Counted from the first letter of the stretch, positions 1-64,000 are shown. The stretch is DNA of 64,000 bases from Clostridia bacterium (GCA_022801925.1 JAAWTG010000002.1:1-64000), one strand, 5' to 3'. A program made the numbers and translations. The notes: generated by a model not told the origin, from the sequence alone.

Positions 1-15
1 CAAGCGGTTTTTGAG

Positions 16-91
16 TGGTGCGCCATTAGGGGGTCGAACCCTAGACACCCTGATTAAGAGTCAGGTGCTCTACCAACTGAGCTAATGGCAC
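16..91 (-). tRNA. tRNA-Lys (anticodon CTT)
   Basis: Reverse complement GTGCCATTAGCTCAGTTGGTAGAGCACCTGACTCTTAATCAGGGTGTCTAGGGTTCGACCCCCTAATGGCGCACCA folds as a cloverleaf; loop CTCTTAA; encoded CCA. Confidence 0.95.
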
Positions 92-97
92 ATGTGA

Positions 98-173
98 TGG
101 AGCTGCCCAGCGGATTCGAACCGCCGACCTCTTCCTTACCAAGGAAGTGCTCTGCCTACTGAGCTAGGGCAGC
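98..173 (-). tRNA. tRNA-Thr (anticodon GGT)
   Basis: Reverse complement GCTGCCCTAGCTCAGTAGGCAGAGCACTTCCTTGGTAAGGAAGAGGTCGGCGGTTCGAATCCGCTGGGCAGCTCCA; cloverleaf, encoded CCA. Confidence 0.95.
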
Positions 174-189
174 AAATACAAAGAAAAAA

Positions 190-266
190 TGGCGACCCGA
201 AAGGGACTCGAACCCTTGACCTCTAGCGTGACAGGCTAGCGTTCTAACCAGCTGAACTACCGGGCC
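190..266 (-). tRNA. tRNA-Asp (anticodon GTC)
   Basis: Reverse complement GGCCCGGTAGTTCAGCTGGTTAGAACGCTAGCCTGTCACGCTAGAGGTCAAGGGTTCGAGTCCCTTTCGGGTCGCCA; cloverleaf, encoded CCA. Confidence 0.95.
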
Positions 267-360
267 ATAAATTCATTTGCAACAGAAAATATTTTATCAT
301 TATTTTATCCGCTTGTCAAGAGTTTATATCACTTTTTCTCTGAGAATTCTTAAAATTTGC

Positions 361-390
361 TTGTAAATGTTCCCAAACGTATGGTAGAAA
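361..390 (+). promoter_or_regulatory. putative sigma-A-type promoter (TTGTAA-N18-TAGAAA)
   Basis: Consensus-like hexamers upstream of the 486 CDS; TATGGTAGAA segment shared with the promoter at 3923-3951. Confidence 0.4.
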
Positions 391-485
391 TAAAAAATGC
401 CTAGAGAAGAACAGATATTGCCGATTGATTTCACGAGATTTCTATATTAAAATAAAAGAAAAATGCATATTAGGAGGAGAACCGT

Positions 486-3400
486 ATGAGACAAAAAACA
501 GTGTACAGTTTGCTGCTCATCATGAGTCTGCTGTGCAGTGTGTTCGTGGCTGCTGCACAGACGCAAGAGGCAATAGACTACAGCAAAGTGGTTGTGATGC
601 AGTTGGGGAACCCAACATCGCTGGTAAAAGGCGAAAAAACGCAGATTGATGTACAAAATGAACGCGTTGTGCCGATCACAATGCAAGACCGCACTTTAGT
701 TCCGGCAGCGTTTGTGGCGCGGGCGTTTGGCGCGCAGGTTTGGTGGGACGGTGAAAAAGAAACGGTGACGATATCCTATGGGGACACGTTAGCTGAAATG
801 GTGGTGGGCAATACCCAATTCAAACTAAACCGGCAGCCAAAACCGTTTTACATGGACGTTCCGGTGCAGGTGATAGAAGACCGGACAATGTTACCGCTTC
901 GTGCGGTAGCGGAATCTATCTTGGATAAACGTGTTTTTTGGGAGGAACCGGATTTGATTATTATCGGTGAAAATTTACCGGCAACCATTGATATGGCAGC
1001 TGTCCGTCAAAAAATAAATGTGCAGCAGGAAAAATCGGTACCAATATTTGCGCCGACAGAAAAAGAACTGGAAAATGCTGTGGCGCAGGCAGAGGAAATA
1101 TTGACACAATGGCCGGACGAGACATATTGGCTGGAACATTTTGTGCCGAAACAGTCGCCGCGCAGCAATGTCCAGCAACCGATGGCGGAGTTCGGTTATA
1201 CAGCAGATTGGCAGTGGGATCCAGCGCGACCGGAAGAAATTTTGGAAGCGGTCAGCGGTGTGACCTATCCAAATGAAAAATATCCATATCAATATAAAGA
1301 AGTAACTGTTCGCAGCGGCAAAAAGGTCAGCGTCCCGTATTTGCCGGTTATTGATATGTGGGACGACCCGGGATATGCACCAGTTGAGGCACGCATTGAC
1401 TATGCAAAAATGAATTTTTTAGAAACAAAGCTGTCGGTGCTTGCCAATGCCTATTATTTGACACATGATGAGAAATATGCCAGACGGATTATTCTTTCTT
1501 TGGATCGCTGGGCAGATTACTTGCCGGATTATTTTATTACCAAGGGATGGAATTTGCAGCATCCGCTCTCTCCGGACGAAATTGCGGACAAAGCAGGCTA
1601 TAAAGTGGAATGGTCCAGTGACAGTAATGGGTTCACGAATGAAATTACGGCGGCACAAGTCGCGCTGTATGATAAAATTCAGAAAAGTACCAGTTTTGCC
1701 AGCATTTCTGCGGAAAAAGACTATGATGTATTAGAGCACATTACAAACGATTTTTATATGCAGAAGCTGGATTATCTTAAAGAGGTGATTCCGCTTGAGG
1801 TGGCGGTATCTTCCAATCTGCCCGGTACATATCAACGTGCCGCACAACTGGCGATTTTATTCCACCGTGCAGATTTAATCGGCTGGCTGGGCGAGTTTAT
1901 GGAATTAACCATCAGTCGGAATTTTAAACGGGATGCGATGTATCCGGAATCGTTTACCTATCATTATTATTATGTGCAGGATAACATCAAGCTACTGAAT
2001 ACCATTCGTACCTATTTTGAATTTTATCCGGAAGAGATAGCGGAGCATCAAGCAGTCTATGATAAATTAGCAGGTCAGCTGGCTTTTCTGCAAAAAGCGC
2101 TGCGCGTAGTAGATGTTGTGGCGGATCCGGCAGGGAATGTCGCACCGTATGGCGACTGTGACAAAGGGATTGCGCTGAAGAGAAATATTACCATGCCTTC
2201 GCTTTTGCCGGCATACGGCGTTGCGCAGTTGGGCGGCGGGATTTCAGAGCATCAGCTGGCGTTTAATGTTGGCTTTATTGATTCTGCTAACCATTTGCAG
2301 CAAGACCGCAATTCCATTCAGCTATTTGCTTTTGGCAAAGAGTTAATAGGCGATGTAAAGTATACCAGAACACCAGGACGCGTCTATAATAATAGCGTTT
2401 TTGCCCATAATACGGTTATTGTGAACGGCAAAAATCAAAATTTAAATGTGAGCAAAGAGCAGGTATATGGAAACGACGGACATGTGTTTAACGGCGGCAA
2501 CCTAACATTGTTTGAAAATAAATTGGATGGTGTGTCCATGACGGAAGTGTTTAATAATTATGCCTATTATGGGGAAACGGACAGATACCAGCGGGTAAAT
2601 CTGGCAAATACGACCGGAGAAACGCCCTATGTCATTGATGCGTTTGTGGTGGAAGGTGGAGAGCGGCAGGAATATATGCTGCACGGTTCCACGCAATTTG
2701 ATTCCAGTTACAGCGCGGATAGAGAGACGAAAAAATTGATAGGCAAAGACCCGCAGCATCCGATGCAAGAGGGAGAACCGTGGACAGAGTTTTCCAGCAT
2801 GTGGGACAGCAAAGAAAATTATTACGGCATTTTCCGAAACGTGGAAACAGCAGATGCACAGCAGCCGGTGAAAGTAACTTTCCGGCAAACCGATGGCAGC
2901 AGCGGCGTTCATATGTTTCTGAAAGGAAATGAAGGAACAACGCTTTATTTGGGAGAAAGCCCCGCGTCCTACCGAACCAGCCGTCCGGCAGAGGGACATT
3001 TCTATGATAGCTATAGTCCGTTTATGATGCTGCGCAGAGAGGGAGAAAATTTAAAAACGGTATTTCTTGCCGTGATAGAACCTTTCCATGAAACAGATGG
3101 CATTCAAACGGTGGACTATTTAGACATGGAGGGAGACGACCCCAATCATATCGCTATCCGTATTACCTTCCAAGGCGGGCGGGAAGATGTTGTATTACTG
3201 AACCTGAACAATCCTGTTATCACCGGAAAAGACGACAGCGAACCGGTTCGCACAGCAGATGGACAATTTATGTTAGAGGGACGTGCCGGCGTCTATAGCA
3301 CAAGCGGTTTTGCAAAAATGATTGCCGGAACCAAGCTCCAAACGCCGGAGCAGGCATTGACCGGCGAAACTGCCGCCTATCGCGGTACGCTGCTTGATGC

Positions 3401-3722
3401 AGGAAGTAAGATGGCAGGAGACAACGGAAACTATTTTGTCACAGAAGCGGATTTGCCGGAGGGTATGGCATTATATGGAAGATGGATGAGCGTGCAGTTT
3501 GGCAAATATCAAACGAAAAATACAGAAATCATCAAAGAACAGACAGATTTGTCAGAGATGTTTGAAATTGACCATATAGAAAAAAGAGATGGAAAGACGT
3601 ATATCTTTTTGCAGGAGGACCCAGCGCTTGATGTCGGGACAGACGGCTGTAAGGAACTGATGCGTCCACACAGAGAATTCAGCGGTACGCCGCAGTTCCA
3701 TATCTATACATCGGTACAATAA
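486..3722 (+). CDS. secreted heparinase II/III-family protein with N-terminal copper amine oxidase-like (stalk) domain
   Basis: 1078 aa ORF with RBS (aggagaaccgt), signal peptide, CuAO_N1-like repeats (VPITMQDRTLVPAAFVARAFGAQVWWD), alginate lyase/heparinase-like body. Confidence 0.8.
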   Translation: MRQKTVYSLLLIMSLLCSVFVAAAQTQEAIDYSKVVVMQLGNPTSLVKGEKTQIDVQNERVVPITMQDRTLVPAAFVARAFGAQVWWDGEKETVTISYGDTLAEMVVGNTQFKLNRQPKPFYMDVPVQVIEDRTMLPLRAVAESILDKRVFWEEPDLIIIGENLPATIDMAAVRQKINVQQEKSVPIFAPTEKELENAVAQAEEILTQWPDETYWLEHFVPKQSPRSNVQQPMAEFGYTADWQWDPARPEEILEAVSGVTYPNEKYPYQYKEVTVRSGKKVSVPYLPVIDMWDDPGYAPVEARIDYAKMNFLETKLSVLANAYYLTHDEKYARRIILSLDRWADYLPDYFITKGWNLQHPLSPDEIADKAGYKVEWSSDSNGFTNEITAAQVALYDKIQKSTSFASISAEKDYDVLEHITNDFYMQKLDYLKEVIPLEVAVSSNLPGTYQRAAQLAILFHRADLIGWLGEFMELTISRNFKRDAMYPESFTYHYYYVQDNIKLLNTIRTYFEFYPEEIAEHQAVYDKLAGQLAFLQKALRVVDVVADPAGNVAPYGDCDKGIALKRNITMPSLLPAYGVAQLGGGISEHQLAFNVGFIDSANHLQQDRNSIQLFAFGKELIGDVKYTRTPGRVYNNSVFAHNTVIVNGKNQNLNVSKEQVYGNDGHVFNGGNLTLFENKLDGVSMTEVFNNYAYYGETDRYQRVNLANTTGETPYVIDAFVVEGGERQEYMLHGSTQFDSSYSADRETKKLIGKDPQHPMQEGEPWTEFSSMWDSKENYYGIFRNVETADAQQPVKVTFRQTDGSSGVHMFLKGNEGTTLYLGESPASYRTSRPAEGHFYDSYSPFMMLRREGENLKTVFLAVIEPFHETDGIQTVDYLDMEGDDPNHIAIRITFQGGREDVVLLNLNNPVITGKDDSEPVRTADGQFMLEGRAGVYSTSGFAKMIAGTKLQTPEQALTGETAAYRGTLLDAGSKMAGDNGNYFVTEADLPEGMALYGRWMSVQFGKYQTKNTEIIKEQTDLSEMFEIDHIEKRDGKTYIFLQEDPALDVGTDGCKELMRPHREFSGTPQFHIYTSVQ

Positions 3723-3735
3723 AATTTGACTGAAA

Positions 3736-3780
3736 ACAAGCGCCTCCTATGGTGAAATGAACCCATAGGAGGCGCTTGTT
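3736..3780 (+). terminator. intrinsic terminator-like hairpin
   Basis: acaagcgcctcctatgg / ccataggaggcgcttgt inverted repeat just after the stop codon. Confidence 0.75.
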
Positions 3781-3922
3781 ATGTGAGGAAGAAATATTGT
3801 ATTACGACCAGACAATCGTTTGGTATTCCGCAGTCGTGAAATCAAGCGGAAGTTTCAGTACATGGCATACCGGTCAAAGCGTATACAAAATGTTCCATTC
3901 ATGAGCGCCGCGCAAAAATTAG

Positions 3923-3951
3923 TTGTAATTTAGCAAAAGCTATGGTAGAAT
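3923..3951 (+). promoter_or_regulatory. putative promoter TTGTAA-N17-TAGAAT
   Basis: Hexamers with 17-bp spacing upstream of the AraC-family gene. Confidence 0.5.
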
Positions 3952-3982
3952 AAAAATAAATATAGCATGGAGGAAACACGGT

Positions 3983-6289
3983 ATGAAAAAGTTGCATTTG
4001 CCGAAGAAACAACATAGCATACGGTTTCAATGGATGCGGGCATTTTTGTTGATTATGATTATAGCAGTGTTGTTAAACATTGTGGCATATACCTTGTCTA
4101 TGAACGAATGGGAGGAACAAATGGCACAGACCAACCGTTCGTTTTATAAGCAGATACAGAGCAAGGTGGATACCATGATTTGTTCTCTGGAACAGGCAAG
4201 TCTGGACTTATATTTAGACGCTTCTGCGCTTGCACTATCTAGACCATCGCAGCAGCAGATGCTGGATAGCGGTATGCTGGAAAGTACGGCGAAAATGTTT
4301 GCGGATATGGATACGGCGCTGCGCGATACATACCGGAGTTATTATTTTTTGAATAATGTGACCGGTGTGGTTTCTGTGCAGGGGTTTCAAGGCGCGCAGG
4401 ACTATTTTCAGGAAAATTTTTCCTCTTTTGATATGTCCTATGACGTGTGGCTGCATTGGATGCAATCGGTGAGCAATGAGGATTATATTTTGGTAAACGG
4501 AAAGCAGGAAGGGAAACGGTATATCTTTTTTAAATATATCATTGATTATGCCGCAGTGCAGCCGTCAAGTTTTATTTCGGTCGTGGAGGACAGCGCGATT
4601 GGAAAAATGGCAGCCGAAGCTCCTTTTTTTGCAGAAAGCTATTTTTTGGTGCTTAACGATAACGGACAAATTGTAGCGGCAAATGCAGACGCGGCGCCCT
4701 ATCTGGAAAAATTGGGACGCCTTACGGAAAACGAGGGGACGCTGCACCGGCGTATAGGCGGAAAATCTTATATGGTGACCTATACAACATCGCCGCTGAA
4801 CAATTGGAAATATGTCTATGTCACACCGAAAAGCGTATATATGAAAAGTACAAATACCATCAAATATATTTTGTATGGTACGCTTTTGGTCAGCATTATC
4901 ATAGAACTGCTGTTGATTGCACAGTCCGTTAAAAAACAATATATGCCAATCAAAAAAATTATGAACATGGCAAATGTGGACAGTGAAGGGAATGAATATG
5001 CCGCGTTAGAACAGATTGTGCGCGAACTGGGCGACGCCAAGAGGCAGGCACATGGCGCGGCATATGCGCAAAAGGAACTGATGCGTTCGCGTTTCATTGG
5101 GAATTTGCTCAGTGGACTGGTGATGAAAGAAAACATGTCCAAAGAATATATGCAAACGCTGGATATTGCGTTTCCATATCCATATTTTGCGGTTGCCGCC
5201 TTTCATCTGAGCGATTATTTATATTTGTTTGAAGAAGATGAATCCATCACGGAATATGAACGCTATGATATGATGAAAACCATCATCATTAATATTTTTA
5301 CGGAAATTGCAAATGAATATAGTGCAAAAGTATATTTTACAAGCCAAAGCAATACGCTGGCATGCGTTTTGAATCTGCCGCAGGAAGCGGAGGCAGAGAC
5401 GGCGGCAAGCAGCATTGTACAAAAAACAGCAGAAAATATTTTGAAATATTTTCAGGTGCATTATGCCAGTGCACTGAGTAATGTGGTAGCTTCGGTGGAA
5501 GAATTGAACGCCGCCTATACAGAAGCGATGACAGGCGTGGAATACCTGATGATGATGGACGAAACCTATTTTGTGCAATATAAAAATATTGAGCGGGCGG
5601 AATATGACCAATATACCATGCCGCCCGGCGTGTATGGAGAAGTTGTTCGGCTGATGAAACAAAAGAAGGCGGCGGAGGCATATGATAAAATTGCGGTTCT
5701 GATTGATGATTGTCATACGCAGCAGGAATTCTCGCCGCGCTTTTTCCGCTATTTGATATATGACATAACAGGACAGATGCTGAGTGAATTTAAACAATAT
5801 ATTGATGAAGACGATGCGGTTGTCAAAGCGTTATTCCGCACCAAAATTGCAACAAGACAAGATGTTGAACAAGTGAAACAATTGCTCCGGCAGCTGGTAG
5901 AACAGATTGTGGCAAATTGGGAGGAAAAGAGTGAAACAACGGATCAGAGTAAGACCAGAAGAGAAAAACTGAGTGCAGCAATCAAACAATATATTGAAGA
6001 AAATTATCATGATTCCAACTTAAATGTTTCTATGATTGCAGATGTGTTTGAATTTGTGCCAACGTATATCTCCAAATGTTTTAAAGAAAGTGAACAGATT
6101 GGCATTTTGGATTACATTAATATGGTGCGAATACATCATGTGAAAAAACTGTTGCTGGAGACGGATTTAACGCTGGAAAAAATTGCGGGTCAAACAGGAT
6201 TTAACAATATTTCAACGTTTAACAGAACGTTTAAAAAGATGGAGGGTATCACGGCAGGCGAATATAAAAAATATATGCTGAGCCGGTAA
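3983..6289 (+). CDS. membrane-anchored AraC-family transcriptional regulator (extracellular sensor + C-terminal HTH)
   Basis: 768 aa; two TM segments flanking an extracytoplasmic domain; C-terminal AraC HTH (IKQYIEENYHDSNLNVSMIADVFEFVPTYISKCFKES...IAGQTGFNNISTFNRTFKKMEGITAGEYK). Confidence 0.9.
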   Translation: MKKLHLPKKQHSIRFQWMRAFLLIMIIAVLLNIVAYTLSMNEWEEQMAQTNRSFYKQIQSKVDTMICSLEQASLDLYLDASALALSRPSQQQMLDSGMLESTAKMFADMDTALRDTYRSYYFLNNVTGVVSVQGFQGAQDYFQENFSSFDMSYDVWLHWMQSVSNEDYILVNGKQEGKRYIFFKYIIDYAAVQPSSFISVVEDSAIGKMAAEAPFFAESYFLVLNDNGQIVAANADAAPYLEKLGRLTENEGTLHRRIGGKSYMVTYTTSPLNNWKYVYVTPKSVYMKSTNTIKYILYGTLLVSIIIELLLIAQSVKKQYMPIKKIMNMANVDSEGNEYAALEQIVRELGDAKRQAHGAAYAQKELMRSRFIGNLLSGLVMKENMSKEYMQTLDIAFPYPYFAVAAFHLSDYLYLFEEDESITEYERYDMMKTIIINIFTEIANEYSAKVYFTSQSNTLACVLNLPQEAEAETAASSIVQKTAENILKYFQVHYASALSNVVASVEELNAAYTEAMTGVEYLMMMDETYFVQYKNIERAEYDQYTMPPGVYGEVVRLMKQKKAAEAYDKIAVLIDDCHTQQEFSPRFFRYLIYDITGQMLSEFKQYIDEDDAVVKALFRTKIATRQDVEQVKQLLRQLVEQIVANWEEKSETTDQSKTRREKLSAAIKQYIEENYHDSNLNVSMIADVFEFVPTYISKCFKESEQIGILDYINMVRIHHVKKLLLETDLTLEKIAGQTGFNNISTFNRTFKKMEGITAGEYKKYMLSR

Positions 6290-6313
6290 GAACAGGCGGA
6301 AGGAGGGACTTGC

Positions 6314-7900
6314 TTGAAAGGGAAAAAATTTCTTTGTGTGGCGGCGGCGATTGCAGCGGCAACGCAGCTTTGTGCCTGCGGCAGGAGCGGCGACGTGCGC
6401 CTGAACAGTACAGACGACTATCCGCAGGAGACGGATGTAGAACTGGTCTATTGGGTAGATAATCCAGCAGGTGTCCGTATGGAATCCTATACAATGAACA
6501 GTACGCCATTTAAAAGAGAATTGGAAAAACAGACGGGAATCCGCGTGAAATATGTCCATCCGCCATGGGATCAGGAGAAACAAAATTTTTCGCTTATGAT
6601 TGCCTCTAATGATTTGCCGGATATTATTGAATATGACTGGAAACAATATGCCGGTGGTGTCGAAAAAGCGATTCAGGATAATGCAATCATTAATTTAAAA
6701 CCATTATTAGAAAATATATCCCCTAACTTAAAGACATTTTTGGAAAAGAATCCGGAAATTGAAAAAAATTTGCGGACAGATACAGGACAATATGGGTTCT
6801 ACCCGTTTGTACGTGATGGGGAAATGCTGACAACATTCCGCGGCGCGGTGATACGCAAAGATGTTTTGGATAATGCAGGCGTAGCGATGCCGGAAACGAT
6901 AGAAGAATGGGAACTTGCGTTGCGTACATTGAAAAGCGCCGGTATCGAAATCCCAATCACCATTGGTTTTACCAATGATATGGTAGACACGGTGGGACCG
7001 TTTTTGGGAGCATTTGGCATCTGCGGCGGATTTTATCAGGAAAATGGTGTGGTGAAATTTGGTCCCTATGAACGCAATTTTGCACTGTTTGTAAAGAAAA
7101 TGAACCAATGGTATGAGGAAGGACTGGTGGACCGGCAGTTTGATAGTACATCTTCGGCGCGGTATGAACAGCAATTTGCTAATGGGGAATTAGGCGCGGC
7201 ATTTGCAACGGCGGGCGGCAATATGGGAAGTTGGATTCCCGTGGTTTCTCAAAGCATTCCGGATGCGGTGTTAGCGCCCGTAAAATATCCCTCTGCAAGG
7301 AAGGGACAGCGCGCGAAATATGGGCATAAAACATTGGAACTGGAAGGAAAAGGCGCGGCAATTTCAACCCAGTGCAAAGATGTGGAAATGGCAGCGCGGC
7401 TTTTGGACTATGCATACTCAGAAGAAGGCAGTACGCTCTATAATTTTGGCATTGAAGGAGAATCCTACCGGATAGTAGATGGATATCCGACCTATACGCC
7501 TTATATCATGGACGAACAAGTGAACGGCGGGAAACCGTTGACACAGATGTTGGGGCAGTATACGCGCAGCAGCAGTAGTGCGCCGTGTATTCAAGACGTC
7601 CGCTACATGGAACAATATTGTAAATTTGACGAACAAAAAGAAGCGATTCGGCTTTGGGCAGATACAGATGCAGCAAAGTATCAACTGCCGCTTTTGACGC
7701 TGACATTGGAAGAAAATACGGAATTTTCCAATATTATGAACAAAATTAATCCATATCGGCAAGAGCAATTATATCGGTATATCGCAGGTGCGGTGCCGGT
7801 GGACGATATGGAAGACTATTTTGAAAAGCTAAAAAATATGGGAATGGAACGGGCAATTGAAATACAGCAGGCGGCATATGACAGATTCCTGAAACGGTAG
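6314..7900 (+). CDS. extracellular solute-binding lipoprotein (ABC sugar transport type)
   Basis: 528 aa, TTG start, lipobox-like QLCAC, SBP family 1-like sequence, C-terminal ERAIEIQQAAYDRFLKR. Confidence 0.85.
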   Translation: MKGKKFLCVAAAIAAATQLCACGRSGDVRLNSTDDYPQETDVELVYWVDNPAGVRMESYTMNSTPFKRELEKQTGIRVKYVHPPWDQEKQNFSLMIASNDLPDIIEYDWKQYAGGVEKAIQDNAIINLKPLLENISPNLKTFLEKNPEIEKNLRTDTGQYGFYPFVRDGEMLTTFRGAVIRKDVLDNAGVAMPETIEEWELALRTLKSAGIEIPITIGFTNDMVDTVGPFLGAFGICGGFYQENGVVKFGPYERNFALFVKKMNQWYEEGLVDRQFDSTSSARYEQQFANGELGAAFATAGGNMGSWIPVVSQSIPDAVLAPVKYPSARKGQRAKYGHKTLELEGKGAAISTQCKDVEMAARLLDYAYSEEGSTLYNFGIEGESYRIVDGYPTYTPYIMDEQVNGGKPLTQMLGQYTRSSSSAPCIQDVRYMEQYCKFDEQKEAIRLWADTDAAKYQLPLLTLTLEENTEFSNIMNKINPYRQEQLYRYIAGAVPVDDMEDYFEKLKNMGMERAIEIQQAAYDRFLKR

Positions 7901-8056
7901 AAGCGGCAAGTTTTGTTAGTATAGCGGCGGGAATCGGTGGCAGACTAAAGCCAGCGCAAAAGAAGAGAACTGATTCTGATATGGAACGTTCTGTTGTTTT
8001 GCGCCCGCAAAGAAAAAATGCCAAATAGGAAATGGCGGCAAAGGAGTCTTGCCAAA

Positions 8057-8227
8057 ATGCCAAAACATCCACAAACACCATATGGTAAATATGCCAATAT
8101 CAATGAAGTCTATCAGACCTATGCATTAGCAAATGTGGGGCAGGTCGATGCGGACAGCAAGGTAACAATCCCACCGGAAGAGGACGTCAAGGAAGCAAAA
8201 GACTGGGTAGACTACAACGAAAAATGA
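8057..8227 (+). CDS. small DUF3787-like protein (spore-surface-protein family)
   Basis: MPKHPQTPYGKYANINEVYQTYALANVGQVDADSKVTIPPEEDVKEAKDWVDYNEK; AAGGAG RBS at 8041; C-terminal motif resembles the DUF3787 pattern (xANxxxxxxxSxVxIPxxxxVxxAKxWVDxN). Confidence 0.6.
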   Translation: MPKHPQTPYGKYANINEVYQTYALANVGQVDADSKVTIPPEEDVKEAKDWVDYNEK

Positions 8228-8271
8228 TGTAAAAAGAGGGCTCTTTTAGAGCCCTCTTTTTACATCATTTT
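8221..8271. terminator. long perfect bidirectional terminator
   Basis: 23-bp perfect arms aaaatgatgtaaaaagagggctc / gagccctctttttacatcatttt between convergent genes. Confidence 0.9.
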
Positions 8272-8316
8272 TTGCAACACCGTTTTTTAAATTGCAACAA
8301 TTTCAAAAAATAGGAT

Positions 8317-8640
8317 TTATACAAATTTTACTGCTGTCCCATAAGCCAAAACTTCCGCTGCGCCCTGCATCACAGAAGCTGAGGCATAGCGAATATTCAC
8401 AATAGCATCTGCACCCAGCGCTTCTGCTTCTTCCACCATGCGTTTGGTAGCAAGTGCCCGTGCATCGTTCATCATTTGATTATAAGCCTTCAGTTCTCCG
8501 CCAACCAGCGTTTTGAAGCTTTGCGTAATATCGCGACCGAAATTTTTGGTTTGAATTGTGCTGCCTTTGACCAGACCCAACAGGTTTAATTCTTTCCCGG
8601 GGATTGTTTCAGTATTGACTAAGATCATCTTCTTCTCCAC
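8317..8640 (-). CDS. YbjQ/UPF0145 family (putative heavy-metal-binding domain) protein
   Basis: MILVNTETIPGKELNLLGLVKGSTIQTKNFGRDI...AEALGADAIVNIRY...AYGTAVKFV is characteristic of the YbjQ family. Confidence 0.9.
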   Translation of the reverse strand: MEKKMILVNTETIPGKELNLLGLVKGSTIQTKNFGRDITQSFKTLVGGELKAYNQMMNDARALATKRMVEEAEALGADAIVNIRYASASVMQGAAEVLAYGTAVKFV

Positions 8641-8839
8641 TCCTTATCTCTTTAATGCGTTCTATCAATACGAAGATACATACGCCCGCCAATGCAAGCG
8701 GAATCAGAAGCAACAGCAAACTGAAGCCAAGCGGCAAATCCACCAGCAAAATAGCGACAATGTAGGAAAGTAAAAATAGAACACTGATACAGGTAATTGT
8801 AATGGGTGCAATTAATTGTTTGTTTTTTTTGGAATCCAT
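8609..8839 (-). CDS. small two-TM membrane protein upstream of ybjQ-like gene
   Basis: MDSKKNKQLIAPITITCISVLFLLSYIVAILLVDLPLGFSLLLLLIPLALAGVCIFVLIERIKEI...; overlaps the ybjQ-like gene. Confidence 0.65.
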   Translation of the reverse strand: MDSKKNKQLIAPITITCISVLFLLSYIVAILLVDLPLGFSLLLLLIPLALAGVCIFVLIERIKEIRSGEEDDLSQY

Positions 8840-9149
8840 ATTTAGCCACCTTCCAAACTGCAAACATGAATGATTATTTTGCAATTTTTATTATAGAACA
8901 ATTCAGAAAAGAAGTCAACCTGTTTTATCAATATTCTGAAAAACCTTATTTGCATTTGTTAAGAGGGAATATCATAGGATAAAGCATAGGAAAGAGAATC
9001 GAATATAAAATGAGTCTCGTATGCCTACAATTATCAAAACACATTTATAATAAAAAAATGTTGAAATGTGACGAGATTTGTGGTATTCTAAAGGAGAGAA
9101 AACAATGCGGGAAAGTTCTAGTAACAAAAATGATACATGCCTGCGAAAA

Positions 9150-9338
9150 GGGGAGCTGTAACGTGAAAGTTCCTTTCACGTTAGCCTTCGGCGGAATAAA
9201 AGGCGCGTGCGAAATTTTGCTCACCTTCGGCTCGCAAACGCACATGCGCAAAAAAATCTCTTATCATTCCTTGCCCTGCCGATAAGAGAAATTTAATTTT
9301 TATTTGTGCCGATGCAGGGCGGCGGAATGGAGATTTTT
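9150..9338 (+). promoter_or_regulatory. strongly structured 5' leader upstream of the Tim44-like/SPFH cluster
   Basis: Hairpins 9159-9183 (11-bp perfect stem), 9211-9250, 9257-9289 (9-bp stem); 9265-9270 + 9273-9279 complementary to 9314-9320 + 9324-9329 abutting the SD GGAG. Confidence 0.5.
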
Positions 9339-10298
9339 ATGAAACGAAGTAAAGTGATAGTGGCGGCGCTGCTGGCGCTGATACTGCAATTTGGTATGGT
9401 AACGGGTGTTGGTATACAGAACCATATGACAAATGCAGCGGCATATGAATTGATACCGGTGGGGGTTGGTAATCAAAACAGCTACCGTTCCAGCGGCGGA
9501 AGCAGTTCGCGTTCCAGGTCTTCCTATTCCGGTTCCTATCGGAGCGGAAGCAGCAGTGACGGCGAATCGCTGGCATGGTTATTGTTATTCATGTCCACAC
9601 ATCCGATTGGGTCGGGTGCGGTGATTATCGTTTTGATTGTGCTGGCGATTTTGTGGAACAAAAAGAAAAACAGCGGCAATGCGGGCAATATGGGAAATGT
9701 AGGTCAGGCGCCGGTATATCAGCCGAAAATGCCGGCAGATTTGACGCCGCTGGAGGCATTGGATCCGGAATTTTCTGCCGACCAGTTTATTAGCTGGACA
9801 AAAGAAGTGTTTGTCACACTAAATCAGGCGTGGACTGCTAAGGATTGGTCTAAAATCCGTCCGTTTGAGTCAGACGCATTGTTCAAAGAACACAGTCAAT
9901 TGCTGGAGGATTACATCAACGGCGGAAAAACCAATGTATTGGACCGTGTTGCTGTCAAAGACGCTGTGATTACCAATTACTATGAGGACAGTCAGAATGA
10001 ATATCTGGAGGTTACCATGCTGACCAATATGATAGATTATGTTGTGGAGGACGCGACCGGAAAAGTGACGGCGGGCGACAAGACAACGCTTTGGGATATG
10101 GAATACACGCTGAAATTTATGCGCAGCCGCGGCGTGAAAACGGCGGGCAACATGGAAGGACTTGCAACGGTGAACTGCCCGAACTGCGGTGCGCCGACAG
10201 AAGTAACGTCGCAGGGACAGTGTGAATATTGTAAATCTGTTATCACAACAGGCAAATATAACTGGGTGCTGTGCAGCTATACCGGAAGAAATCTGTAA
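9339..10298 (+). CDS. Tim44-like domain / zinc-ribbon membrane protein (founding member of the array)
   Basis: GGAG SD at 9329; signal/TM, Ser/Arg/Gly-rich segment, second TM, Tim44-like domain (FISWTKEVFVTLNQAWTAKDWSKIRPF...MIDYVVEDATGKV...EYTLKFMRS), CPNCGAP...CEYCKS. Confidence 0.8.
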   Translation: MKRSKVIVAALLALILQFGMVTGVGIQNHMTNAAAYELIPVGVGNQNSYRSSGGSSSRSRSSYSGSYRSGSSSDGESLAWLLLFMSTHPIGSGAVIIVLIVLAILWNKKKNSGNAGNMGNVGQAPVYQPKMPADLTPLEALDPEFSADQFISWTKEVFVTLNQAWTAKDWSKIRPFESDALFKEHSQLLEDYINGGKTNVLDRVAVKDAVITNYYEDSQNEYLEVTMLTNMIDYVVEDATGKVTAGDKTTLWDMEYTLKFMRSRGVKTAGNMEGLATVNCPNCGAPTEVTSQGQCEYCKSVITTGKYNWVLCSYTGRNL

Positions 10299-10366
10299 TA
10301 ACAGAAACATGAAGCGAACCTGCGCTTGGATAAACAGGAGAAAATATCCTATTATGGGGGTGGTGC

Positions 10367-11080
10367 ATGATGCATGAATCGGATATTATCCTTTTATTTG
10401 AATTTATGTGCATATTGATAGGCGGCGTTATTACACTTATTTGTATTTATTATGATAAACAAAAAGCGAAAAACAGCCAAATGGTAAAGACATTCCCGCC
10501 GCTAAAGCAGGCGGACATTTCGGCGCTGAAAAGAAAAGAACCGCGGTTTTCGGCATTTCACTTTACCAGATGGACAGGGGAATTGTTTCGACAGCTGGCA
10601 ATAGCATATCGGGTGGAAGAACTGGAACCGATTCGCCCCTGCATGACAGATGAATTTTATGAAAGCTGCCGGAATCGGCTCATAGCATTAGAAAAACAGG
10701 GCGAGAGAGAGGTTTATAAGTGGATTGAGGTTAGAAATGCCGTTATTACCGGCTGCCGCGTGCAAGAACAGCAGGAACAACTGATTGTTACATTGCAATT
10801 TACAACCATTTGTTATAAAATGGATATGAAAACAAACCGTATCATAAGCGGAAACGCCGATACAACCGCTCGGTTTCAATATGAATTGGCGTTTGTGCGC
10901 TACCATGCGCAGCAGAAGAAAGCTGTCCCGCGGGCGGAATACTGTCCGCACTGCGGCGCACCGATAGAAAAGAAGGGACAAGGACAGTGCGACTATTGCA
11001 AATCCAAACTTGCAGTGGCAGTGAGCGGCAACAGAAATCGTAGTTGGAGGCTATGCTGCTGCGCCAAGATAGAGTGGTAG
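10367..11080 (+). CDS. Tim44-like / zinc-ribbon protein, type A, N-terminal TM
   Basis: PPLKQADISALKRKEPRFSAFHFTRWTGELFRQL...IRPCMTDEFYESCRNR; CPHCGAP...CDYCKS. Confidence 0.75.
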   Translation: MMHESDIILLFEFMCILIGGVITLICIYYDKQKAKNSQMVKTFPPLKQADISALKRKEPRFSAFHFTRWTGELFRQLAIAYRVEELEPIRPCMTDEFYESCRNRLIALEKQGEREVYKWIEVRNAVITGCRVQEQQEQLIVTLQFTTICYKMDMKTNRIISGNADTTARFQYELAFVRYHAQQKKAVPRAEYCPHCGAPIEKKGQGQCDYCKSKLAVAVSGNRNRSWRLCCCAKIEW

Positions 11081-11149
11081 CAGAGGCACTGCGCCGGAGG
11101 GGATTGACAAAGTGTGGGGCAGCGGAAGAATGAAAAATGATGGTGGTAC

Positions 11150-11881
11150 ATGATGGGATATTTGGAAAATTTTTTAATGCGGATCATGTGGAATGAATTT
11201 GAAAAGCTGGACGGATACAGCGGCGGAGACGAACCGCTTTGGATTCAGTGGACGAGACCGTCATATCCTAAAGTAGAAGAAACCGATTTAGCGCGTCTGA
11301 TAGTGAAAGATTCAAATTTTTCGCCGGAGCGGTTTGTTGACGATGTGGAACAATTGTTTTTGCGTGTGACGCAGGCGGAGGAGAACAATGATTTAAACAG
11401 CATTCAGCCCTATATCACAACAAGTTTGTATGGGCGTCTTCAAAAACGGCTGCGGGACTATAAAAAGTCTCATGAAAAGCCTGTTTACAAACGCATGACA
11501 ATCAGCAATGCCGTCATCACGGATTATGAGGAAAAACAGTATAGCGATTATCTGGAAGTGACGCTGCAAATATTGATGGTGCATTATGTTATAAATTGTG
11601 ATACAGGAAAATTGAGATGGAAACATTCAAAACGGTTGGAGCGATTTCAATATCAAATGGAATTTGTTTGCCGTGAAATAGAGCAGATGCCGAAAAAACG
11701 GAGAATACATTGCCCGCACTGCGGCGCGACGATTGTCGTGCAGGGGCAGGTAAAATGCCCGTATTGTAAATCTATTGTGACCATGCAGGGATCCCAAAGC
11801 GGACAGGGGAAACAGAGATGGAAGTGGCTGCTGAACGATATCAGCGGCGGACGCTGCGAATCGGATAGTATTTGGGGATAA
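11150..11881 (+). CDS. Tim44-like / zinc-ribbon protein, type B, no obvious TM
   Basis: DLARLIVKDSNFSPERFVDDVEQLFLRV...NAVITDYEEKQYSDYLEVTLQ; CPHCGAT...CPYCKS. Confidence 0.75.
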   Translation: MMGYLENFLMRIMWNEFEKLDGYSGGDEPLWIQWTRPSYPKVEETDLARLIVKDSNFSPERFVDDVEQLFLRVTQAEENNDLNSIQPYITTSLYGRLQKRLRDYKKSHEKPVYKRMTISNAVITDYEEKQYSDYLEVTLQILMVHYVINCDTGKLRWKHSKRLERFQYQMEFVCREIEQMPKKRRIHCPHCGATIVVQGQVKCPYCKSIVTMQGSQSGQGKQRWKWLLNDISGGRCESDSIWG

Positions 11882-11910
11882 AAGGAAAATGCGGATAGGG
11901 GGCGTGGAAG

Positions 11911-12639
11911 TTGCTAGGCGTTTTGTTTTGCATATTTTGCATACTTTGCGTGATACTTGGTTTTTGCATCAATAAACTCATGTCCGGCAGAAACGGCGAC
12001 CTTGAATATGAAATGCAGGAGGGCGCGCCGGAAGAAATTCCGCAAGTGGGGTTTCCGCCGCTGCACGCGGTGAATTTATCGGAACTGCGCAAGAAAGAGC
12101 CGGAATTTTCTTCAGGGCGTTTTATCAAATGGGGCAGAGAACTGTTTTGGCAGTTTGCCAACGCGTCAGAGGAGTGGGAGATAGAACCAATTCGACCGTA
12201 TCTCACGGAAGGATTTTACCGAAGCTGTCAAAACAGATGCCAAGATTTGCAAAAACGCGGCGTGAAAATTGTTTATGAACAACGCATAGAACAAAATATT
12301 GCCATTACCGGCTACCGCGTGCAAAATCAGCAGGAATATCTTGCCATGGCATTGCAGGTCTACATCACTTTTGCTATGATAGATGTGAGAACAGGCAGAA
12401 GAGTTGACGGAAAACGCAGTACGTCGCGGCACATGAAATATGAACTGGAATTTATGCGGCAGACCGCCGGAGATATGCCGGATATGGTGCGCGGGGGATG
12501 CTGTCCGCATTGCGGCGCACCGGTAGAAAACGACAGGCAGGAACGGTGTAGTTATTGCAGAGAAAAATTGATATTTGAACCTAAGACGGAAAACTGTAAT
12601 TGGCTGCTAGGCAAATGTACAGAGAAGCGGTATGAGTAG
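11911..12639 (+). CDS. Tim44-like / zinc-ribbon protein, type A', N-terminal TM
   Basis: PPLHAVNLSELRKKEPEFSSGRFIKWGRELFWQFANA...IRPYLTEGFYRSCQNR closely resembles the 10367 product; TTG start. Confidence 0.75.
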   Translation: MLGVLFCIFCILCVILGFCINKLMSGRNGDLEYEMQEGAPEEIPQVGFPPLHAVNLSELRKKEPEFSSGRFIKWGRELFWQFANASEEWEIEPIRPYLTEGFYRSCQNRCQDLQKRGVKIVYEQRIEQNIAITGYRVQNQQEYLAMALQVYITFAMIDVRTGRRVDGKRSTSRHMKYELEFMRQTAGDMPDMVRGGCCPHCGAPVENDRQERCSYCREKLIFEPKTENCNWLLGKCTEKRYE

Positions 12640-12692
12640 AGTGATTATTTCGCAGATGAAAGATAATGCGATAATAAAAGGGGGGCAGCAAG

Positions 12693-13445
12693 GTGTCCGA
12701 GGGTCTTGCAGCAATTGTAGGCGTGATAGTGATTATTGGCTATCTTTTACTGGGTTATTATACAGATGAAACGGAGGGCGCCGAAAGACGTGAACCGTGG
12801 ACAGTGTTCAGGAGACCGCGAAAGAGAAAAAACACTATCTATGACCATCAGCAAGTGCAAAGGGCAGATTTGACGCGGTTGATGGTAAAAGAACCGAAGT
12901 TTTCTACTGATAGGTTTGCGTCCGACGCAAGAGAACTGTTTTTTAGCGTTATCGGCGCGCTGAAACGTAAGGATATCAAGGAACTTCGACCGCATGTCAC
13001 CGGAAAAATGTACGATACGCTCGGGAAAAAGCTGTTGGAATATCAAAATTTGAACAGAAAAGAAGTTTGGGACCGCATTATGGTCAACAATGCTGTCGTT
13101 ACCGATTATCAGGAAAGGAAAAACAGCGATGTGCTGGAGGTCACGGTGCATGTGACCATGAACCACTATGTGGAGGACAAAAAGACGGGCGCAATTTTGG
13201 AAGGAGATTTATTGGGACTGTATAAGTATGAATATCAAATGGAATATATCCGCAGAGAAAACAGAAAATTACCGGAAGGCGTGCGGGAAACCTTTTGCCC
13301 GCATTGCGGCGCGCCGCTGAAAGTGGGGAGTCAAACAAAATGTCCCTATTGTAAATCCATTATTATGACAAATGTGGAAGAAGGTCAGCGCATGGGAAAA
13401 AGCAGTCAGTGGCTGCTGAATCAGATGCATGGCAAAGTGTTATAA
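12693..13445 (+). CDS. Tim44-like / zinc-ribbon protein, type B', N-terminal TM
   Basis: DLTRLMVKEPKFSTDRFASDARELFFSV...NNAVVTDYQERKNSDVLEVTVH resembles the 11150 product; CPHCGAP...CPYCKS; GTG start. Confidence 0.75.
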   Translation: MSEGLAAIVGVIVIIGYLLLGYYTDETEGAERREPWTVFRRPRKRKNTIYDHQQVQRADLTRLMVKEPKFSTDRFASDARELFFSVIGALKRKDIKELRPHVTGKMYDTLGKKLLEYQNLNRKEVWDRIMVNNAVVTDYQERKNSDVLEVTVHVTMNHYVEDKKTGAILEGDLLGLYKYEYQMEYIRRENRKLPEGVRETFCPHCGAPLKVGSQTKCPYCKSIIMTNVEEGQRMGKSSQWLLNQMHGKVL

Positions 13446-13491
13446 ATCCATTTTATATAGAAATTTATAGTTGATGAAAGGAAGGGTAATC

Positions 13492-14784
13492 ATGGGATTG
13501 ATTAAAGCATTCAGTGGGGCGGTTCGTTCAGAACTGGCAGACCAGTGGAAAGAGTATTTTTATTGTGACAGCATGGGAACAAGTACGCTTCTTTGCAAAG
13601 GTGCAAAGAGAACAGGAACAACACAGTTCAAAAGCAGCAACACCAAAGCAAGCGACAACGTCATTTCGGAAGGGTCTATGATTGCGGTCAATGAAGGACA
13701 GGCTATGCTGGTGGTGGAGAACGGTAAAATCGTTGATTTTACCTGCGAACCGGGCGGATACCGTTATGATTTCAAAACGGAACCGTCGCTGTTTTCCGGC
13801 AGTTTCGGCAATGCGCTGACCAGAACCTTTCAGGAGGTTGGGAAACGGTTTGCGCTTGGCGGAGAAACCGGAAAAGACCAGCGGGTATATTATGTGAATC
13901 TCAAGGAAATTGTCGGCAACAAATTTGGGTCGGCGCAGCCTATGCCCTATGACGACCCGTACTATAAAACTGTGTTATACGTCCGCTATTTCGGCGTATA
14001 CAGTTTCAAAGTGACCGACCCGCTGCGTCTCTATACGGCGGTCGCCGGAAATGTGGAAAAAGAATACCGCGCCGGTCAATTGCAGGAACAAAGCGATACA
14101 GAGTTCTATGGCGCGCTGGATACGGCGATGTCCAAATTGGCGGCAGACGGCGTGAAATTTAGTATGCTGCCCTCCAAACAGATGGAGCTTGCCAATTATA
14201 TGAACGAAGCGCTGGACGAATCATGGCGGCAGCTGCGCGGACTGGAAATTATTTCGGTGGGTATCAACAAAATCACGCCCGACGATAAATCCAGAGAACG
14301 GATTGAACAGTTCGACAACGCGACCATGTTGGGCGGTAATCAGGCGGCAATGCAGGGACGCATGACGAGCGCACAGGCAACCGCATTTGAAAACATGGGC
14401 AAACAGTCCGCCGGTACAAGCGGAATGGATATGATGGGCATGGCGTTTGGCGTGCAGGCAATGAATCAGATGGGACAAATGATGCAGCAGCAAACGCCGC
14501 AAGCGGCGCCGCAGTCTGCCACACCGCAGCCTGAAACGGCGCAGAAGGAAGCGGATACATGGAAATGCGCGTGTGGTGCGGAAAATGCAGGAAAGTTCTG
14601 TAGTGAATGCGGACTGGAAAAACCCAAGACGGAAACGGAATGGGTGTGCGCGTGCGGTACAAAGAATGCAGGAAAATTCTGTAGTGAATGCGGTAAACCA
14701 CGTCCGGAGGAAGGCTGGACGTGTGCGTGCGGCGCAGAAAACAAAGGGAAATTCTGCAGCGAATGCGGCAGCCCCAGACCGTAA
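13492..14784 (+). CDS. SPFH-domain protein with three C-terminal zinc ribbons (YdjI-like / virion-core-protein-like)
   Basis: MGLIKAFSGAVRSELADQWKEYFYCDSM...; RBS aaggaaggg; C-terminal WKCACGAENAGKFCSECG / WVCACGTKNAGKFCSECG / WTCACGAENKGKFCSECG. Confidence 0.85.
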   Translation: MGLIKAFSGAVRSELADQWKEYFYCDSMGTSTLLCKGAKRTGTTQFKSSNTKASDNVISEGSMIAVNEGQAMLVVENGKIVDFTCEPGGYRYDFKTEPSLFSGSFGNALTRTFQEVGKRFALGGETGKDQRVYYVNLKEIVGNKFGSAQPMPYDDPYYKTVLYVRYFGVYSFKVTDPLRLYTAVAGNVEKEYRAGQLQEQSDTEFYGALDTAMSKLAADGVKFSMLPSKQMELANYMNEALDESWRQLRGLEIISVGINKITPDDKSRERIEQFDNATMLGGNQAAMQGRMTSAQATAFENMGKQSAGTSGMDMMGMAFGVQAMNQMGQMMQQQTPQAAPQSATPQPETAQKEADTWKCACGAENAGKFCSECGLEKPKTETEWVCACGTKNAGKFCSECGKPRPEEGWTCACGAENKGKFCSECGSPRP

Positions 14785-14804
14785 ATAGAAGGAATAAAGA
14801 ATGA

Positions 14805-14853
14805 TAAAAAAGGTAGTTTGAACTGCTAAGCGCAGTTCAAACTACCTTTTTTG
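14805..14853. terminator. bidirectional intrinsic terminator
   Basis: aaaaaaggtagtttgaactgc / gcagttcaaactaccttttttt. Confidence 0.9.
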
Positions 14854-14922
14854 CTAAAATGAATTGTCCGTTAAGAATGGGTATCTTTTGACGAATAGTG
14901 CCAATGGTTGCTTTATATCTAC

Positions 14923-14995
14923 CCTATGTGAGTATAATGCGCCGACAGCACGATTCGCTGTACCGATTGCCTAACATGGTATTATACTCGAATAG
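14923..14995. repeat. imperfect inverted repeat, possible small mobile/structured element
   Basis: cctatgtgagtataatgc ... gtattatactcgaatagg, with an inner acagc/cgctgt hairpin. Confidence 0.5.
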
Positions 14996-15017
14996 GTTTG
15001 ATTCACACAAATTAGAT

Positions 15018-17816
15018 TTACCAAGTCATAGCCGGTTCCTCTGGCGTGGGTGAAGGTGTGGGAGCGTCGATTGGTGAATCGCTTTGTGCAGGCGGCGTTA
15101 CAGTCGGCTGTTGCTGGGCGATTTCCTCGTTCAGACGCTGCATATCTTTGACAATCGCGTCCACTTCCTTCATGGTTTTTCCATAGTTCTCCCAATCGTT
15201 TTCGCTCATGAACTGTTTTGCTTGATTATATTTTTCCGTCAGCTTCTGCGACAGGGAATATAAATCTTCATTGACCGGCTGCACTTGTTCCGGCGGTGTT
15301 TCTTCATTGGTTTCAGGCATTTGCGGATTCGCATTAAACATGGCTTCAAATGCGGCTTCCAGTGTTGGCTCCATCACAACAGTGTCTCCATATGCCAGAA
15401 TAACGCGTTTGACCTCCGGCAGTCCTGCGCTGTTTTGCGACGTGATATACACAGGCTCTACATAGACAATGGAATCCTTAATGGGAATCACCAGCAAATT
15501 GCCGCGCATGACATTGGAACCGCCCTGTCCCCAGAGCGTCAGTTCTCTGGAAATGTTAGGGTCGTTGTCAATTTTATTTTCAATTTGCAGCGTTCCATAG
15601 ACATGCTTGCCTTTGGGGAATTTATAGGACACCATTTTTCCATAATTCAAGCCGTCCGACATCACGCCAATCCAGCCCACCAAATTGGTATCCTTGTTGT
15701 TCAGCGTATAGGGTACCATTAGCATAAATTCCGCAGATCCATTGATATCCACAAAATTATAATAGGGCGCAATTGCCTGAATTTCGCTTTTGCTGCCATA
15801 TTTTTCGCGGGCAATTTCCCATACGTCCGACTGCGCATAAAACGTTGCAGGGTCGGTGGTATGATATTTTTTATAGATATTTGCCTGCACCTGAAACAGT
15901 TTTTCGGGATATTTGATTTGCAGCGCTACATCATAGGGGAGCGGTTCTGTTTTAAACGTACCCGGATAGACTTTATTATAGGTCTGCATAATGGGGTCGC
16001 TGTGGTCGATGATGTAGATATCCACCGTGCCGTTGTAGGCGTCCACCAGCGCTTTGACGGAATTGCGGATATAGTTGCGCCCGTCCGTCATTTGGGAATA
16101 GGGATAATATTCCGTGGAGGTATAGCCGTCCACTACCCATTTCAGCCGTCCGTCGTTGGTAACGGTGATATGCACGTCATCATCAAAGGAAATAAACGGA
16201 ACCACGTTGCGCACGCGGTCTACCACATTGCGGTTGAGCAGCATACGGCTGTCCGCGTTGATATACTGTGAAGTCACCAAGTTCATATCCATATATTTGA
16301 TGGCAAAAAGCAGACGGTTGAGCGCGGTCATTTCAATACCGGCAGGTCCTTGGTAGCTATATTCGTTTTCCGTTTGTCCTTCTGCAAAATCCAGTTCTTT
16401 TTGCGCCGTATTCACGAGCGTATAGGAATCGCTGTTGATTTCACCGAAATAGATACGCGGTTCCGTGATAGCCGGCAGTTCGTCTGTTGTGAGCTGCACG
16501 GGAATATCTTTCACCAGAAAATCCGGCTGTCCTTCCGCAGTGACGTGGTTGGTGGGACTCATCACAAGCCCATAACCATGCGTGAAACGCATTTTTTCGT
16601 TGACATAGGTCATTTTGCTGGTCGAGGTGGTCGGCTGCATTTCGCGGACGGAAATGAATGCGGACTTGCGTTTGCCGTCCGTTGTCTGATAGGGAATGAC
16701 GTCCACATCTTTGAATTGGTAGTAGCTGCGAATACCCTGCAATTGGTTATACGCGGTAAGCGTCGCCTGATAGTCTGCAATACGAATATTGTCCAGCGTA
16801 TCCTGCGAAATGCTTTCAGGGTCTAATGTATCGGACAGAGGATATTCCAAATCCTGTGTATCTGTGAGGTTATATGCCTGTAGCGTAGCATCAATGTTGT
16901 GCCGGATATAGGGGCGTTCCATTGCCGCTTCGTTGGGGAACACGGCAAAATTTTGCACACAGATGGAGATAGCGCCGATAAGCACCCATGCCGCAGGATA
17001 ACATGCGGCGCAGACCAGTAAACGTTTGAATTGCCCGCGTAGCAAAAACCAAATACAACCGACTACAATCACAATCAGCGCATAGGGCATGATACGGTAG
17101 AAATTCAGCCACACCACCATGTCAGTATAGCCGCCGCCTATCATATCGCCATTAGGCTTAAACAATAGTTCCTCCGCCTGAAAATGGAAGTTATAGGCGG
17201 AAATCAAAAAACAAAGCAGCACATGGACAGTCAGTTCAATGATAATGCCTTTTTGTTTCAGCAGTTCCGAAGGATGTTTGATGCCGTTGCGCACATAGTA
17301 GAGCAGGACAATGGCAAAAACATATACCGCCAGAAAAATGGAAAGTCCCAGCAATGTCTGTGTGAGCTGCATAAACAGAGGACGCTGAAAAACATAGTAT
17401 CCGATGTTTTTATGCAAAATGGGGTCGTTTTCCGCAAACCAAGAGGGGTTAAACGCTGTGAGAACGGTTGTGTAAATATTCTGGTCGATAAACGATGCTC
17501 CGACAATAGCAATCAGCAGACTCATAATGATGAAATGCGACCGTTTGGTTAAAAAACCGCTGGTTTGCTCCCATTTGAGCAAGTTGCGGCGCAGCACCAT
17601 GTTGGTGATGACTGCCAGAATAAAAATTGCGGCAAACGCGCTGACACGCGCCAGCAAGCTAATGGAGAAATTCACCCAGAATACTTTGGTATACTGCGTG
17701 CCTACTTCGTAAATATCCAGATAGTTCAGATAAAACGCAGCAACCCAAATGCCGAGCAGAATCACAGCGATTCCCGCCGCCGCGCCAATGGTAATTTTTT
17801 TTGCTTTGGAAGCCAA
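15018..17816 (-). CDS. UPF0182 family membrane protein
   Basis: 932 aa; N-terminal TM segments and family-typical sequence (YNLTDTQDLEYPL..., WYASQQ-free body, PYSQMTDGRNYIRNSVKALVDAYNGTVDIY). Confidence 0.9.
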   Translation of the reverse strand: MASKAKKITIGAAAGIAVILLGIWVAAFYLNYLDIYEVGTQYTKVFWVNFSISLLARVSAFAAIFILAVITNMVLRRNLLKWEQTSGFLTKRSHFIIMSLLIAIVGASFIDQNIYTTVLTAFNPSWFAENDPILHKNIGYYVFQRPLFMQLTQTLLGLSIFLAVYVFAIVLLYYVRNGIKHPSELLKQKGIIIELTVHVLLCFLISAYNFHFQAEELLFKPNGDMIGGGYTDMVVWLNFYRIMPYALIVIVVGCIWFLLRGQFKRLLVCAACYPAAWVLIGAISICVQNFAVFPNEAAMERPYIRHNIDATLQAYNLTDTQDLEYPLSDTLDPESISQDTLDNIRIADYQATLTAYNQLQGIRSYYQFKDVDVIPYQTTDGKRKSAFISVREMQPTTSTSKMTYVNEKMRFTHGYGLVMSPTNHVTAEGQPDFLVKDIPVQLTTDELPAITEPRIYFGEINSDSYTLVNTAQKELDFAEGQTENEYSYQGPAGIEMTALNRLLFAIKYMDMNLVTSQYINADSRMLLNRNVVDRVRNVVPFISFDDDVHITVTNDGRLKWVVDGYTSTEYYPYSQMTDGRNYIRNSVKALVDAYNGTVDIYIIDHSDPIMQTYNKVYPGTFKTEPLPYDVALQIKYPEKLFQVQANIYKKYHTTDPATFYAQSDVWEIAREKYGSKSEIQAIAPYYNFVDINGSAEFMLMVPYTLNNKDTNLVGWIGVMSDGLNYGKMVSYKFPKGKHVYGTLQIENKIDNDPNISRELTLWGQGGSNVMRGNLLVIPIKDSIVYVEPVYITSQNSAGLPEVKRVILAYGDTVVMEPTLEAAFEAMFNANPQMPETNEETPPEQVQPVNEDLYSLSQKLTEKYNQAKQFMSENDWENYGKTMKEVDAIVKDMQRLNEEIAQQQPTVTPPAQSDSPIDAPTPSPTPEEPAMTW

Positions 17817-17848
17817 ATAAATCCTTCCTTTCTATTCGCCGCGGGACT

Positions 17849-18820
17849 TTATTCCGCGGGTTCACCCTCTTCGGGCTGCTCCTGCGCAGGGGATTCTTCT
17901 GTCAGCGCAGCTTCAAACAATGCGGCAGCAAATTCTTGCGGATTGAATTTCTGCAAATGGTCAATCCCTTCGCCCACGCCGATGAATTTCACAGGCAAAT
18001 GCTGTTCATGGCTGATGGCAATGACAACACCGCCTTTGGCGCTGCCGTCTAATTTGGTTAAAATCAGTCCGGTAATCTCCGCAATCTCACCGAACGTTTT
18101 CGCCTGTGAAAGAGCATTTTGTCCGGTAGTTGCGTCCAGAACAAGCAGCGTTTCTTTTTTTGCGTCCGGTGCCTCGCGGTCTGCCACTTTCAGAATTTTT
18201 TGCAGTTCCGCCATGAGATTCTTTTTGTTGTGCAGACGCCCTGCCGTGTCCACAATCAGAATGTCGGAGCCGCGGGATTTTGCCGCATTTACCGCGTCAA
18301 ACACAACCGCCGCGGGATCGCTGCCTTCGCCGTGGGAAATTACCTCCACGCCTGCGCGTTCTCCCCAGATTTTGAGTTGTTCCGTTGCTGCTGCGCGGAA
18401 GGTATCCGCTGCCGCCAGCAACACATTTTTACCGTCTGCTTTGAATTTTGCCGCCAGTTTTCCAATGCTGGTGGTTTTGCCCACGCCGTTGACGCCGATA
18501 ATCAGATAAATGGTCAGCGGGGAAGCGGATTCGGATTCCTCCGGTGCATGTTCTACCAAAAATTCGGTGATAATAGCCTGCAATTCTGTTTTCAAATCTG
18601 CACCTTCGGTAATTTTTTTCTCTTTTGCTGCGTCACGTAAGCGGTCAATGATGTCCATTGCCGTTTCCGCGCCGACGTCGGCGATAATGAGCGCTTCTTC
18701 CAATTCGTCAAACAGTTCGTCGTCCACTTTTTTGAACTGGTGAAACACCTGTTCAACGCGCTCGGTGAACACTTGTTTTGTTTTGGTGAGTCCTTCCTTG
18801 AGTTTATTAAAAAATCCCAT
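17849..18820 (-). CDS. ftsY: signal recognition particle receptor FtsY
   Basis: GVNGVGKTTSIGKLA, DTFRAAATEQL, VDTAGRLHNKKNLMAEL, TKLDGSAKGG. Confidence 0.97.
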   Translation of the reverse strand: MGFFNKLKEGLTKTKQVFTERVEQVFHQFKKVDDELFDELEEALIIADVGAETAMDIIDRLRDAAKEKKITEGADLKTELQAIITEFLVEHAPEESESASPLTIYLIIGVNGVGKTTSIGKLAAKFKADGKNVLLAAADTFRAAATEQLKIWGERAGVEVISHGEGSDPAAVVFDAVNAAKSRGSDILIVDTAGRLHNKKNLMAELQKILKVADREAPDAKKETLLVLDATTGQNALSQAKTFGEIAEITGLILTKLDGSAKGGVVIAISHEQHLPVKFIGVGEGIDHLQKFNPQEFAAALFEAALTEESPAQEQPEEGEPAE

Positions 18821-18849
18821 GACTTCGTGCTTCCTTTCCTGCTTTATAG

Positions 18850-21800
18850 TTATTGCGCTGCCGCGAGTTTATCACTGATATCAATGGAAAGCAGGCTGGT
18901 TACGCCTTTTTCCTGCATGGTGACCCCATAGAGCGTGTCGGCGGCTTCCATGGTGCCTTTTCGGTGCGTGATAACGATAAACTGCGTGTGCTTGGAAAAG
19001 TTTTTCAAATAATCTGCAAACCGGAACACGTTTACATCGTCAAGCGCTGCTTCGATTTCATCGAAAATGCAAAAATAAGTCGGACGGATTTGCAGAATCG
19101 AAAAGATGAGGGCGATTGCCGTAAACGCTTTTTCGCCGCCGGAGAGCAACGTGATGCTTTGCAGTTTTTTGCCGGGCGGCTGCACGTCAATTTCAATGCC
19201 GCTGCCCAAAACGTCCTCGGGGTCGCTGAGTCGAAGCTGCGCGTGACCGCCGCCGAACAGGTCGCGGAACGTTTTTTGGAATGTGACGCACAGTTTGCTG
19301 AAATGTTCTTCAAACAGTTCCGTCATGGTCTGCGTCATTTCTTCAATCAACGCTTCCAGACTGCGTTTCGCTTCTACTAAATCCTCCAATTGCTTGCTCA
19401 TGAATTCATAGCGTTCTTTGACCTGCGTATATTCTTCAATGGCGTCTACATTAATAGGACCGAGCAGTTTGATTTGCTGCCGTACGTCCAAAAGTTGTTT
19501 GCGGTAGGCGGAAAAATCTTCCACGTCCCGCCGCAGCGGTACAGCGGTGGAATAGGTCAACTCATAAGAATCCCAAAGTTTCGCCAAAATATCGTCTTTG
19601 GTGGAAAGTAGTTTTTCCTGTTGTCCCTGCACACGAAGCAGTTCCGCTTGCAGCTTCAGTTGTTCCTCATGATATTCCCGTACCTGTACATCAATTTCAT
19701 CCAGTTTGGTATCAATAGCGCTGCGTTTTTGCGACAGTTCCTCCAGCGCAGCCTCTGTTTTTGTTTTGTTTTCACTCAGCCGCTGCATTTCCTGCTCATT
19801 TTGAGAAATCGTCTGAGAGAATTTCTCCATTTCCGCCGATAGCTGCGCGGTTTCCGCTTCGCCGCTTTGTATGCCGGATTGCAGGGAGGATAGCTCTGCT
19901 TCGGTGTCCTGTTTTCGCTCCAGACAAAGCTGACGGTCGTGCTGCAAACTGTTCAAGTGCAGCTTTTGTTCGTTGATGGCGTCCTGCTGTTTGCTGCAAG
20001 CGTCTGTGCATTCCGTCTGTTTCAGCACAAGAGCAGCGCTTTGTTGTTCCAATGTTTCCAGTTCAGCCGCCAGCGTATCGTTTTGCTGCGCCAACGCGTC
20101 CGCCGTTTGGTCGGCGCGTCCGGTGCGCGTGACAATGGCACTCCATTCAGATTCCAAATTTTGACACGCCGTTTCCAGTTGCCGAAGCTGCTGCTGCGCG
20201 TGTGTACATTCCATTTCGCCGGTGGTACAGCGGTTTTTGCTTTCAAAAAACGTCCGCTGACTTTCCGCCGCCGCCGCCGCCGCTGCTTCCGCCTGTGATT
20301 TTAACACGGGAAGCTGTTTGTCATACTGTAAGAGTTGCTCGGATAATACGGCGATGGATTGTTCCAATTCTTTGATTCCCGCGCTGCGGGACAATGCGCC
20401 GCTGACGCGGTTCACGCTGCCGCCCGTCATAGACCCGCCCGGGTTGAGTAAATCGCCTTGCAGCGTCACGATTTTCATACGGTGTCCGGTTGCCTTTGCC
20501 AGCGCAATGGCGTGGTCAATGGTGTCCATCACAACCGTGCGTCCCAACAGGTTGCGGATAATGCCGTTGAACCGGTCTTGCGTTTTCACCAAATCGGCAG
20601 CGATACCGATATACCCTTCCGCGCTCTGCGCCTGTCCGGCGTTTTGTAGCGTCAACGGTTTCATTTCACTGACCGGTAAAAACGTGACGCGACCTTTGCC
20701 GGACTGTTTCAAATAGGCAATTGCCGCTTTTGCGTCTTGCGGCGAGTCCACAATAATGTGGTTCATGGCGCCGCCCAGCGCGGTTTCAATGGCAACGGTG
20801 GTTTTCGCGTCTGTTTCAATCAGACTGGAAACGGGACCGTAAATCTGCCGCTTTTGCAGACTGCCGCGTTTATATTCCGTCATGACGGCTTTTACGCTGC
20901 GGGAATAGCCGTCATAGTCTTTTTCCAATTCCTCCAAGACATGTTTTTTGTTGGAGAGGGTGTTGTATTCCGTCTGCGCAGTTTCCCGCTGACGCAATAG
21001 CTGTGTATGGGCGGTCTGTGCCTGACGGCTGCTTATCTCTTTTTCTTGATATGCCGCCGCCGCGTCCTGCTGTTCCTGCTGCAATTTTTGATAGGCTTCT
21101 TCTAATGCCAGCAAGGTTTGCCGGCCCTGCGCCAATGCATTTTCAGCGTCTGTTTTTTGGGATTGCAGTTCCTCCAGACGCTCTTTCAGCGTGTTGGATA
21201 GTTCCGTGCTTCCGGTGATTTGTGCAAGATTCGCGGAACGTTGTTCCTTCTTCTCCAAAATGGAACTGCGAACGGTTTCCAGCTGCGTTTCTAATTCGTG
21301 CAGCGACGCAGTATCTGCCGCAAGCTGCGCCTCCAATGCCGCAAGCTGCGCCTCGCCTTCCGTCAGCGCGGCAGTGTGCGTATCCAACTGGACGCTGCGT
21401 TCTTGAAGCGTCTGCGTCAGGGCGGATATCCGTTCCAACTGTATGCTTTTTTCTGCACTGCGCCTTGCAATGGTGTTTTTATGATTTTCAATGTTGGTGC
21501 GCAGAACATTGATTTCGCCTTCCAAACGAACGGCTTCGTTGCCCGCGCTGTAGGCAGCGGCGCGGTGACTGTCCATCTCCGCGTCCAGTTCGCGAAGCTG
21601 CTGCTTGATTTGTTCCGCCTGCGTTTCCGCCGCTTGATTTTTGTTAGTGCTTTCCTGCATTTGCCCTTCGACAATGGCGATTTTTTCTGCCACTTGTTTC
21701 AGCGAAGATTCCGTTTTGTCAATATCATGCAGCCATACATTGACTTCCAGTTCTTTTTGGTTTTCGCGCAGCGCCAGATATTTTTTTGCCTTTTCACTCT

Positions 21801-22422
21801 GCGCTTTCAGCGGGCCAATACGCCCTTCGATTTCTGCCAAAATATCGCTGACGCGCAGAATGTTGTCCTCCGACTGCCCCAGTTTTTTCACCGCTTCGTC
21901 TTTTTTGTAACGGTATTTGGTAATACCGGCGGCTTCGTCAAAAATGTGGCGGCGGTCAGTTGATTTGGCGCTGATGATTTCGTCAATCTTTCCCTGCCCC
22001 ACGTTGGAATAGCCATCCCGTCCCAGACCGGTATCCATGAAAAGTTCATAGATATCTTTCAATCGGCAGGGAGACTTGTTAATGAGATATTCACTTTCGC
22101 CGGAGCGGTAGACGCGGCGCGTGACGCTGATTTCCTCGAAATCCAGCGGCATGGAACGGTCGCTGTTGTCCATGACAATTGTGACCTCCGCGAATCCAAC
22201 AGGTTTACGCGTTTGCGTGCCGGAGAAAATAACGTCCTCCATTTTAGAGCCGCGCAATGTTTTTGCACTCATTTCCCCCATCACCCAGCGGAGTGCGTCG
22301 GAAATGTTGCTTTTGCCGCTGCCGTTTGGCCCTACAACGGCGGTGATACCCGGCTTAAATTCCAGCTTAACTTTATCAGCAAAGGATTTGAACCCCTGCG
22401 CTTCCAGTGCTTTGAAATACAA
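18850..22422 (-). CDS. smc: chromosome segregation protein SMC
   Basis: 1190 aa; GPNGSGKSNISDALRWVMGE, coiled coils, hinge, LLSGGEKAFTAIALIF...FCIFDEIEAALDDVNV. Confidence 0.98.
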   Translation of the reverse strand: MYFKALEAQGFKSFADKVKLEFKPGITAVVGPNGSGKSNISDALRWVMGEMSAKTLRGSKMEDVIFSGTQTRKPVGFAEVTIVMDNSDRSMPLDFEEISVTRRVYRSGESEYLINKSPCRLKDIYELFMDTGLGRDGYSNVGQGKIDEIISAKSTDRRHIFDEAAGITKYRYKKDEAVKKLGQSEDNILRVSDILAEIEGRIGPLKAQSEKAKKYLALRENQKELEVNVWLHDIDKTESSLKQVAEKIAIVEGQMQESTNKNQAAETQAEQIKQQLRELDAEMDSHRAAAYSAGNEAVRLEGEINVLRTNIENHKNTIARRSAEKSIQLERISALTQTLQERSVQLDTHTAALTEGEAQLAALEAQLAADTASLHELETQLETVRSSILEKKEQRSANLAQITGSTELSNTLKERLEELQSQKTDAENALAQGRQTLLALEEAYQKLQQEQQDAAAAYQEKEISSRQAQTAHTQLLRQRETAQTEYNTLSNKKHVLEELEKDYDGYSRSVKAVMTEYKRGSLQKRQIYGPVSSLIETDAKTTVAIETALGGAMNHIIVDSPQDAKAAIAYLKQSGKGRVTFLPVSEMKPLTLQNAGQAQSAEGYIGIAADLVKTQDRFNGIIRNLLGRTVVMDTIDHAIALAKATGHRMKIVTLQGDLLNPGGSMTGGSVNRVSGALSRSAGIKELEQSIAVLSEQLLQYDKQLPVLKSQAEAAAAAAAESQRTFFESKNRCTTGEMECTHAQQQLRQLETACQNLESEWSAIVTRTGRADQTADALAQQNDTLAAELETLEQQSAALVLKQTECTDACSKQQDAINEQKLHLNSLQHDRQLCLERKQDTEAELSSLQSGIQSGEAETAQLSAEMEKFSQTISQNEQEMQRLSENKTKTEAALEELSQKRSAIDTKLDEIDVQVREYHEEQLKLQAELLRVQGQQEKLLSTKDDILAKLWDSYELTYSTAVPLRRDVEDFSAYRKQLLDVRQQIKLLGPINVDAIEEYTQVKERYEFMSKQLEDLVEAKRSLEALIEEMTQTMTELFEEHFSKLCVTFQKTFRDLFGGGHAQLRLSDPEDVLGSGIEIDVQPPGKKLQSITLLSGGEKAFTAIALIFSILQIRPTYFCIFDEIEAALDDVNVFRFADYLKNFSKHTQFIVITHRKGTMEAADTLYGVTMQEKGVTSLLSIDISDKLAAAQ

Positions 22423-22441
22423 AGAACCACTTCCTTCTATT

Positions 22442-22648
22442 TTATCCCCAAATGCCTTTCATCAGGCGGTTGATTTCTTCTTTTCGTTTTTCTGTTGCGG
22501 CATGGTCAACTACATAAACCTCTCCGTTTTTTTGCAGCACATCACCCTCCTGCGCCTCGGACGGAAGCTGTGCGCGCGGAATGTTCATCATGGTTTCGTC
22601 GGCTTCCACAACAGCAATGTCTCCCTCAAACCGGTCAATAATATACAT
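22442..22648 (-). CDS. DUF3006 domain protein
   Basis: MYIIDRFEGDIAVVEADETMMNIPRAQLPSEAQEGDVLQ; adjacent to MBL hydrolase. Confidence 0.8.
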   Translation of the reverse strand: MYIIDRFEGDIAVVEADETMMNIPRAQLPSEAQEGDVLQKNGEVYVVDHAATEKRKEEINRLMKGIWG

Positions 22649-22652
22649 GAGT

Positions 22653-23537
22653 TTATGCCCCCTTTTGTACGCTGAGCGTACCGTTATCAATGGTAATTAC
22701 AATCGTGCCGTCAAGGTCGGTGCGGTAAACGGCGGCGCCAAGTTGATCGAACCGCTGCAGCACTTTCTCGTGCGGATGTCCGTAACTGTTGCCTTCTCCG
22801 CAGCTAATCACAATGATGGAGGGGGACACCAATTGCAAAAATCCGGCGGTGTTGGAGGTATCCGAGCCATGATGCCCTGCCTGAAATACATCGCTTTTCA
22901 GCGCATTTCCAAAGTTCGACACAATAGCGGATTCGCTTTCTTTTTCGTTGTCGCCTGTGAACAAAAACGTTTTTCCGCCCAGTGACAACTGGATAGTGAC
23001 AGAATTGTTGTTCAAATCTTTATATTCACGGTCAGGAAACAAAACCTGCAAACTTGCATCGCCAATCGTAAACGTATCGCCTACTTTCGCCGGCGTTATG
23101 GTGACGCTGCGCTGCTGCGCTGTTTCCACCATGGACTGGAAAATTTTTGTCGTGGTGGTTTTGGTGGGCATATACAGTTCTTTTACCGTGAATTCGTTTA
23201 TCACATCAGGCATACCGCCGATATGGTCTTCATGCGGGTGGGTTGCCACGCAAAGTTCCAATTCCGTCACGCCCTGTGCCTTTAGATAATTTAACAAAAT
23301 GTCGCTGCTGGCGCGGGTGCCGCTGTCAATCAGAATGTTTTTTCCGGCGGTTTGAATCAGCGTTGCGTCACCCTGTCCCACGTCAATGTAATGGACAGAC
23401 GCACTGCCGGTCTGCTGTACTTGCGCCGGCGGCGGGTCGATTTGATAGGATTGTAATACGTCGGAAACGGTGCAGCCGCTAAGCAGCAGGAAACTTCCGA
23501 GCAATAACGCCGCAGCGCGGCGGAGTGGTTTTCGCAT
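22653..23537 (-). CDS. MBL-fold hydrolase, ComEC/Rec2-like lipoprotein
   Basis: Lipobox LLLSGC; HYIDVGQGDATLIQTAGKNILIDSG, THPHEDHIGGM, FTGDNEKESE, GHHGSDTSN. Confidence 0.9.
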   Translation of the reverse strand: MRKPLRRAAALLLGSFLLLSGCTVSDVLQSYQIDPPPAQVQQTGSASVHYIDVGQGDATLIQTAGKNILIDSGTRASSDILLNYLKAQGVTELELCVATHPHEDHIGGMPDVINEFTVKELYMPTKTTTTKIFQSMVETAQQRSVTITPAKVGDTFTIGDASLQVLFPDREYKDLNNNSVTIQLSLGGKTFLFTGDNEKESESAIVSNFGNALKSDVFQAGHHGSDTSNTAGFLQLVSPSIIVISCGEGNSYGHPHEKVLQRFDQLGAAVYRTDLDGTIVITIDNGTLSVQKGA

Positions 23538-23552
23538 AATTGTGTCCTCCCT

Positions 23553-24926
23553 CTATTGATGTACAATTTTTTTCGCCCAACGGTACGACAGTGTCCGGCG
23601 TATACCAAAAATACTTTGAATGATACAATAGGAATACATCACAGACAGCACAAATTCCATCGGTTTTCCAAGAATGATACCGAAAAGAATACCCGCCGGC
23701 AGACTAATCAGATAAATCGGCAAAGTGTCCAGCATGAAGGCATACATGGTGTCGCCGCCGCTGCGGAGTACGCCCACGATAACAATGCTCATAAAGGCGC
23801 GCAGCGGTATATAGGCGGAGATAATATAGATAATGTGTACCGACAGCGTGGCGGTTTCCGGCGTTACGCCGCCAAAGAGCAAATGCACAAAACGGTGAGA
23901 CAGCAGCGACATGATAACGCCGATAAGGATTCCTGAAATGAATCCCCACACGCAAAAACGTCCTGCGTCCAGTTTTGCCCGCATAATTTTGCCCGCACCA
24001 AGTTCATTGCCCAGCATGACGAGCGCGGCGTTTGCCATACCGCGGAACAGGACGGAAAACAATTGGTCCATGGTGGAGGCAATATTCATTGCCGCCACAG
24101 CGGTGGTGCCGATTCGCCCGAAAATCATGCTGTATCCGGCGGTGCCAACGCCCCAGATGGTTTCATTGAGAATCACAGGCGTTGTTTTTTGAAAAAACTG
24201 TATGGTAAACGGTTTATCAATGTGACGGAAGTCCCGCCATTTCACCTTAAAACGGTTTTGCGGCACATAGTCGAACAACAGAATGATTGCGGTTTCAATG
24301 GCGCGGGACAGCAGCGTCGCCACTGCCGCGCCCATAATACCCAGTTTAGGAAATCCGCCAACGCCGTAAATCAGCAGGTAGTTCATCAATGTGTTAAGGC
24401 TGAGCGCAATAATGCTGGCGAACATGGGCAGTTTGGCGCGCCCTGTGCAGCGCATGATGGACGAATAGGTCAGCGTCACACCGGAAAGCAGATAGGTCGG
24501 CGCGACAACAGGCAGATATTGCGCGCCCAGTTCCACCAATTGCATGTCGCCGGTAAAAACGCGCATAGCGGCTCTTGGCGCCGCCATTACTAATGCGCTG
24601 TAGAAAAAGGTCAGTCCAAACACAAGCGCAAACGACAATGCCATGGATTTGCGCACGCCCTCGTCGCTGCCCTGTCCGAAATATTGTGCCATAAACGTCG
24701 TCGCGCCGCTGGTGATACCGAAAACCACCAGCGAAATGATGAAATTGACTTGATTGGCGAGGGAGACGGCGGCAATCGCTTGGTCGCCAAGTCCCTGCAC
24801 TAGAACAACGTCCATAATGTTGAGCAGGGAGACAATACCATATTGAACGGTCATAGGCAGTGCAATATGCAGCGCTTGCCGCAAAAACATGCGATCCGGC
24901 AAAAGAATACTGCGGTTAATCAGCAT
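23553..24926 (-). CDS. MATE family efflux transporter
   Basis: 457 aa polytopic; IMDVVLVQGLGDQAIAAVSLANQVNFI. Confidence 0.93.
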   Translation of the reverse strand: MLINRSILLPDRMFLRQALHIALPMTVQYGIVSLLNIMDVVLVQGLGDQAIAAVSLANQVNFIISLVVFGITSGATTFMAQYFGQGSDEGVRKSMALSFALVFGLTFFYSALVMAAPRAAMRVFTGDMQLVELGAQYLPVVAPTYLLSGVTLTYSSIMRCTGRAKLPMFASIIALSLNTLMNYLLIYGVGGFPKLGIMGAAVATLLSRAIETAIILLFDYVPQNRFKVKWRDFRHIDKPFTIQFFQKTTPVILNETIWGVGTAGYSMIFGRIGTTAVAAMNIASTMDQLFSVLFRGMANAALVMLGNELGAGKIMRAKLDAGRFCVWGFISGILIGVIMSLLSHRFVHLLFGGVTPETATLSVHIIYIISAYIPLRAFMSIVIVGVLRSGGDTMYAFMLDTLPIYLISLPAGILFGIILGKPMEFVLSVMYSYCIIQSIFGIRRTLSYRWAKKIVHQ

Positions 24927-26307
24927 AAGCTCCCTCCTTTACAAATTTGCGCGCCCAGCGGTCTGTCAACATGCGGCGCAGTCCGAAAATACTTTTGAGC
25001 GCTTCTTCCAAATAGACACAGGGCGATACCACGTAGAGCGGCAGTTTCAGCACAATGCCAAACAGAAAGCACAGCGGCAGTCCAACACAATAGATGGAAG
25101 TGGTGTCCAGCATAAAACCAAAGAATGTGTCGCCGCCGCTGCGCAGCACACCCACGATATTAATAAAGTTAAATGCCTTAAACGGCGCATAAATAGCTAA
25201 AACCGTGATGACGTAGCGCGCGAGCGCCGCGGTTTCCGGCGTTACGTTGCGGAACAAAGTACCGACAAAGATACCGGAAAGCGACCACATACCAAGCCCT
25301 ACCAACGCGCCGATAATCCAAATCCAAAGACAAATTTGACGCGCGTGCAGTTTGGCGCGGCTGAAACTTCCTGCGCCCAGTTCCCGCCCCAGAATGACCA
25401 GCGTCGCATTGGAAAGCCCCTGGAATGCCACGGTGAAAAGCTGTTCCAGCGTGGACGCTATGTTGACCGCTGCGACAACCGCCGCGCCCATGCGTCCATA
25501 TATCATGTTGTAGCCCGCCATGCCAACGCCCCATACGGTTTCATTTAAAATGACCGGCACCGCTTTACGGTAAAAATGTCCTGCGAAAGCGCGGTCTAAC
25601 GCTCTCACATCACGCAGATGTGGGCGGTATTGCTTTTGGCAGACACGGTAGACAAACAGAAGAATCATCATAATTTCAATGCAGCGGGAAATCAGCGTTG
25701 CCACTGCCGCGCCGGCGATTTCCAGACGCGGGAAAATACCAATGCCGTAAATCAGCAAGTAGTTCAGCAAACTGTTGCAGGAAAGCGCCACCAGACTGGC
25801 GACAAGCGGCAGTTTGGGACGTCCTGTGCAGCGCAAAAGTGTGGACAGCAGCGTTGTGACGCCTGTCATCAGATAGGTGGGGGCAACAATGGGCAGATAC
25901 CGGCTGCCAAGCTGCACCAGCGTTTCGTCCGAGGTGAAAATATGCATCATCATTTTGGGAAAGGACAGCGTGACGGCGGCAACCAAAACGGCAGCGCTGC
26001 CAATGGTTAAAAATGACAACGCAGTTGTTTTGCGTACCCCTTCGCTGCTGCCCGCGCCAATATACTGTGAAATAAACGCGCCCGCTGCGCTGGAAACGCC
26101 GAAGCCCAGCATGGTCGTTACAAAATTGACCTGATTGGCGAGAGAGACCGCCGCAATAGCGTTGTCGCCCAGCCCTTCAATCAAAACAACGTCTAATATG
26201 TTGAGCAGAGAAATGATGAGATATTGTAGCGCAATGGGAAGCGCTAAAAACGTAAGCTGCTTCACAAACGCCGGATTTGGCTGTAGATAGTGCTTCAAAG
26301 ATGCCAT
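24916..26307 (-). CDS. MATE family efflux transporter (tandem paralogue)
   Basis: 463 aa; ILDVVLIEGLGDNAIAAVSLANQVNFVTTMLGFG; overlaps the next gene by 11 bp. Confidence 0.93.
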   Translation of the reverse strand: MASLKHYLQPNPAFVKQLTFLALPIALQYLIISLLNILDVVLIEGLGDNAIAAVSLANQVNFVTTMLGFGVSSAAGAFISQYIGAGSSEGVRKTTALSFLTIGSAAVLVAAVTLSFPKMMMHIFTSDETLVQLGSRYLPIVAPTYLMTGVTTLLSTLLRCTGRPKLPLVASLVALSCNSLLNYLLIYGIGIFPRLEIAGAAVATLISRCIEIMMILLFVYRVCQKQYRPHLRDVRALDRAFAGHFYRKAVPVILNETVWGVGMAGYNMIYGRMGAAVVAAVNIASTLEQLFTVAFQGLSNATLVILGRELGAGSFSRAKLHARQICLWIWIIGALVGLGMWSLSGIFVGTLFRNVTPETAALARYVITVLAIYAPFKAFNFINIVGVLRSGGDTFFGFMLDTTSIYCVGLPLCFLFGIVLKLPLYVVSPCVYLEEALKSIFGLRRMLTDRWARKFVKEGAYAD

Positions 26308-26501
26308 AGCTCCAACTCCGATATATGTAGTATTTCAGGCTGCGCGAAACGAAAACTGCACAGCCGTGTTTTTTCATTATAATATGGCAGTAAATTGCCA
26401 AGTCCCTTCATTATAACATTTTTTTGGCAAGATTACAACACCGAAGACAAAAATAGAAGACAAAAAAGTTCACAGTTTTTTAAATTTTTTTGAAAATACT
26501 C

Positions 26502-26530
26502 TTGTATTTTTTGTCAAAAAATTATATAAT
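26502..26530 (+). promoter_or_regulatory. putative promoter TTGTAT-N17-TATAAT
   Basis: Consensus-like -35/-10 upstream of the hutP-like gene. Confidence 0.55.
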
Positions 26531-26597
26531 ACATTTATATGTGCGTGTGACGCAAATGAAAAATAGGATGAAGGGCAAAAACAGAGGGTCTGAAAAT

Positions 26598-27011
26598 ATG
26601 GATGAATATGGCAGTAAAAAAGCGGCGTCTGCGGCGATTTCGCTTGCACTGACACTGACGCATGAAGAAGAAAAAGCGTATATGGAACAGCTTTTGAGAC
26701 AGGGGATTTGCGCAGTGGCAATGGACTACGGCGGCGAATTCGAGCATTCCATTATCAAAATTGTGGAACGGGCTGTATCGGGAGCGAAACGCTGCGGCAT
26801 GATTGGACAGACCCATGCGGAGGAAGGCGCGGTTGCCGGCGCGGCGCGGGAAGCGATTTCGCAAATCACCGCCAAAGCGGTTGGTATGAACATTGGCGGC
26901 AAGGTCGCGGTGGCGCGGTATCAGGATAATATTTGCGTCTGCGTGTTTTGCACCATTGGACTTTTGCATCTCAACGAGGTGGCAATCGGGTTGGGGCACC
27001 GCGTGATATAA
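26598..27011 (+). CDS. HutP-family protein
   Basis: MDEYGSKKAASAAISLALT...GAVAGAAREAISQITAKAVGMNIGGKVAVARYQDNICVCVFCTIGLLHLNEVAIGLGHRVI matches HutP family architecture. Confidence 0.85.
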   Translation: MDEYGSKKAASAAISLALTLTHEEEKAYMEQLLRQGICAVAMDYGGEFEHSIIKIVERAVSGAKRCGMIGQTHAEEGAVAGAAREAISQITAKAVGMNIGGKVAVARYQDNICVCVFCTIGLLHLNEVAIGLGHRVI

Positions 27012-27035
27012 TTTAGGAAAGCGAGGACCGGAAGA

Positions 27036-27710
27036 TTGATAAGCGTTGCAATTGACGGACCATCGGGAGCAGGGAAAAGTACCCTTGCAAAGTATCTAGC
27101 AGAAAAATATCGGTTTATATATATTGATACAGGGGCAATGTACCGGGCGGTAGGCTGGTGGGCGTTGTCACACGGCACAGACCCGAAAGATGAAGAAGGT
27201 GTGAAACGGCTCCTGCCTGAAATAGAAATGAATATCACCCATGACGGCGCAGGCGTGCAGCGCGTATCAGTCTGCGGAACAGACGTCAGCGAAAAAATCC
27301 GTACGCCGGAGGTTTCCATGGCGGCGTCCGATGTCTCCAAGATTCCGGCAGTCCGATTGAAATTGGTGGAATTGCAGCGGGAGATTGCGCGGCAGCAGAA
27401 TGTGGTGATGGACGGTCGGGATATTGGGACTTATGTTCTGCCGGAGAGCAATGTGAAAATTTTTCTAACTGCCAGTCCGCAGGAACGTGCGCAGCGGCGT
27501 TATCAGGAGCTTTTGGAAAAAGGTGTTTCCACCACGTATGACGAGGTTTTACAAGATATTATAAAACGGGATAAAAACGACAGCAGCCGCGCGTTTGCGC
27601 CGCTGAAAAAGGCAGAGGACGCTGTGGAACTGGACACAACGGGACTAAGTTTGCAGCAGGCATGTGCAGCGCTGCTGGAGACAGTCAGCCAAAAATTGGG
27701 CGGAGAATAG
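27036..27710 (+). CDS. cmk: cytidylate kinase
   Basis: ISVAIDGPSGAGKSTLAKYLA, YIDTGAMYRAVG, MDGRDIGTYVLP; TTG start. Confidence 0.97.
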   Translation: MISVAIDGPSGAGKSTLAKYLAEKYRFIYIDTGAMYRAVGWWALSHGTDPKDEEGVKRLLPEIEMNITHDGAGVQRVSVCGTDVSEKIRTPEVSMAASDVSKIPAVRLKLVELQREIARQQNVVMDGRDIGTYVLPESNVKIFLTASPQERAQRRYQELLEKGVSTTYDEVLQDIIKRDKNDSSRAFAPLKKAEDAVELDTTGLSLQQACAALLETVSQKLGGE

Positions 27711-27731
27711 ACCGCATAAGGATGTGTTGGC

Positions 27732-28349
27732 TTGAATAAAACAATCTATATGATGATCAGAGCCATTGTATGGGCGTTATATAAATTGATATTCTGGATT
27801 CGTCTGGAAGGAAAAGAAAATTTGCCGGAAGGCGACGGTATGCTGTTTTGCAGCAACCATTTGAGCAATCTGGATCCGCCGACCGTGGCAGTGATGGTGC
27901 CGCGGAAACTTCGGTTTTTGGCAAAAGAGGAGTTGTTTCACAGCAAGCCTTTTGCATGGCTGATTCGTCATTTGGGCGCAACGCCCATCACACGCGGCGG
28001 CGCAGATGTGAGTGCGGTGAAAACCTGTATCCGTATTCTGCGCGGCGGTGAAAATCTGCTGATGTTCCCGCAGGGAACACGGCGCGAGACGTTGCGGGAA
28101 AAAGATGTGAAACCGGGCGCGCTTGTGATTGCACAGCGCAGCAATGTACCGATTGTGCCGGTTGCGATTTGTGGGAAATACCGTCCGTTTTCACGCATGA
28201 AAGTGAAAATCGGAAAATGTATCACGCAGGAAGAAGTGCGCCGCATCACGGAAAATGAGACGGTAACCGATAAAATGGAGGCGTTGCGGCATTTGCTCTA
28301 TGAGCGCATGGCGGCGTTGATGGAAGGTGACGGCAATCTTGCAAAGTAA
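27732..28349 (+). CDS. plsC: 1-acyl-sn-glycerol-3-phosphate acyltransferase
   Basis: NHLSNLDPP, FPQGTRRE acyltransferase motifs; TTG start. Confidence 0.93.
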   Translation: MNKTIYMMIRAIVWALYKLIFWIRLEGKENLPEGDGMLFCSNHLSNLDPPTVAVMVPRKLRFLAKEELFHSKPFAWLIRHLGATPITRGGADVSAVKTCIRILRGGENLLMFPQGTRRETLREKDVKPGALVIAQRSNVPIVPVAICGKYRPFSRMKVKIGKCITQEEVRRITENETVTDKMEALRHLLYERMAALMEGDGNLAK

Positions 28350-30597
28350 TATCAAAGTGGCGGATTGCTGTGGATTTTGTTTTGGCGTCCGGCGGGCGGT
28401 GGAACTTGCCGAACAGGAGGCGGAACGCTGTGGCAAAATTTATACCTATGGGGAATTGATTCACAATCCGCAGGAAACCAACCGCCTTCGGGCGCGCGGT
28501 ATTATTCCGCTGGAGGAAATTGGGGAAAAACATACCGAAAAAATCATCATCAGAGCGCATGGAATCGGGCGCAGAGAGGAAGAAATTCTGCGGCAAAATT
28601 TCGGTGGCGTGGTAGATTTAACTTGTCCATTTGTAAAAAAAATTCACAATATTGCAGAAAAGTATTGCCAAAAGGGGTATAAAATTGTTATAATAGGAGA
28701 TAGGCTTCATCCGGAGGTGCGTGGAATTCGTGGCTGGTGCGACGGAAACAGCGCAGTAATCGGGGATGAAACAGAGGCGAGAACCTATGACAGAAAAATT
28801 TGCGTGGTTGCGCAGACGACCATCAAACAGGCAGTGTTTGACGGTGCAGTGCGGCAGTTGAAAAAGCTAAACGGTGACGTGGTGGTGTGCAACACCATTT
28901 GTAGCGCCACTGCACAGCGGCAGCAGGCGGCGGCGGAACTCGCGAAACAAGTGGAGGAAATGATTGTCATAGGCGGCAAAAAAAGTTCCAATACGCGCAA
29001 GCTGTATGAAGTGTGCAGCGTATATTGCGCCAATACGCGCATGATTGAGAGCGCGGCGGAATTGGAACAAGGCTGCGGGTGCAGCGGTAACATTGGTATC
29101 ACGGCAGGCGCTTCAACGCCGGGCCATATAATAAAGGAGGTTATTCACACTATGGAGGAAAACATCAAAAACGTTGCAGAGCAGGGAAATGAGTTCGCTC
29201 AGCTTTTTGAAGAATCCTTGAAAACTTTAAATACAGGAGAGACGGTACGCGGTACGGTAATGGAAATTCGCCCCACTGAAGTATTGGTTGACCTCGGCTT
29301 TAAATCCGACGGCATTATCCCGCTGTCCGAACTGTCGGACGACCCGACAGCGGATCCGGCTACCCTTGTAAAAGTTGGCGATGACATCGAAGTATTTGTT
29401 GTCCGTGTCAATGACATGGAAGGACAAGTTCTGCTCTCCAAAAAGAAAGTGGAACAGAAAAAGAACTGGGAAAAAATCGTAGCGGCGCAGGAAAACAATG
29501 AAATTTTAACCGGCCGCGTTGTGGAAGTGATGGAAAAAGGCGTATCTGTCTTTGCGGAAGGTATGCGTATTTTCATTCCGGCGTCTCAGGCAAGCGAACG
29601 CTATATGGCTGATTTGTCAGAATTGAAAGGACAGGAATTCCCGTTTCGCATTATTGACATCAACGAACGCCGTCACCGTGTAGTCGGTTCCATTAAGAGC
29701 GTTCTGAAAGAAGAATCCCAGAAGAAACAGGATGCATTTTGGGCTGACGCGGCAGTTGGCAAAGAATATCACGGCACCGTGAAATCTATCACGGATTTCG
29801 GTGCATTTGTGGATATCGGCGGCGTAGACGGTCTGTTGCATGTATCTGAAATGTCTTGGAAGAAAATCCATCATCCGTCCGAAGTGGTGAAAGTCGGCGA
29901 TGAAATCGACGTGTTCATTAAAGCGCTGGATGAAGAAAACCGTAAAATTTCTCTGGGTCACAGAAAAGACGAAGACAATCCGTGGCTGAACTTTGGATCC
30001 AACCATAAGGTTGGTGACATTGTAAACGGAACCGTTGTGCGTCTGGTGCCGTTTGGCGCATTTGTTGACATTGACGGCGTGGACGGACTGATTCACATTT
30101 CCGAACTGTCCTGGAAACGCATCAATCATCCGTCTGAAATTTTAAGTGAAGGACAAGTGATTGAATGCAACATCAAGGACATTGATGTGGAAAAACAGAA
30201 ACTGTCTCTGGGCTATAAACGCGTAGAGGACAATCCGTGGGAAATTTTCAAGAGCAAATACAGCGAAGGCGATGTTGTGACTTGTAAAGTCGTTAGAATG
30301 GTGTCCTTTGGCGCATTTGCAGAAATTTTGGAAGGTGTGGACGGATTGATTCACATTTCTCAGATTGCAAACCGCCGTATCGCGAACGTTGCAGAAGCGC
30401 TCAGCATCGGGCAGGAAGTGGAAGCAAAGATTATTGAAATTAAAGAAGAAACCGGAAAAGTATCTTTAAGCATCCGCGCGCTGTTGGAGGATGGAGAAAC
30501 TGCTGCAATGCCGGAAGAAGCTGCTGAAACAGCGGAACCGGTCGCGGAAGAAACTGTAGAAGAAGTGCCGGCTGCGGAAGACGGCGAAGAAGCATAA
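28327..30597 (+). CDS. ispH: bifunctional IspH (HMBPP reductase) / ribosomal protein S1-domain fusion
   Basis: IspH region (ADCCGFCFGVRRAVELAE...GITAGASTPGHIIKEV) continuous with about five S1 repeats (YHGTVKSITDFGAFVDIGGVDGLLHVSEMS etc.). Confidence 0.95.
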   Translation: MTAILQSNIKVADCCGFCFGVRRAVELAEQEAERCGKIYTYGELIHNPQETNRLRARGIIPLEEIGEKHTEKIIIRAHGIGRREEEILRQNFGGVVDLTCPFVKKIHNIAEKYCQKGYKIVIIGDRLHPEVRGIRGWCDGNSAVIGDETEARTYDRKICVVAQTTIKQAVFDGAVRQLKKLNGDVVVCNTICSATAQRQQAAAELAKQVEEMIVIGGKKSSNTRKLYEVCSVYCANTRMIESAAELEQGCGCSGNIGITAGASTPGHIIKEVIHTMEENIKNVAEQGNEFAQLFEESLKTLNTGETVRGTVMEIRPTEVLVDLGFKSDGIIPLSELSDDPTADPATLVKVGDDIEVFVVRVNDMEGQVLLSKKKVEQKKNWEKIVAAQENNEILTGRVVEVMEKGVSVFAEGMRIFIPASQASERYMADLSELKGQEFPFRIIDINERRHRVVGSIKSVLKEESQKKQDAFWADAAVGKEYHGTVKSITDFGAFVDIGGVDGLLHVSEMSWKKIHHPSEVVKVGDEIDVFIKALDEENRKISLGHRKDEDNPWLNFGSNHKVGDIVNGTVVRLVPFGAFVDIDGVDGLIHISELSWKRINHPSEILSEGQVIECNIKDIDVEKQKLSLGYKRVEDNPWEIFKSKYSEGDVVTCKVVRMVSFGAFAEILEGVDGLIHISQIANRRIANVAEALSIGQEVEAKIIEIKEETGKVSLSIRALLEDGETAAMPEEAAETAEPVAEETVEEVPAAEDGEEA

Positions 30598-30611
30598 TTA
30601 AAATAAGAACA

Positions 30612-30652
30612 GAAGGCTGCGTACAAAAATATGTGCGCAGCTTTGTTTTTTT
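30612..30652 (+). terminator. intrinsic terminator
   Basis: aaggctgcgtac/gtgcgcagctt stem followed by ttgttttttt. Confidence 0.75.
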
Positions 30653-30780
30653 GCCGCAAAAAAGAGGATTTTCGGCTTTGTATGTCGTATATGATAAAAC
30701 AGGAGGCTGTTTTGCAGAGAACTGCAATATGCCGCATCCTTAAATTAGGGCGGAAATGTGTGGAAAAGAGTGGAAGAACA

Positions 30781-31779
30781 ATGACAATTCGACAGCGGAC
30801 ACAGGAAATAGAGCGGCTGACGCTTTGCAGTGAAGCAATGCTTTCGGAAAACACGCATGGGCGCCAGCGGCAGGAAGCGGAATGTGAAGTCCGTACGCCG
30901 TTTCAGAGGGACAGGGACAGAATCCTGCATTCTAAAGCGTTCCGCCGCCTGAAACATAAAACACAGGTGTTCATCACGCCGGAGGGCGACCATTACCGGA
31001 CGCGTTTGACGCATACGCTGGAGGTGTCGCAGATTGCCCGTAGCATTGCGCGCGGCTTGCGGCTGAATGAGGATTTGACGGAAGCCATTGCGTTGGGACA
31101 TGATTTGGGACATACGCCGTTTGGACATGCGGGAGAGCGGGCGCTCGACCGTGTGCATGAAGGCGGCTTTGAACACAACCGGCAGAGCATTCGTGTGGTG
31201 GAAACGGAAAACGGAAAAGGGCTGAATTTGTGTTATGAAGTTAAAGATGGAATACTCAACCACCGGTCCAAAGACCTACCCATGACCATGGAGGGACAGG
31301 TGGTGCGTTTTTCCGATAAATTCGCCTATATCAACCACGATATCGATGATGCACTGCGTGCCGGTATTCTCAAAGAGCAGGATATTCCTACGCATTGCCG
31401 TAAAGTGTTGGGACAGTCGTGCAGCGACCGCATTGATACGTTGGTGAAAGATGTGATTTATACCGGATTTGTAAATGGAAAGGTTGCTATGACGTCGGAG
31501 GTGGCGGACGCCGTTTATGCGCTTCGCAGCTATATGCGCAATACGGTTTATATCGGTTCCGTTGCGAAAACGGAAGAAGGCAAAGCGGAACATATTGTGG
31601 AAACGCTATATACCTATTTTTGTGCACACCGCGAAAAATTACCGGAGGATGAACAAAAGCAAATTGAGCGCTTTGGTATCAGCCGCGTGGTATGTGATTA
31701 TATCGCAGGCATGTCGGACAGCTATGCAGTGCATAAATTTGAGGAGATTTTTGTGCCCAAAGCCTGGACGGTATTTTAA
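30781..31779 (+). CDS. dgt: deoxyguanosinetriphosphate triphosphohydrolase-like protein (HD domain)
   Basis: RTPFQRDRDRILHSKAFRRLKHKTQVF...RTRLTHTLEVSQIARSIARGLRLNEDLTEAIALGHDLGHTPFGHAGE. Confidence 0.93.
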   Translation: MTIRQRTQEIERLTLCSEAMLSENTHGRQRQEAECEVRTPFQRDRDRILHSKAFRRLKHKTQVFITPEGDHYRTRLTHTLEVSQIARSIARGLRLNEDLTEAIALGHDLGHTPFGHAGERALDRVHEGGFEHNRQSIRVVETENGKGLNLCYEVKDGILNHRSKDLPMTMEGQVVRFSDKFAYINHDIDDALRAGILKEQDIPTHCRKVLGQSCSDRIDTLVKDVIYTGFVNGKVAMTSEVADAVYALRSYMRNTVYIGSVAKTEEGKAEHIVETLYTYFCAHREKLPEDEQKQIERFGISRVVCDYIAGMSDSYAVHKFEEIFVPKAWTVF

Positions 31780-31900
31780 TAGAAAAATTTGTATACAATT
31801 TCTAATTGAAATGGTACTTTCATAGGAAAGCGCCGTGATTTTAAACAAGAATATAAATTCTGACAAAAATAAAAAGGGTTTTCGCATTGTTTGTCGAATA

Positions 31901-32217
31901 TAGGCATAAGAGAATTGAATATGCTTGCGCCATGCAGGGAAAATTTTTCGTAAATGCGCGCCCGCGAACCGCTTTCCATACCACTCCGTGGCACGCGTAC
32001 CCTCTGGGGCACACGTACGTCCAGTATACAAAGGAACCTTTTCCTTGCCTTACAAAAAATTTTCTCACGTCTGGTTCTGCGAAGTCCCTAGGAGCAGATT
32101 TTTCTGTAGGCAAGGCAAAAATACGCAGGAATACTAATGTATGAGGGTATTTTTAACACAGCATACGGGAAAATCTGCTTCTCAGGGACCGCATGAGATT
32201 CGACTCCCTTATGCCTA
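31901..32217. repeat. 317-bp structured element bounded by imperfect terminal inverted repeats (MITE-like or structured RNA)
   Basis: Left TAGGCATAAGAGAATTGAATATGC..., right (revcomp) TAGGCATAAGGGAGTCGAATCTCATGC...; internal inverted repeats gtccctaggagcagattttt/aaaatctgcttctcagggac and ccttgcct/aggcaagg. Confidence 0.6.
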
Positions 32218-32251
32218 AGTAAAATGTGCCAAGTGGGACAAGCTTTTTGAA

Positions 32252-34030
32252 ATGAAGAAGCAGTCCGTTAGAGGAGAGAAGAGAATCGTGGCATCGTATT
32301 ATCCAGAAGAATTAATCAATGAAATCATCATGGCGAACGATTTGGTAGATGTAATCGCCGGTTACGTGCAGCTAAAAAAGGCGGGCAGAAGCTATAAAGG
32401 ACTGTGTCCGTTTCACAATGAAAAAACGCCGTCGTTTACCGTGTCGCAGGAAAAACAGCTGTATCATTGTTTTGGCTGCGGCGAAGGCGGCAGCGTGATT
32501 CAGTTCATTGAAAAAATTGAAAATCTGGATTTTGTGGAAACCATTCAGTTTTTGGCGCAGCGGGCGGGCATTCAGTTGCCGGAGGGCAATGAAAAAGCAG
32601 ATGACAGCGTGTTTTATGCCAAAAAGAAAAAAATGCTGGAGATGTATCGCCATACTGCAAGATTCTATGTGGACATCTTATATGGTGAGGCGGGCAAACC
32701 CGGACGGGATTATTTGGTGCAGCGCGGGCTGGACGTTAAGACTGCCAAGCATTTTGGTTTGGGTTATGCGCCGGATAAATTTGATGAATGTGTGCGCTTT
32801 TTAAAGGGAAAGGGATATGACGAAGCATTGATAGAGGAAGCGGGATTGGCGCGCCAAGGGAAAAACGGAAAGTATTATGATTTTTTTCGCGGCAGACTGA
32901 TGGTGCCTATTATTGATATCCGCGGTAACGTCATTGCATTTGGCGGACGGATTTTGGACGATGGACAGCCAAAGTATCTCAACTCGCCGGATACGCCGAT
33001 TTTCAACAAAAACAAAACCCTGTTTGCGTTCAACTTTGCCAAACGGTATTGCAGTGAGCAAATCATTGTGGCAGAGGGATATATGGACGTCATTGCTCTG
33101 CACCGTGCAGGCTTTCAAAACGCGGTGGCAACGCTGGGCACGGCAATCACCAGCAACCATGTGGGTATGCTGGCACGGTATACCAAAGAAGTGGTGCTTT
33201 GCTATGACAGCGATGACGCGGGGCGAAAGGCGACGGAACGGGCGCTGGAATTGTTGCAGCGCGTGAATATCCGCACGAAGGTATTGCATGTGACGGACGC
33301 CAAAGACCCGGACGAATTTATCAAAAAGAAGGGCGCACAGGGATTTGCAAGGTTGCTCGGGAAATCGGAAAATAGCATGATGTACCAAGTGGGAGAATTG
33401 AAAAAGCAATATGATTTGGGAAATCTGGAAGAAAAAATTGAGTTCTTAAATGAATTGGCAAAGCTTTTTGCCAAAATAAGCAATCCCATTGAACGGGAGA
33501 TATTGGTGCGTGAAGCGGCGGCGGAGTCCGGCGTGAGCGAGGACGCGATATTTGCGCAGATTCGAGAAAATCAGTATAATATTGAAAAAAATAGAAATAA
33601 TGAGATTGAAAGAGCCAAAAACAGGCAGCTTGTCCAAAACAGGGTGCAGCATAAGGATATTCAGACAGAGTTATATGAAGGAATGCTGGCAAATTTGATT
33701 TGTACGGACAAGCAGGTATATCTTGCTGTGCGGGAGCGGGCAGAGACAGACTTTTTTAAAAGTCCTGCGGCGCGCAGTTTTATGCAAAAGGTCTATCAGC
33801 AGTGGGACAGCGGGCAAGTTCCGGATATGCCGTTGATTTTGGGGCAGATGGAAGCGGAGCAGGCGCGGGAAATATCGGTGGCAGCGTCGCGTGAACTGCC
33901 CTATGCGGATAATGTCAAAGCGGCAGAGGATATTCTCCAAACCATTGAGGGAAGACGCAAGAATGCACAGGCGGCGCAAATAGGAAGTGCAGAAGAACTG
34001 GATAACCTACTCAAATCGTTAAAAAAATAA
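32252..34030 (+). CDS. dnaG: DNA primase
   Basis: CHC2 zinc finger [29 protein letters not shown]; Toprim; start possibly the GTG at 32288 ([13 protein letters not shown]). Confidence 0.96.
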
Positions 34031-34089
34031 CCATTCACATAAAAAGATATTTTGATACATACCCGGGCGGGAATTTTAGGAGGATCTAT

Positions 34090-35163
34090 ATGGAGAAAAA
34101 CCTGTTACAGCAAAAAGTGGCAGAACTGGTCGAAATGGGCAAGAAAAAGGGCGTATTATCTTATAAGGATATTGCCGTAGGCCTATGCGAACTGGAATTG
34201 ACGCCTGCCCAGATTGAAGCAGTCTATGAAAATCTGGAATCGGCAGGAATTGAAGTGGTAAAGGACTTGGACAAGGAACTGGAAGAGATTCAGTCCAGCG
34301 GTGAGGAAAAAATTGATTTGACACTGCCGGAGGGAATCAGCATTGATGACCCTGTCCGTATGTATCTCAAAGAAATTGGAAAGGTCCCCCTGCTCACAGC
34401 GGAGGAAGAAAACGCGCTTGCCCGGCGTATGAGTGAAGGAGATATGGACGCCAAACGCAAACTGGCGGAAGCAAACCTGCGCCTAGTGGTCAGCATTGCC
34501 AAACGCTATGTGGGGCGTGGCATGATGTTTCTGGATTTGATTCAGGAGGGAAATCTGGGACTGATTAAAGCTGTGGAAAAGTTTGACTATGACAAAGGGT
34601 TTAAGTTTTCTACCTATGCAACATGGTGGATTCGCCAGGCAATCACAAGGGCAATTGCCGACCAAGCGAGAACAATTCGTATTCCTGTGCATATGGTGGA
34701 AACCATTAACAAACTGATTCGGGAAAGTCGCCGCCTGTTGCAGGAATTGGGGCGGGAACCCAAACCGGACGAACTGGCAAAAGAACTTAACATGTCCTAT
34801 GACAAAGTGCGTGAAATCATGAAAATCGCACAGGAACCGGTGTCGCTGGAAACACCGATTGGCGAGGAGGAGGACAGTCATCTGGGCGACTTTATTCCGG
34901 ACGACGAAGCACCGGCGCCGGCGGAGGCAGCGTCGTATATGCTGCTGAAAGAACAGCTCAAAGATGTGCTGGAAACATTGACGGCGCGGGAAGCGAGAGT
35001 GCTGCGCCTGCGGTTTGGGCTGGAGGATGGACGGGCAAGAACGCTGGAGGAAGTCGGTAAAGAGTTCAATGTCACCCGGGAACGTATCCGTCAAATTGAA
35101 GCAAAAGCGCTTAGAAAATTGCGGCATCCCAGCCGCAGCAAAAAACTGAAAGATTATTTATAA
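34090..35163 (+). CDS. rpoD: RNA polymerase primary sigma factor (SigA)
   Basis: [21 protein letters not shown]..., [68 protein letters not shown]. Confidence 0.98.
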
Positions 35164-35169
35164 TAAAAA

Positions 35170-35210
35170 TGACCCCCGTCTTCTTTGCACAAACAAAAGA
35201 GGCGGGGTCT
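35170..35210 (+). terminator. post-rpoD hairpin (weak terminator candidate)
   Basis: gacccccgtcttcttt ... aaagaggcggggtc imperfect stem; no T tract. Confidence 0.4.
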
Positions 35211-35931
35211 ACTGTTGAAAATGACAGTGAGAGGAGCAGCAACTATGGGAATCATGCTGACAGAGCGGCTGCGCACCATTGCAAATATGGTGGACAAGGG
35301 ATGCAGGCTGGCGGATATTGGCACAGACCACGGGTTTATTCCCATTTATTTATTGACGCTGGGGAAAATCCGCTATGCCGTAGCGTCCGACGTACATATT
35401 GGACCGCTGGACAAAGCGCGTGAAAATACGCTGAAATACGGCGTAGGAGAAAATATGCGTCTATGCAGAGCGGACGGCATGGAAGGTCTGGGGCAGGACG
35501 AAGTGGATACTGCGGTGATTGCAGGTATGGGCGGCGAACTAATTTGCCGGATTTTGGAGCGCGCGCCAAAGAGTGTGAAAACGCTGGTGTTACAGCCTAT
35601 GACAGACCTTGAGGACGTACGGAAAAAAGTACATAAAATCGGATTTACGCTGGTACAAGAAAAAATTGCGCGCGAGGACAATAAATTTTATATTGTGATG
35701 AAAGCGCGGCGCGGCGCATGTCCCTATTGGAGCGAACAGGACTATTTGATTTCGCCGCTGCTGCTGGAGGACGAACAGTTTGGCGCATATATGAATTTGA
35801 AAATATCGCAGGCGGAGCATGCATTGGAACAACTGGAAGGATCCGGCAGGGAAGAGGTTATCAAACATTTTGAAACAATAAAAACATGTTATGAGGAGAG
35901 ACGGGAACAATGGAAACAGTGCAGAATGTAA
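35185..35931 (+). CDS. trmK: tRNA (adenine(22)-N1)-methyltransferase
   Basis: LTERLRTIANMVDKGCRLADIGTDHGFIPIYLL...; gene order rpoD-trmK-Nif3; a start within 35221-35248 is also possible. Confidence 0.9.
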   Translation: MHKQKRRGLLLKMTVRGAATMGIMLTERLRTIANMVDKGCRLADIGTDHGFIPIYLLTLGKIRYAVASDVHIGPLDKARENTLKYGVGENMRLCRADGMEGLGQDEVDTAVIAGMGGELICRILERAPKSVKTLVLQPMTDLEDVRKKVHKIGFTLVQEKIAREDNKFYIVMKARRGACPYWSEQDYLISPLLLEDEQFGAYMNLKISQAEHALEQLEGSGREEVIKHFETIKTCYEERREQWKQCRM

Positions 35932-36686
35932 TAAACTGCTTGGAAAAATTGGCGCCGCGCAGTTTAGCGCAGGAATGGGATAATGTGGGGCTTATGGTGG
36001 GAGATAGGAGTGCGAAGGTCACGAAGATTTTAACGGCGCTGGATGTGGACGAATGGGTGGTTGCGGAAGCAGTTAAATGCGGCGCGGACATGATTGTTTC
36101 ACATCACCCGCTGATTTTTTCACCAATGAAAACAGTGACAAACGATACATATGCAGGACGCTGCATTTTGTCAGCAGCGCGTTATGGCATTGCCATTTTT
36201 TCTGCGCATACCAATTTGGACGCTGCAGAGGGCGGCACCAATGATTATTTGGCAAAGCTATATGAATTGCAGCGGGTGCGCCCAATCGGTCTTGCGGGAG
36301 AAGAAAATTTGGGACGCATTGGTGAAATCCAGCCGCAGCGGCTTGGGGATTTGGCGAAATCTGTGGCAAAGAAATTGGGGCTGGATAGTGTGGAATTGAT
36401 TGGCAATGCAGACAGGATTGTCCGTAAAGTGGCGATTTGCAGCGGCGGCGGCGGTTCGTTTATTTCGCCAGAATTGCGGAAACTTTGCGATGTATATATC
36501 ACCGGAGACGTGAAGTATTCCGGCGCGCGGGACGCTTATAATATGGGGCTGAACGTAATTGTTGCGCCGCATTATGAAACGGAAAAATATGCAATGCAGA
36601 TTTTAGCGGATTGGTGCCGAAGCAATTTGCCGGCAGTGGAAGTTGTTTGCTCACAGGTCAATCGTAATGTTGTAGGACGGGTATAA
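35910..36686 (+). CDS. Nif3-like dinuclear metal centre hexameric protein
   Basis: LAQEWDNVGLMVGD, VSHHPLIF, HTNLDAAEGGTND, ITGDVKYSGARDA. Confidence 0.95.
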   Translation: METVQNVINCLEKLAPRSLAQEWDNVGLMVGDRSAKVTKILTALDVDEWVVAEAVKCGADMIVSHHPLIFSPMKTVTNDTYAGRCILSAARYGIAIFSAHTNLDAAEGGTNDYLAKLYELQRVRPIGLAGEENLGRIGEIQPQRLGDLAKSVAKKLGLDSVELIGNADRIVRKVAICSGGGGSFISPELRKLCDVYITGDVKYSGARDAYNMGLNVIVAPHYETEKYAMQILADWCRSNLPAVEVVCSQVNRNVVGRV

Positions 36687-36700
36687 CCCGTCCTTTTTTG
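36674..36700 (+). terminator. intrinsic terminator
   Basis: aggacgggtataacccgtccttttttg overlapping the stop codon. Confidence 0.85.
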
Positions 36701-36801
36701 TATGTTTTTTTGAATAGAATGCCGGTTTTGCGAAAAAAGTTGTAAAAAGGTCTTTCTTTTTTGTGAATTTTATAGTATCATGTTATATAGTGGGACGAGT
36801 G

Positions 36802-36831
36802 TAGGCATAAGATTCAATTCTTTTATGTCTA
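36802..36831. repeat. 30-bp palindromic copy of the TAGRCATAAG repeat end
   Basis: taggcataagattcaattcttttatgtcta; revcomp tagacataaaagaattgaatcttatgccta resembles both ends of 31901-32217. Confidence 0.6.
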
Positions 36832-36854
36832 TTTTAGATTGACAAAAGGAAGGA

Positions 36855-38339
36855 TTGGTAGGTATGGTCTGGAGTTATATCCTGCTGGGTATATTTGTTG
36901 TCATCTTGCTCAGCATTGGTATCGTAGGCATGAAAAAATCCCAGTCGCTGGATGGATTTTTGTTTGGGGGAAAAAATGTTGGACCGTGGATTTCAGCCTT
37001 TTCTTATGGAACGGCGTATTTTTCAGCGGTTATGTTCATTGGCTATGCCGGAAAATCCGGCTGGATTTACGGATTATCCGCCGTTTGGATTGGGATTGGC
37101 AACGCTATGGTAGGCTGCCTGTTGGCGTGGCTGCTGTTTGCCAAAAAGACACGTATGGCAACGCAAAAACTGGATGCCAAAACCATGCCGGACTATTTTG
37201 CGAAACGGTATGATAGCGAAAAAATGAAAATTGTTTCCGCTATCATTATTTTTATATTTTTGATTCCATATGCCGCTTCGGTATATATGGGACTGAGCTT
37301 TCTGTTTGAAACAGTGCTGGGGATTAAATATGTATACTGTATGTTGTTCATGGCAGTGATGACGGCGCTGTATTTGGGAATGGGCGGCTATTTCACCAGT
37401 TCTATCACGGATTTTGTGCAGGGAATTATTATGATTGCCGGTGTGGTTTTGATGGTGCTCTTTGTGGTGAACAGCGACCCTGTAGGTGGTTTGAATACAG
37501 GGGCACAGCGGCTTTCGGAAATTGACAGCCAACTGGTTAGCTTTGTGGGAGGCAAAGGCTGGTACGGACTGTTTTGCCTGATGTTTTTGTCCAGTGTCGG
37601 CGCATTGGCGCTGCCGCAAATGGTGCATAAATTTTATGCGATACGCGATGCAAAAGCCATTCGCAGCGCGACGGTCATTTCCACTACATTCAGTGTGTTG
37701 ATTGGCGCAGGTGCATATTTTTCCGGTGCATTCGGACGGCTGTTTTTTGATAAAGTGCCGAACGAGAATTATGACAACATTATGCCGCTGCTGCTACAAT
37801 CGGCGCTGCCGCAATTTGTAATGGCGCTGATTTTGCTGCTGGTGCTCTCAGCGTCCATGTCAACGCTGTCCTCTGTGGTGCTGTCCTCTAGTTCCACGGT
37901 GACAATTGACTTGATTCAAGGACAATTGAAAAAGGATATGCGCCAAAAAAATGTTGTGATTACCATGCGCGTTTTGTGCGTGTTGTTTGTGGTGCTGTCT
38001 TTTGTGATTGCCTATTTCCCGACTCCAATTTTAACGCTGATGTCTTTTTCATGGGGCGCGATTGCAGGTGCGTTTTTGGGACCATATACCTGCGGGATTT
38101 TGTATAAAGGAACCACCAAAGCGGGTGCATGGAGCGGTATGCTGGGCGGCGTCGGTACGTTGTTGGTGCTCATGATTGGCAGTGGTTTTAATGCAGCACG
38201 CGCGCCGGAATTCGGTATGTATGCCATGGTAGCTTCTGTGGTTTTGACGCTGGTAGTTAGTTTGTTTACGAAAAAATTTGATGACGCTCACATTAGAAAC
38301 GTCATGCCATATCAAGTACAGGAGGCAAAGGAAAAATGA
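36855..38339 (+). CDS. sodium:solute symporter (SSS) family transporter
   Basis: 494 aa, polytopic; SLDGFLFGGKNVGPWISAFSYGTAYFSAVMFIGYAGKSGWIYG; alternative ATG at 36864. Confidence 0.9.
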   Translation: MVGMVWSYILLGIFVVILLSIGIVGMKKSQSLDGFLFGGKNVGPWISAFSYGTAYFSAVMFIGYAGKSGWIYGLSAVWIGIGNAMVGCLLAWLLFAKKTRMATQKLDAKTMPDYFAKRYDSEKMKIVSAIIIFIFLIPYAASVYMGLSFLFETVLGIKYVYCMLFMAVMTALYLGMGGYFTSSITDFVQGIIMIAGVVLMVLFVVNSDPVGGLNTGAQRLSEIDSQLVSFVGGKGWYGLFCLMFLSSVGALALPQMVHKFYAIRDAKAIRSATVISTTFSVLIGAGAYFSGAFGRLFFDKVPNENYDNIMPLLLQSALPQFVMALILLLVLSASMSTLSSVVLSSSSTVTIDLIQGQLKKDMRQKNVVITMRVLCVLFVVLSFVIAYFPTPILTLMSFSWGAIAGAFLGPYTCGILYKGTTKAGAWSGMLGGVGTLLVLMIGSGFNAARAPEFGMYAMVASVVLTLVVSLFTKKFDDAHIRNVMPYQVQEAKEK

Positions 38340-39625
38340 TTTGGAATGAAGAAATAGAAACCATGGACAGGGCGGGTATGCAGAAAATCCAACTCGAACG
38401 GTTCAAAGAGACAGTACGCAGGGTGGAAAACCATCCGTTTCATAAAGAACGTCTGCAAAAAGCGGGCGTCCATGCGGATAACATCAAGTCGCTGGAGGAT
38501 TTGCAGAAACTTCCGTTTACCATGAAAGATGATTTGCGCGACAACTATCCCTTCGGCATGTTTGCAGTGCCGCGGCGCGACGTCGTGCGGATTCACGCGT
38601 CCAGCGGAACCACCGGCAAGCCAACGGTGGTAGGCTATACCAGAGGCGATTTGGAAAACTGGTCGGAATGTATTGCGCGCATTGCGACCATGGGCGGCGC
38701 GAGTGCGGAGGATACGGCGCAGATTGCGTTTGGATACGGACTGTTTACCGGCGCATTTGGTCTGCACTATGGGCTGGAAAAAATCGGCGCAACGGTGGTG
38801 CCGATGTCGTCGGGAAACACCAGAAAACAGATTATGCTTATGCAGGATTTTGAATCTACCGTATTGGTAGGAACGCCGTCTTATGCACTATATATTGCGG
38901 AAGTGATGGACGAATTAGGCGTTGACCGCAGTACCATCAAATTGAAATATGGATTGTTTGGCGGGGAAGGTTCCACGGAAGAAATGCGCGCGGAAATTGA
39001 ACGGCGTTTTGGCATCATTGCAACGGAAAACTATGGGCTCAGTGAGGTCATGGGCCCCGGTGTGGCGGGCGAATGTACGCACAAATGTGGTATGCATATC
39101 AACGAAGACCATTTCATTGCGGAAATCATCAATCCGGAAACGGGCGAGGTACTGCCGGAAGGTGAAACGGGAGAATTGGTGTTGACGACGATTTCCAAGG
39201 AAGCGCTGCCGATTTTTCGTTACAGAACGCGCGACATTACCAGTCTCCGGCGGGAGCGGTGCGCTTGCGGCAGGGAAACCATGCGCATGAGCAAAATTCA
39301 GGGACGCAGCGACGACATGCTGATTATCAAAGGCGTGAACGTGTTCCCGTCGCAGGTGGAAAGCGTGATTCTCGGTATGGAACATATCGGGCCGCACTAT
39401 CAGTTGATTGTGACGAAAAAAGGATTTACCGATGCGCTGGAAATCAAAGTGGAATTGACGGACGGTTCTTTGCTGGAATCCTATGGAGAACTGGAAAAGA
39501 CAAACAAACGTATCAAAGAACGGCTGCACAGCGTTTTAGGAATTGACGCTAAAATTTCACTGGTGGAACCCAAAAGTCTGGAACGGTTCACCGGCAAGGC
39601 AAAACGCGTGATAGATTTGCGCTAA
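38336..39625 (+). CDS. paaK: phenylacetate--CoA ligase-type AMP-forming enzyme
   Basis: HASSGTTGKPTVVGYT, FGGEGSTEEMRAEIE, YGLSEVMGPGVAGEC, RSDDMLIIKGVNVFPSQVE. Confidence 0.93.
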   Translation: MIWNEEIETMDRAGMQKIQLERFKETVRRVENHPFHKERLQKAGVHADNIKSLEDLQKLPFTMKDDLRDNYPFGMFAVPRRDVVRIHASSGTTGKPTVVGYTRGDLENWSECIARIATMGGASAEDTAQIAFGYGLFTGAFGLHYGLEKIGATVVPMSSGNTRKQIMLMQDFESTVLVGTPSYALYIAEVMDELGVDRSTIKLKYGLFGGEGSTEEMRAEIERRFGIIATENYGLSEVMGPGVAGECTHKCGMHINEDHFIAEIINPETGEVLPEGETGELVLTTISKEALPIFRYRTRDITSLRRERCACGRETMRMSKIQGRSDDMLIIKGVNVFPSQVESVILGMEHIGPHYQLIVTKKGFTDALEIKVELTDGSLLESYGELEKTNKRIKERLHSVLGIDAKISLVEPKSLERFTGKAKRVIDLR

Positions 39626-39762
39626 AACCGGCAGAGGGGTATGGAAAATATCCGGCTGGCAAATGTGAGAAAATGTCATATATGGCGTAGAACGCCATAT
39701 GGTTGAAATAGAGAGACCTGCCGCCTGGAACAGCGGCGGTGGAAAGGAATGAACGGGAAACA

Positions 39763-41490
39763 ATGAAAAAATTGATGTTGGGAAACGCCGCAATTGCCCG
39801 CGGCGCATATGAAGCTGGTGTGACGGTGGTATCTTCTTACCCTGGTACACCCAGCACAGAAATTACGGAATTTGCGTCCAAATATGAGGAAATATACTGC
39901 GAATGGGCGACCAATGAAAAAGTGGCAGTGGAAGTGGCAACCGGTGCGGCAATTACCGGCGCGCGTGCGCTGTCTGCGATGAAACACGTCGGTATGAATG
40001 TGGCGGCAGACCCCATGTTCACTGCATCGTATACCGGTGTGAACGGCGGTTTGGTGATTGTGGTGGCAGACGACCCTGGTATGCATAGTTCTCAGAATGA
40101 ACAGGACAGCCGCAATTATGCAAAAGCGTCCAAACTGCCCATGCTGGAACCGGCAGACAGCGGGGAATGTAAGGTATTTGTGAAAACGGCGTACGAGCTC
40201 AGCGAACGGTTTGACACGCCGGTTATCATACGTCTGACGACCCGCGTAGCGCATTCTCAGAGTTTAGTGGAGGAAGAAGCGCGCACAGAAGTGGGCGTGC
40301 GGGACTATAGCAAAAATATTGCAAAAAACGTCATGATGCCCGCGATGGCAAAGGGCCGTCATGTGTTTGTGGAACAGCGCATGAAGGATATAGCAGCCTA
40401 TGCAGAAACAAGTGAACTGAATAAAATAGAATATAACAGCAAAAAAATCGGTATCATCACCTCCGGTATTGCCTATCAATATGCCAAAGAAGCGGCGCCG
40501 GACGCGTCGTTTTTGAAACTCGGCATGGTGTATCCGCTGCCGGAGAAGAAAATTCAGGAATTTGCGCAAAACGTGGAACAGGTGTATGTCATTGAAGAAC
40601 TTGACCCGTTTTTGGAGGAGTTCTGTCGTTCCATTGGCGTGGAAGTGATTGGAAAAGAAAAATTCACATTGCTGGGCGAATATACGCCGGAACTGATTCG
40701 CGCCGGAATGGAAAACCGCGCGCCGCGGCAGTTTGAAGCGGCAAAAGTACCTGTGCGTCCGCCGGTCATGTGTCCCGGCTGTCCGCACCGCGGTATTTTC
40801 TATGTATTGAACAAATTGAATCTGCATGTCAGCGGCGACATTGGGTGTTATACGCTGGGCGCGGCGGCGCCGCTGAAGGCGATTGACGTTTGCGTCTGCA
40901 TGGGCGCAAGTATCAGCGGACTGCACGGCATGGAAAAAGCAAACGGACGCGGCTTTGGCAAAAAAGCGGTTGCGGTTATTGGGGATTCTACGTTTATGCA
41001 CTCCGGTATCACTGGATTGATTGACATTGTGTATAACAAAGGCGCGTCTACCGTGATGATTTTGGACAACGCTATCACAGGTATGACAGGACACCAGCCC
41101 AATCCGACAACGGGATATACCATTCGCGGCGAAGAAACCCGCCGTGTGGATATGGAACTGCTGGCAAAAGCAATTGGCGTGGAACGTGTCCGTGTGGTAG
41201 ACCCGTTTGACGTGGAGGAAGTGGAAAAGGTTGTGCGGGAGGAAACAGAGGCGGACGAACCTTCTGTTATCATTGCACGCCGTCCCTGTGCGTTGCTGAA
41301 ATTTGTAGACTACGGCAAACCGTGTGAAATTGATACAGACGCTTGTAAGGGCTGCAAAATGTGCATGAAAATTGGATGTCCCGCCATTACGTTTGCGGAC
41401 GGTAAAGCGAAGATTGACCCGACGCAGTGCAACGGCTGCGGACTTTGCATGAATATTTGTAAATTTGGCGCAATCAAAAAAGGGCAGTAA
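39763..41490 (+). CDS. iorA: indolepyruvate ferredoxin oxidoreductase, alpha subunit
   Basis: SSYPGTPSTEITE, CPGCPHRGIFYVL, GDIGCYTLG, TPP domain, C-terminal 2x[4Fe-4S] CKGCKMCMKIGCP / CNGCGLCMNICKF. Confidence 0.95.
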   Translation: MKKLMLGNAAIARGAYEAGVTVVSSYPGTPSTEITEFASKYEEIYCEWATNEKVAVEVATGAAITGARALSAMKHVGMNVAADPMFTASYTGVNGGLVIVVADDPGMHSSQNEQDSRNYAKASKLPMLEPADSGECKVFVKTAYELSERFDTPVIIRLTTRVAHSQSLVEEEARTEVGVRDYSKNIAKNVMMPAMAKGRHVFVEQRMKDIAAYAETSELNKIEYNSKKIGIITSGIAYQYAKEAAPDASFLKLGMVYPLPEKKIQEFAQNVEQVYVIEELDPFLEEFCRSIGVEVIGKEKFTLLGEYTPELIRAGMENRAPRQFEAAKVPVRPPVMCPGCPHRGIFYVLNKLNLHVSGDIGCYTLGAAAPLKAIDVCVCMGASISGLHGMEKANGRGFGKKAVAVIGDSTFMHSGITGLIDIVYNKGASTVMILDNAITGMTGHQPNPTTGYTIRGEETRRVDMELLAKAIGVERVRVVDPFDVEEVEKVVREETEADEPSVIIARRPCALLKFVDYGKPCEIDTDACKGCKMCMKIGCPAITFADGKAKIDPTQCNGCGLCMNICKFGAIKKGQ

Positions 41491-41529
41491 TGGCAGGGTG
41501 AACATGCCGCACGAAAACAAAGGCGGCGG

Positions 41530-42120
41530 ATGGGAGAGAAAAAGATGGTAACAAAAATTATGATAGTAGGCGTCGGCGGACAAGGAACGCTACTGGCGAG
41601 CCGCGTGATTGGAAACGCAGTCACTGCGGAAGGATATGATGTGAAAGTATCGGAAGTGCACGGTATGAGTCAGCGCGGCGGAAGCGTTGTGACATATGTG
41701 AAATATGGCGACAAGGTATATTCTCCGATTGTGGCGGAGGGAGAAGCGGATATTGTTCTGGCGTTTGAAAGTCTGGAAGCGCTGCGCTGGTCGCACTATT
41801 TAAAAGACGGCGGTCAAATGATTGTCAACACGCAGGAAATTGACCCCATGCCGGTGATTACCGGTGCGGAGAAATATCCGAAAGAAATTTTGGAACAACT
41901 GGAAATGCGCAACATTAACGTCACGGCGGTGGACGCGCTGACCATTGCGGAAGGATTGGGCAATGCAAAAGCAGTCAATGTGGTGCTGCTGGGCGTGCTG
42001 GCAAAACACAGCAACATTGCAAAGGAAAAATGGGTGGAAGCCGTGCGCAGCACGGTTCCGGCAAAATTTTTGGAACTCAACCTTGCGGCGTTTGAAGCGG
42101 GATATACCGCTGCTTATTGA
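41530..42120 (+). CDS. iorB: indolepyruvate ferredoxin oxidoreductase, beta subunit
   Basis: KIMIVGVGGQGTLLASRVIGNA, VSEVHGMSQRGGSVVTYVKYG. Confidence 0.94.
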   Translation: MGEKKMVTKIMIVGVGGQGTLLASRVIGNAVTAEGYDVKVSEVHGMSQRGGSVVTYVKYGDKVYSPIVAEGEADIVLAFESLEALRWSHYLKDGGQMIVNTQEIDPMPVITGAEKYPKEILEQLEMRNINVTAVDALTIAEGLGNAKAVNVVLLGVLAKHSNIAKEKWVEAVRSTVPAKFLELNLAAFEAGYTAAY

Positions 42121-42170
42121 GAACAGAACAGGAAAAGGATCCTGTGAAATATAAAAAGGAGGCGTTTGGC

Positions 42171-42599
42171 ATGTTAAAACAGTTATCCGTTTTTGTGGAG
42201 AACAAATGTGGTCGGCTGACAGGGATTGTGGAACTGCTGGGAAACGGCGGCATTAATATTCGCGCAATGTCGCTGGCGGATACGGCGGACTATGGGATTT
42301 TACGCTTGATTGTGAACGACCCGCAGAAAGCGGCGGATTTGCTGAAAAAAGAACAGTATACCATGAAAATCACCGAGGTGCTGGCAATTGAAATTCCGGA
42401 TGAAGCGGGTGCGCTGGCAAATGTGCTGCGTATGATTCGTGACGCGGAGATTACGATTGAATATATGTATGCCTTTTTGGGTAAACAGCAGCAGGGCGCG
42501 CTGGTTACGCTCAAATGTGACGATACAGAAAAGGCGGCGGCGTTGTTGCAGCAAAATCATGTAACAGTGGTAGATCCGGAAACGGTGTATGGACTATGA
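42171..42599 (+). CDS. tandem ACT domain protein
   Basis: MLKQLSVFVENKCGRLTGIVELLGNGGINIRAMSLADTADYGILRLIV...IPDEAGALANVLRMIRDAEITIEYMYAF. Confidence 0.88.
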   Translation: MLKQLSVFVENKCGRLTGIVELLGNGGINIRAMSLADTADYGILRLIVNDPQKAADLLKKEQYTMKITEVLAIEIPDEAGALANVLRMIRDAEITIEYMYAFLGKQQQGALVTLKCDDTEKAAALLQQNHVTVVDPETVYGL

Positions 42600-43873
42600 T
42601 GGAAGTAGGACAATATCTAAAGCGCGAGTTTGGGCTGTCTCAGCGTGTGCTGGACATCGAACGGCGCGTGACGGAAAAAATTGCGCCGCGGCTGCGGGAA
42701 CTGGAAGCGGTGCGGGAATTTCACCAGATTCGCGTTTTGAACGGATTTCGGAAAAATGCGATTCGGGAACAGCATTTTTTAGGCACCACAGGCTATGGAT
42801 ATGACGATTTGGGGCGGGAAGCGATTGACGCACTGTTTGCAGATGTGTTTGGTGCGGAGGACGCGCTGGTGCGCATGAACATTGTCTCCGGCACTCATGC
42901 ATTGTCGCTGTGCCTGTTTGGCGTACTGCGCCCGGGCGATAAATTGGTTTCCGTGACAGGCAATCCCTATGATACATTGGCAGGAGTCATTTCCGCCGAA
43001 GGACAGGGGAGTCTTAAAGATTTCGGCGTGTCCTATGACAAAGTGCCGCTGCTGCCGGACGGAACGCCGGATTTGGACGGTATCCGCCGGGCAATCACGC
43101 CGGAGGTAAAAGCGGCGCTCATTCAGCGTTCCAAGGGCTATGATTGGCGGGAAACGCTGTCTGTGGCACAAATTGGAGAAATTATCCGCGCGGTCAAAGA
43201 AGCGAACCCGCAGACCGTTTGTATTGTGGATAACTGCTATGGAGAGTTCACGGAAGAGGCGGAACCGACGGCAGTGGGCGCGGATTTGATGGCGGGCAGT
43301 CTGATTAAAAATCCCGGCGGCGGTTTAGCGCGCGGCGGGGCATATCTTGCCGGTAAAAAGAACTATATCGATTTAGCGGCATATAAACTGAATTGCGTTG
43401 GACAAGGAAAAGAAATTGGTCCGACGTTTGGCTTCAACCGTGAAATTTTGCAAGGATTTTTCATGGCACCGCACGTGACGTGTGAAGCGCTGAAGGCAGC
43501 AGTATTTTGCGCCGGCGTGTTTGAGGAACTGGGCTATGACGTCTGTCCGCGTTGGGATAGCCAACGCGGCGACATCATTCAGGCGGTGCGTTTTGGTAAC
43601 AAAGAAGCGTTGATAGCGTTTTGCCAAGGGATTCAAAAGGGCGCGCCGATTGATTCATTCGTACAGCCGGAGCCGTGGGACATGCCGGGCTATGATTGTC
43701 AGGTGATTATGGCGGCGGGCGCGTTCACACAGGGCGCGACCACGGAACTCAGCGCGGACGCGCCGGTAAAACCGCCCTATGTGGCATATATGCAGGGCAG
43801 TTTAACCTATGAATGCGGCAAAACAGGCGTATTGGTTGCAGTCCAGAATATGATAGACCAAAAATTGTTATAA
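42596..43873 (+). CDS. methionine gamma-lyase family / YnbB-type PLP enzyme (aluminium-resistance family)
   Basis: NIVSGTHALSLCLFGVLRPGDKLVSVTGNPYDTL, IVDNCYGEFTEEAEPTAVGADLMAGSLIKNPGGGLARGGAYLAG. Confidence 0.92.
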   Translation: MMEVGQYLKREFGLSQRVLDIERRVTEKIAPRLRELEAVREFHQIRVLNGFRKNAIREQHFLGTTGYGYDDLGREAIDALFADVFGAEDALVRMNIVSGTHALSLCLFGVLRPGDKLVSVTGNPYDTLAGVISAEGQGSLKDFGVSYDKVPLLPDGTPDLDGIRRAITPEVKAALIQRSKGYDWRETLSVAQIGEIIRAVKEANPQTVCIVDNCYGEFTEEAEPTAVGADLMAGSLIKNPGGGLARGGAYLAGKKNYIDLAAYKLNCVGQGKEIGPTFGFNREILQGFFMAPHVTCEALKAAVFCAGVFEELGYDVCPRWDSQRGDIIQAVRFGNKEALIAFCQGIQKGAPIDSFVQPEPWDMPGYDCQVIMAAGAFTQGATTELSADAPVKPPYVAYMQGSLTYECGKTGVLVAVQNMIDQKLL

Positions 43874-43890
43874 AGAATAGCATGAATGAT

Positions 43891-43927
43891 GAAATCCGAT
43901 GCGGTATGCGTCGGATTTCTTTTTTTG
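43891..43927 (+). terminator. intrinsic terminator
   Basis: gaaatccga/tcggatttc followed by T tract. Confidence 0.85.
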
Positions 43928-44071
43928 TATCGGCGAAAGGGACATGAAACCGTACAAAAGAGTGCAGCGTCCCTATGCTTAAGGTAACACCTCTTTTCAC
44001 TGCTGCATATGATGAACTAGAACAAAAACGCATGGGCAGCGGGTTCATGAAAATCTTTTGGAGGTGTAGGC

Positions 44072-45325
44072 ATGGCAAGATACATAGTAACGGGCGGCAA
44101 CCCCCTAGAGGGGAGGATTCGTATGCAAGGCGCGAAAAATTCAGTCCTGCCCATTCTTGCAGCAAGTATAATGAATTGCGGAACAGTAACCATTGAGGAT
44201 TGTCCTAACATTGCAGACGTGGATATCACCATTCAAATATTGCGTTTTTTGGGATGCAAAGTGAAACGGGAGGGAAATGCTGTCACCATTGATGCCAGCG
44301 TTATTTCTAATTGTTACATACCGCAGGAGTTAATGAAAAAAATGCGTTCGTCCGTTATTTTTTTAGGGGCGATTCTGGCGCGCTGCGGCAAGGCGAAATG
44401 CAGTTATCCGGGCGGCTGTGAACTAGGCGCACGCCCTATCAATTTACATTTGAAGGCGTTCCGGCAGATGGGGATTGACGTGCGGGAGACGCACGGATAT
44501 ATTATTTGTAAGCGCAAAAACTTTGTACCGAACAAAATCCAGTTAGATTTTCCATCGGTAGGCGCGACGGAAAACATCATGCTGGTAGCGGCGCTGTCCC
44601 GCGGGACGACTACCATTGTCAATGCGGCGCGAGAGCCAGAAATCATAGATTTACAGGATTTTCTGAATCAAATGGGTGCAAGAATTCATGGCGCAGGCAG
44701 CAGTATTATCGTCATTGAAGGCGTGGGAACGTTTCACGATACGGAAAAAACCGTCATGTTTGACCGCATTGCAGCGGCAACTTATCTGTTTGCACCGATT
44801 ATCACAACGGGAGATGTTGTACTGGACAATGTTGACGTCGGGCACATGGAAAGCATTGTTTCCGCGGCAAAAGAAATGGGCGCGCTGGTGGATGTGGACG
44901 GCAGAAGCCTGCGCGTGACCATGCGGGAACGACCGCTTTCTATCGACAATATTCAAACCATGCCATACCCTGGATTTCCAACGGACGCACAGTCACAGCT
45001 TATGGCGGTACTGGCATATGCCAAAGGTACCAGCATTATTCAGGAAAAGATTTTTGAAAACCGGTTCCGTGTGGCGGGCGAGTTTGTGAAAATGGGTGCG
45101 GATATTTCTGTGAATGAACGCGTGGCAGTGGTGCGCGGCACAAAAACCTTGCAGGGCGCGAATGTCACAGCGCCGGATTTGCGCGGCGGCGCGGGATTGG
45201 TGCTGGCGGCATTGGGGGCGCAGGGTATTTCGGAAATTGAGGAAATCGGACATATGGAACGCGGCTATGAAAAATTGGAGCAAAATTTGAGCCTGCTTGG
45301 CGCGGATATCAAAAAAGTGGAATAA
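44072..45325 (+). CDS. murA: UDP-N-acetylglucosamine 1-carboxyvinyltransferase
   Basis: GGNPLEGRIRMQGAKNSVLPILAASI, GGCELGARPINLHLKAFRQMG, PYPGFPTDAQSQLMAVL. Confidence 0.97.
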   Translation: MARYIVTGGNPLEGRIRMQGAKNSVLPILAASIMNCGTVTIEDCPNIADVDITIQILRFLGCKVKREGNAVTIDASVISNCYIPQELMKKMRSSVIFLGAILARCGKAKCSYPGGCELGARPINLHLKAFRQMGIDVRETHGYIICKRKNFVPNKIQLDFPSVGATENIMLVAALSRGTTTIVNAAREPEIIDLQDFLNQMGARIHGAGSSIIVIEGVGTFHDTEKTVMFDRIAAATYLFAPIITTGDVVLDNVDVGHMESIVSAAKEMGALVDVDGRSLRVTMRERPLSIDNIQTMPYPGFPTDAQSQLMAVLAYAKGTSIIQEKIFENRFRVAGEFVKMGADISVNERVAVVRGTKTLQGANVTAPDLRGGAGLVLAALGAQGISEIEEIGHMERGYEKLEQNLSLLGADIKKVE

Positions 45326-45368
45326 AACAGGAATGAGAACAAAAGAGATTATTTTAAAAAAGTATTGC

Positions 45369-45420
45369 AAAAAACTCCCGAAGCGGGCTTTCCGCAAGCC
45401 CATATTTCGGGAGTTTTTTA
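45369..45420 (+). terminator. intrinsic terminator
   Basis: aaaaactcccga ... tcgggagtttttt with inner gggcttt/aagccc. Confidence 0.85.
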
Positions 45421-45514
45421 TTTTGGCAGTAGATTTTGTGCGGAGGAAAGTAGCAGTAGTTAGCGTTTCTTATGAGAAAAATTTGAAATTTATGCATTTG
45501 CTGCAAAAAAGGTA

Positions 45515-45544
45515 TTGACAGAGGTCGCATAGGGCAGATATAAT
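45515..45544 (+). promoter_or_regulatory. promoter TTGACA-N18-TATAAT upstream of gltX
   Basis: Exact consensus hexamers. Confidence 0.8.
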
Positions 45545-45598
45545 AGAAGAAAGAAGAATGGGACAAAACCAGTCCCACATGAAAGAGGTTTTGACACA

Positions 45599-47059
45599 AT
45601 GGAAAAACGAGTAAGAACAAGATTTGCCCCCAGTCCGACGGGATATATGCATATTGGGAATCTGCGCACAGCGCTCTATGCGTATTTGATTGCGAAAAAA
45701 CATGGCGGCGATTTTATCCTGCGTATTGAGGATACCGACCAAGAACGCTATGTGGAAGGTGCAGTGGATTTGATTTACCGTACGCTGGCGGAAACGGGAC
45801 TGGTTCACGATGAAGGCCCCGACCTTGGCGGCGACTATGGCCCTTATATCCAGAGCGAGCGGCGCGGTATCTATCAAGAATATGCGGAAAAATTAGTGGA
45901 ATTGGGCGGCGCTTATTATTGTTTCTGCGATAAAGAGCGGCTGGACAATTTGCGCGCCGTACAGGAAGCGTCCAAAATGCCCACCAAATATGACGGCTAT
46001 TGCCGGAATCTGTCCAAAGAAGAAATTGAAGAAAAGAAAGCGGCGGGCATTCCCTATGTGATTCGTCAGAAAATGCCGACAACAGGCACCACGTCTTTTG
46101 ACGATGTGATTTTCGGCACCATTAAGGTAGACAACAGCACGTTGGATGACAATGTTTTGCTCAAATCCGACGGACTGCCGACGTATAACTTTGCCAACGT
46201 CATTGACGACCATTTAATGGGCATTACTCATGTTATTCGCGGCAGCGAGTATCTGTCCTCCACGCCGAAATATAATTTGCTCTATGAATCGTTTGGCTGG
46301 GAGAAACCAATCTATGTGCACTGCCCGCCCGTGATGAAGGACGCGCATACCAAACTTTCCAAACGAAACGGCGATGCGTCCTATGAGGACATTATTGCAA
46401 AAGGATATCTGAAAGAAGCGGTGCTGAACTATATCGCGCTGCTGGGGTGGAGTCCCGGCGGCGAAAACGAAATTTTTGATATGCAAGGCTTGATTGAAGC
46501 ATTTGACCCGTCCGGCATCAGTAAATCGCCGGCAATCTTTGACACGCAGAAACTGAACTGGATGAATGGGGAATATATCCGCCGCATGAGCGAGGAAGAT
46601 TTCCACGCGCTGGCACTGCCCTACTACAAACAGGTCATTACCAGAGATGTGGATTTGATGAAGCTGACGCGTCTGCTGCACACGCGTGTGGAATTGCTGT
46701 CCGACATTCCGGGACAGGTTGATTTTGTGGACAGTGTGCCGGACTATGAAAGTGACCTCTATACGCATAAAAAGATGAAAACCAATCCGGAAAATTCGCT
46801 GGACAGTCTGAAACAGGTGCTGCCGGTGCTGGAAGCGGTCGGCGACTGGACAATGGAAAATGTGCATGACGCAGTGTTTGCGAAGATTCAGGAACTGGGC
46901 GTGAAGAACGGATTGCTGCTGTGGCCGCTGCGTGTGGCGCTGAGCGGAAAAGCGTTCACGCCGGGCGGCGGTATTGAGCTGTGCGACGTGCTGGGCAAAG
47001 AGGAAAGTATCGGGCGTGTGAAAGCCGCCATTGCAAAACTGGAAGCGGAACTTGGATAA
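45599..47059 (+). CDS. gltX: glutamyl-tRNA synthetase
   Basis: [45 protein letters not shown] (KMSKS-like). Confidence 0.97.
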
Positions 47060-47150
47060 ATGGGCGATGTGTTTTTTGCGAGACGGTTCTGCAGGGCATG
47101 TTGCAGCATAAAAGAGACGCCGCGCATGAGTCGGCGGTGAATAAAGAACG

Positions 47151-47191
47151 AAAGTTCCGCAAGCGGAGAGACAGTCTTGCGGAACTTTTTT
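47151..47191 (+). terminator. intrinsic terminator
   Basis: aaagttccgcaag / cttgcggaactttttt. Confidence 0.9.
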
Positions 47192-47298
47192 GTGCAGATA
47201 AGTTATATTTGCGAAAAAACTAACCGACATCTAACCTTTTATATGCTATCATTTTAACAGAGTTGCAATTCTGAATAAAATGACAGGAGGATAAAAGA

Positions 47299-47790
47299 AT
47301 GAAAAAGACAAAGAAAGTAATCACAACACTTACCGCCGCAGCTATCGCGGTAAGCATAGGCGCCGTGTCGGCGGCGGAGTTGGAACCCCCTGCTGCGCAG
47401 CCTATTGAAACAAAAATAGGTGCGGAAAGTATTTTCACTTACGTGCTGAATGTGGCGAAAAATTTTGTAATACGTGCCAAAGACGGCGGTAACGATATGA
47501 TAACCTTCACGGTAGCAGATGATGGAGACAATGCCATAACGACAAAATATGTAACAGGTAGTGACGCAGCCGAGAGGCGGGAGCAAAGTGAAACCGATGT
47601 ATATTACGTAACGGTTGAGGGAACTGCCGCAAAAGATACCGATATTGTCTACAGCAGAGAGGATAATACGCAGGACGAATATATTGAGTATATCATTAAG
47701 ACGGAAAACGGCAAAACGCTGGCAAGTGCGGATAACGGCGCAACATGGATAGAACTGGAAGTTGAAACACAAACGGAAAAGTCAGTGTAG
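47299..47790 (+). CDS. hypothetical secreted protein
   Basis: 163 aa with signal peptide (MKKTKKVITTLTAAAIAVSIGAVSA); RBS aggaggataaaag; no family recognised. Confidence 0.7.
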   Translation: MKKTKKVITTLTAAAIAVSIGAVSAAELEPPAAQPIETKIGAESIFTYVLNVAKNFVIRAKDGGNDMITFTVADDGDNAITTKYVTGSDAAERREQSETDVYYVTVEGTAAKDTDIVYSREDNTQDEYIEYIIKTENGKTLASADNGATWIELEVETQTEKSV

Positions 47791-47802
47791 GGTTTATAAA
47801 AA

Positions 47803-47832
47803 ATGGGTATAGGCATTTATGCCTATACCCAT
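47803..47832 (+). promoter_or_regulatory. intercistronic hairpin before the two-component system
   Basis: atgggtataggcat/atgcctatacccat perfect 14-bp arms, 2-nt spacer, no strong T tract. Confidence 0.5.
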
Positions 47833-47850
47833 AACAAACGGAGAAAAACG

Positions 47851-48516
47851 ATGAAATTGCTTTTGATTGAAGATGAAGAAGATTTATCGGCAATGCTGCA
47901 AAAGGGACTGCATAAACGGGGGTATGCGGTTGATGCGGCATATGACGGCGAGGAAGCATTATATATGTATGAGATAAATGAATACGATTTAATTATTCTT
48001 GACCTCAACATTCCTGTTGTTGACGGTCTTGCAGTGTTAAAACAAATACGGCTTAGCGATGTCCGCACGAAGATATTGATTCTTTCCGCCCGCGGGAGCA
48101 TTGCGGAACGGGTGGAGGGTCTCAATCTCGGCGCCAATGATTATATGGTAAAGCCGTTTGATTTTCTGGAACTTGATGCACGGATAAACGCGCTTTTACG
48201 GATTGATTTTTTGCAGTCCCCGTCGGTTTTGGACTGCGGCAATATCAGAATCAATTTGCTGTCAAAAGAAGTGGCGGTATCCGGAAATATCGTTCCGCTT
48301 ACCAAAAAAGAATATTCCATACTGGAATATCTGTTTCGGCATAAGAATAGCATTGTAAGCGCTGAAACGCTGATGGAACACGTCTGGGACAGCGATACGG
48401 ATTTGTTTTCCAATTCATTAAAATATCACATATATTCGCTGAAAAAGAAACTGGACACAACCTATATTAAAAATGTTCGGGGTCAAGGATATATTTTATC
48501 GGAGGAGAATCAATGA
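47851..48516 (+). CDS. OmpR-family response regulator
   Basis: MKLLLIEDEEDLSAMLQKGL...LIILDLNIPVVDGLAVLKQIR...; winged-helix C-terminus; start revised downstream of the hairpin. Confidence 0.93.
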   Translation: MKLLLIEDEEDLSAMLQKGLHKRGYAVDAAYDGEEALYMYEINEYDLIILDLNIPVVDGLAVLKQIRLSDVRTKILILSARGSIAERVEGLNLGANDYMVKPFDFLELDARINALLRIDFLQSPSVLDCGNIRINLLSKEVAVSGNIVPLTKKEYSILEYLFRHKNSIVSAETLMEHVWDSDTDLFSNSLKYHIYSLKKKLDTTYIKNVRGQGYILSEENQ

Positions 48517-49721
48517 AAAAGCTTTCCTTTAAAATGCGCATTACGATATTTACAGGAATCATTGTGGCAATTACCGCAGTATCTCTTACGATAATTTCCA
48601 TGTATAATGCACGCGAACAGATAAATCTAATAATATCCACAGAGACGCCCGCCATAGGTGCAGAAGATATGCAAAATGACGTAAACTACAGTATTGACAC
48701 ACCTGATACGCAAAACGAAACCATGCCGTCTGCCGCTGTATCATCTGCCACTGTAAAGAATGCCGAACCGTTTGCAGATTATGTAGAGCACTATACGGTA
48801 ACGACGGCGCAAACGGCAACTCGCCGCTTTAATATAACGAGTATCATTGCGATGGTTGTTATCGGTGCGCTTGGAATGCTTTTTGCGTATATTCTCGCAG
48901 GTAAGTCGCTCAAACCGATAAAAGAACTTGATGAAACCGCGGCAAACATAACGGAAAATGATTTGAACACGCGTTTACCTGCCCGAAATACAAATGATGA
49001 AATCAGCAGTCTTACAGATTCGTTCAATGCAATGCTTGACCGATTAAACGATGCATTTGAAAATCAAAAACGCTTTTCTGCAAATGCCGCACACGAACTG
49101 AAAACACCCATTGCGGTTATGAAAACAGGAATGCAGGTAGTGGAACTTGACGACAACATCACAGTTGACGACTACAAAGAAATATTTACAGTTGTGAAGC
49201 GTAATGTAAACCGACTTGCCGATATTATAGACGATTTGCTCACGCTGACAAGCAGGACAAATCTGCCTTGTGAGAAAGTGTCAATCAATGATGTGATTAC
49301 TGAAATTACAGAGGATTTATTGCTTCAATATGCAGAGAAAGAGATAGAAATAACATATCGTTTGGAAGACGATATTTTTGTTTTGCAACCCGCAACGCTG
49401 GTGCGCCGCCTATTTTGCAATTTGATTGAAAACGCTTTTAAGTATAACAAGCAAAACGGGCGTATCACGATAGCAGCGTCCAAGATAGAAGAGGGGTGCA
49501 AGGTGAGTATCAGGGACAGCGGAATGGGTATTCCCGAACCGGAACTCAAAAATATCTGGGACGCGTTTTACTGCGTTGACGTATCCCGCTCCAAAAAACT
49601 CGGCGGCGTGGGATTAGGACTTTCGATTGTGAAAGAAATCGCGGATCGTTTCGGCTGGAATGTGTCTTTGCACAGTCAAGAGGGAATTTATACAGAGAGC
49701 ATTGTAGAATGCAAAAAATAA
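48513..49721 (+). CDS. HAMP-domain sensor histidine kinase
   Basis: Two TMs, HAMP, FSANAAHELKTPIAVMKTGMQV, NLIENAFKYNK, GGVGLGLSIVKEIADRFGW; 4-nt overlap with the regulator. Confidence 0.94.
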   Translation: MKKLSFKMRITIFTGIIVAITAVSLTIISMYNAREQINLIISTETPAIGAEDMQNDVNYSIDTPDTQNETMPSAAVSSATVKNAEPFADYVEHYTVTTAQTATRRFNITSIIAMVVIGALGMLFAYILAGKSLKPIKELDETAANITENDLNTRLPARNTNDEISSLTDSFNAMLDRLNDAFENQKRFSANAAHELKTPIAVMKTGMQVVELDDNITVDDYKEIFTVVKRNVNRLADIIDDLLTLTSRTNLPCEKVSINDVITEITEDLLLQYAEKEIEITYRLEDDIFVLQPATLVRRLFCNLIENAFKYNKQNGRITIAASKIEEGCKVSIRDSGMGIPEPELKNIWDAFYCVDVSRSKKLGGVGLGLSIVKEIADRFGWNVSLHSQEGIYTESIVECKK

Positions 49722-49725
49722 TACT

Positions 49726-49758
49726 AAATAGCCCCTCCCATATTGGGAGGGGCTATTT
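49726..49758. terminator. bidirectional intrinsic terminator
   Basis: aaatagcccctccca / tgggaggggctattt. Confidence 0.9.
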
Positions 49759-49780
49759 GAGTATTTTGGCTCGAATCGTT

Positions 49781-52700
49781 TTATTCCGGCAGTACGGTGA
49801 TTTGCTGCTCCGCGCCCAGCCGCATGATACCGTCTGCGGCAGTGCTTTGCACGAGCGTGCCGGCGGCGGTATAGGTGCCGGGACTTTGTACCCGCGCCAA
49901 ATAAGTATAGCTGTCGTAGCGTTGATACTTGCTACTGTAAAACTGCACTTTCTGTCCGGCAATCCGCCCGTAGCAAATGCGGTTGTAATCAAGGGGCTGC
50001 TGCGGAAGAGAAGAGGTGTTGTTGAGGAATTTCAGACCGGAAGGCAGCAAATCTGTCACCTCATAAGACCCGTTCACTGCTTTTTCGCCGTATTGCACCG
50101 TCACAACCACCTGAATGATGTCGTTGGCGTGGAACACCGTTGTTTCCTTGTCCGTTCCATACAGGAAGAATTTACGCTGGATGGAGATGTCCTCACTTTG
50201 CGGAAATTCGTTTTCCATGGGCGCGGTGAAACAGGAAATACATTCCATATCACCTGTCACAGAAAGAATTTCTAGTGCGTCCATGCTTCCGGAAGCCAGT
50301 TCAATGCTGTGGCACGCGCCGTTTTCTAAAGTTTTGGTATATTCCGCGCCCCAAAGCCGGTAGGTAACGACGCCGGATTCGGTGGTGCGACGTTCTATTT
50401 CACTGCTGACATACATCAGCTTTTCAATATTGACCAGATAATCTTCGGAATAGTTATGCAGTGCATATTGATAAAAGCCTTCCCGCTGCGGCGCGGCAAG
50501 CTGTGATGCTAGACATGCCGCCAAAGCGGTGGTTTCCAAAATATCCGCTTGGTCGCGTCCCGTGTTCACACGGCAATAGGGAGCAGCTTCTTCTGTCAGC
50601 GGCAGAATAACGCGGTCATATAGTGCCTGTGCCTGCGCCTGTCCGCCCACTTGCAGATATGCCAGCGCACAATAAACAGCGTCCAGCGGTGACAGGTTTT
50701 CCACGCGGGAAAGTTCGTCCAGATAAAGCAAAATCGGTTCCTGATACACCGCGAGACCATAGAGCGCTTTGGCGTTTATCGCCGCATTTTCTGTTTTCAC
50801 GCCGGACTGTGTATAGAGATAGTCCACCATTTTTGTTTTGTCAATATCGTCTTTCACCAGCGGCAGCAATTTTGCCGTGTAGTCCAAATCACAGCTGCTG
50901 TAGGTGAAAAGACTCAAACCGCCGCCGTTTGCCGTTTGATATTCCGAAGCTTTGAACTCCGGCTGATCTTTTATATAACGTTCGGCACGTTTTTTCATAT
51001 TGTCGTCGCCATAGATCTGAATGAGTTGGTACGCAACTTGCGAAGACAGCCGTTGTTCCAGACGGTCGCCGGCGCGCTGATATAATAGATAGTAGATATC
51101 ACTGAGCAGTGCGCCGCGGCTGCGGTCGGTGAAAATGAGGTGCGTGCTGCCTTTTTCGCCATGCGCAAACGTCATTCCGGCAGCGAGCGGGGCGCGTACT
51201 GTTTTTTCAGCTTCATAATAGGTGCTGACGACATGAAGCGGATGTTCCAGAGAATCGCTGTTGCCGCGCGGCGTAGAAGCCTGAATGACAAGGACGTCGT
51301 CCCCTTCTGCAAGCGTCCAGAGCGGCAAATAGAGACGCTCATATGCCAAAGCCGTCCCCGAAGCGCGCCGCTGCGGGTCGTTTTTGCTCCAAACCGTATA
51401 GGTCACGGATTCATTTTCCTGCAATCCTTCGCCATAAGCGCTTAAACCTACCTGCGGCGTGTCGCCGGTCAAAAAGGTGTCGCCGAGAGAACAATTGATA
51501 AAGAAGGGCAGCGATACACGCACGGGCAGCGTTACTGTTGCAGCATAGCGGTTTGGTGTAATCGCGGACGCTGTGAGCCGCCAAGTAGTGATGTTGTCCG
51601 GCAGCCGGAGAGTACAAGTGCCGCTGCCGTTTTCGTCCAGCCAAATTTGGCGGAAGGCGGCGGTGTCCTTGAAGTCACTGCGTATTTGTTCAAGCGATTG
51701 CATGGCGTCAGCGACACTTCCACCGCCACCGCCGCCGCTTGGTCTGGAGCCGCCCGGTGCTGGCGTGGCGGAGGGAGCGGCGTTTTCGCTTTCGACCTTC
51801 AGGTCATCAGAAACAGCGGCGGAAAAGTAGTGGGTATAACGCTCGCCGGAAAGACCGGAGGGGATATAAACGGTGTAGAGATTGTTTAGAATATCGGTCT
51901 CTTGGTCTTGCAATGCAAACAGCGCTTCGTCCACTAAACTGAGGTTCACTGCCGCGTTTGCCGCGGGCGCGCCGTCCGGCCGTTTTGCCTGCACGGTCAA
52001 AGTGCAGCTATCGCCGGGACAGTAGGTTTCCCTATCCGCCTGCACGGTCAAGTCAAGACTGCGCGTGGAAAAATCAAAAGTCAAACGCTTTTCATAGGTG
52101 CTGTGATAGGTCACGCCGTCAAACCAGACGCCTTTGACATAGGCGCAGGGAATATCCTGCTCCGCAAAGGTATAAGTAAACGCGCTGTTATTTTGCACCT
52201 GATAATCGCGGATACCGTTTTGCGCCGCCATAAACAGGAAACTTCCCTTTTTCAAAGCCTCCTGATTGTTTTTCAGCAAAAAGTCAATTTCGTCGCCGGC
52301 TTGGAAATTTTCGCGCTCGTCCTGTTGTTCCAAATGGTAGTAATCTCCGTCCGGCTGACGATACCAAGGAATCGGCGTTTCTTTGGTCCGCAGATAGACG
52401 CTTTGTGTGAGTTGTTTCCCTGCGCCGTCCGCTATGGTGAGGTCGGCGGAATACCATCTGTCTTTTTTGTCCCTAAGCGAATAGGGATAGGTGATTTTCC
52501 CTGCCGCGTCCGTTTGTTCTGTAAAAGTTTTGACTACTTTTTTTCGGTGGACATAGCGGTAGATTTTGCGGCTGACTTTGTTATAGTAATCATAATATGT
52601 TCCATTTTCCACCTGTTCATAGTAATTTTCATAAATGGTGCCCTGGACGGTTTTTCCGGCGACTGCGTCGCCCAAGTAGTCATAGTAACCCTCCGCCGTT

Positions 52701-54748
52701 CCGTCGTTGAGACGAGTGAGATCAACGAGATTCACCTGCGCTTCAATGTGCGTTTTATCCGTATCATACGGGCATTTGGCAGAAAACGCTGTGTCACTTA
52801 AAAATGTCCGCGTGCGGAGAGATTTTGACATTTCTCCGCCTTCCGGCAATGTGGCTCTGACGCCAAGCTGCACAGAACCGTTTCGGTCGCTTTCCGACGT
52901 TTCCGGTACCGTATAGTCCAGAGACGCGACGCCCTGTTCGTTCACTGCAAGCGTATTCGTTTCGTTGGCGAGGTTTGGATAGGCGTATATATTATAGCTT
53001 AGCGGCAGATTGGAGACAGGCGTTCCGTCAAAAAAGGCGGTCTGCATCGTATAGTGAATGGTTTCGCCGGTAAAGACGGCAGTTTTATCCGCTTCCAGCG
53101 TGAGTTGATAATCCGGTTTGATATATTCCTCAACGCGGAGATATTCACTGCAAACCGTTTTTCCCTGCGCTTCCACCGTTAATACATAAGTACCCGAATC
53201 CAGATAGGGCAAATCCATTTGCCCTGCAAACGTGTTGTTTTGCACCTGAACCGTTTGCTGCAAAATGGGCTGCTGACTGGCATACCAATAGTACCGCGCT
53301 GTGCTGAGACGTACTTTGACAGTCTCAAGGTCGGCGGACGTATCGCCGAATTCAGCGACATATCCCCAAAACTGTACGCTGTCTTTGGGCTGATATAAGG
53401 GTCGGTCCAATTCCAAAGAAGACCAGAACAAGTCGTCGCGTTTTTCGGGCGCATAGCCCTGCATGACGGAAACTTTTCCGTCCGCTGTGGTGATGATGAA
53501 GTAGTGTCGGGACGTATCGTCTGATGACCGGTTCAGCAAGACCACGCCCTGTTTGTCGGCAGTATGGGTCTGTCCGGTCGTTTGCTCCAGCGCTGCCGCC
53601 TGTGCCAGCGGTTTTCGGGTTTTGTTGTCGTTCAGCCAAAGCAAAGCGCTGCCCTTGCTGTTTTGATAGTATCCGGCGGTATTGGTGATTTGTATCAGCA
53701 TTTGGGAAACGCTGTCGGCTGATTTTGTCTGCACCAGATAGAACCCTTCCGGCAGTTTTTGCGGGAACTTGAGAGCATACATATTGAAAAAGGAATCAGG
53801 ATTAACTGCTGCGGTCTGCTGAAAGGAAACGACATGCGAGTAGGAACCGGTGTCAATCAATTTATCATTCCGGTGAAAGGTTGACCAAGTGCAGCCATCG
53901 TTAAACTGCTTCCAAAGAGAGATATATTCTTCCGCCGAAGCAACTTGATAAACCTCCGTTTGCAGGGAGACGCGTTTTTCCTCGTTTGTGTTTAGATGCA
54001 TGGAAAGGTTCGGAACCTCCTGCGGTGTAAACTCCGCTTGAAAAACGGAGAAACGAACGGTGGTTTTGGGCTCTGGCGTCTCTGTCACCGTTGCGTCAGG
54101 ATCTTCTGTTTCAAACCGGAAGATGGTATCTTCGCCCAATATGTAGTCCGTATCTTTCAGTTTCAGGTCGCCCTTCAGCGTCACGGTATAAAGCGTTTTT
54201 TTCGCCAACGGTTCCTTTGGCACAAAAACAGCCGTTCTTTTGTGCCGTTCAAAGGTTCCTTCCACCTGCGGCTCTATCTGAAAATAGGGCGATATGTCCT
54301 CATAGTCCTCGTAGTTGAAGGTGATTTCAATACCGCTGCGCAGCGGAACGCCGCTTGTTTGGTCGCCCGGAAAAACATTGGCGACGGCAAAGGTGAACAT
54401 GGTTTGAAACACCCATGTGAGGTCTGCACCCTCCGGCTGCGTCAGGCGGAAGGTATAGAGCCGTCCGCTTTCCAGCGGATGAGCCGGTTGTACCAAAAAG
54501 GTAGTAGCGTCCTTTTTGGTGACATGCGGCGCCGCCTCGCCGTCAATGGACAGGCGGGTTTGTATGTCCGTTTGGTCAGCGTCGGTCTCTGTGGTCAAGA
54601 GAAATGCGCTGTCCGGTGCAACGCCGCCGCCCATTTCCTGTATGGGCGTGAGCGTATAGCCGCTTTTTTCCGTACCGGCGGCAAGACTGCCCAGCGGCGC
54701 TGCTAAAACGAAAAGAAATAACGCAAAAGCAAGCCATTTTTTCATCAA
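49781..54748 (-). CDS. alpha-2-macroglobulin / MG2-domain family protein
   Basis: 1655 aa, signal peptide, MG domains (LDRPLYQPKDSVQFWGYVAE), A2M-like (FRQIWLDENGSGTCTLRLPDNITTWRLTASAITP); thioester Cys apparently absent (GDRLEQRLSS). Confidence 0.9.
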   Translation of the reverse strand: MMKKWLAFALFLFVLAAPLGSLAAGTEKSGYTLTPIQEMGGGVAPDSAFLLTTETDADQTDIQTRLSIDGEAAPHVTKKDATTFLVQPAHPLESGRLYTFRLTQPEGADLTWVFQTMFTFAVANVFPGDQTSGVPLRSGIEITFNYEDYEDISPYFQIEPQVEGTFERHKRTAVFVPKEPLAKKTLYTVTLKGDLKLKDTDYILGEDTIFRFETEDPDATVTETPEPKTTVRFSVFQAEFTPQEVPNLSMHLNTNEEKRVSLQTEVYQVASAEEYISLWKQFNDGCTWSTFHRNDKLIDTGSYSHVVSFQQTAAVNPDSFFNMYALKFPQKLPEGFYLVQTKSADSVSQMLIQITNTAGYYQNSKGSALLWLNDNKTRKPLAQAAALEQTTGQTHTADKQGVVLLNRSSDDTSRHYFIITTADGKVSVMQGYAPEKRDDLFWSSLELDRPLYQPKDSVQFWGYVAEFGDTSADLETVKVRLSTARYYWYASQQPILQQTVQVQNNTFAGQMDLPYLDSGTYVLTVEAQGKTVCSEYLRVEEYIKPDYQLTLEADKTAVFTGETIHYTMQTAFFDGTPVSNLPLSYNIYAYPNLANETNTLAVNEQGVASLDYTVPETSESDRNGSVQLGVRATLPEGGEMSKSLRTRTFLSDTAFSAKCPYDTDKTHIEAQVNLVDLTRLNDGTAEGYYDYLGDAVAGKTVQGTIYENYYEQVENGTYYDYYNKVSRKIYRYVHRKKVVKTFTEQTDAAGKITYPYSLRDKKDRWYSADLTIADGAGKQLTQSVYLRTKETPIPWYRQPDGDYYHLEQQDERENFQAGDEIDFLLKNNQEALKKGSFLFMAAQNGIRDYQVQNNSAFTYTFAEQDIPCAYVKGVWFDGVTYHSTYEKRLTFDFSTRSLDLTVQADRETYCPGDSCTLTVQAKRPDGAPAANAAVNLSLVDEALFALQDQETDILNNLYTVYIPSGLSGERYTHYFSAAVSDDLKVESENAAPSATPAPGGSRPSGGGGGGSVADAMQSLEQIRSDFKDTAAFRQIWLDENGSGTCTLRLPDNITTWRLTASAITPNRYAATVTLPVRVSLPFFINCSLGDTFLTGDTPQVGLSAYGEGLQENESVTYTVWSKNDPQRRASGTALAYERLYLPLWTLAEGDDVLVIQASTPRGNSDSLEHPLHVVSTYYEAEKTVRAPLAAGMTFAHGEKGSTHLIFTDRSRGALLSDIYYLLYQRAGDRLEQRLSSQVAYQLIQIYGDDNMKKRAERYIKDQPEFKASEYQTANGGGLSLFTYSSCDLDYTAKLLPLVKDDIDKTKMVDYLYTQSGVKTENAAINAKALYGLAVYQEPILLYLDELSRVENLSPLDAVYCALAYLQVGGQAQAQALYDRVILPLTEEAAPYCRVNTGRDQADILETTALAACLASQLAAPQREGFYQYALHNYSEDYLVNIEKLMYVSSEIERRTTESGVVTYRLWGAEYTKTLENGACHSIELASGSMDALEILSVTGDMECISCFTAPMENEFPQSEDISIQRKFFLYGTDKETTVFHANDIIQVVVTVQYGEKAVNGSYEVTDLLPSGLKFLNNTSSLPQQPLDYNRICYGRIAGQKVQFYSSKYQRYDSYTYLARVQSPGTYTAAGTLVQSTAADGIMRLGAEQQITVLPE

Positions 54749-54888
54749 TATCTCCTCCTCTATGAATGCATAAAATATCTATTTGTTAGACGAATTTGAA
54801 AGGCGGGAAGTTCCCAAATTTATGACAGATTACCAAAACGGAATTTTTGCCGCTTTGTAAATAATCTGTGAATAAAAACAGGTTTTCA

Positions 54889-54917
54889 TTGACAATGCTA
54901 TAGTGGTTCAGTATAAT
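54889..54917 (+). promoter_or_regulatory. promoter TTGACA-N17-TATAAT upstream of ftsH
   Basis: Exact consensus hexamers. Confidence 0.8.
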
Positions 54918-54955
54918 GAGAACAAATCTGCCGGGAAAGAGCCCAATTTGCAAAC

Positions 54956-56803
54956 ATGGCGGCGGAAAGAGAGGTTGAGGGCATGGAGGAAGGGAAAAAA
55001 CCGAATAAACGTCCGTTTATTGTTTATTATGTGGTTATCATAGCGGTGATGCTGGTGTTTAATATGCTGGTATATCCGGCGTTGCTGCGAAGCCAGATTC
55101 AGCAGGTGGACTATGGAACATTTTTGAATGATGTGGCGGCGGGAAAAGTGTCACAGGTGGAAGTGCAGGAGAATCAAATTGCTTTCAAGGCGATGGGAGA
55201 AGATGGCAAAGAGCAAATTTTTGTGACCGGAAGAATGGAGGATCCAGAACTTACAAAACGCCTGTATGAAAAAGGAACCATCAAATTTGACAAAGTGATT
55301 CCCAAAGAAAATTCACCGCTTGTGAATTTTATTCTTTCGTGGATTTTACCGCTGGCGGCGTTTTTCCTGATTGGACAGCTTATTATGCGGCAAATGCAAA
55401 AACGAATGGGCGGCAACGCGATGGCGTTTGGAAAAAGCAACGCCAAAATCTATGTGAAAGCGGAAACGGGAAAAACCTTTGCGGATGTGGCGGGACAAGA
55501 CGAAGCGAAAGAAGCGCTGGCGGAAATCGTGGATTATCTGCACCATCCTGAGAAGTATGCGGCAATCGGTGCGAATCTGCCCAAAGGCGCGCTGCTGGTA
55601 GGTCCGCCGGGAACAGGGAAAACGCTGTTGGCGCAGGCGGTGGCGGGAGAAGCAAACGTGCCGTTTTTCTCCATTTCCGGTTCAGAATTTGTGGAGATGT
55701 TTGTCGGTATGGGGGCGGCAAAAGTGCGTGATTTGTTCAAGCAAGCGGCGGATAAAGCGCCGTGTATCGTGTTCATTGACGAGGTGGATACGATTGGGAA
55801 AAAACGTGACGGTGGTATCACCGGCGGCAATGATGAGCGGGAGCAGACATTGAACCAGCTTTTGACAGAAATGGACGGATTCGACGGCAAAAAAGGCGTT
55901 GTCATTTTGGCGGCGACCAACCGCCCTGAATCGCTTGACCCTGCGTTGCTGCGCCCGGGACGGTTTGACCGGCGAGTGCCGGTGGAACTGCCTGATTTGG
56001 CAGGGCGGGAAGCAGTTTTGCGCGTACATGCGAAAAACATTAAAATGCAGCAGAATATTGATTTTAATGCCGTTGCAAGAGCAACCTCCGGCGCGTCCGG
56101 CGCAGAACTGGCAAATATCGTTAATGAAGCAGCGCTGCGGGCGGTGCGTATGGGACGAGCGAGCGTCAGCCAAAGTGATTTGGAGGAAAGCGTGGAGGTA
56201 GTCATTGCGGGCTATCAGCGCAAAAATGCTGTGATTTCGGAACGTGAGAAAAAAATTGTGGCATACCATGAAATCGGGCACGCATTGGTGGCGGCAATGC
56301 AAAACCACAGTGCACCGGTGCATAAAATCACCATTATTCCGCGCACATCCGGTGCATTGGGTTACACCATGCAGGTGGAAGAGGACGAACATTTATTAAT
56401 GAGCAAAGAGGAAGCGTTTGATAAAATTGCGACGCTGACGGGCGGACGGTCGGCGGAAGAATTGATATTTCACTCAGTGACAACCGGCGCGTCTAATGAT
56501 ATTGAACAAGCGACAAAAATTGCGCGCGCTATGGTGACGCGTTACGGTATGAGTGAAAATTTCGATATGGTGGCAATGGAGACCGTGAACAATCAATATC
56601 TTGGCGGTGATACGTCCCTTGCTTGTGCGGAGGGAACCGCGCAGAAAATTGACGCTGAGGTGAATGGTATGATTCAAAAGGCGCACGAAAAAGCACGCCA
56701 TATTTTAAAAGAAAACGAAGAAAAATTGCATGAACTGGCGGCATATCTCTTGGAAAAAGAAACCATCAGCGGAGAAGAATTTATGCAGATATTGCAAGCA
56801 TAA
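54956..56803 (+). CDS. ftsH: ATP-dependent zinc metalloprotease FtsH
   Basis: GPPGTGKTLLAQAVAGEA, FVEMFVGMGAAKVRDLF, RPGRFDRRVPV, YHEIGHALVA; start may be the downstream ATG at 54983. Confidence 0.97.
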   Translation: MAAEREVEGMEEGKKPNKRPFIVYYVVIIAVMLVFNMLVYPALLRSQIQQVDYGTFLNDVAAGKVSQVEVQENQIAFKAMGEDGKEQIFVTGRMEDPELTKRLYEKGTIKFDKVIPKENSPLVNFILSWILPLAAFFLIGQLIMRQMQKRMGGNAMAFGKSNAKIYVKAETGKTFADVAGQDEAKEALAEIVDYLHHPEKYAAIGANLPKGALLVGPPGTGKTLLAQAVAGEANVPFFSISGSEFVEMFVGMGAAKVRDLFKQAADKAPCIVFIDEVDTIGKKRDGGITGGNDEREQTLNQLLTEMDGFDGKKGVVILAATNRPESLDPALLRPGRFDRRVPVELPDLAGREAVLRVHAKNIKMQQNIDFNAVARATSGASGAELANIVNEAALRAVRMGRASVSQSDLEESVEVVIAGYQRKNAVISEREKKIVAYHEIGHALVAAMQNHSAPVHKITIIPRTSGALGYTMQVEEDEHLLMSKEEAFDKIATLTGGRSAEELIFHSVTTGASNDIEQATKIARAMVTRYGMSENFDMVAMETVNNQYLGGDTSLACAEGTAQKIDAEVNGMIQKAHEKARHILKENEEKLHELAAYLLEKETISGEEFMQILQA

Positions 56804-56831
56804 GTAAAGAAAAATTAAAATAATGCAGTTT

Positions 56832-56877
56832 AAACACCTCGGTTGTAGTGACTATCCTACGATTGAGGTGTTTTTAT
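56832..56877 (+). terminator. intrinsic terminator
   Basis: aaacacctcggttgtag / ctacgattgaggtgttttt. Confidence 0.8.
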
Positions 56878-57143
56878 AGGTACATTATTTTTGGCGGATG
56901 AACTGTCAAGAATGCATAAAATGGAATGAAAAACGCTCTAATATAAAAAATTGACCATTGATGTTGCGATTTTGTCACTTGACTTTTGAAGGAATTTTAT
57001 CAATAATGAAAGAGGGAGGGGCGTGGTATAAAACCAGATAGGACGAAAAAAATAGAAAATAGAATGCCGGTATGGTTTTTTGACTCTTGCCGTGAGAACA
57101 TTCATCCTGTAATATAGAAAAGAAATATAGCGCAAACGAAAGG

Positions 57144-59411
57144 ATGAGAGAAATGAAAACATTGCAGGAGAAGAAGGCAGACAAATTCGACATTGGATAT
57201 AGACCTGTCGGCAGGGTGGCGGAAAACCCGCCTCGCTTTTCGTTTATGCCGGAAGAAGGTGCAAAATGCTATTGTTTGGAAATTGCACAGGACGTATCGT
57301 TTGCACAGGCGGAATCGTTTCATCATTTGCCGCTGAATTTTTTCACACCGGACAAAATATTTCCGGCGGGACATTATTTTTGGCGGTATGCTGTGGAAGA
57401 AGCAGGGGAGCGAAAAAGCGAGTGGAGCAGTGTGCGGCAATTTGAAATCAGCGGCAGTGAAGCGCAGACGCCTCTGCCGAGACGCGCACAGCGTTATCAG
57501 AATCTGCCAAAACAGCATCCGCGCCTTTGGATGAATCCGCAGCGGATACAGGAAATCGGCGGGCAGGTGCAAAAAGACCAAACAAGTTATGGATTTGACG
57601 CATTTTTGCGCCACGGCGTGGAACCATATGAAAATCAGTCGTTTCGGGAAGCACCGCCGGAAAATCCGGAACGCTGGGATCCGACAAAATGTCATAATGC
57701 GGCATGGCGCAGCGCTTATTCCTATGCACAGGAGGCGCTGTATAAAATCAAACATTTGAGCATTGCAGGAAAGTTGTTGGAACGGGAAGAGTGGCTGGAA
57801 AAGGCAAAGGAGAGTCTGCTTGACATTGCGGCGTGGGATCCTGAGGGTACCACGTCAGAGGAATATAATGACGAGGCGGCGTTTCGTGTGCTGCGTGCGC
57901 TGGCATGGGGATATGACTGGCTATATGAACGGCTGTCAGACGATGAAAAAGAAAAAGTACGCTTGGCATTGCTGCACCGCGGGGAGCAGGTCTATCAGCG
58001 GGACGTAGTAAAAGCCAAAATTCATCAAACGCCGTATGAAAGCCATCCGGTGCGGTCGCTGTCCATGGTGCTGATTCCCTGCGGGATTGCGCTGCTGGGC
58101 GATGCGCCGGAAGCGGAAGATTGGCTGAATTATGCACTGGAATACCTCGCTTGTCTCTATTCGCCATGGGGCGGAGAGGACGGCGGCTGGGCAGAGGGCT
58201 GCGCCTATTGGACAACGGCGATGGCATCCGTGTTGGAAGGATTGGACCTCGCATGGCGGTATTTGGGGATTAACTTGCTCAAACGTCCGTTTTTTCAGCA
58301 CACCGGAGATTTTATTTTGCAGTGCTATTCGCCAAAACAAATTCATGCAAGTTTTTGCGACCAGTCCAATCTAGGGGAATATCCGCCGCTCAAAACAGGA
58401 TTTTTGATGCGCCATCTTGCGGCGTTGACAGGAAATGCAAAGTATCAGTGGTACTACGAGCAAATGCTGCCGTGGGATACAGAAAAATTTACGGCATTTT
58501 ATAACTATGGTTGGTGGAATTTCTATTTTGACGATTTTGCATTTCAGTGCGATTGGGGTAAATTAGAGGCGCAAAAACCTTCGGCAAAGCCACAGATAAA
58601 ATGGTTTCATGATGTGGGTTGGGTTGCAATGCACAAAGATATGGCAGACGAGGAAAACCACATTACATTGCTGCTGAAAAGCAGTCCATATGGCTGCATC
58701 AGTCACAGTCACGGCGACCAAAACGGATTTATTCTGCATGCCTATGGGGAGCCAATGGCAATTGAAAGCGGGCATTATGTCGCGTTTGGCAGTGACATGC
58801 ATTTAAAATGGCGCAAACAAACCAAATCTACCAACAACATTTTAATAGACGATATAGGACAATATGCAGGATTGGATAAACGCAGTCAACTGGACGCGAC
58901 GGGCAGCATTTTAGACGCGGGTCAGCAGGACGGCGTACTCTATGCAAAGGCGGAGGCGGCGCAGGCATATCGACTGACGACGCCGGCGTTAAAGTCTTAC
59001 CGGCGCAATATCTATTTTGTAGACGGCGCTTATTTTGTGATAGAGGACAATGTGGAATTGACGGAAGAAAGGACATTGCAATGGCTGCTGCACAGTTTGC
59101 GCCCGTTTCAGCTTGGCGAAAACAAAGCGGTTATGCAGGGAAATGCGGCGAATATGCGGGTGGAATTTATCACCGGCGGCATGACACTGTCACAGACAGA
59201 CACGTTTGATAAAACGATTCGTCCGGAGGAACTGGAAGGGAAAGCTGCGCAGTGGCATTTATGTGCGCAGACGGTTCCGGCAAAACAGCATAGAATTGTA
59301 ACACTGGTAGTGCCGGAAAAACATGGGGAAGAAAAAAAGATTTTAGTTAGTCAAGAGAACGGAACGATCCGTTTCTTATATAAAAACGAATTTCAAGTAA
59401 AAAGAGAATGA
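57144..59411 (+). CDS. heparinase II/III family protein (DUF4962-like N-terminus), predicted cytoplasmic
   Basis: 755 aa; CISHSHGDQNGFILHAYGEPMAIESGHY... heparinase II/III-like; no obvious signal peptide. Confidence 0.88.
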   Translation: MREMKTLQEKKADKFDIGYRPVGRVAENPPRFSFMPEEGAKCYCLEIAQDVSFAQAESFHHLPLNFFTPDKIFPAGHYFWRYAVEEAGERKSEWSSVRQFEISGSEAQTPLPRRAQRYQNLPKQHPRLWMNPQRIQEIGGQVQKDQTSYGFDAFLRHGVEPYENQSFREAPPENPERWDPTKCHNAAWRSAYSYAQEALYKIKHLSIAGKLLEREEWLEKAKESLLDIAAWDPEGTTSEEYNDEAAFRVLRALAWGYDWLYERLSDDEKEKVRLALLHRGEQVYQRDVVKAKIHQTPYESHPVRSLSMVLIPCGIALLGDAPEAEDWLNYALEYLACLYSPWGGEDGGWAEGCAYWTTAMASVLEGLDLAWRYLGINLLKRPFFQHTGDFILQCYSPKQIHASFCDQSNLGEYPPLKTGFLMRHLAALTGNAKYQWYYEQMLPWDTEKFTAFYNYGWWNFYFDDFAFQCDWGKLEAQKPSAKPQIKWFHDVGWVAMHKDMADEENHITLLLKSSPYGCISHSHGDQNGFILHAYGEPMAIESGHYVAFGSDMHLKWRKQTKSTNNILIDDIGQYAGLDKRSQLDATGSILDAGQQDGVLYAKAEAAQAYRLTTPALKSYRRNIYFVDGAYFVIEDNVELTEERTLQWLLHSLRPFQLGENKAVMQGNAANMRVEFITGGMTLSQTDTFDKTIRPEELEGKAAQWHLCAQTVPAKQHRIVTLVVPEKHGEEKKILVSQENGTIRFLYKNEFQVKRE

Positions 59412-59424
59412 AAAAGGGAGGAAA

Positions 59425-61077
59425 ATGGTTATGAACATGAAAAAGGTATTCACCTGCGGACTATGCTGCACTCTTGCAGCGGGAATGCTTGCAGGCTGCT
59501 CGGGCGGTGGCGGGAATAACACTGCAAACACAGGCGGAGAGTTGATTCCCACGGTGACGACTGATGGCACCTATCCAATGAATACGGACGTGGAGTTGTC
59601 CTATTGGGTGGACCTAACACCTAATGTTGCTGCGTATGCAAGCAGCATGAATGAGATTGAGTTTGCTAAGTATATGCAAGAAGAAACCGGTGTGAAAATT
59701 AAGTATGTTCACCCACCGGCAGGACAAGAGACAGAAAAATTTAATCTGATGGTAGCATCACAGGATTTGACGGATATTGTGGAATCAAACTGGCCAACCT
59801 ATAAAGGCGGACCCAGCAAAGCAATTAAAGATAAAACCATTCTGCCGCTGAACGAAGCGCTGGACAAAGGCGTTTCTCCGAATTTGAAAAAATTCCATGA
59901 AGAAAATCCTGAAATTGCAGCACAGATTCAAACAGATGATGGTGAATTCTACATGTATCCATTTGTCACCAAAGATTCTATTTTACAGACAGCAATGGGC
60001 TTTATGGTACGGGAAGATTTGTTGAAAAAAGCAGGACTGAATAAGCCGGAAACCATAGAGGATTGGGAAAAAATGCTGGCGGCATTTAAAGATATGGGCA
60101 TTAAAGCACCCATCACGCTAAAACTAAAAAACGCGGAACTGAACAGTATGTCTGCATTTATGGGTGCATACGGAATCAAGAGCGGATTTTATTTGGAAGG
60201 CGATACGGTAAAATATGGACAGTATGAAAAAACCTACGGCGACTGGGTAAAAATGATGAAGAAATGGTATGACAACGGCTGGCTGGACAGCGAATTTACC
60301 AATGAAGACGCGAAACGGATTGACGCGTTGGTTATCAATGGCGACGCGGGCGCAATGGGCGGCTGGAATGGTTCCGCTTTTGGTAAATGGATTGCCGGAA
60401 TGAAAACTTCGCTGCCGGAAGCATCTCTGACACCGGTTGCCTATGTGGCAAAGAACCGCGGTGAGACACCGCTGATTGGACATAAACAATTACCGGCACG
60501 CGGTACCGGCGCGGCGATTACGAGCAAATGTAAAAACGTTGAAATCGCGGTGCGTTATCTGGACTATGGATTCAGTGAAAAAGGGCATATGACCTATAAT
60601 TTCGGTCGCGAAGGCGTTTCCTATGAAATGAAAGACGGCAAACCTACCTATACAGACCTTATCACGGATACAGGCAAAAATGGCGGTCTGTCCACCAGCC
60701 AGGCGATGAGTAAATATATCCGTGCTTGCTATAACGGACCGTTTGTGCAGGACGCTGATTATATCATGCAGATGTATACCACGCCGCAGCAGACAGAAGC
60801 AATGCCGATTTGGGCAAACACCCAGACAGAAAAATATATGATGCCGCTGGTGACCATGACAGAAGAAGAAAACAAAGAATATACCGGTATCATGACAGAT
60901 ATTGATGTATATCGCGAAGAAATGCTGTTTAAATTTATCACAGGTCAGGAGCCAATTGAGAAGCTGGATCAATATTTTGAACAATTGAAGAGTATGAAGA
61001 TTGAACGGGCGATTCAGATTCAGCAGGCGGCATATGACCGTTATAAAAAACGTGAAGCGGCGGCGATTGCAGATTAA
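59425..61077 (+). CDS. extracellular solute-binding lipoprotein (paralogue of 6314-7900)
   Basis: Lipobox LAGC; YPMNTDVELSYWVDLTPNV...; C-terminal ERAIQIQQAAYDRYKKR; annotated start may be the ATG at 59431 or 59437. Confidence 0.9.
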   Translation: MVMNMKKVFTCGLCCTLAAGMLAGCSGGGGNNTANTGGELIPTVTTDGTYPMNTDVELSYWVDLTPNVAAYASSMNEIEFAKYMQEETGVKIKYVHPPAGQETEKFNLMVASQDLTDIVESNWPTYKGGPSKAIKDKTILPLNEALDKGVSPNLKKFHEENPEIAAQIQTDDGEFYMYPFVTKDSILQTAMGFMVREDLLKKAGLNKPETIEDWEKMLAAFKDMGIKAPITLKLKNAELNSMSAFMGAYGIKSGFYLEGDTVKYGQYEKTYGDWVKMMKKWYDNGWLDSEFTNEDAKRIDALVINGDAGAMGGWNGSAFGKWIAGMKTSLPEASLTPVAYVAKNRGETPLIGHKQLPARGTGAAITSKCKNVEIAVRYLDYGFSEKGHMTYNFGREGVSYEMKDGKPTYTDLITDTGKNGGLSTSQAMSKYIRACYNGPFVQDADYIMQMYTTPQQTEAMPIWANTQTEKYMMPLVTMTEEENKEYTGIMTDIDVYREEMLFKFITGQEPIEKLDQYFEQLKSMKIERAIQIQQAAYDRYKKREAAAIAD

Positions 61078-61163
61078 ACGGGCAAGATGTAACCATCAAA
61101 TATGTTGGTAAAACCCTAATAATACAATTTTTTTCGGCAGGCGCCGAAACATGTGATTACCAA

Positions 61164-61208
61164 GAAGGATAGGGCGGGCGGCTTCGGGCAGCGCCGCCCT
61201 ATCCTTCT
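61164..61208 (+). terminator. terminator-like hairpin
   Basis: gaaggatagggcggc / gccgccctatccttc. Confidence 0.7.
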
Positions 61209-61361
61209 ATACATAGTTGATTTTTTTGGGAAGATATATTATAATGATTGCAGGAAAAACGGAAAACTGCTTGCCGCCGATGGGGTCCGTGACGGAAGAA
61301 ATGGCAGCTGTGCAGAGTAGGTAAATACTATAGTTTGGTTTATTTTTATCGTTAAGAGGAT

Positions 61362-63671
61362 GTGCTGCCGGTGAAATTGGAGATGAAAAATTCCAGTTTA
61401 TTGAAAAAATTTATCACTTCTTATTTGGGGGTGCTGCTCATCCCAATTTTGATTTTCACAGGGATGTATTTTGCCACAAGTCATATCATTGAAAATATTA
61501 CATATCAATCCAACCGGTATTTGTTGGAAAAGACAGGACAGATGATTGATAATGCGCTGGTTGGCATGGACAGAATTGCGCAGAACGTGGCGGGGAACAA
61601 ACGGATTCGTCAGCTTATGGACGGCGTACAGCCGGATATTATGGAGAACGGATACGAACTGTCGCTTATTATGAACGAGTTGTTGAACATTAAAAATACC
61701 GACGATTATGTGGAGGAACTGTTTCTTTATTTGAAGGACAGAGAGTTGGTCGTCACGCCCTACAGCTATTTTGACAGCCGGTATTTTTGGTCGGCGAATT
61801 ATGATGACGGAACGCTGTCTTATGAACAGTGGCAGAAGTCGTTGCTGAATGAGCAGACGAAATATTATAAAACATTGACCCGCGTGAAAGGAAAAGAGAC
61901 ATGGCAGCAGTTTATGCTGATACAAAACTATCCATTGCTGCGTGGCGAGAAAAATGTGGCAGTGGTGATTTGTCTTGACAAAAATAAAATCTATGAAGAA
62001 GTGAAAGATATTGAAGAATTTGGTGACAGCAGCTTTTTCGTGATAGGCAGTGAAGAAGGCATGGTAATCGGTCAGGGTGCAGAGCCGGAGGGACTGACCT
62101 ATCAGTCTTTGGAAAATGAATATGGTATTATATCAGGGAAATTAAATCGGGAAAAAGTGGCAATCAGCTACGTTTCAAGTAAAATTATTGACTGGAAGTA
62201 TTTGGTTGTCACATCGCGCAAACAGATTTTAGGACCCATCAACCAGCTAAAATATGGATTTATTGTTGTTGTGCTGATTTGTCTGTTCATTGGCGGACTG
62301 ATTGCAATTTATATTGCGAAGAAAAATTATTATCCCATCTCTCGGATTATGGAAAAACTGCGTGGACAAGTAGAGTGGAAGGGCGAAGGGGAAACGGATG
62401 AATATGCGCTGATTAACCAGGCGCTGCAAAAGCTGGTAGACCAAAACACCATGCTCTCCGATGCGTTTTCCAAACAAAAAAATGTCTGGAGGCAGAACTT
62501 TTTATATCGACTCTTAAAAGGGCGTAAAGACGAAACGTTGCCGGCGGAGTTGTCCATGGAAAAGCTGGGCATTTCATTTCACAGCGATACGTTTTGTGTT
62601 GCTGTGTTTTGGATAAAAGATATTGGCGAATTGTTCCGCGGCGAGGATGTGTCTGAGGGGGAACGGGAGCAAGCGCTGCAATTGATTATTGATAATATTT
62701 TATCGGAACTCCTGGAAGGGAAACAGACGGTCTACACGCTGGAGGTGGATAATATCCTCACTTGTCTTATCAATACGGCGGATAGTTCGGAGGACAGTTT
62801 GGAAACGGCTGTGAAAGCGCTGAGTGAGACCAGCGACTATGTGGAAGAATATTTTCATATTACGGTTATGCCGGCAATCAGTAATATTGTGACAGGGCTT
62901 GATATGGCAGCGGGTGCGTACCGTCAGGCGCTGGACGTGATGGAATATGAATCGGTCATGGGCAGCAAAACGCCTGTTATTTATCAGGAAATTGAACATT
63001 TATCCAATGCATTCTACTATTTTCCGCTGGAAAAGGAACAACAGCTTATGAATGCAGTCACCAGCGGAGAAGAAGAGGCGGCAAACAGAATTATTGAAGA
63101 AATTATCCATGAAAATTTTGAAAAAGAACACAAGCTTTCCGCCGCAATGGCAAAATGTTTGATATCGGATTTGATTAGCGCCATGATGAAGGCGATTCAT
63201 ATTTCGCATCCTTCCGAAGGGGAAGAACTGATGAAAAACGGCGCGTATATTGACCGGTTGATTCAGTGCGAAACGGTGCAGGACATGCAGGAGGTGGCAA
63301 GAACCCTGCTTCGCGAACTTTGCGGCTATGTGAATGAACAAAAACCAAAAACGAAAATCAATAAGCTGGCAGAAGAAATTGCAGCGTTTATCCAGCAGGA
63401 ATATACCAATCAAAGTATGAACATTTCCTATATTGCAGACCATTTCGGATTTACGCCATCGTATGTATCTAAGGTGTTTCGCGATTGGAGTCGCCAGTCG
63501 TTATTAGATTATATCAATGAAATCCGTGTGGATGCGGCAAAAGAGTTGATGCAGGATAAAAGCGTCATGGTGGGAGATGTGTCGGCAAAAGTTGGGTTTA
63601 CCAATGTGCGGACATTTACCAGAATTTTCAAAAAATATGTCGGCGTCACGCCCGGAAAATTTAAAGAATAA
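61362..63671 (+). CDS. membrane-anchored AraC-family transcriptional regulator (paralogue of 3983-6289)
   Basis: 769 aa; TM-sensor-TM; AraC HTH IAAFIQQEYTNQSMNISYIADHFGFTPSYVSKVFRDWSRQSLLDYINEIRVDAAKELM...VGFTNVRTFTRIFKKYVGVTPGKFKE. Confidence 0.92.
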   Translation: MLPVKLEMKNSSLLKKFITSYLGVLLIPILIFTGMYFATSHIIENITYQSNRYLLEKTGQMIDNALVGMDRIAQNVAGNKRIRQLMDGVQPDIMENGYELSLIMNELLNIKNTDDYVEELFLYLKDRELVVTPYSYFDSRYFWSANYDDGTLSYEQWQKSLLNEQTKYYKTLTRVKGKETWQQFMLIQNYPLLRGEKNVAVVICLDKNKIYEEVKDIEEFGDSSFFVIGSEEGMVIGQGAEPEGLTYQSLENEYGIISGKLNREKVAISYVSSKIIDWKYLVVTSRKQILGPINQLKYGFIVVVLICLFIGGLIAIYIAKKNYYPISRIMEKLRGQVEWKGEGETDEYALINQALQKLVDQNTMLSDAFSKQKNVWRQNFLYRLLKGRKDETLPAELSMEKLGISFHSDTFCVAVFWIKDIGELFRGEDVSEGEREQALQLIIDNILSELLEGKQTVYTLEVDNILTCLINTADSSEDSLETAVKALSETSDYVEEYFHITVMPAISNIVTGLDMAAGAYRQALDVMEYESVMGSKTPVIYQEIEHLSNAFYYFPLEKEQQLMNAVTSGEEEAANRIIEEIIHENFEKEHKLSAAMAKCLISDLISAMMKAIHISHPSEGEELMKNGAYIDRLIQCETVQDMQEVARTLLRELCGYVNEQKPKTKINKLAEEIAAFIQQEYTNQSMNISYIADHFGFTPSYVSKVFRDWSRQSLLDYINEIRVDAAKELMQDKSVMVGDVSAKVGFTNVRTFTRIFKKYVGVTPGKFKE

Positions 63672-63678
63672 ATACAGA

Positions 63679-63729
63679 GATAACAGAAAAAGACAGAAGA
63701 ATATAATTCTTCTGTCTTTTTCTGTTATC
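63679..63729. terminator. long perfect bidirectional terminator
   Basis: 24-bp arms gataacagaaaaagacagaagaat / attcttctgtctttttctgttatc. Confidence 0.9.
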
Positions 63730-63785
63730 TGCAATTCTATATAAGATAGTTTGGTTCTCAAAAACGGAACAAAACTAGTTTCGGT

Positions 63786-64000
63786 CTATTGCTCGGTTTC
63801 AGGTTCCAGTATTCTGTCAATCATAGTAATCAACTCTGCCCTTGTAAGCCCATCGTATGGACGGAAATATCCGGAAGTGTCGCCCTGCATGGCGCAAGAA
63901 TATTCGACTCCCTTATGTCTAGTTTTGTCGAAATACAATAGAGGCAAAAGAGACGGTGAAGCGGAATAACAGACAATGCAAACCTACATAAATCCGCTAT
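63786..64000 (-). pseudogene. 3' end of an SLH-domain protein gene, apparently interrupted by or fused to a dispersed repeat; runs off window
   Basis: Reverse frame reads ...FDKTRHKGVEYSCAMQGDTSGYFRPYDGLTRAELITMIDRILEPETEQ*; FRPYDGLTRAELITMIDRIL is SLH-like; upstream part coincides with repeat 63883-63921. Confidence 0.5.
63883..63921 (-). repeat. 39-bp copy of the dispersed repeat end
   Basis: Revcomp TAGACATAAGGGAGTCGAATATTCTTGCGCCATGCAGGG aligns with 31901-31939 TAGGCATAAGAGAATTGAATATGCTTGCGCCATGCAGGG. Confidence 0.75.

Follow-up and report, generated by a model that had tools for sequence, protein, structure and literature searches.

Five tandem Tim44-like zinc-ribbon proteins beside a soluble SPFH protein in a Clostridia bacterium: candidate anchors of a bacterial membrane-maintenance system

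Beyond Bacillus subtilis and Escherichia coli, one may still ask by which route SPFH proteins and PspA reach the bacterial membrane. The question is raised in an unusual form by a gut Clostridia bacterium (assembly of 2.95 Mb), in which six genes on the same strand follow one another at positions 9339-14784 of the window, the 64,000-nucleotide stretch of DNA analysed here. The first five, A to E, encode a Tim44 domain (PF04280) with a zinc ribbon (ZnR), and the sixth, S, encodes an SPFH protein. What might five Tim44-like proteins do beside a single SPFH protein? Such an array had been proposed from the sequence of the window, and it is borne out by open reading frames whose products score above the Pfam gathering score. 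All lie on the + strand. Gene A (9339-10298; PF04280 E-value 1e-20) encodes the canonical Tim44-ZnR protein. Gene B (10367-11080; 2e-18) and gene D (11911-12639, TTG start; 1.3e-11) encode sister paralogues with one transmembrane (TM) segment, and gene C (11150-11881; 2.6e-14), whose product has no hydrophobic segment, is the sister of gene E (12693-13445, GTG start; 7.4e-15), whose product has one TM segment. Gene S (13492-14784, ATG start; PF13421 E-value 1.1e-14) encodes a YdjI-type SPFH protein (Band_7_1) with three C-terminal zinc ribbons; an alternative upstream TTG start is possible at 13471. A chance occurrence of the five-gene array is excluded, since the assembly has exactly five PF04280 matches, all inside A-E, and since the two remaining genomes of the genus carry the array too.

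Genes A to S likely form one operon, because a promoter-like site upstream is kept in the sister genomes and a terminator closes the cluster, with none in between. The candidate sigma-70-type promoter (TTGAAA-17-TATTCT, 9061..9089, + strand), upstream of gene A, comes from a consensus scan that gave 16 promoter-like sites in the region against 10.9 expected and is weak support alone; its hexamers and spacing are conserved in the sister loci L016 and L017. The terminator (14806..14852) is strong, intrinsic and bidirectional, with a 20-bp stem and a T tract, and no terminator-like site was found on the + strand between A and S. An RNA element in the cluster was considered and rejected, as the candidates were sub-threshold chance matches to microRNAs over the terminator hairpin. 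A dispersed repeat of about 174 bp (9160..9333, + strand) separates the start codon (ATG) of gene A from its original ribosome-binding site, and ends with a Shine-Dalgarno-like GGAATGGAG. It is found at this place in the window genome and is absent from L016 and L017; further copies occur in the window genome on contigs C42, C24 and C86, at 97, 92 and 85% identity.

The Tim44/NTF2-like fold of A-E, on which the original prediction hung, is confirmed. All five proteins pass the Pfam Tim44 gathering cut-off of 29.6 bits (45.2-74.8 bits), and the AlphaFold2 model of protein A has a pLDDT above 90 over most of the Tim44 region. Foldseek matches this model to human Tim44 (2cw9, E-value 2.8e-7) and also to yeast Tim44 and the mitoribosomal protein mL45, with about 10-18% sequence identity in the best structural matches; Tim44 itself has an NTF2-like fold. 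In protein A, the Tim44 domain (about residues 138-264) is followed by the zinc ribbon (280-298) and a YNWVL tail, and by hydropathy residues 3-27 and residues 80-109 are both hydrophobic, with a Ser/Gly-rich stretch between the two segments. One hydrophobic segment was found in each of B, D and E, and none above 1.6 in the hydropathy scan of C. The expectation of a single N-terminal segment in every product except that of the gene at 11150 therefore holds for B to E and fails for A, which has two. The C-terminal CPxCGA...CxYC ribbon is invariant in the alignment of A-E, with all zinc ligands kept. The Trp of the C-terminal tail is present in all five proteins as noted, but it is a signature of the whole family rather than a local one: W-x-[LM] follows the ribbon in 105 of 113 relatives, most commonly as [HFY]DWVL.

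The SPFH assignment of S is supported as well. The protein scores 55.0 bits against Band_7_1 (PF13421; cut-off 24, E-value 1.1e-14), and its AlphaFold2 model, weaker than that of A (mean pLDDT 68.6), matches stomatin, HflK/C, prohibitin and flotillin in Foldseek with E-values down to 6.8e-8. Three C-C...C-C zinc ribbons can be read from its sequence and no TM segment appears by hydropathy, so that it has the three features of a YdjI-type protein: an SPFH domain, a C-terminal zinc ribbon and no TM segment. S has no TM segment, and by their anatomy the Tim44-ZnR proteins are the only candidates encoded in the cluster for anchoring it.

Is the pairing confined to this cluster? An alignment scan that required the zinc-ribbon motif picked 80 loci by similarity to Tim44-ZnR alone, not for SPFH. 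A Band_7_1 gene adjoins the Tim44-ZnR gene in 45 of them, in either gene order and in about six phyla (Bacteroidales, Clostridia, Bacilli, Erysipelotrichaceae, WS6, Gracilibacteria, Acidimicrobiales and 'Deltaproteobacteria'), usually with one Tim44-ZnR gene to one SPFH gene. Since the scan required the ribbon, unselected draws by Pfam profile were added for the class and the phylum. Outside the genus, ten genomes of the class draw have a Tim44 match over the cut-off; SPFH adjoins it in six, does not in three, and in one the locus is cut by a contig end, giving 6/9 of the assessable genomes. Among the eight Tim44 matches over the cut-off in the phylum draw, SPFH is adjacent to three and PspA (PF04012, E-values from 1e-33 to 4e-39) to five. 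The linkage to SPFH that had been anticipated for related genomes is thus present in the scan and in both draws; judged by this distribution, the linkage of Tim44-ZnR to SPFH-ZnR is ancient, and the array arose after the pair. Neighbours of the lysine-decarboxylase/LOG, aspartyl-protease and M16 families, found in Bacteroidales and Acidobacteria, were rejected as partners as they are lineage-restricted.

SPFH is one of three recurrent partners. In 74 genomes drawn from one Bacillota order, Tim44 was found at 27 loci, and at 25 of these it immediately follows PspA. Of the two exceptions, one runs into a contig end, and the other is of the ZnR type and has neither SPFH nor PspA in the short stretch covered. 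These Tim44-PspA pairs (L110-L114, L120, L121, L136-L154) resemble the cluster in the N-terminal hydrophobic segment, the Gly/Ser-rich stretch and the Tim44 domain, but their partner is PspA, not SPFH, and the zinc ribbon is absent from the proteins that were read. In the Acidobacteria/Myxococcota-type arrangement, a TPM-like gene lies upstream of a long Tim44-ZnR gene at 14 loci; seven TPM-like members were tested, of which five exceed the cut-off of the Pfam TPM profile, one narrowly misses it and one is weak. PspA, SPFH-ZnR and TPM are each paired with Tim44 in a different lineage, and the same three partners are joined in the B. subtilis pspA-ydjGHI system (PMC11237479). In the genus of the window, neither PspA (PF04012) nor TPM/YdjH (PF04536) was found in any of the three genomes, while the positive controls matched, and none of the three has an AIM24 gene. 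The absence of PspA that had been remarked on for the window thus extends to the whole genome and the genus.

The cluster invites comparison with three known systems. In B. subtilis, YdjI is likely soluble and loses its membrane localisation without YdjG or YdjH (PMC8581546); in YdjG, zinc ribbons occur together with an NTF2-like domain and a TM segment, and TPM is found in YdjH (PMC11237479). The present cluster likewise sets a soluble SPFH protein with a C-terminal zinc ribbon beside membrane proteins with a zinc ribbon and an NTF2-like domain. A-E have parts like those of YdjG, the TM segment excepted in C, but arranged in another order: they are of the Tim44 type, carry the ribbon at the C-terminus and are present five-fold, and the likeness may reflect homology or analogy. 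Given that the genus lacks PspA and TPM/YdjH, the cluster cannot be read simply as a ydj operon that has grown. The bacterial Tim44/TimA family also has a membrane-anchored Tim44 domain. However, A-E score 21.6-38.8 bits against NF033779 (Tim44_TimA_adap; cut-off 80) and 16.9 bits or less against NF033778 (cut-off 200), and differ from the family by their C-terminal ZnR and their linkage to SPFH. With mitochondrial Tim44 and mL45 the cluster shares the Tim44 C-terminal fold, but it has an extra zinc ribbon and lacks the TIM23/Hsp70 import context; against TIGR00984 (cut-off 552) protein A scores 13.6 bits and B-E have no match. By the features tested, the cluster is neither a pspA-ydj system nor a member of the curated TimA family, and is best called a variant of the SPFH/Psp kind of membrane maintenance. 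In the literature covered, to which subscription papers do not belong, no pairing of Tim44 with SPFH/band 7 or with bacterial PspA was found, and the 2024 Psp survey does not mention Tim44.

On these grounds, the cluster would be a PspA-independent relative of the pspA-ydjGHI membrane-maintenance system, with A-E as anchors or adaptors of S, a reading to which we give a probability of roughly 0.6; that the Tim44-ZnR proteins recruit S to the membrane seems somewhat probable to the same degree. From the sequences we infer physical contact between A-E and S, the surface that makes it, the membrane recruitment and a role in membrane stress or microdomains. S would be a cytosolic SPFH protein, probably assembled into a ring or patch at the membrane's inner face. 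A-E would sit in the membrane by their TM segment or segments and expose the NTF2-like Tim44 domain, the zinc ribbon and a W-[VI]-L tail to the cytosol, where either the Tim44 domain or the zinc ribbon with its tail would contact S.

The closest solved relatives, mitochondrial Tim44 and the ribosome anchor mL45, together with the resemblance of S to HflK/C and prohibitin, would also fit an arrangement in which the Tim44-ZnR proteins tether a chaperone, ribosome or translocon as in mitochondria and SPFH acts as a scaffold for membrane-protein quality control like HflK/C and prohibitin. FtsY and UPF0182 genes lie downstream in the window, and likewise downstream of the Tim44-ZnR-SPFH pair at one other locus (L043). 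This FtsY synteny was seen only in the window genus and at that locus, however; genes for FtsH, DnaK, Sec or YidC were not seen as regular neighbours, and the neighbours that do recur are PspA, TPM and SPFH-ZnR. Such tethering is the alternative that survives best, and it is nevertheless unlikely.

How did one adaptor become five? PF04280 occurs in five copies in each of the three genomes of the genus and was not found in six genomes of sister genera, and in any other genus among 291 Clostridia genomes there are at most two copies. A near relative with a single-contig genome (G146, locus L125) has one Tim44-ZnR gene and one SPFH gene side by side, 48% identical to A and 59% to S, respectively. 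The simplest reading is that this pair is the ancestral arrangement and that B-E were inserted later between A and S. In trees, protein A lies near the single-copy Tim44-ZnR proteins, B groups with D (support 99/99 and 100/99) and C with E (98/94 and 94/90). These sister pairs suggest the duplication of a two-gene unit, so that the history would most simply run from A to the addition of a B-C unit and then to its duplication into D-E. The idea of several zinc-ribbon adaptors sharing one SPFH scaffold is hence well supported by gene association in this genus, but it is not the general rule: the comparison points to a genus-level expansion, one adaptor per scaffold being the norm. A first tree suggested that B-E are orthologous to the short single-TM Tim44-ZnR paralogues of other Clostridia and Bacilli. 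This was rejected, and the two groups are taken as independent duplications, because after rows were added the short paralogues form a separate clade (100/100) and B-E stand together (92/99). Strict monophyly of A-E appears in the best tree with support of 61/93 and was not accepted.

It might be argued that A-S alone matters and that B-E, as tandem duplicates, are for the most part redundant and under little selection for function, the array being a product of drift. B-E do evolve faster than A and S, their [YFH][DN]WVL tail is altered, and gene D of the nearest sister species (L016/G001) has an in-frame TGA at a Trp codon, which would make D dispensable in some lineages unless the TGA is a sequence error. 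Between the window and L017, S is nearly frozen (dN/dS 0.026), A is constrained (0.12) and on B-E purifying selection is weaker but still clear (0.20-0.26). All three species retain five copies, at paralogue identities of about 27-39%, so the duplications are old, and the zinc ligands are all retained. Mere redundancy thus appears quite improbable. Gene E of L017 retains a longer N-terminus with two segments. Constraint is strongest on S and next strongest on A, which favours the anchor reading. Under the anchor reading, A would be the ancestral and obligatory partner of S, and B-E later adaptors from the duplication of the two-gene unit, whose effect is probably to alter how strongly the system binds the membrane or which clients it takes; B-C and D-E perhaps act as pairs around one scaffold.

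Zinc ribbons are common in RNA- and DNA-binding proteins, and in Planctomycetes and Lentisphaerae Tim44-ZnR is found fused to TerB. It is nevertheless very improbable that the ribbons serve in nucleic-acid or regulatory binding and make the module a regulator tethered to the membrane or a defence system against phage or stress, as the recurrent partners are membrane-maintenance proteins and no effector, nuclease or regulator was seen next to the pair at the inspected loci.

Some observations run against the anchor model itself. Without a membrane segment C cannot anchor alone, and the stop in D of the sister species means that not all five proteins are needed. Some Tim44-ZnR loci (L123, L126 and L131) have neither SPFH nor PspA nearby. 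As a caution, the two-hybrid contact of B. subtilis YdjI is reportedly the TPM protein YdjH, not the NTF2-like YdjG.

New here are the norm of one Tim44-ZnR protein per SPFH protein and the recognition of the five-fold array as an expansion within the genus; the Tim44-PspA association in other bacteria was unexpected. It appears that different peripheral polymers that protect the membrane share Tim44-like proteins as their adaptors in bacteria, SPFH-ZnR in one branch and PspA in another. A bolder and doubtful extension would make them a general, unrecognised family coupling the membrane to SPFH or PspA (ESCRT-III-like) polymers, with the mitochondrial Tim44 domain deriving from, or sharing, this membrane-maintenance adaptor role, and with the genus having swapped PspA and TPM for a diversified five-adaptor SPFH machine. 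A-E and their relatives resemble a class of anchors, not described in the literature covered, for the machines of bacterial membrane maintenance. The Tim44-SPFH pairs of about six phyla and the Tim44-PspA pairs of a Bacillota order name one candidate adaptor family for both SPFH proteins and PspA, and suggest a role in bacterial membrane maintenance for a domain whose best-known setting is mitochondrial import.

A hairpin-rich repeat of 174 bp (window 9160-9333) lies precisely between the ribosome-binding site and the start codon of gene A, the first of the five tandem Tim44-zinc-ribbon genes, and at this gene it is present in the window genome only. The other copies of the repeat, on contigs C42 (128708-128890), C24 (29223-29399) and C86 (24050-24138), likewise terminate close to possible gene starts and contain the SD-like GGAATGGAG. 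The repeat appears to be a small mobile element supplying its own ribosome-binding site. In the sister species, the position of a Trp codon in gene D is an in-frame TGA (L016 3846-4574), reflecting either a pseudogene or a sequence error.

The cluster of Tim44- and SPFH-zinc-ribbon genes is adjoined by genes for a UPF0182 membrane protein and FtsY in the window genus (window 15018-18820) and in the related locus L043 (12192-15878) alike. The window genome has another SPFH (Band_7_1) gene, also encoding several zinc ribbons, but its reading frame is broken (L102 5170-6556; contig C83, about 90 kb); the gene is intact in the sister genome, encoding 443 aa (L103 200-1531).

AIM24, prohibitin-type and Tim44 domains are each familiar from mitochondria. 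They occur together in one bacterial cluster of Acidimicrobiales, where two zinc-ribbon-AIM24 genes, an SPFH-zinc-ribbon gene and a Tim44-zinc-ribbon gene are consecutive (L075 2686-6526). Within one Bacillota order, a PspA-Tim44 gene pair is conserved in 25 of 27 loci (pair loci L110-L114, L120, L121 and L136-L154), and a single genome, G434, has three such pairs. Tim44-zinc-ribbon-TerB fusion proteins are found in Planctomycetes and Lentisphaerae (L065 1100-3043; L073 9620-11575), and these would possibly connect Tim44 with the Ter stress systems.
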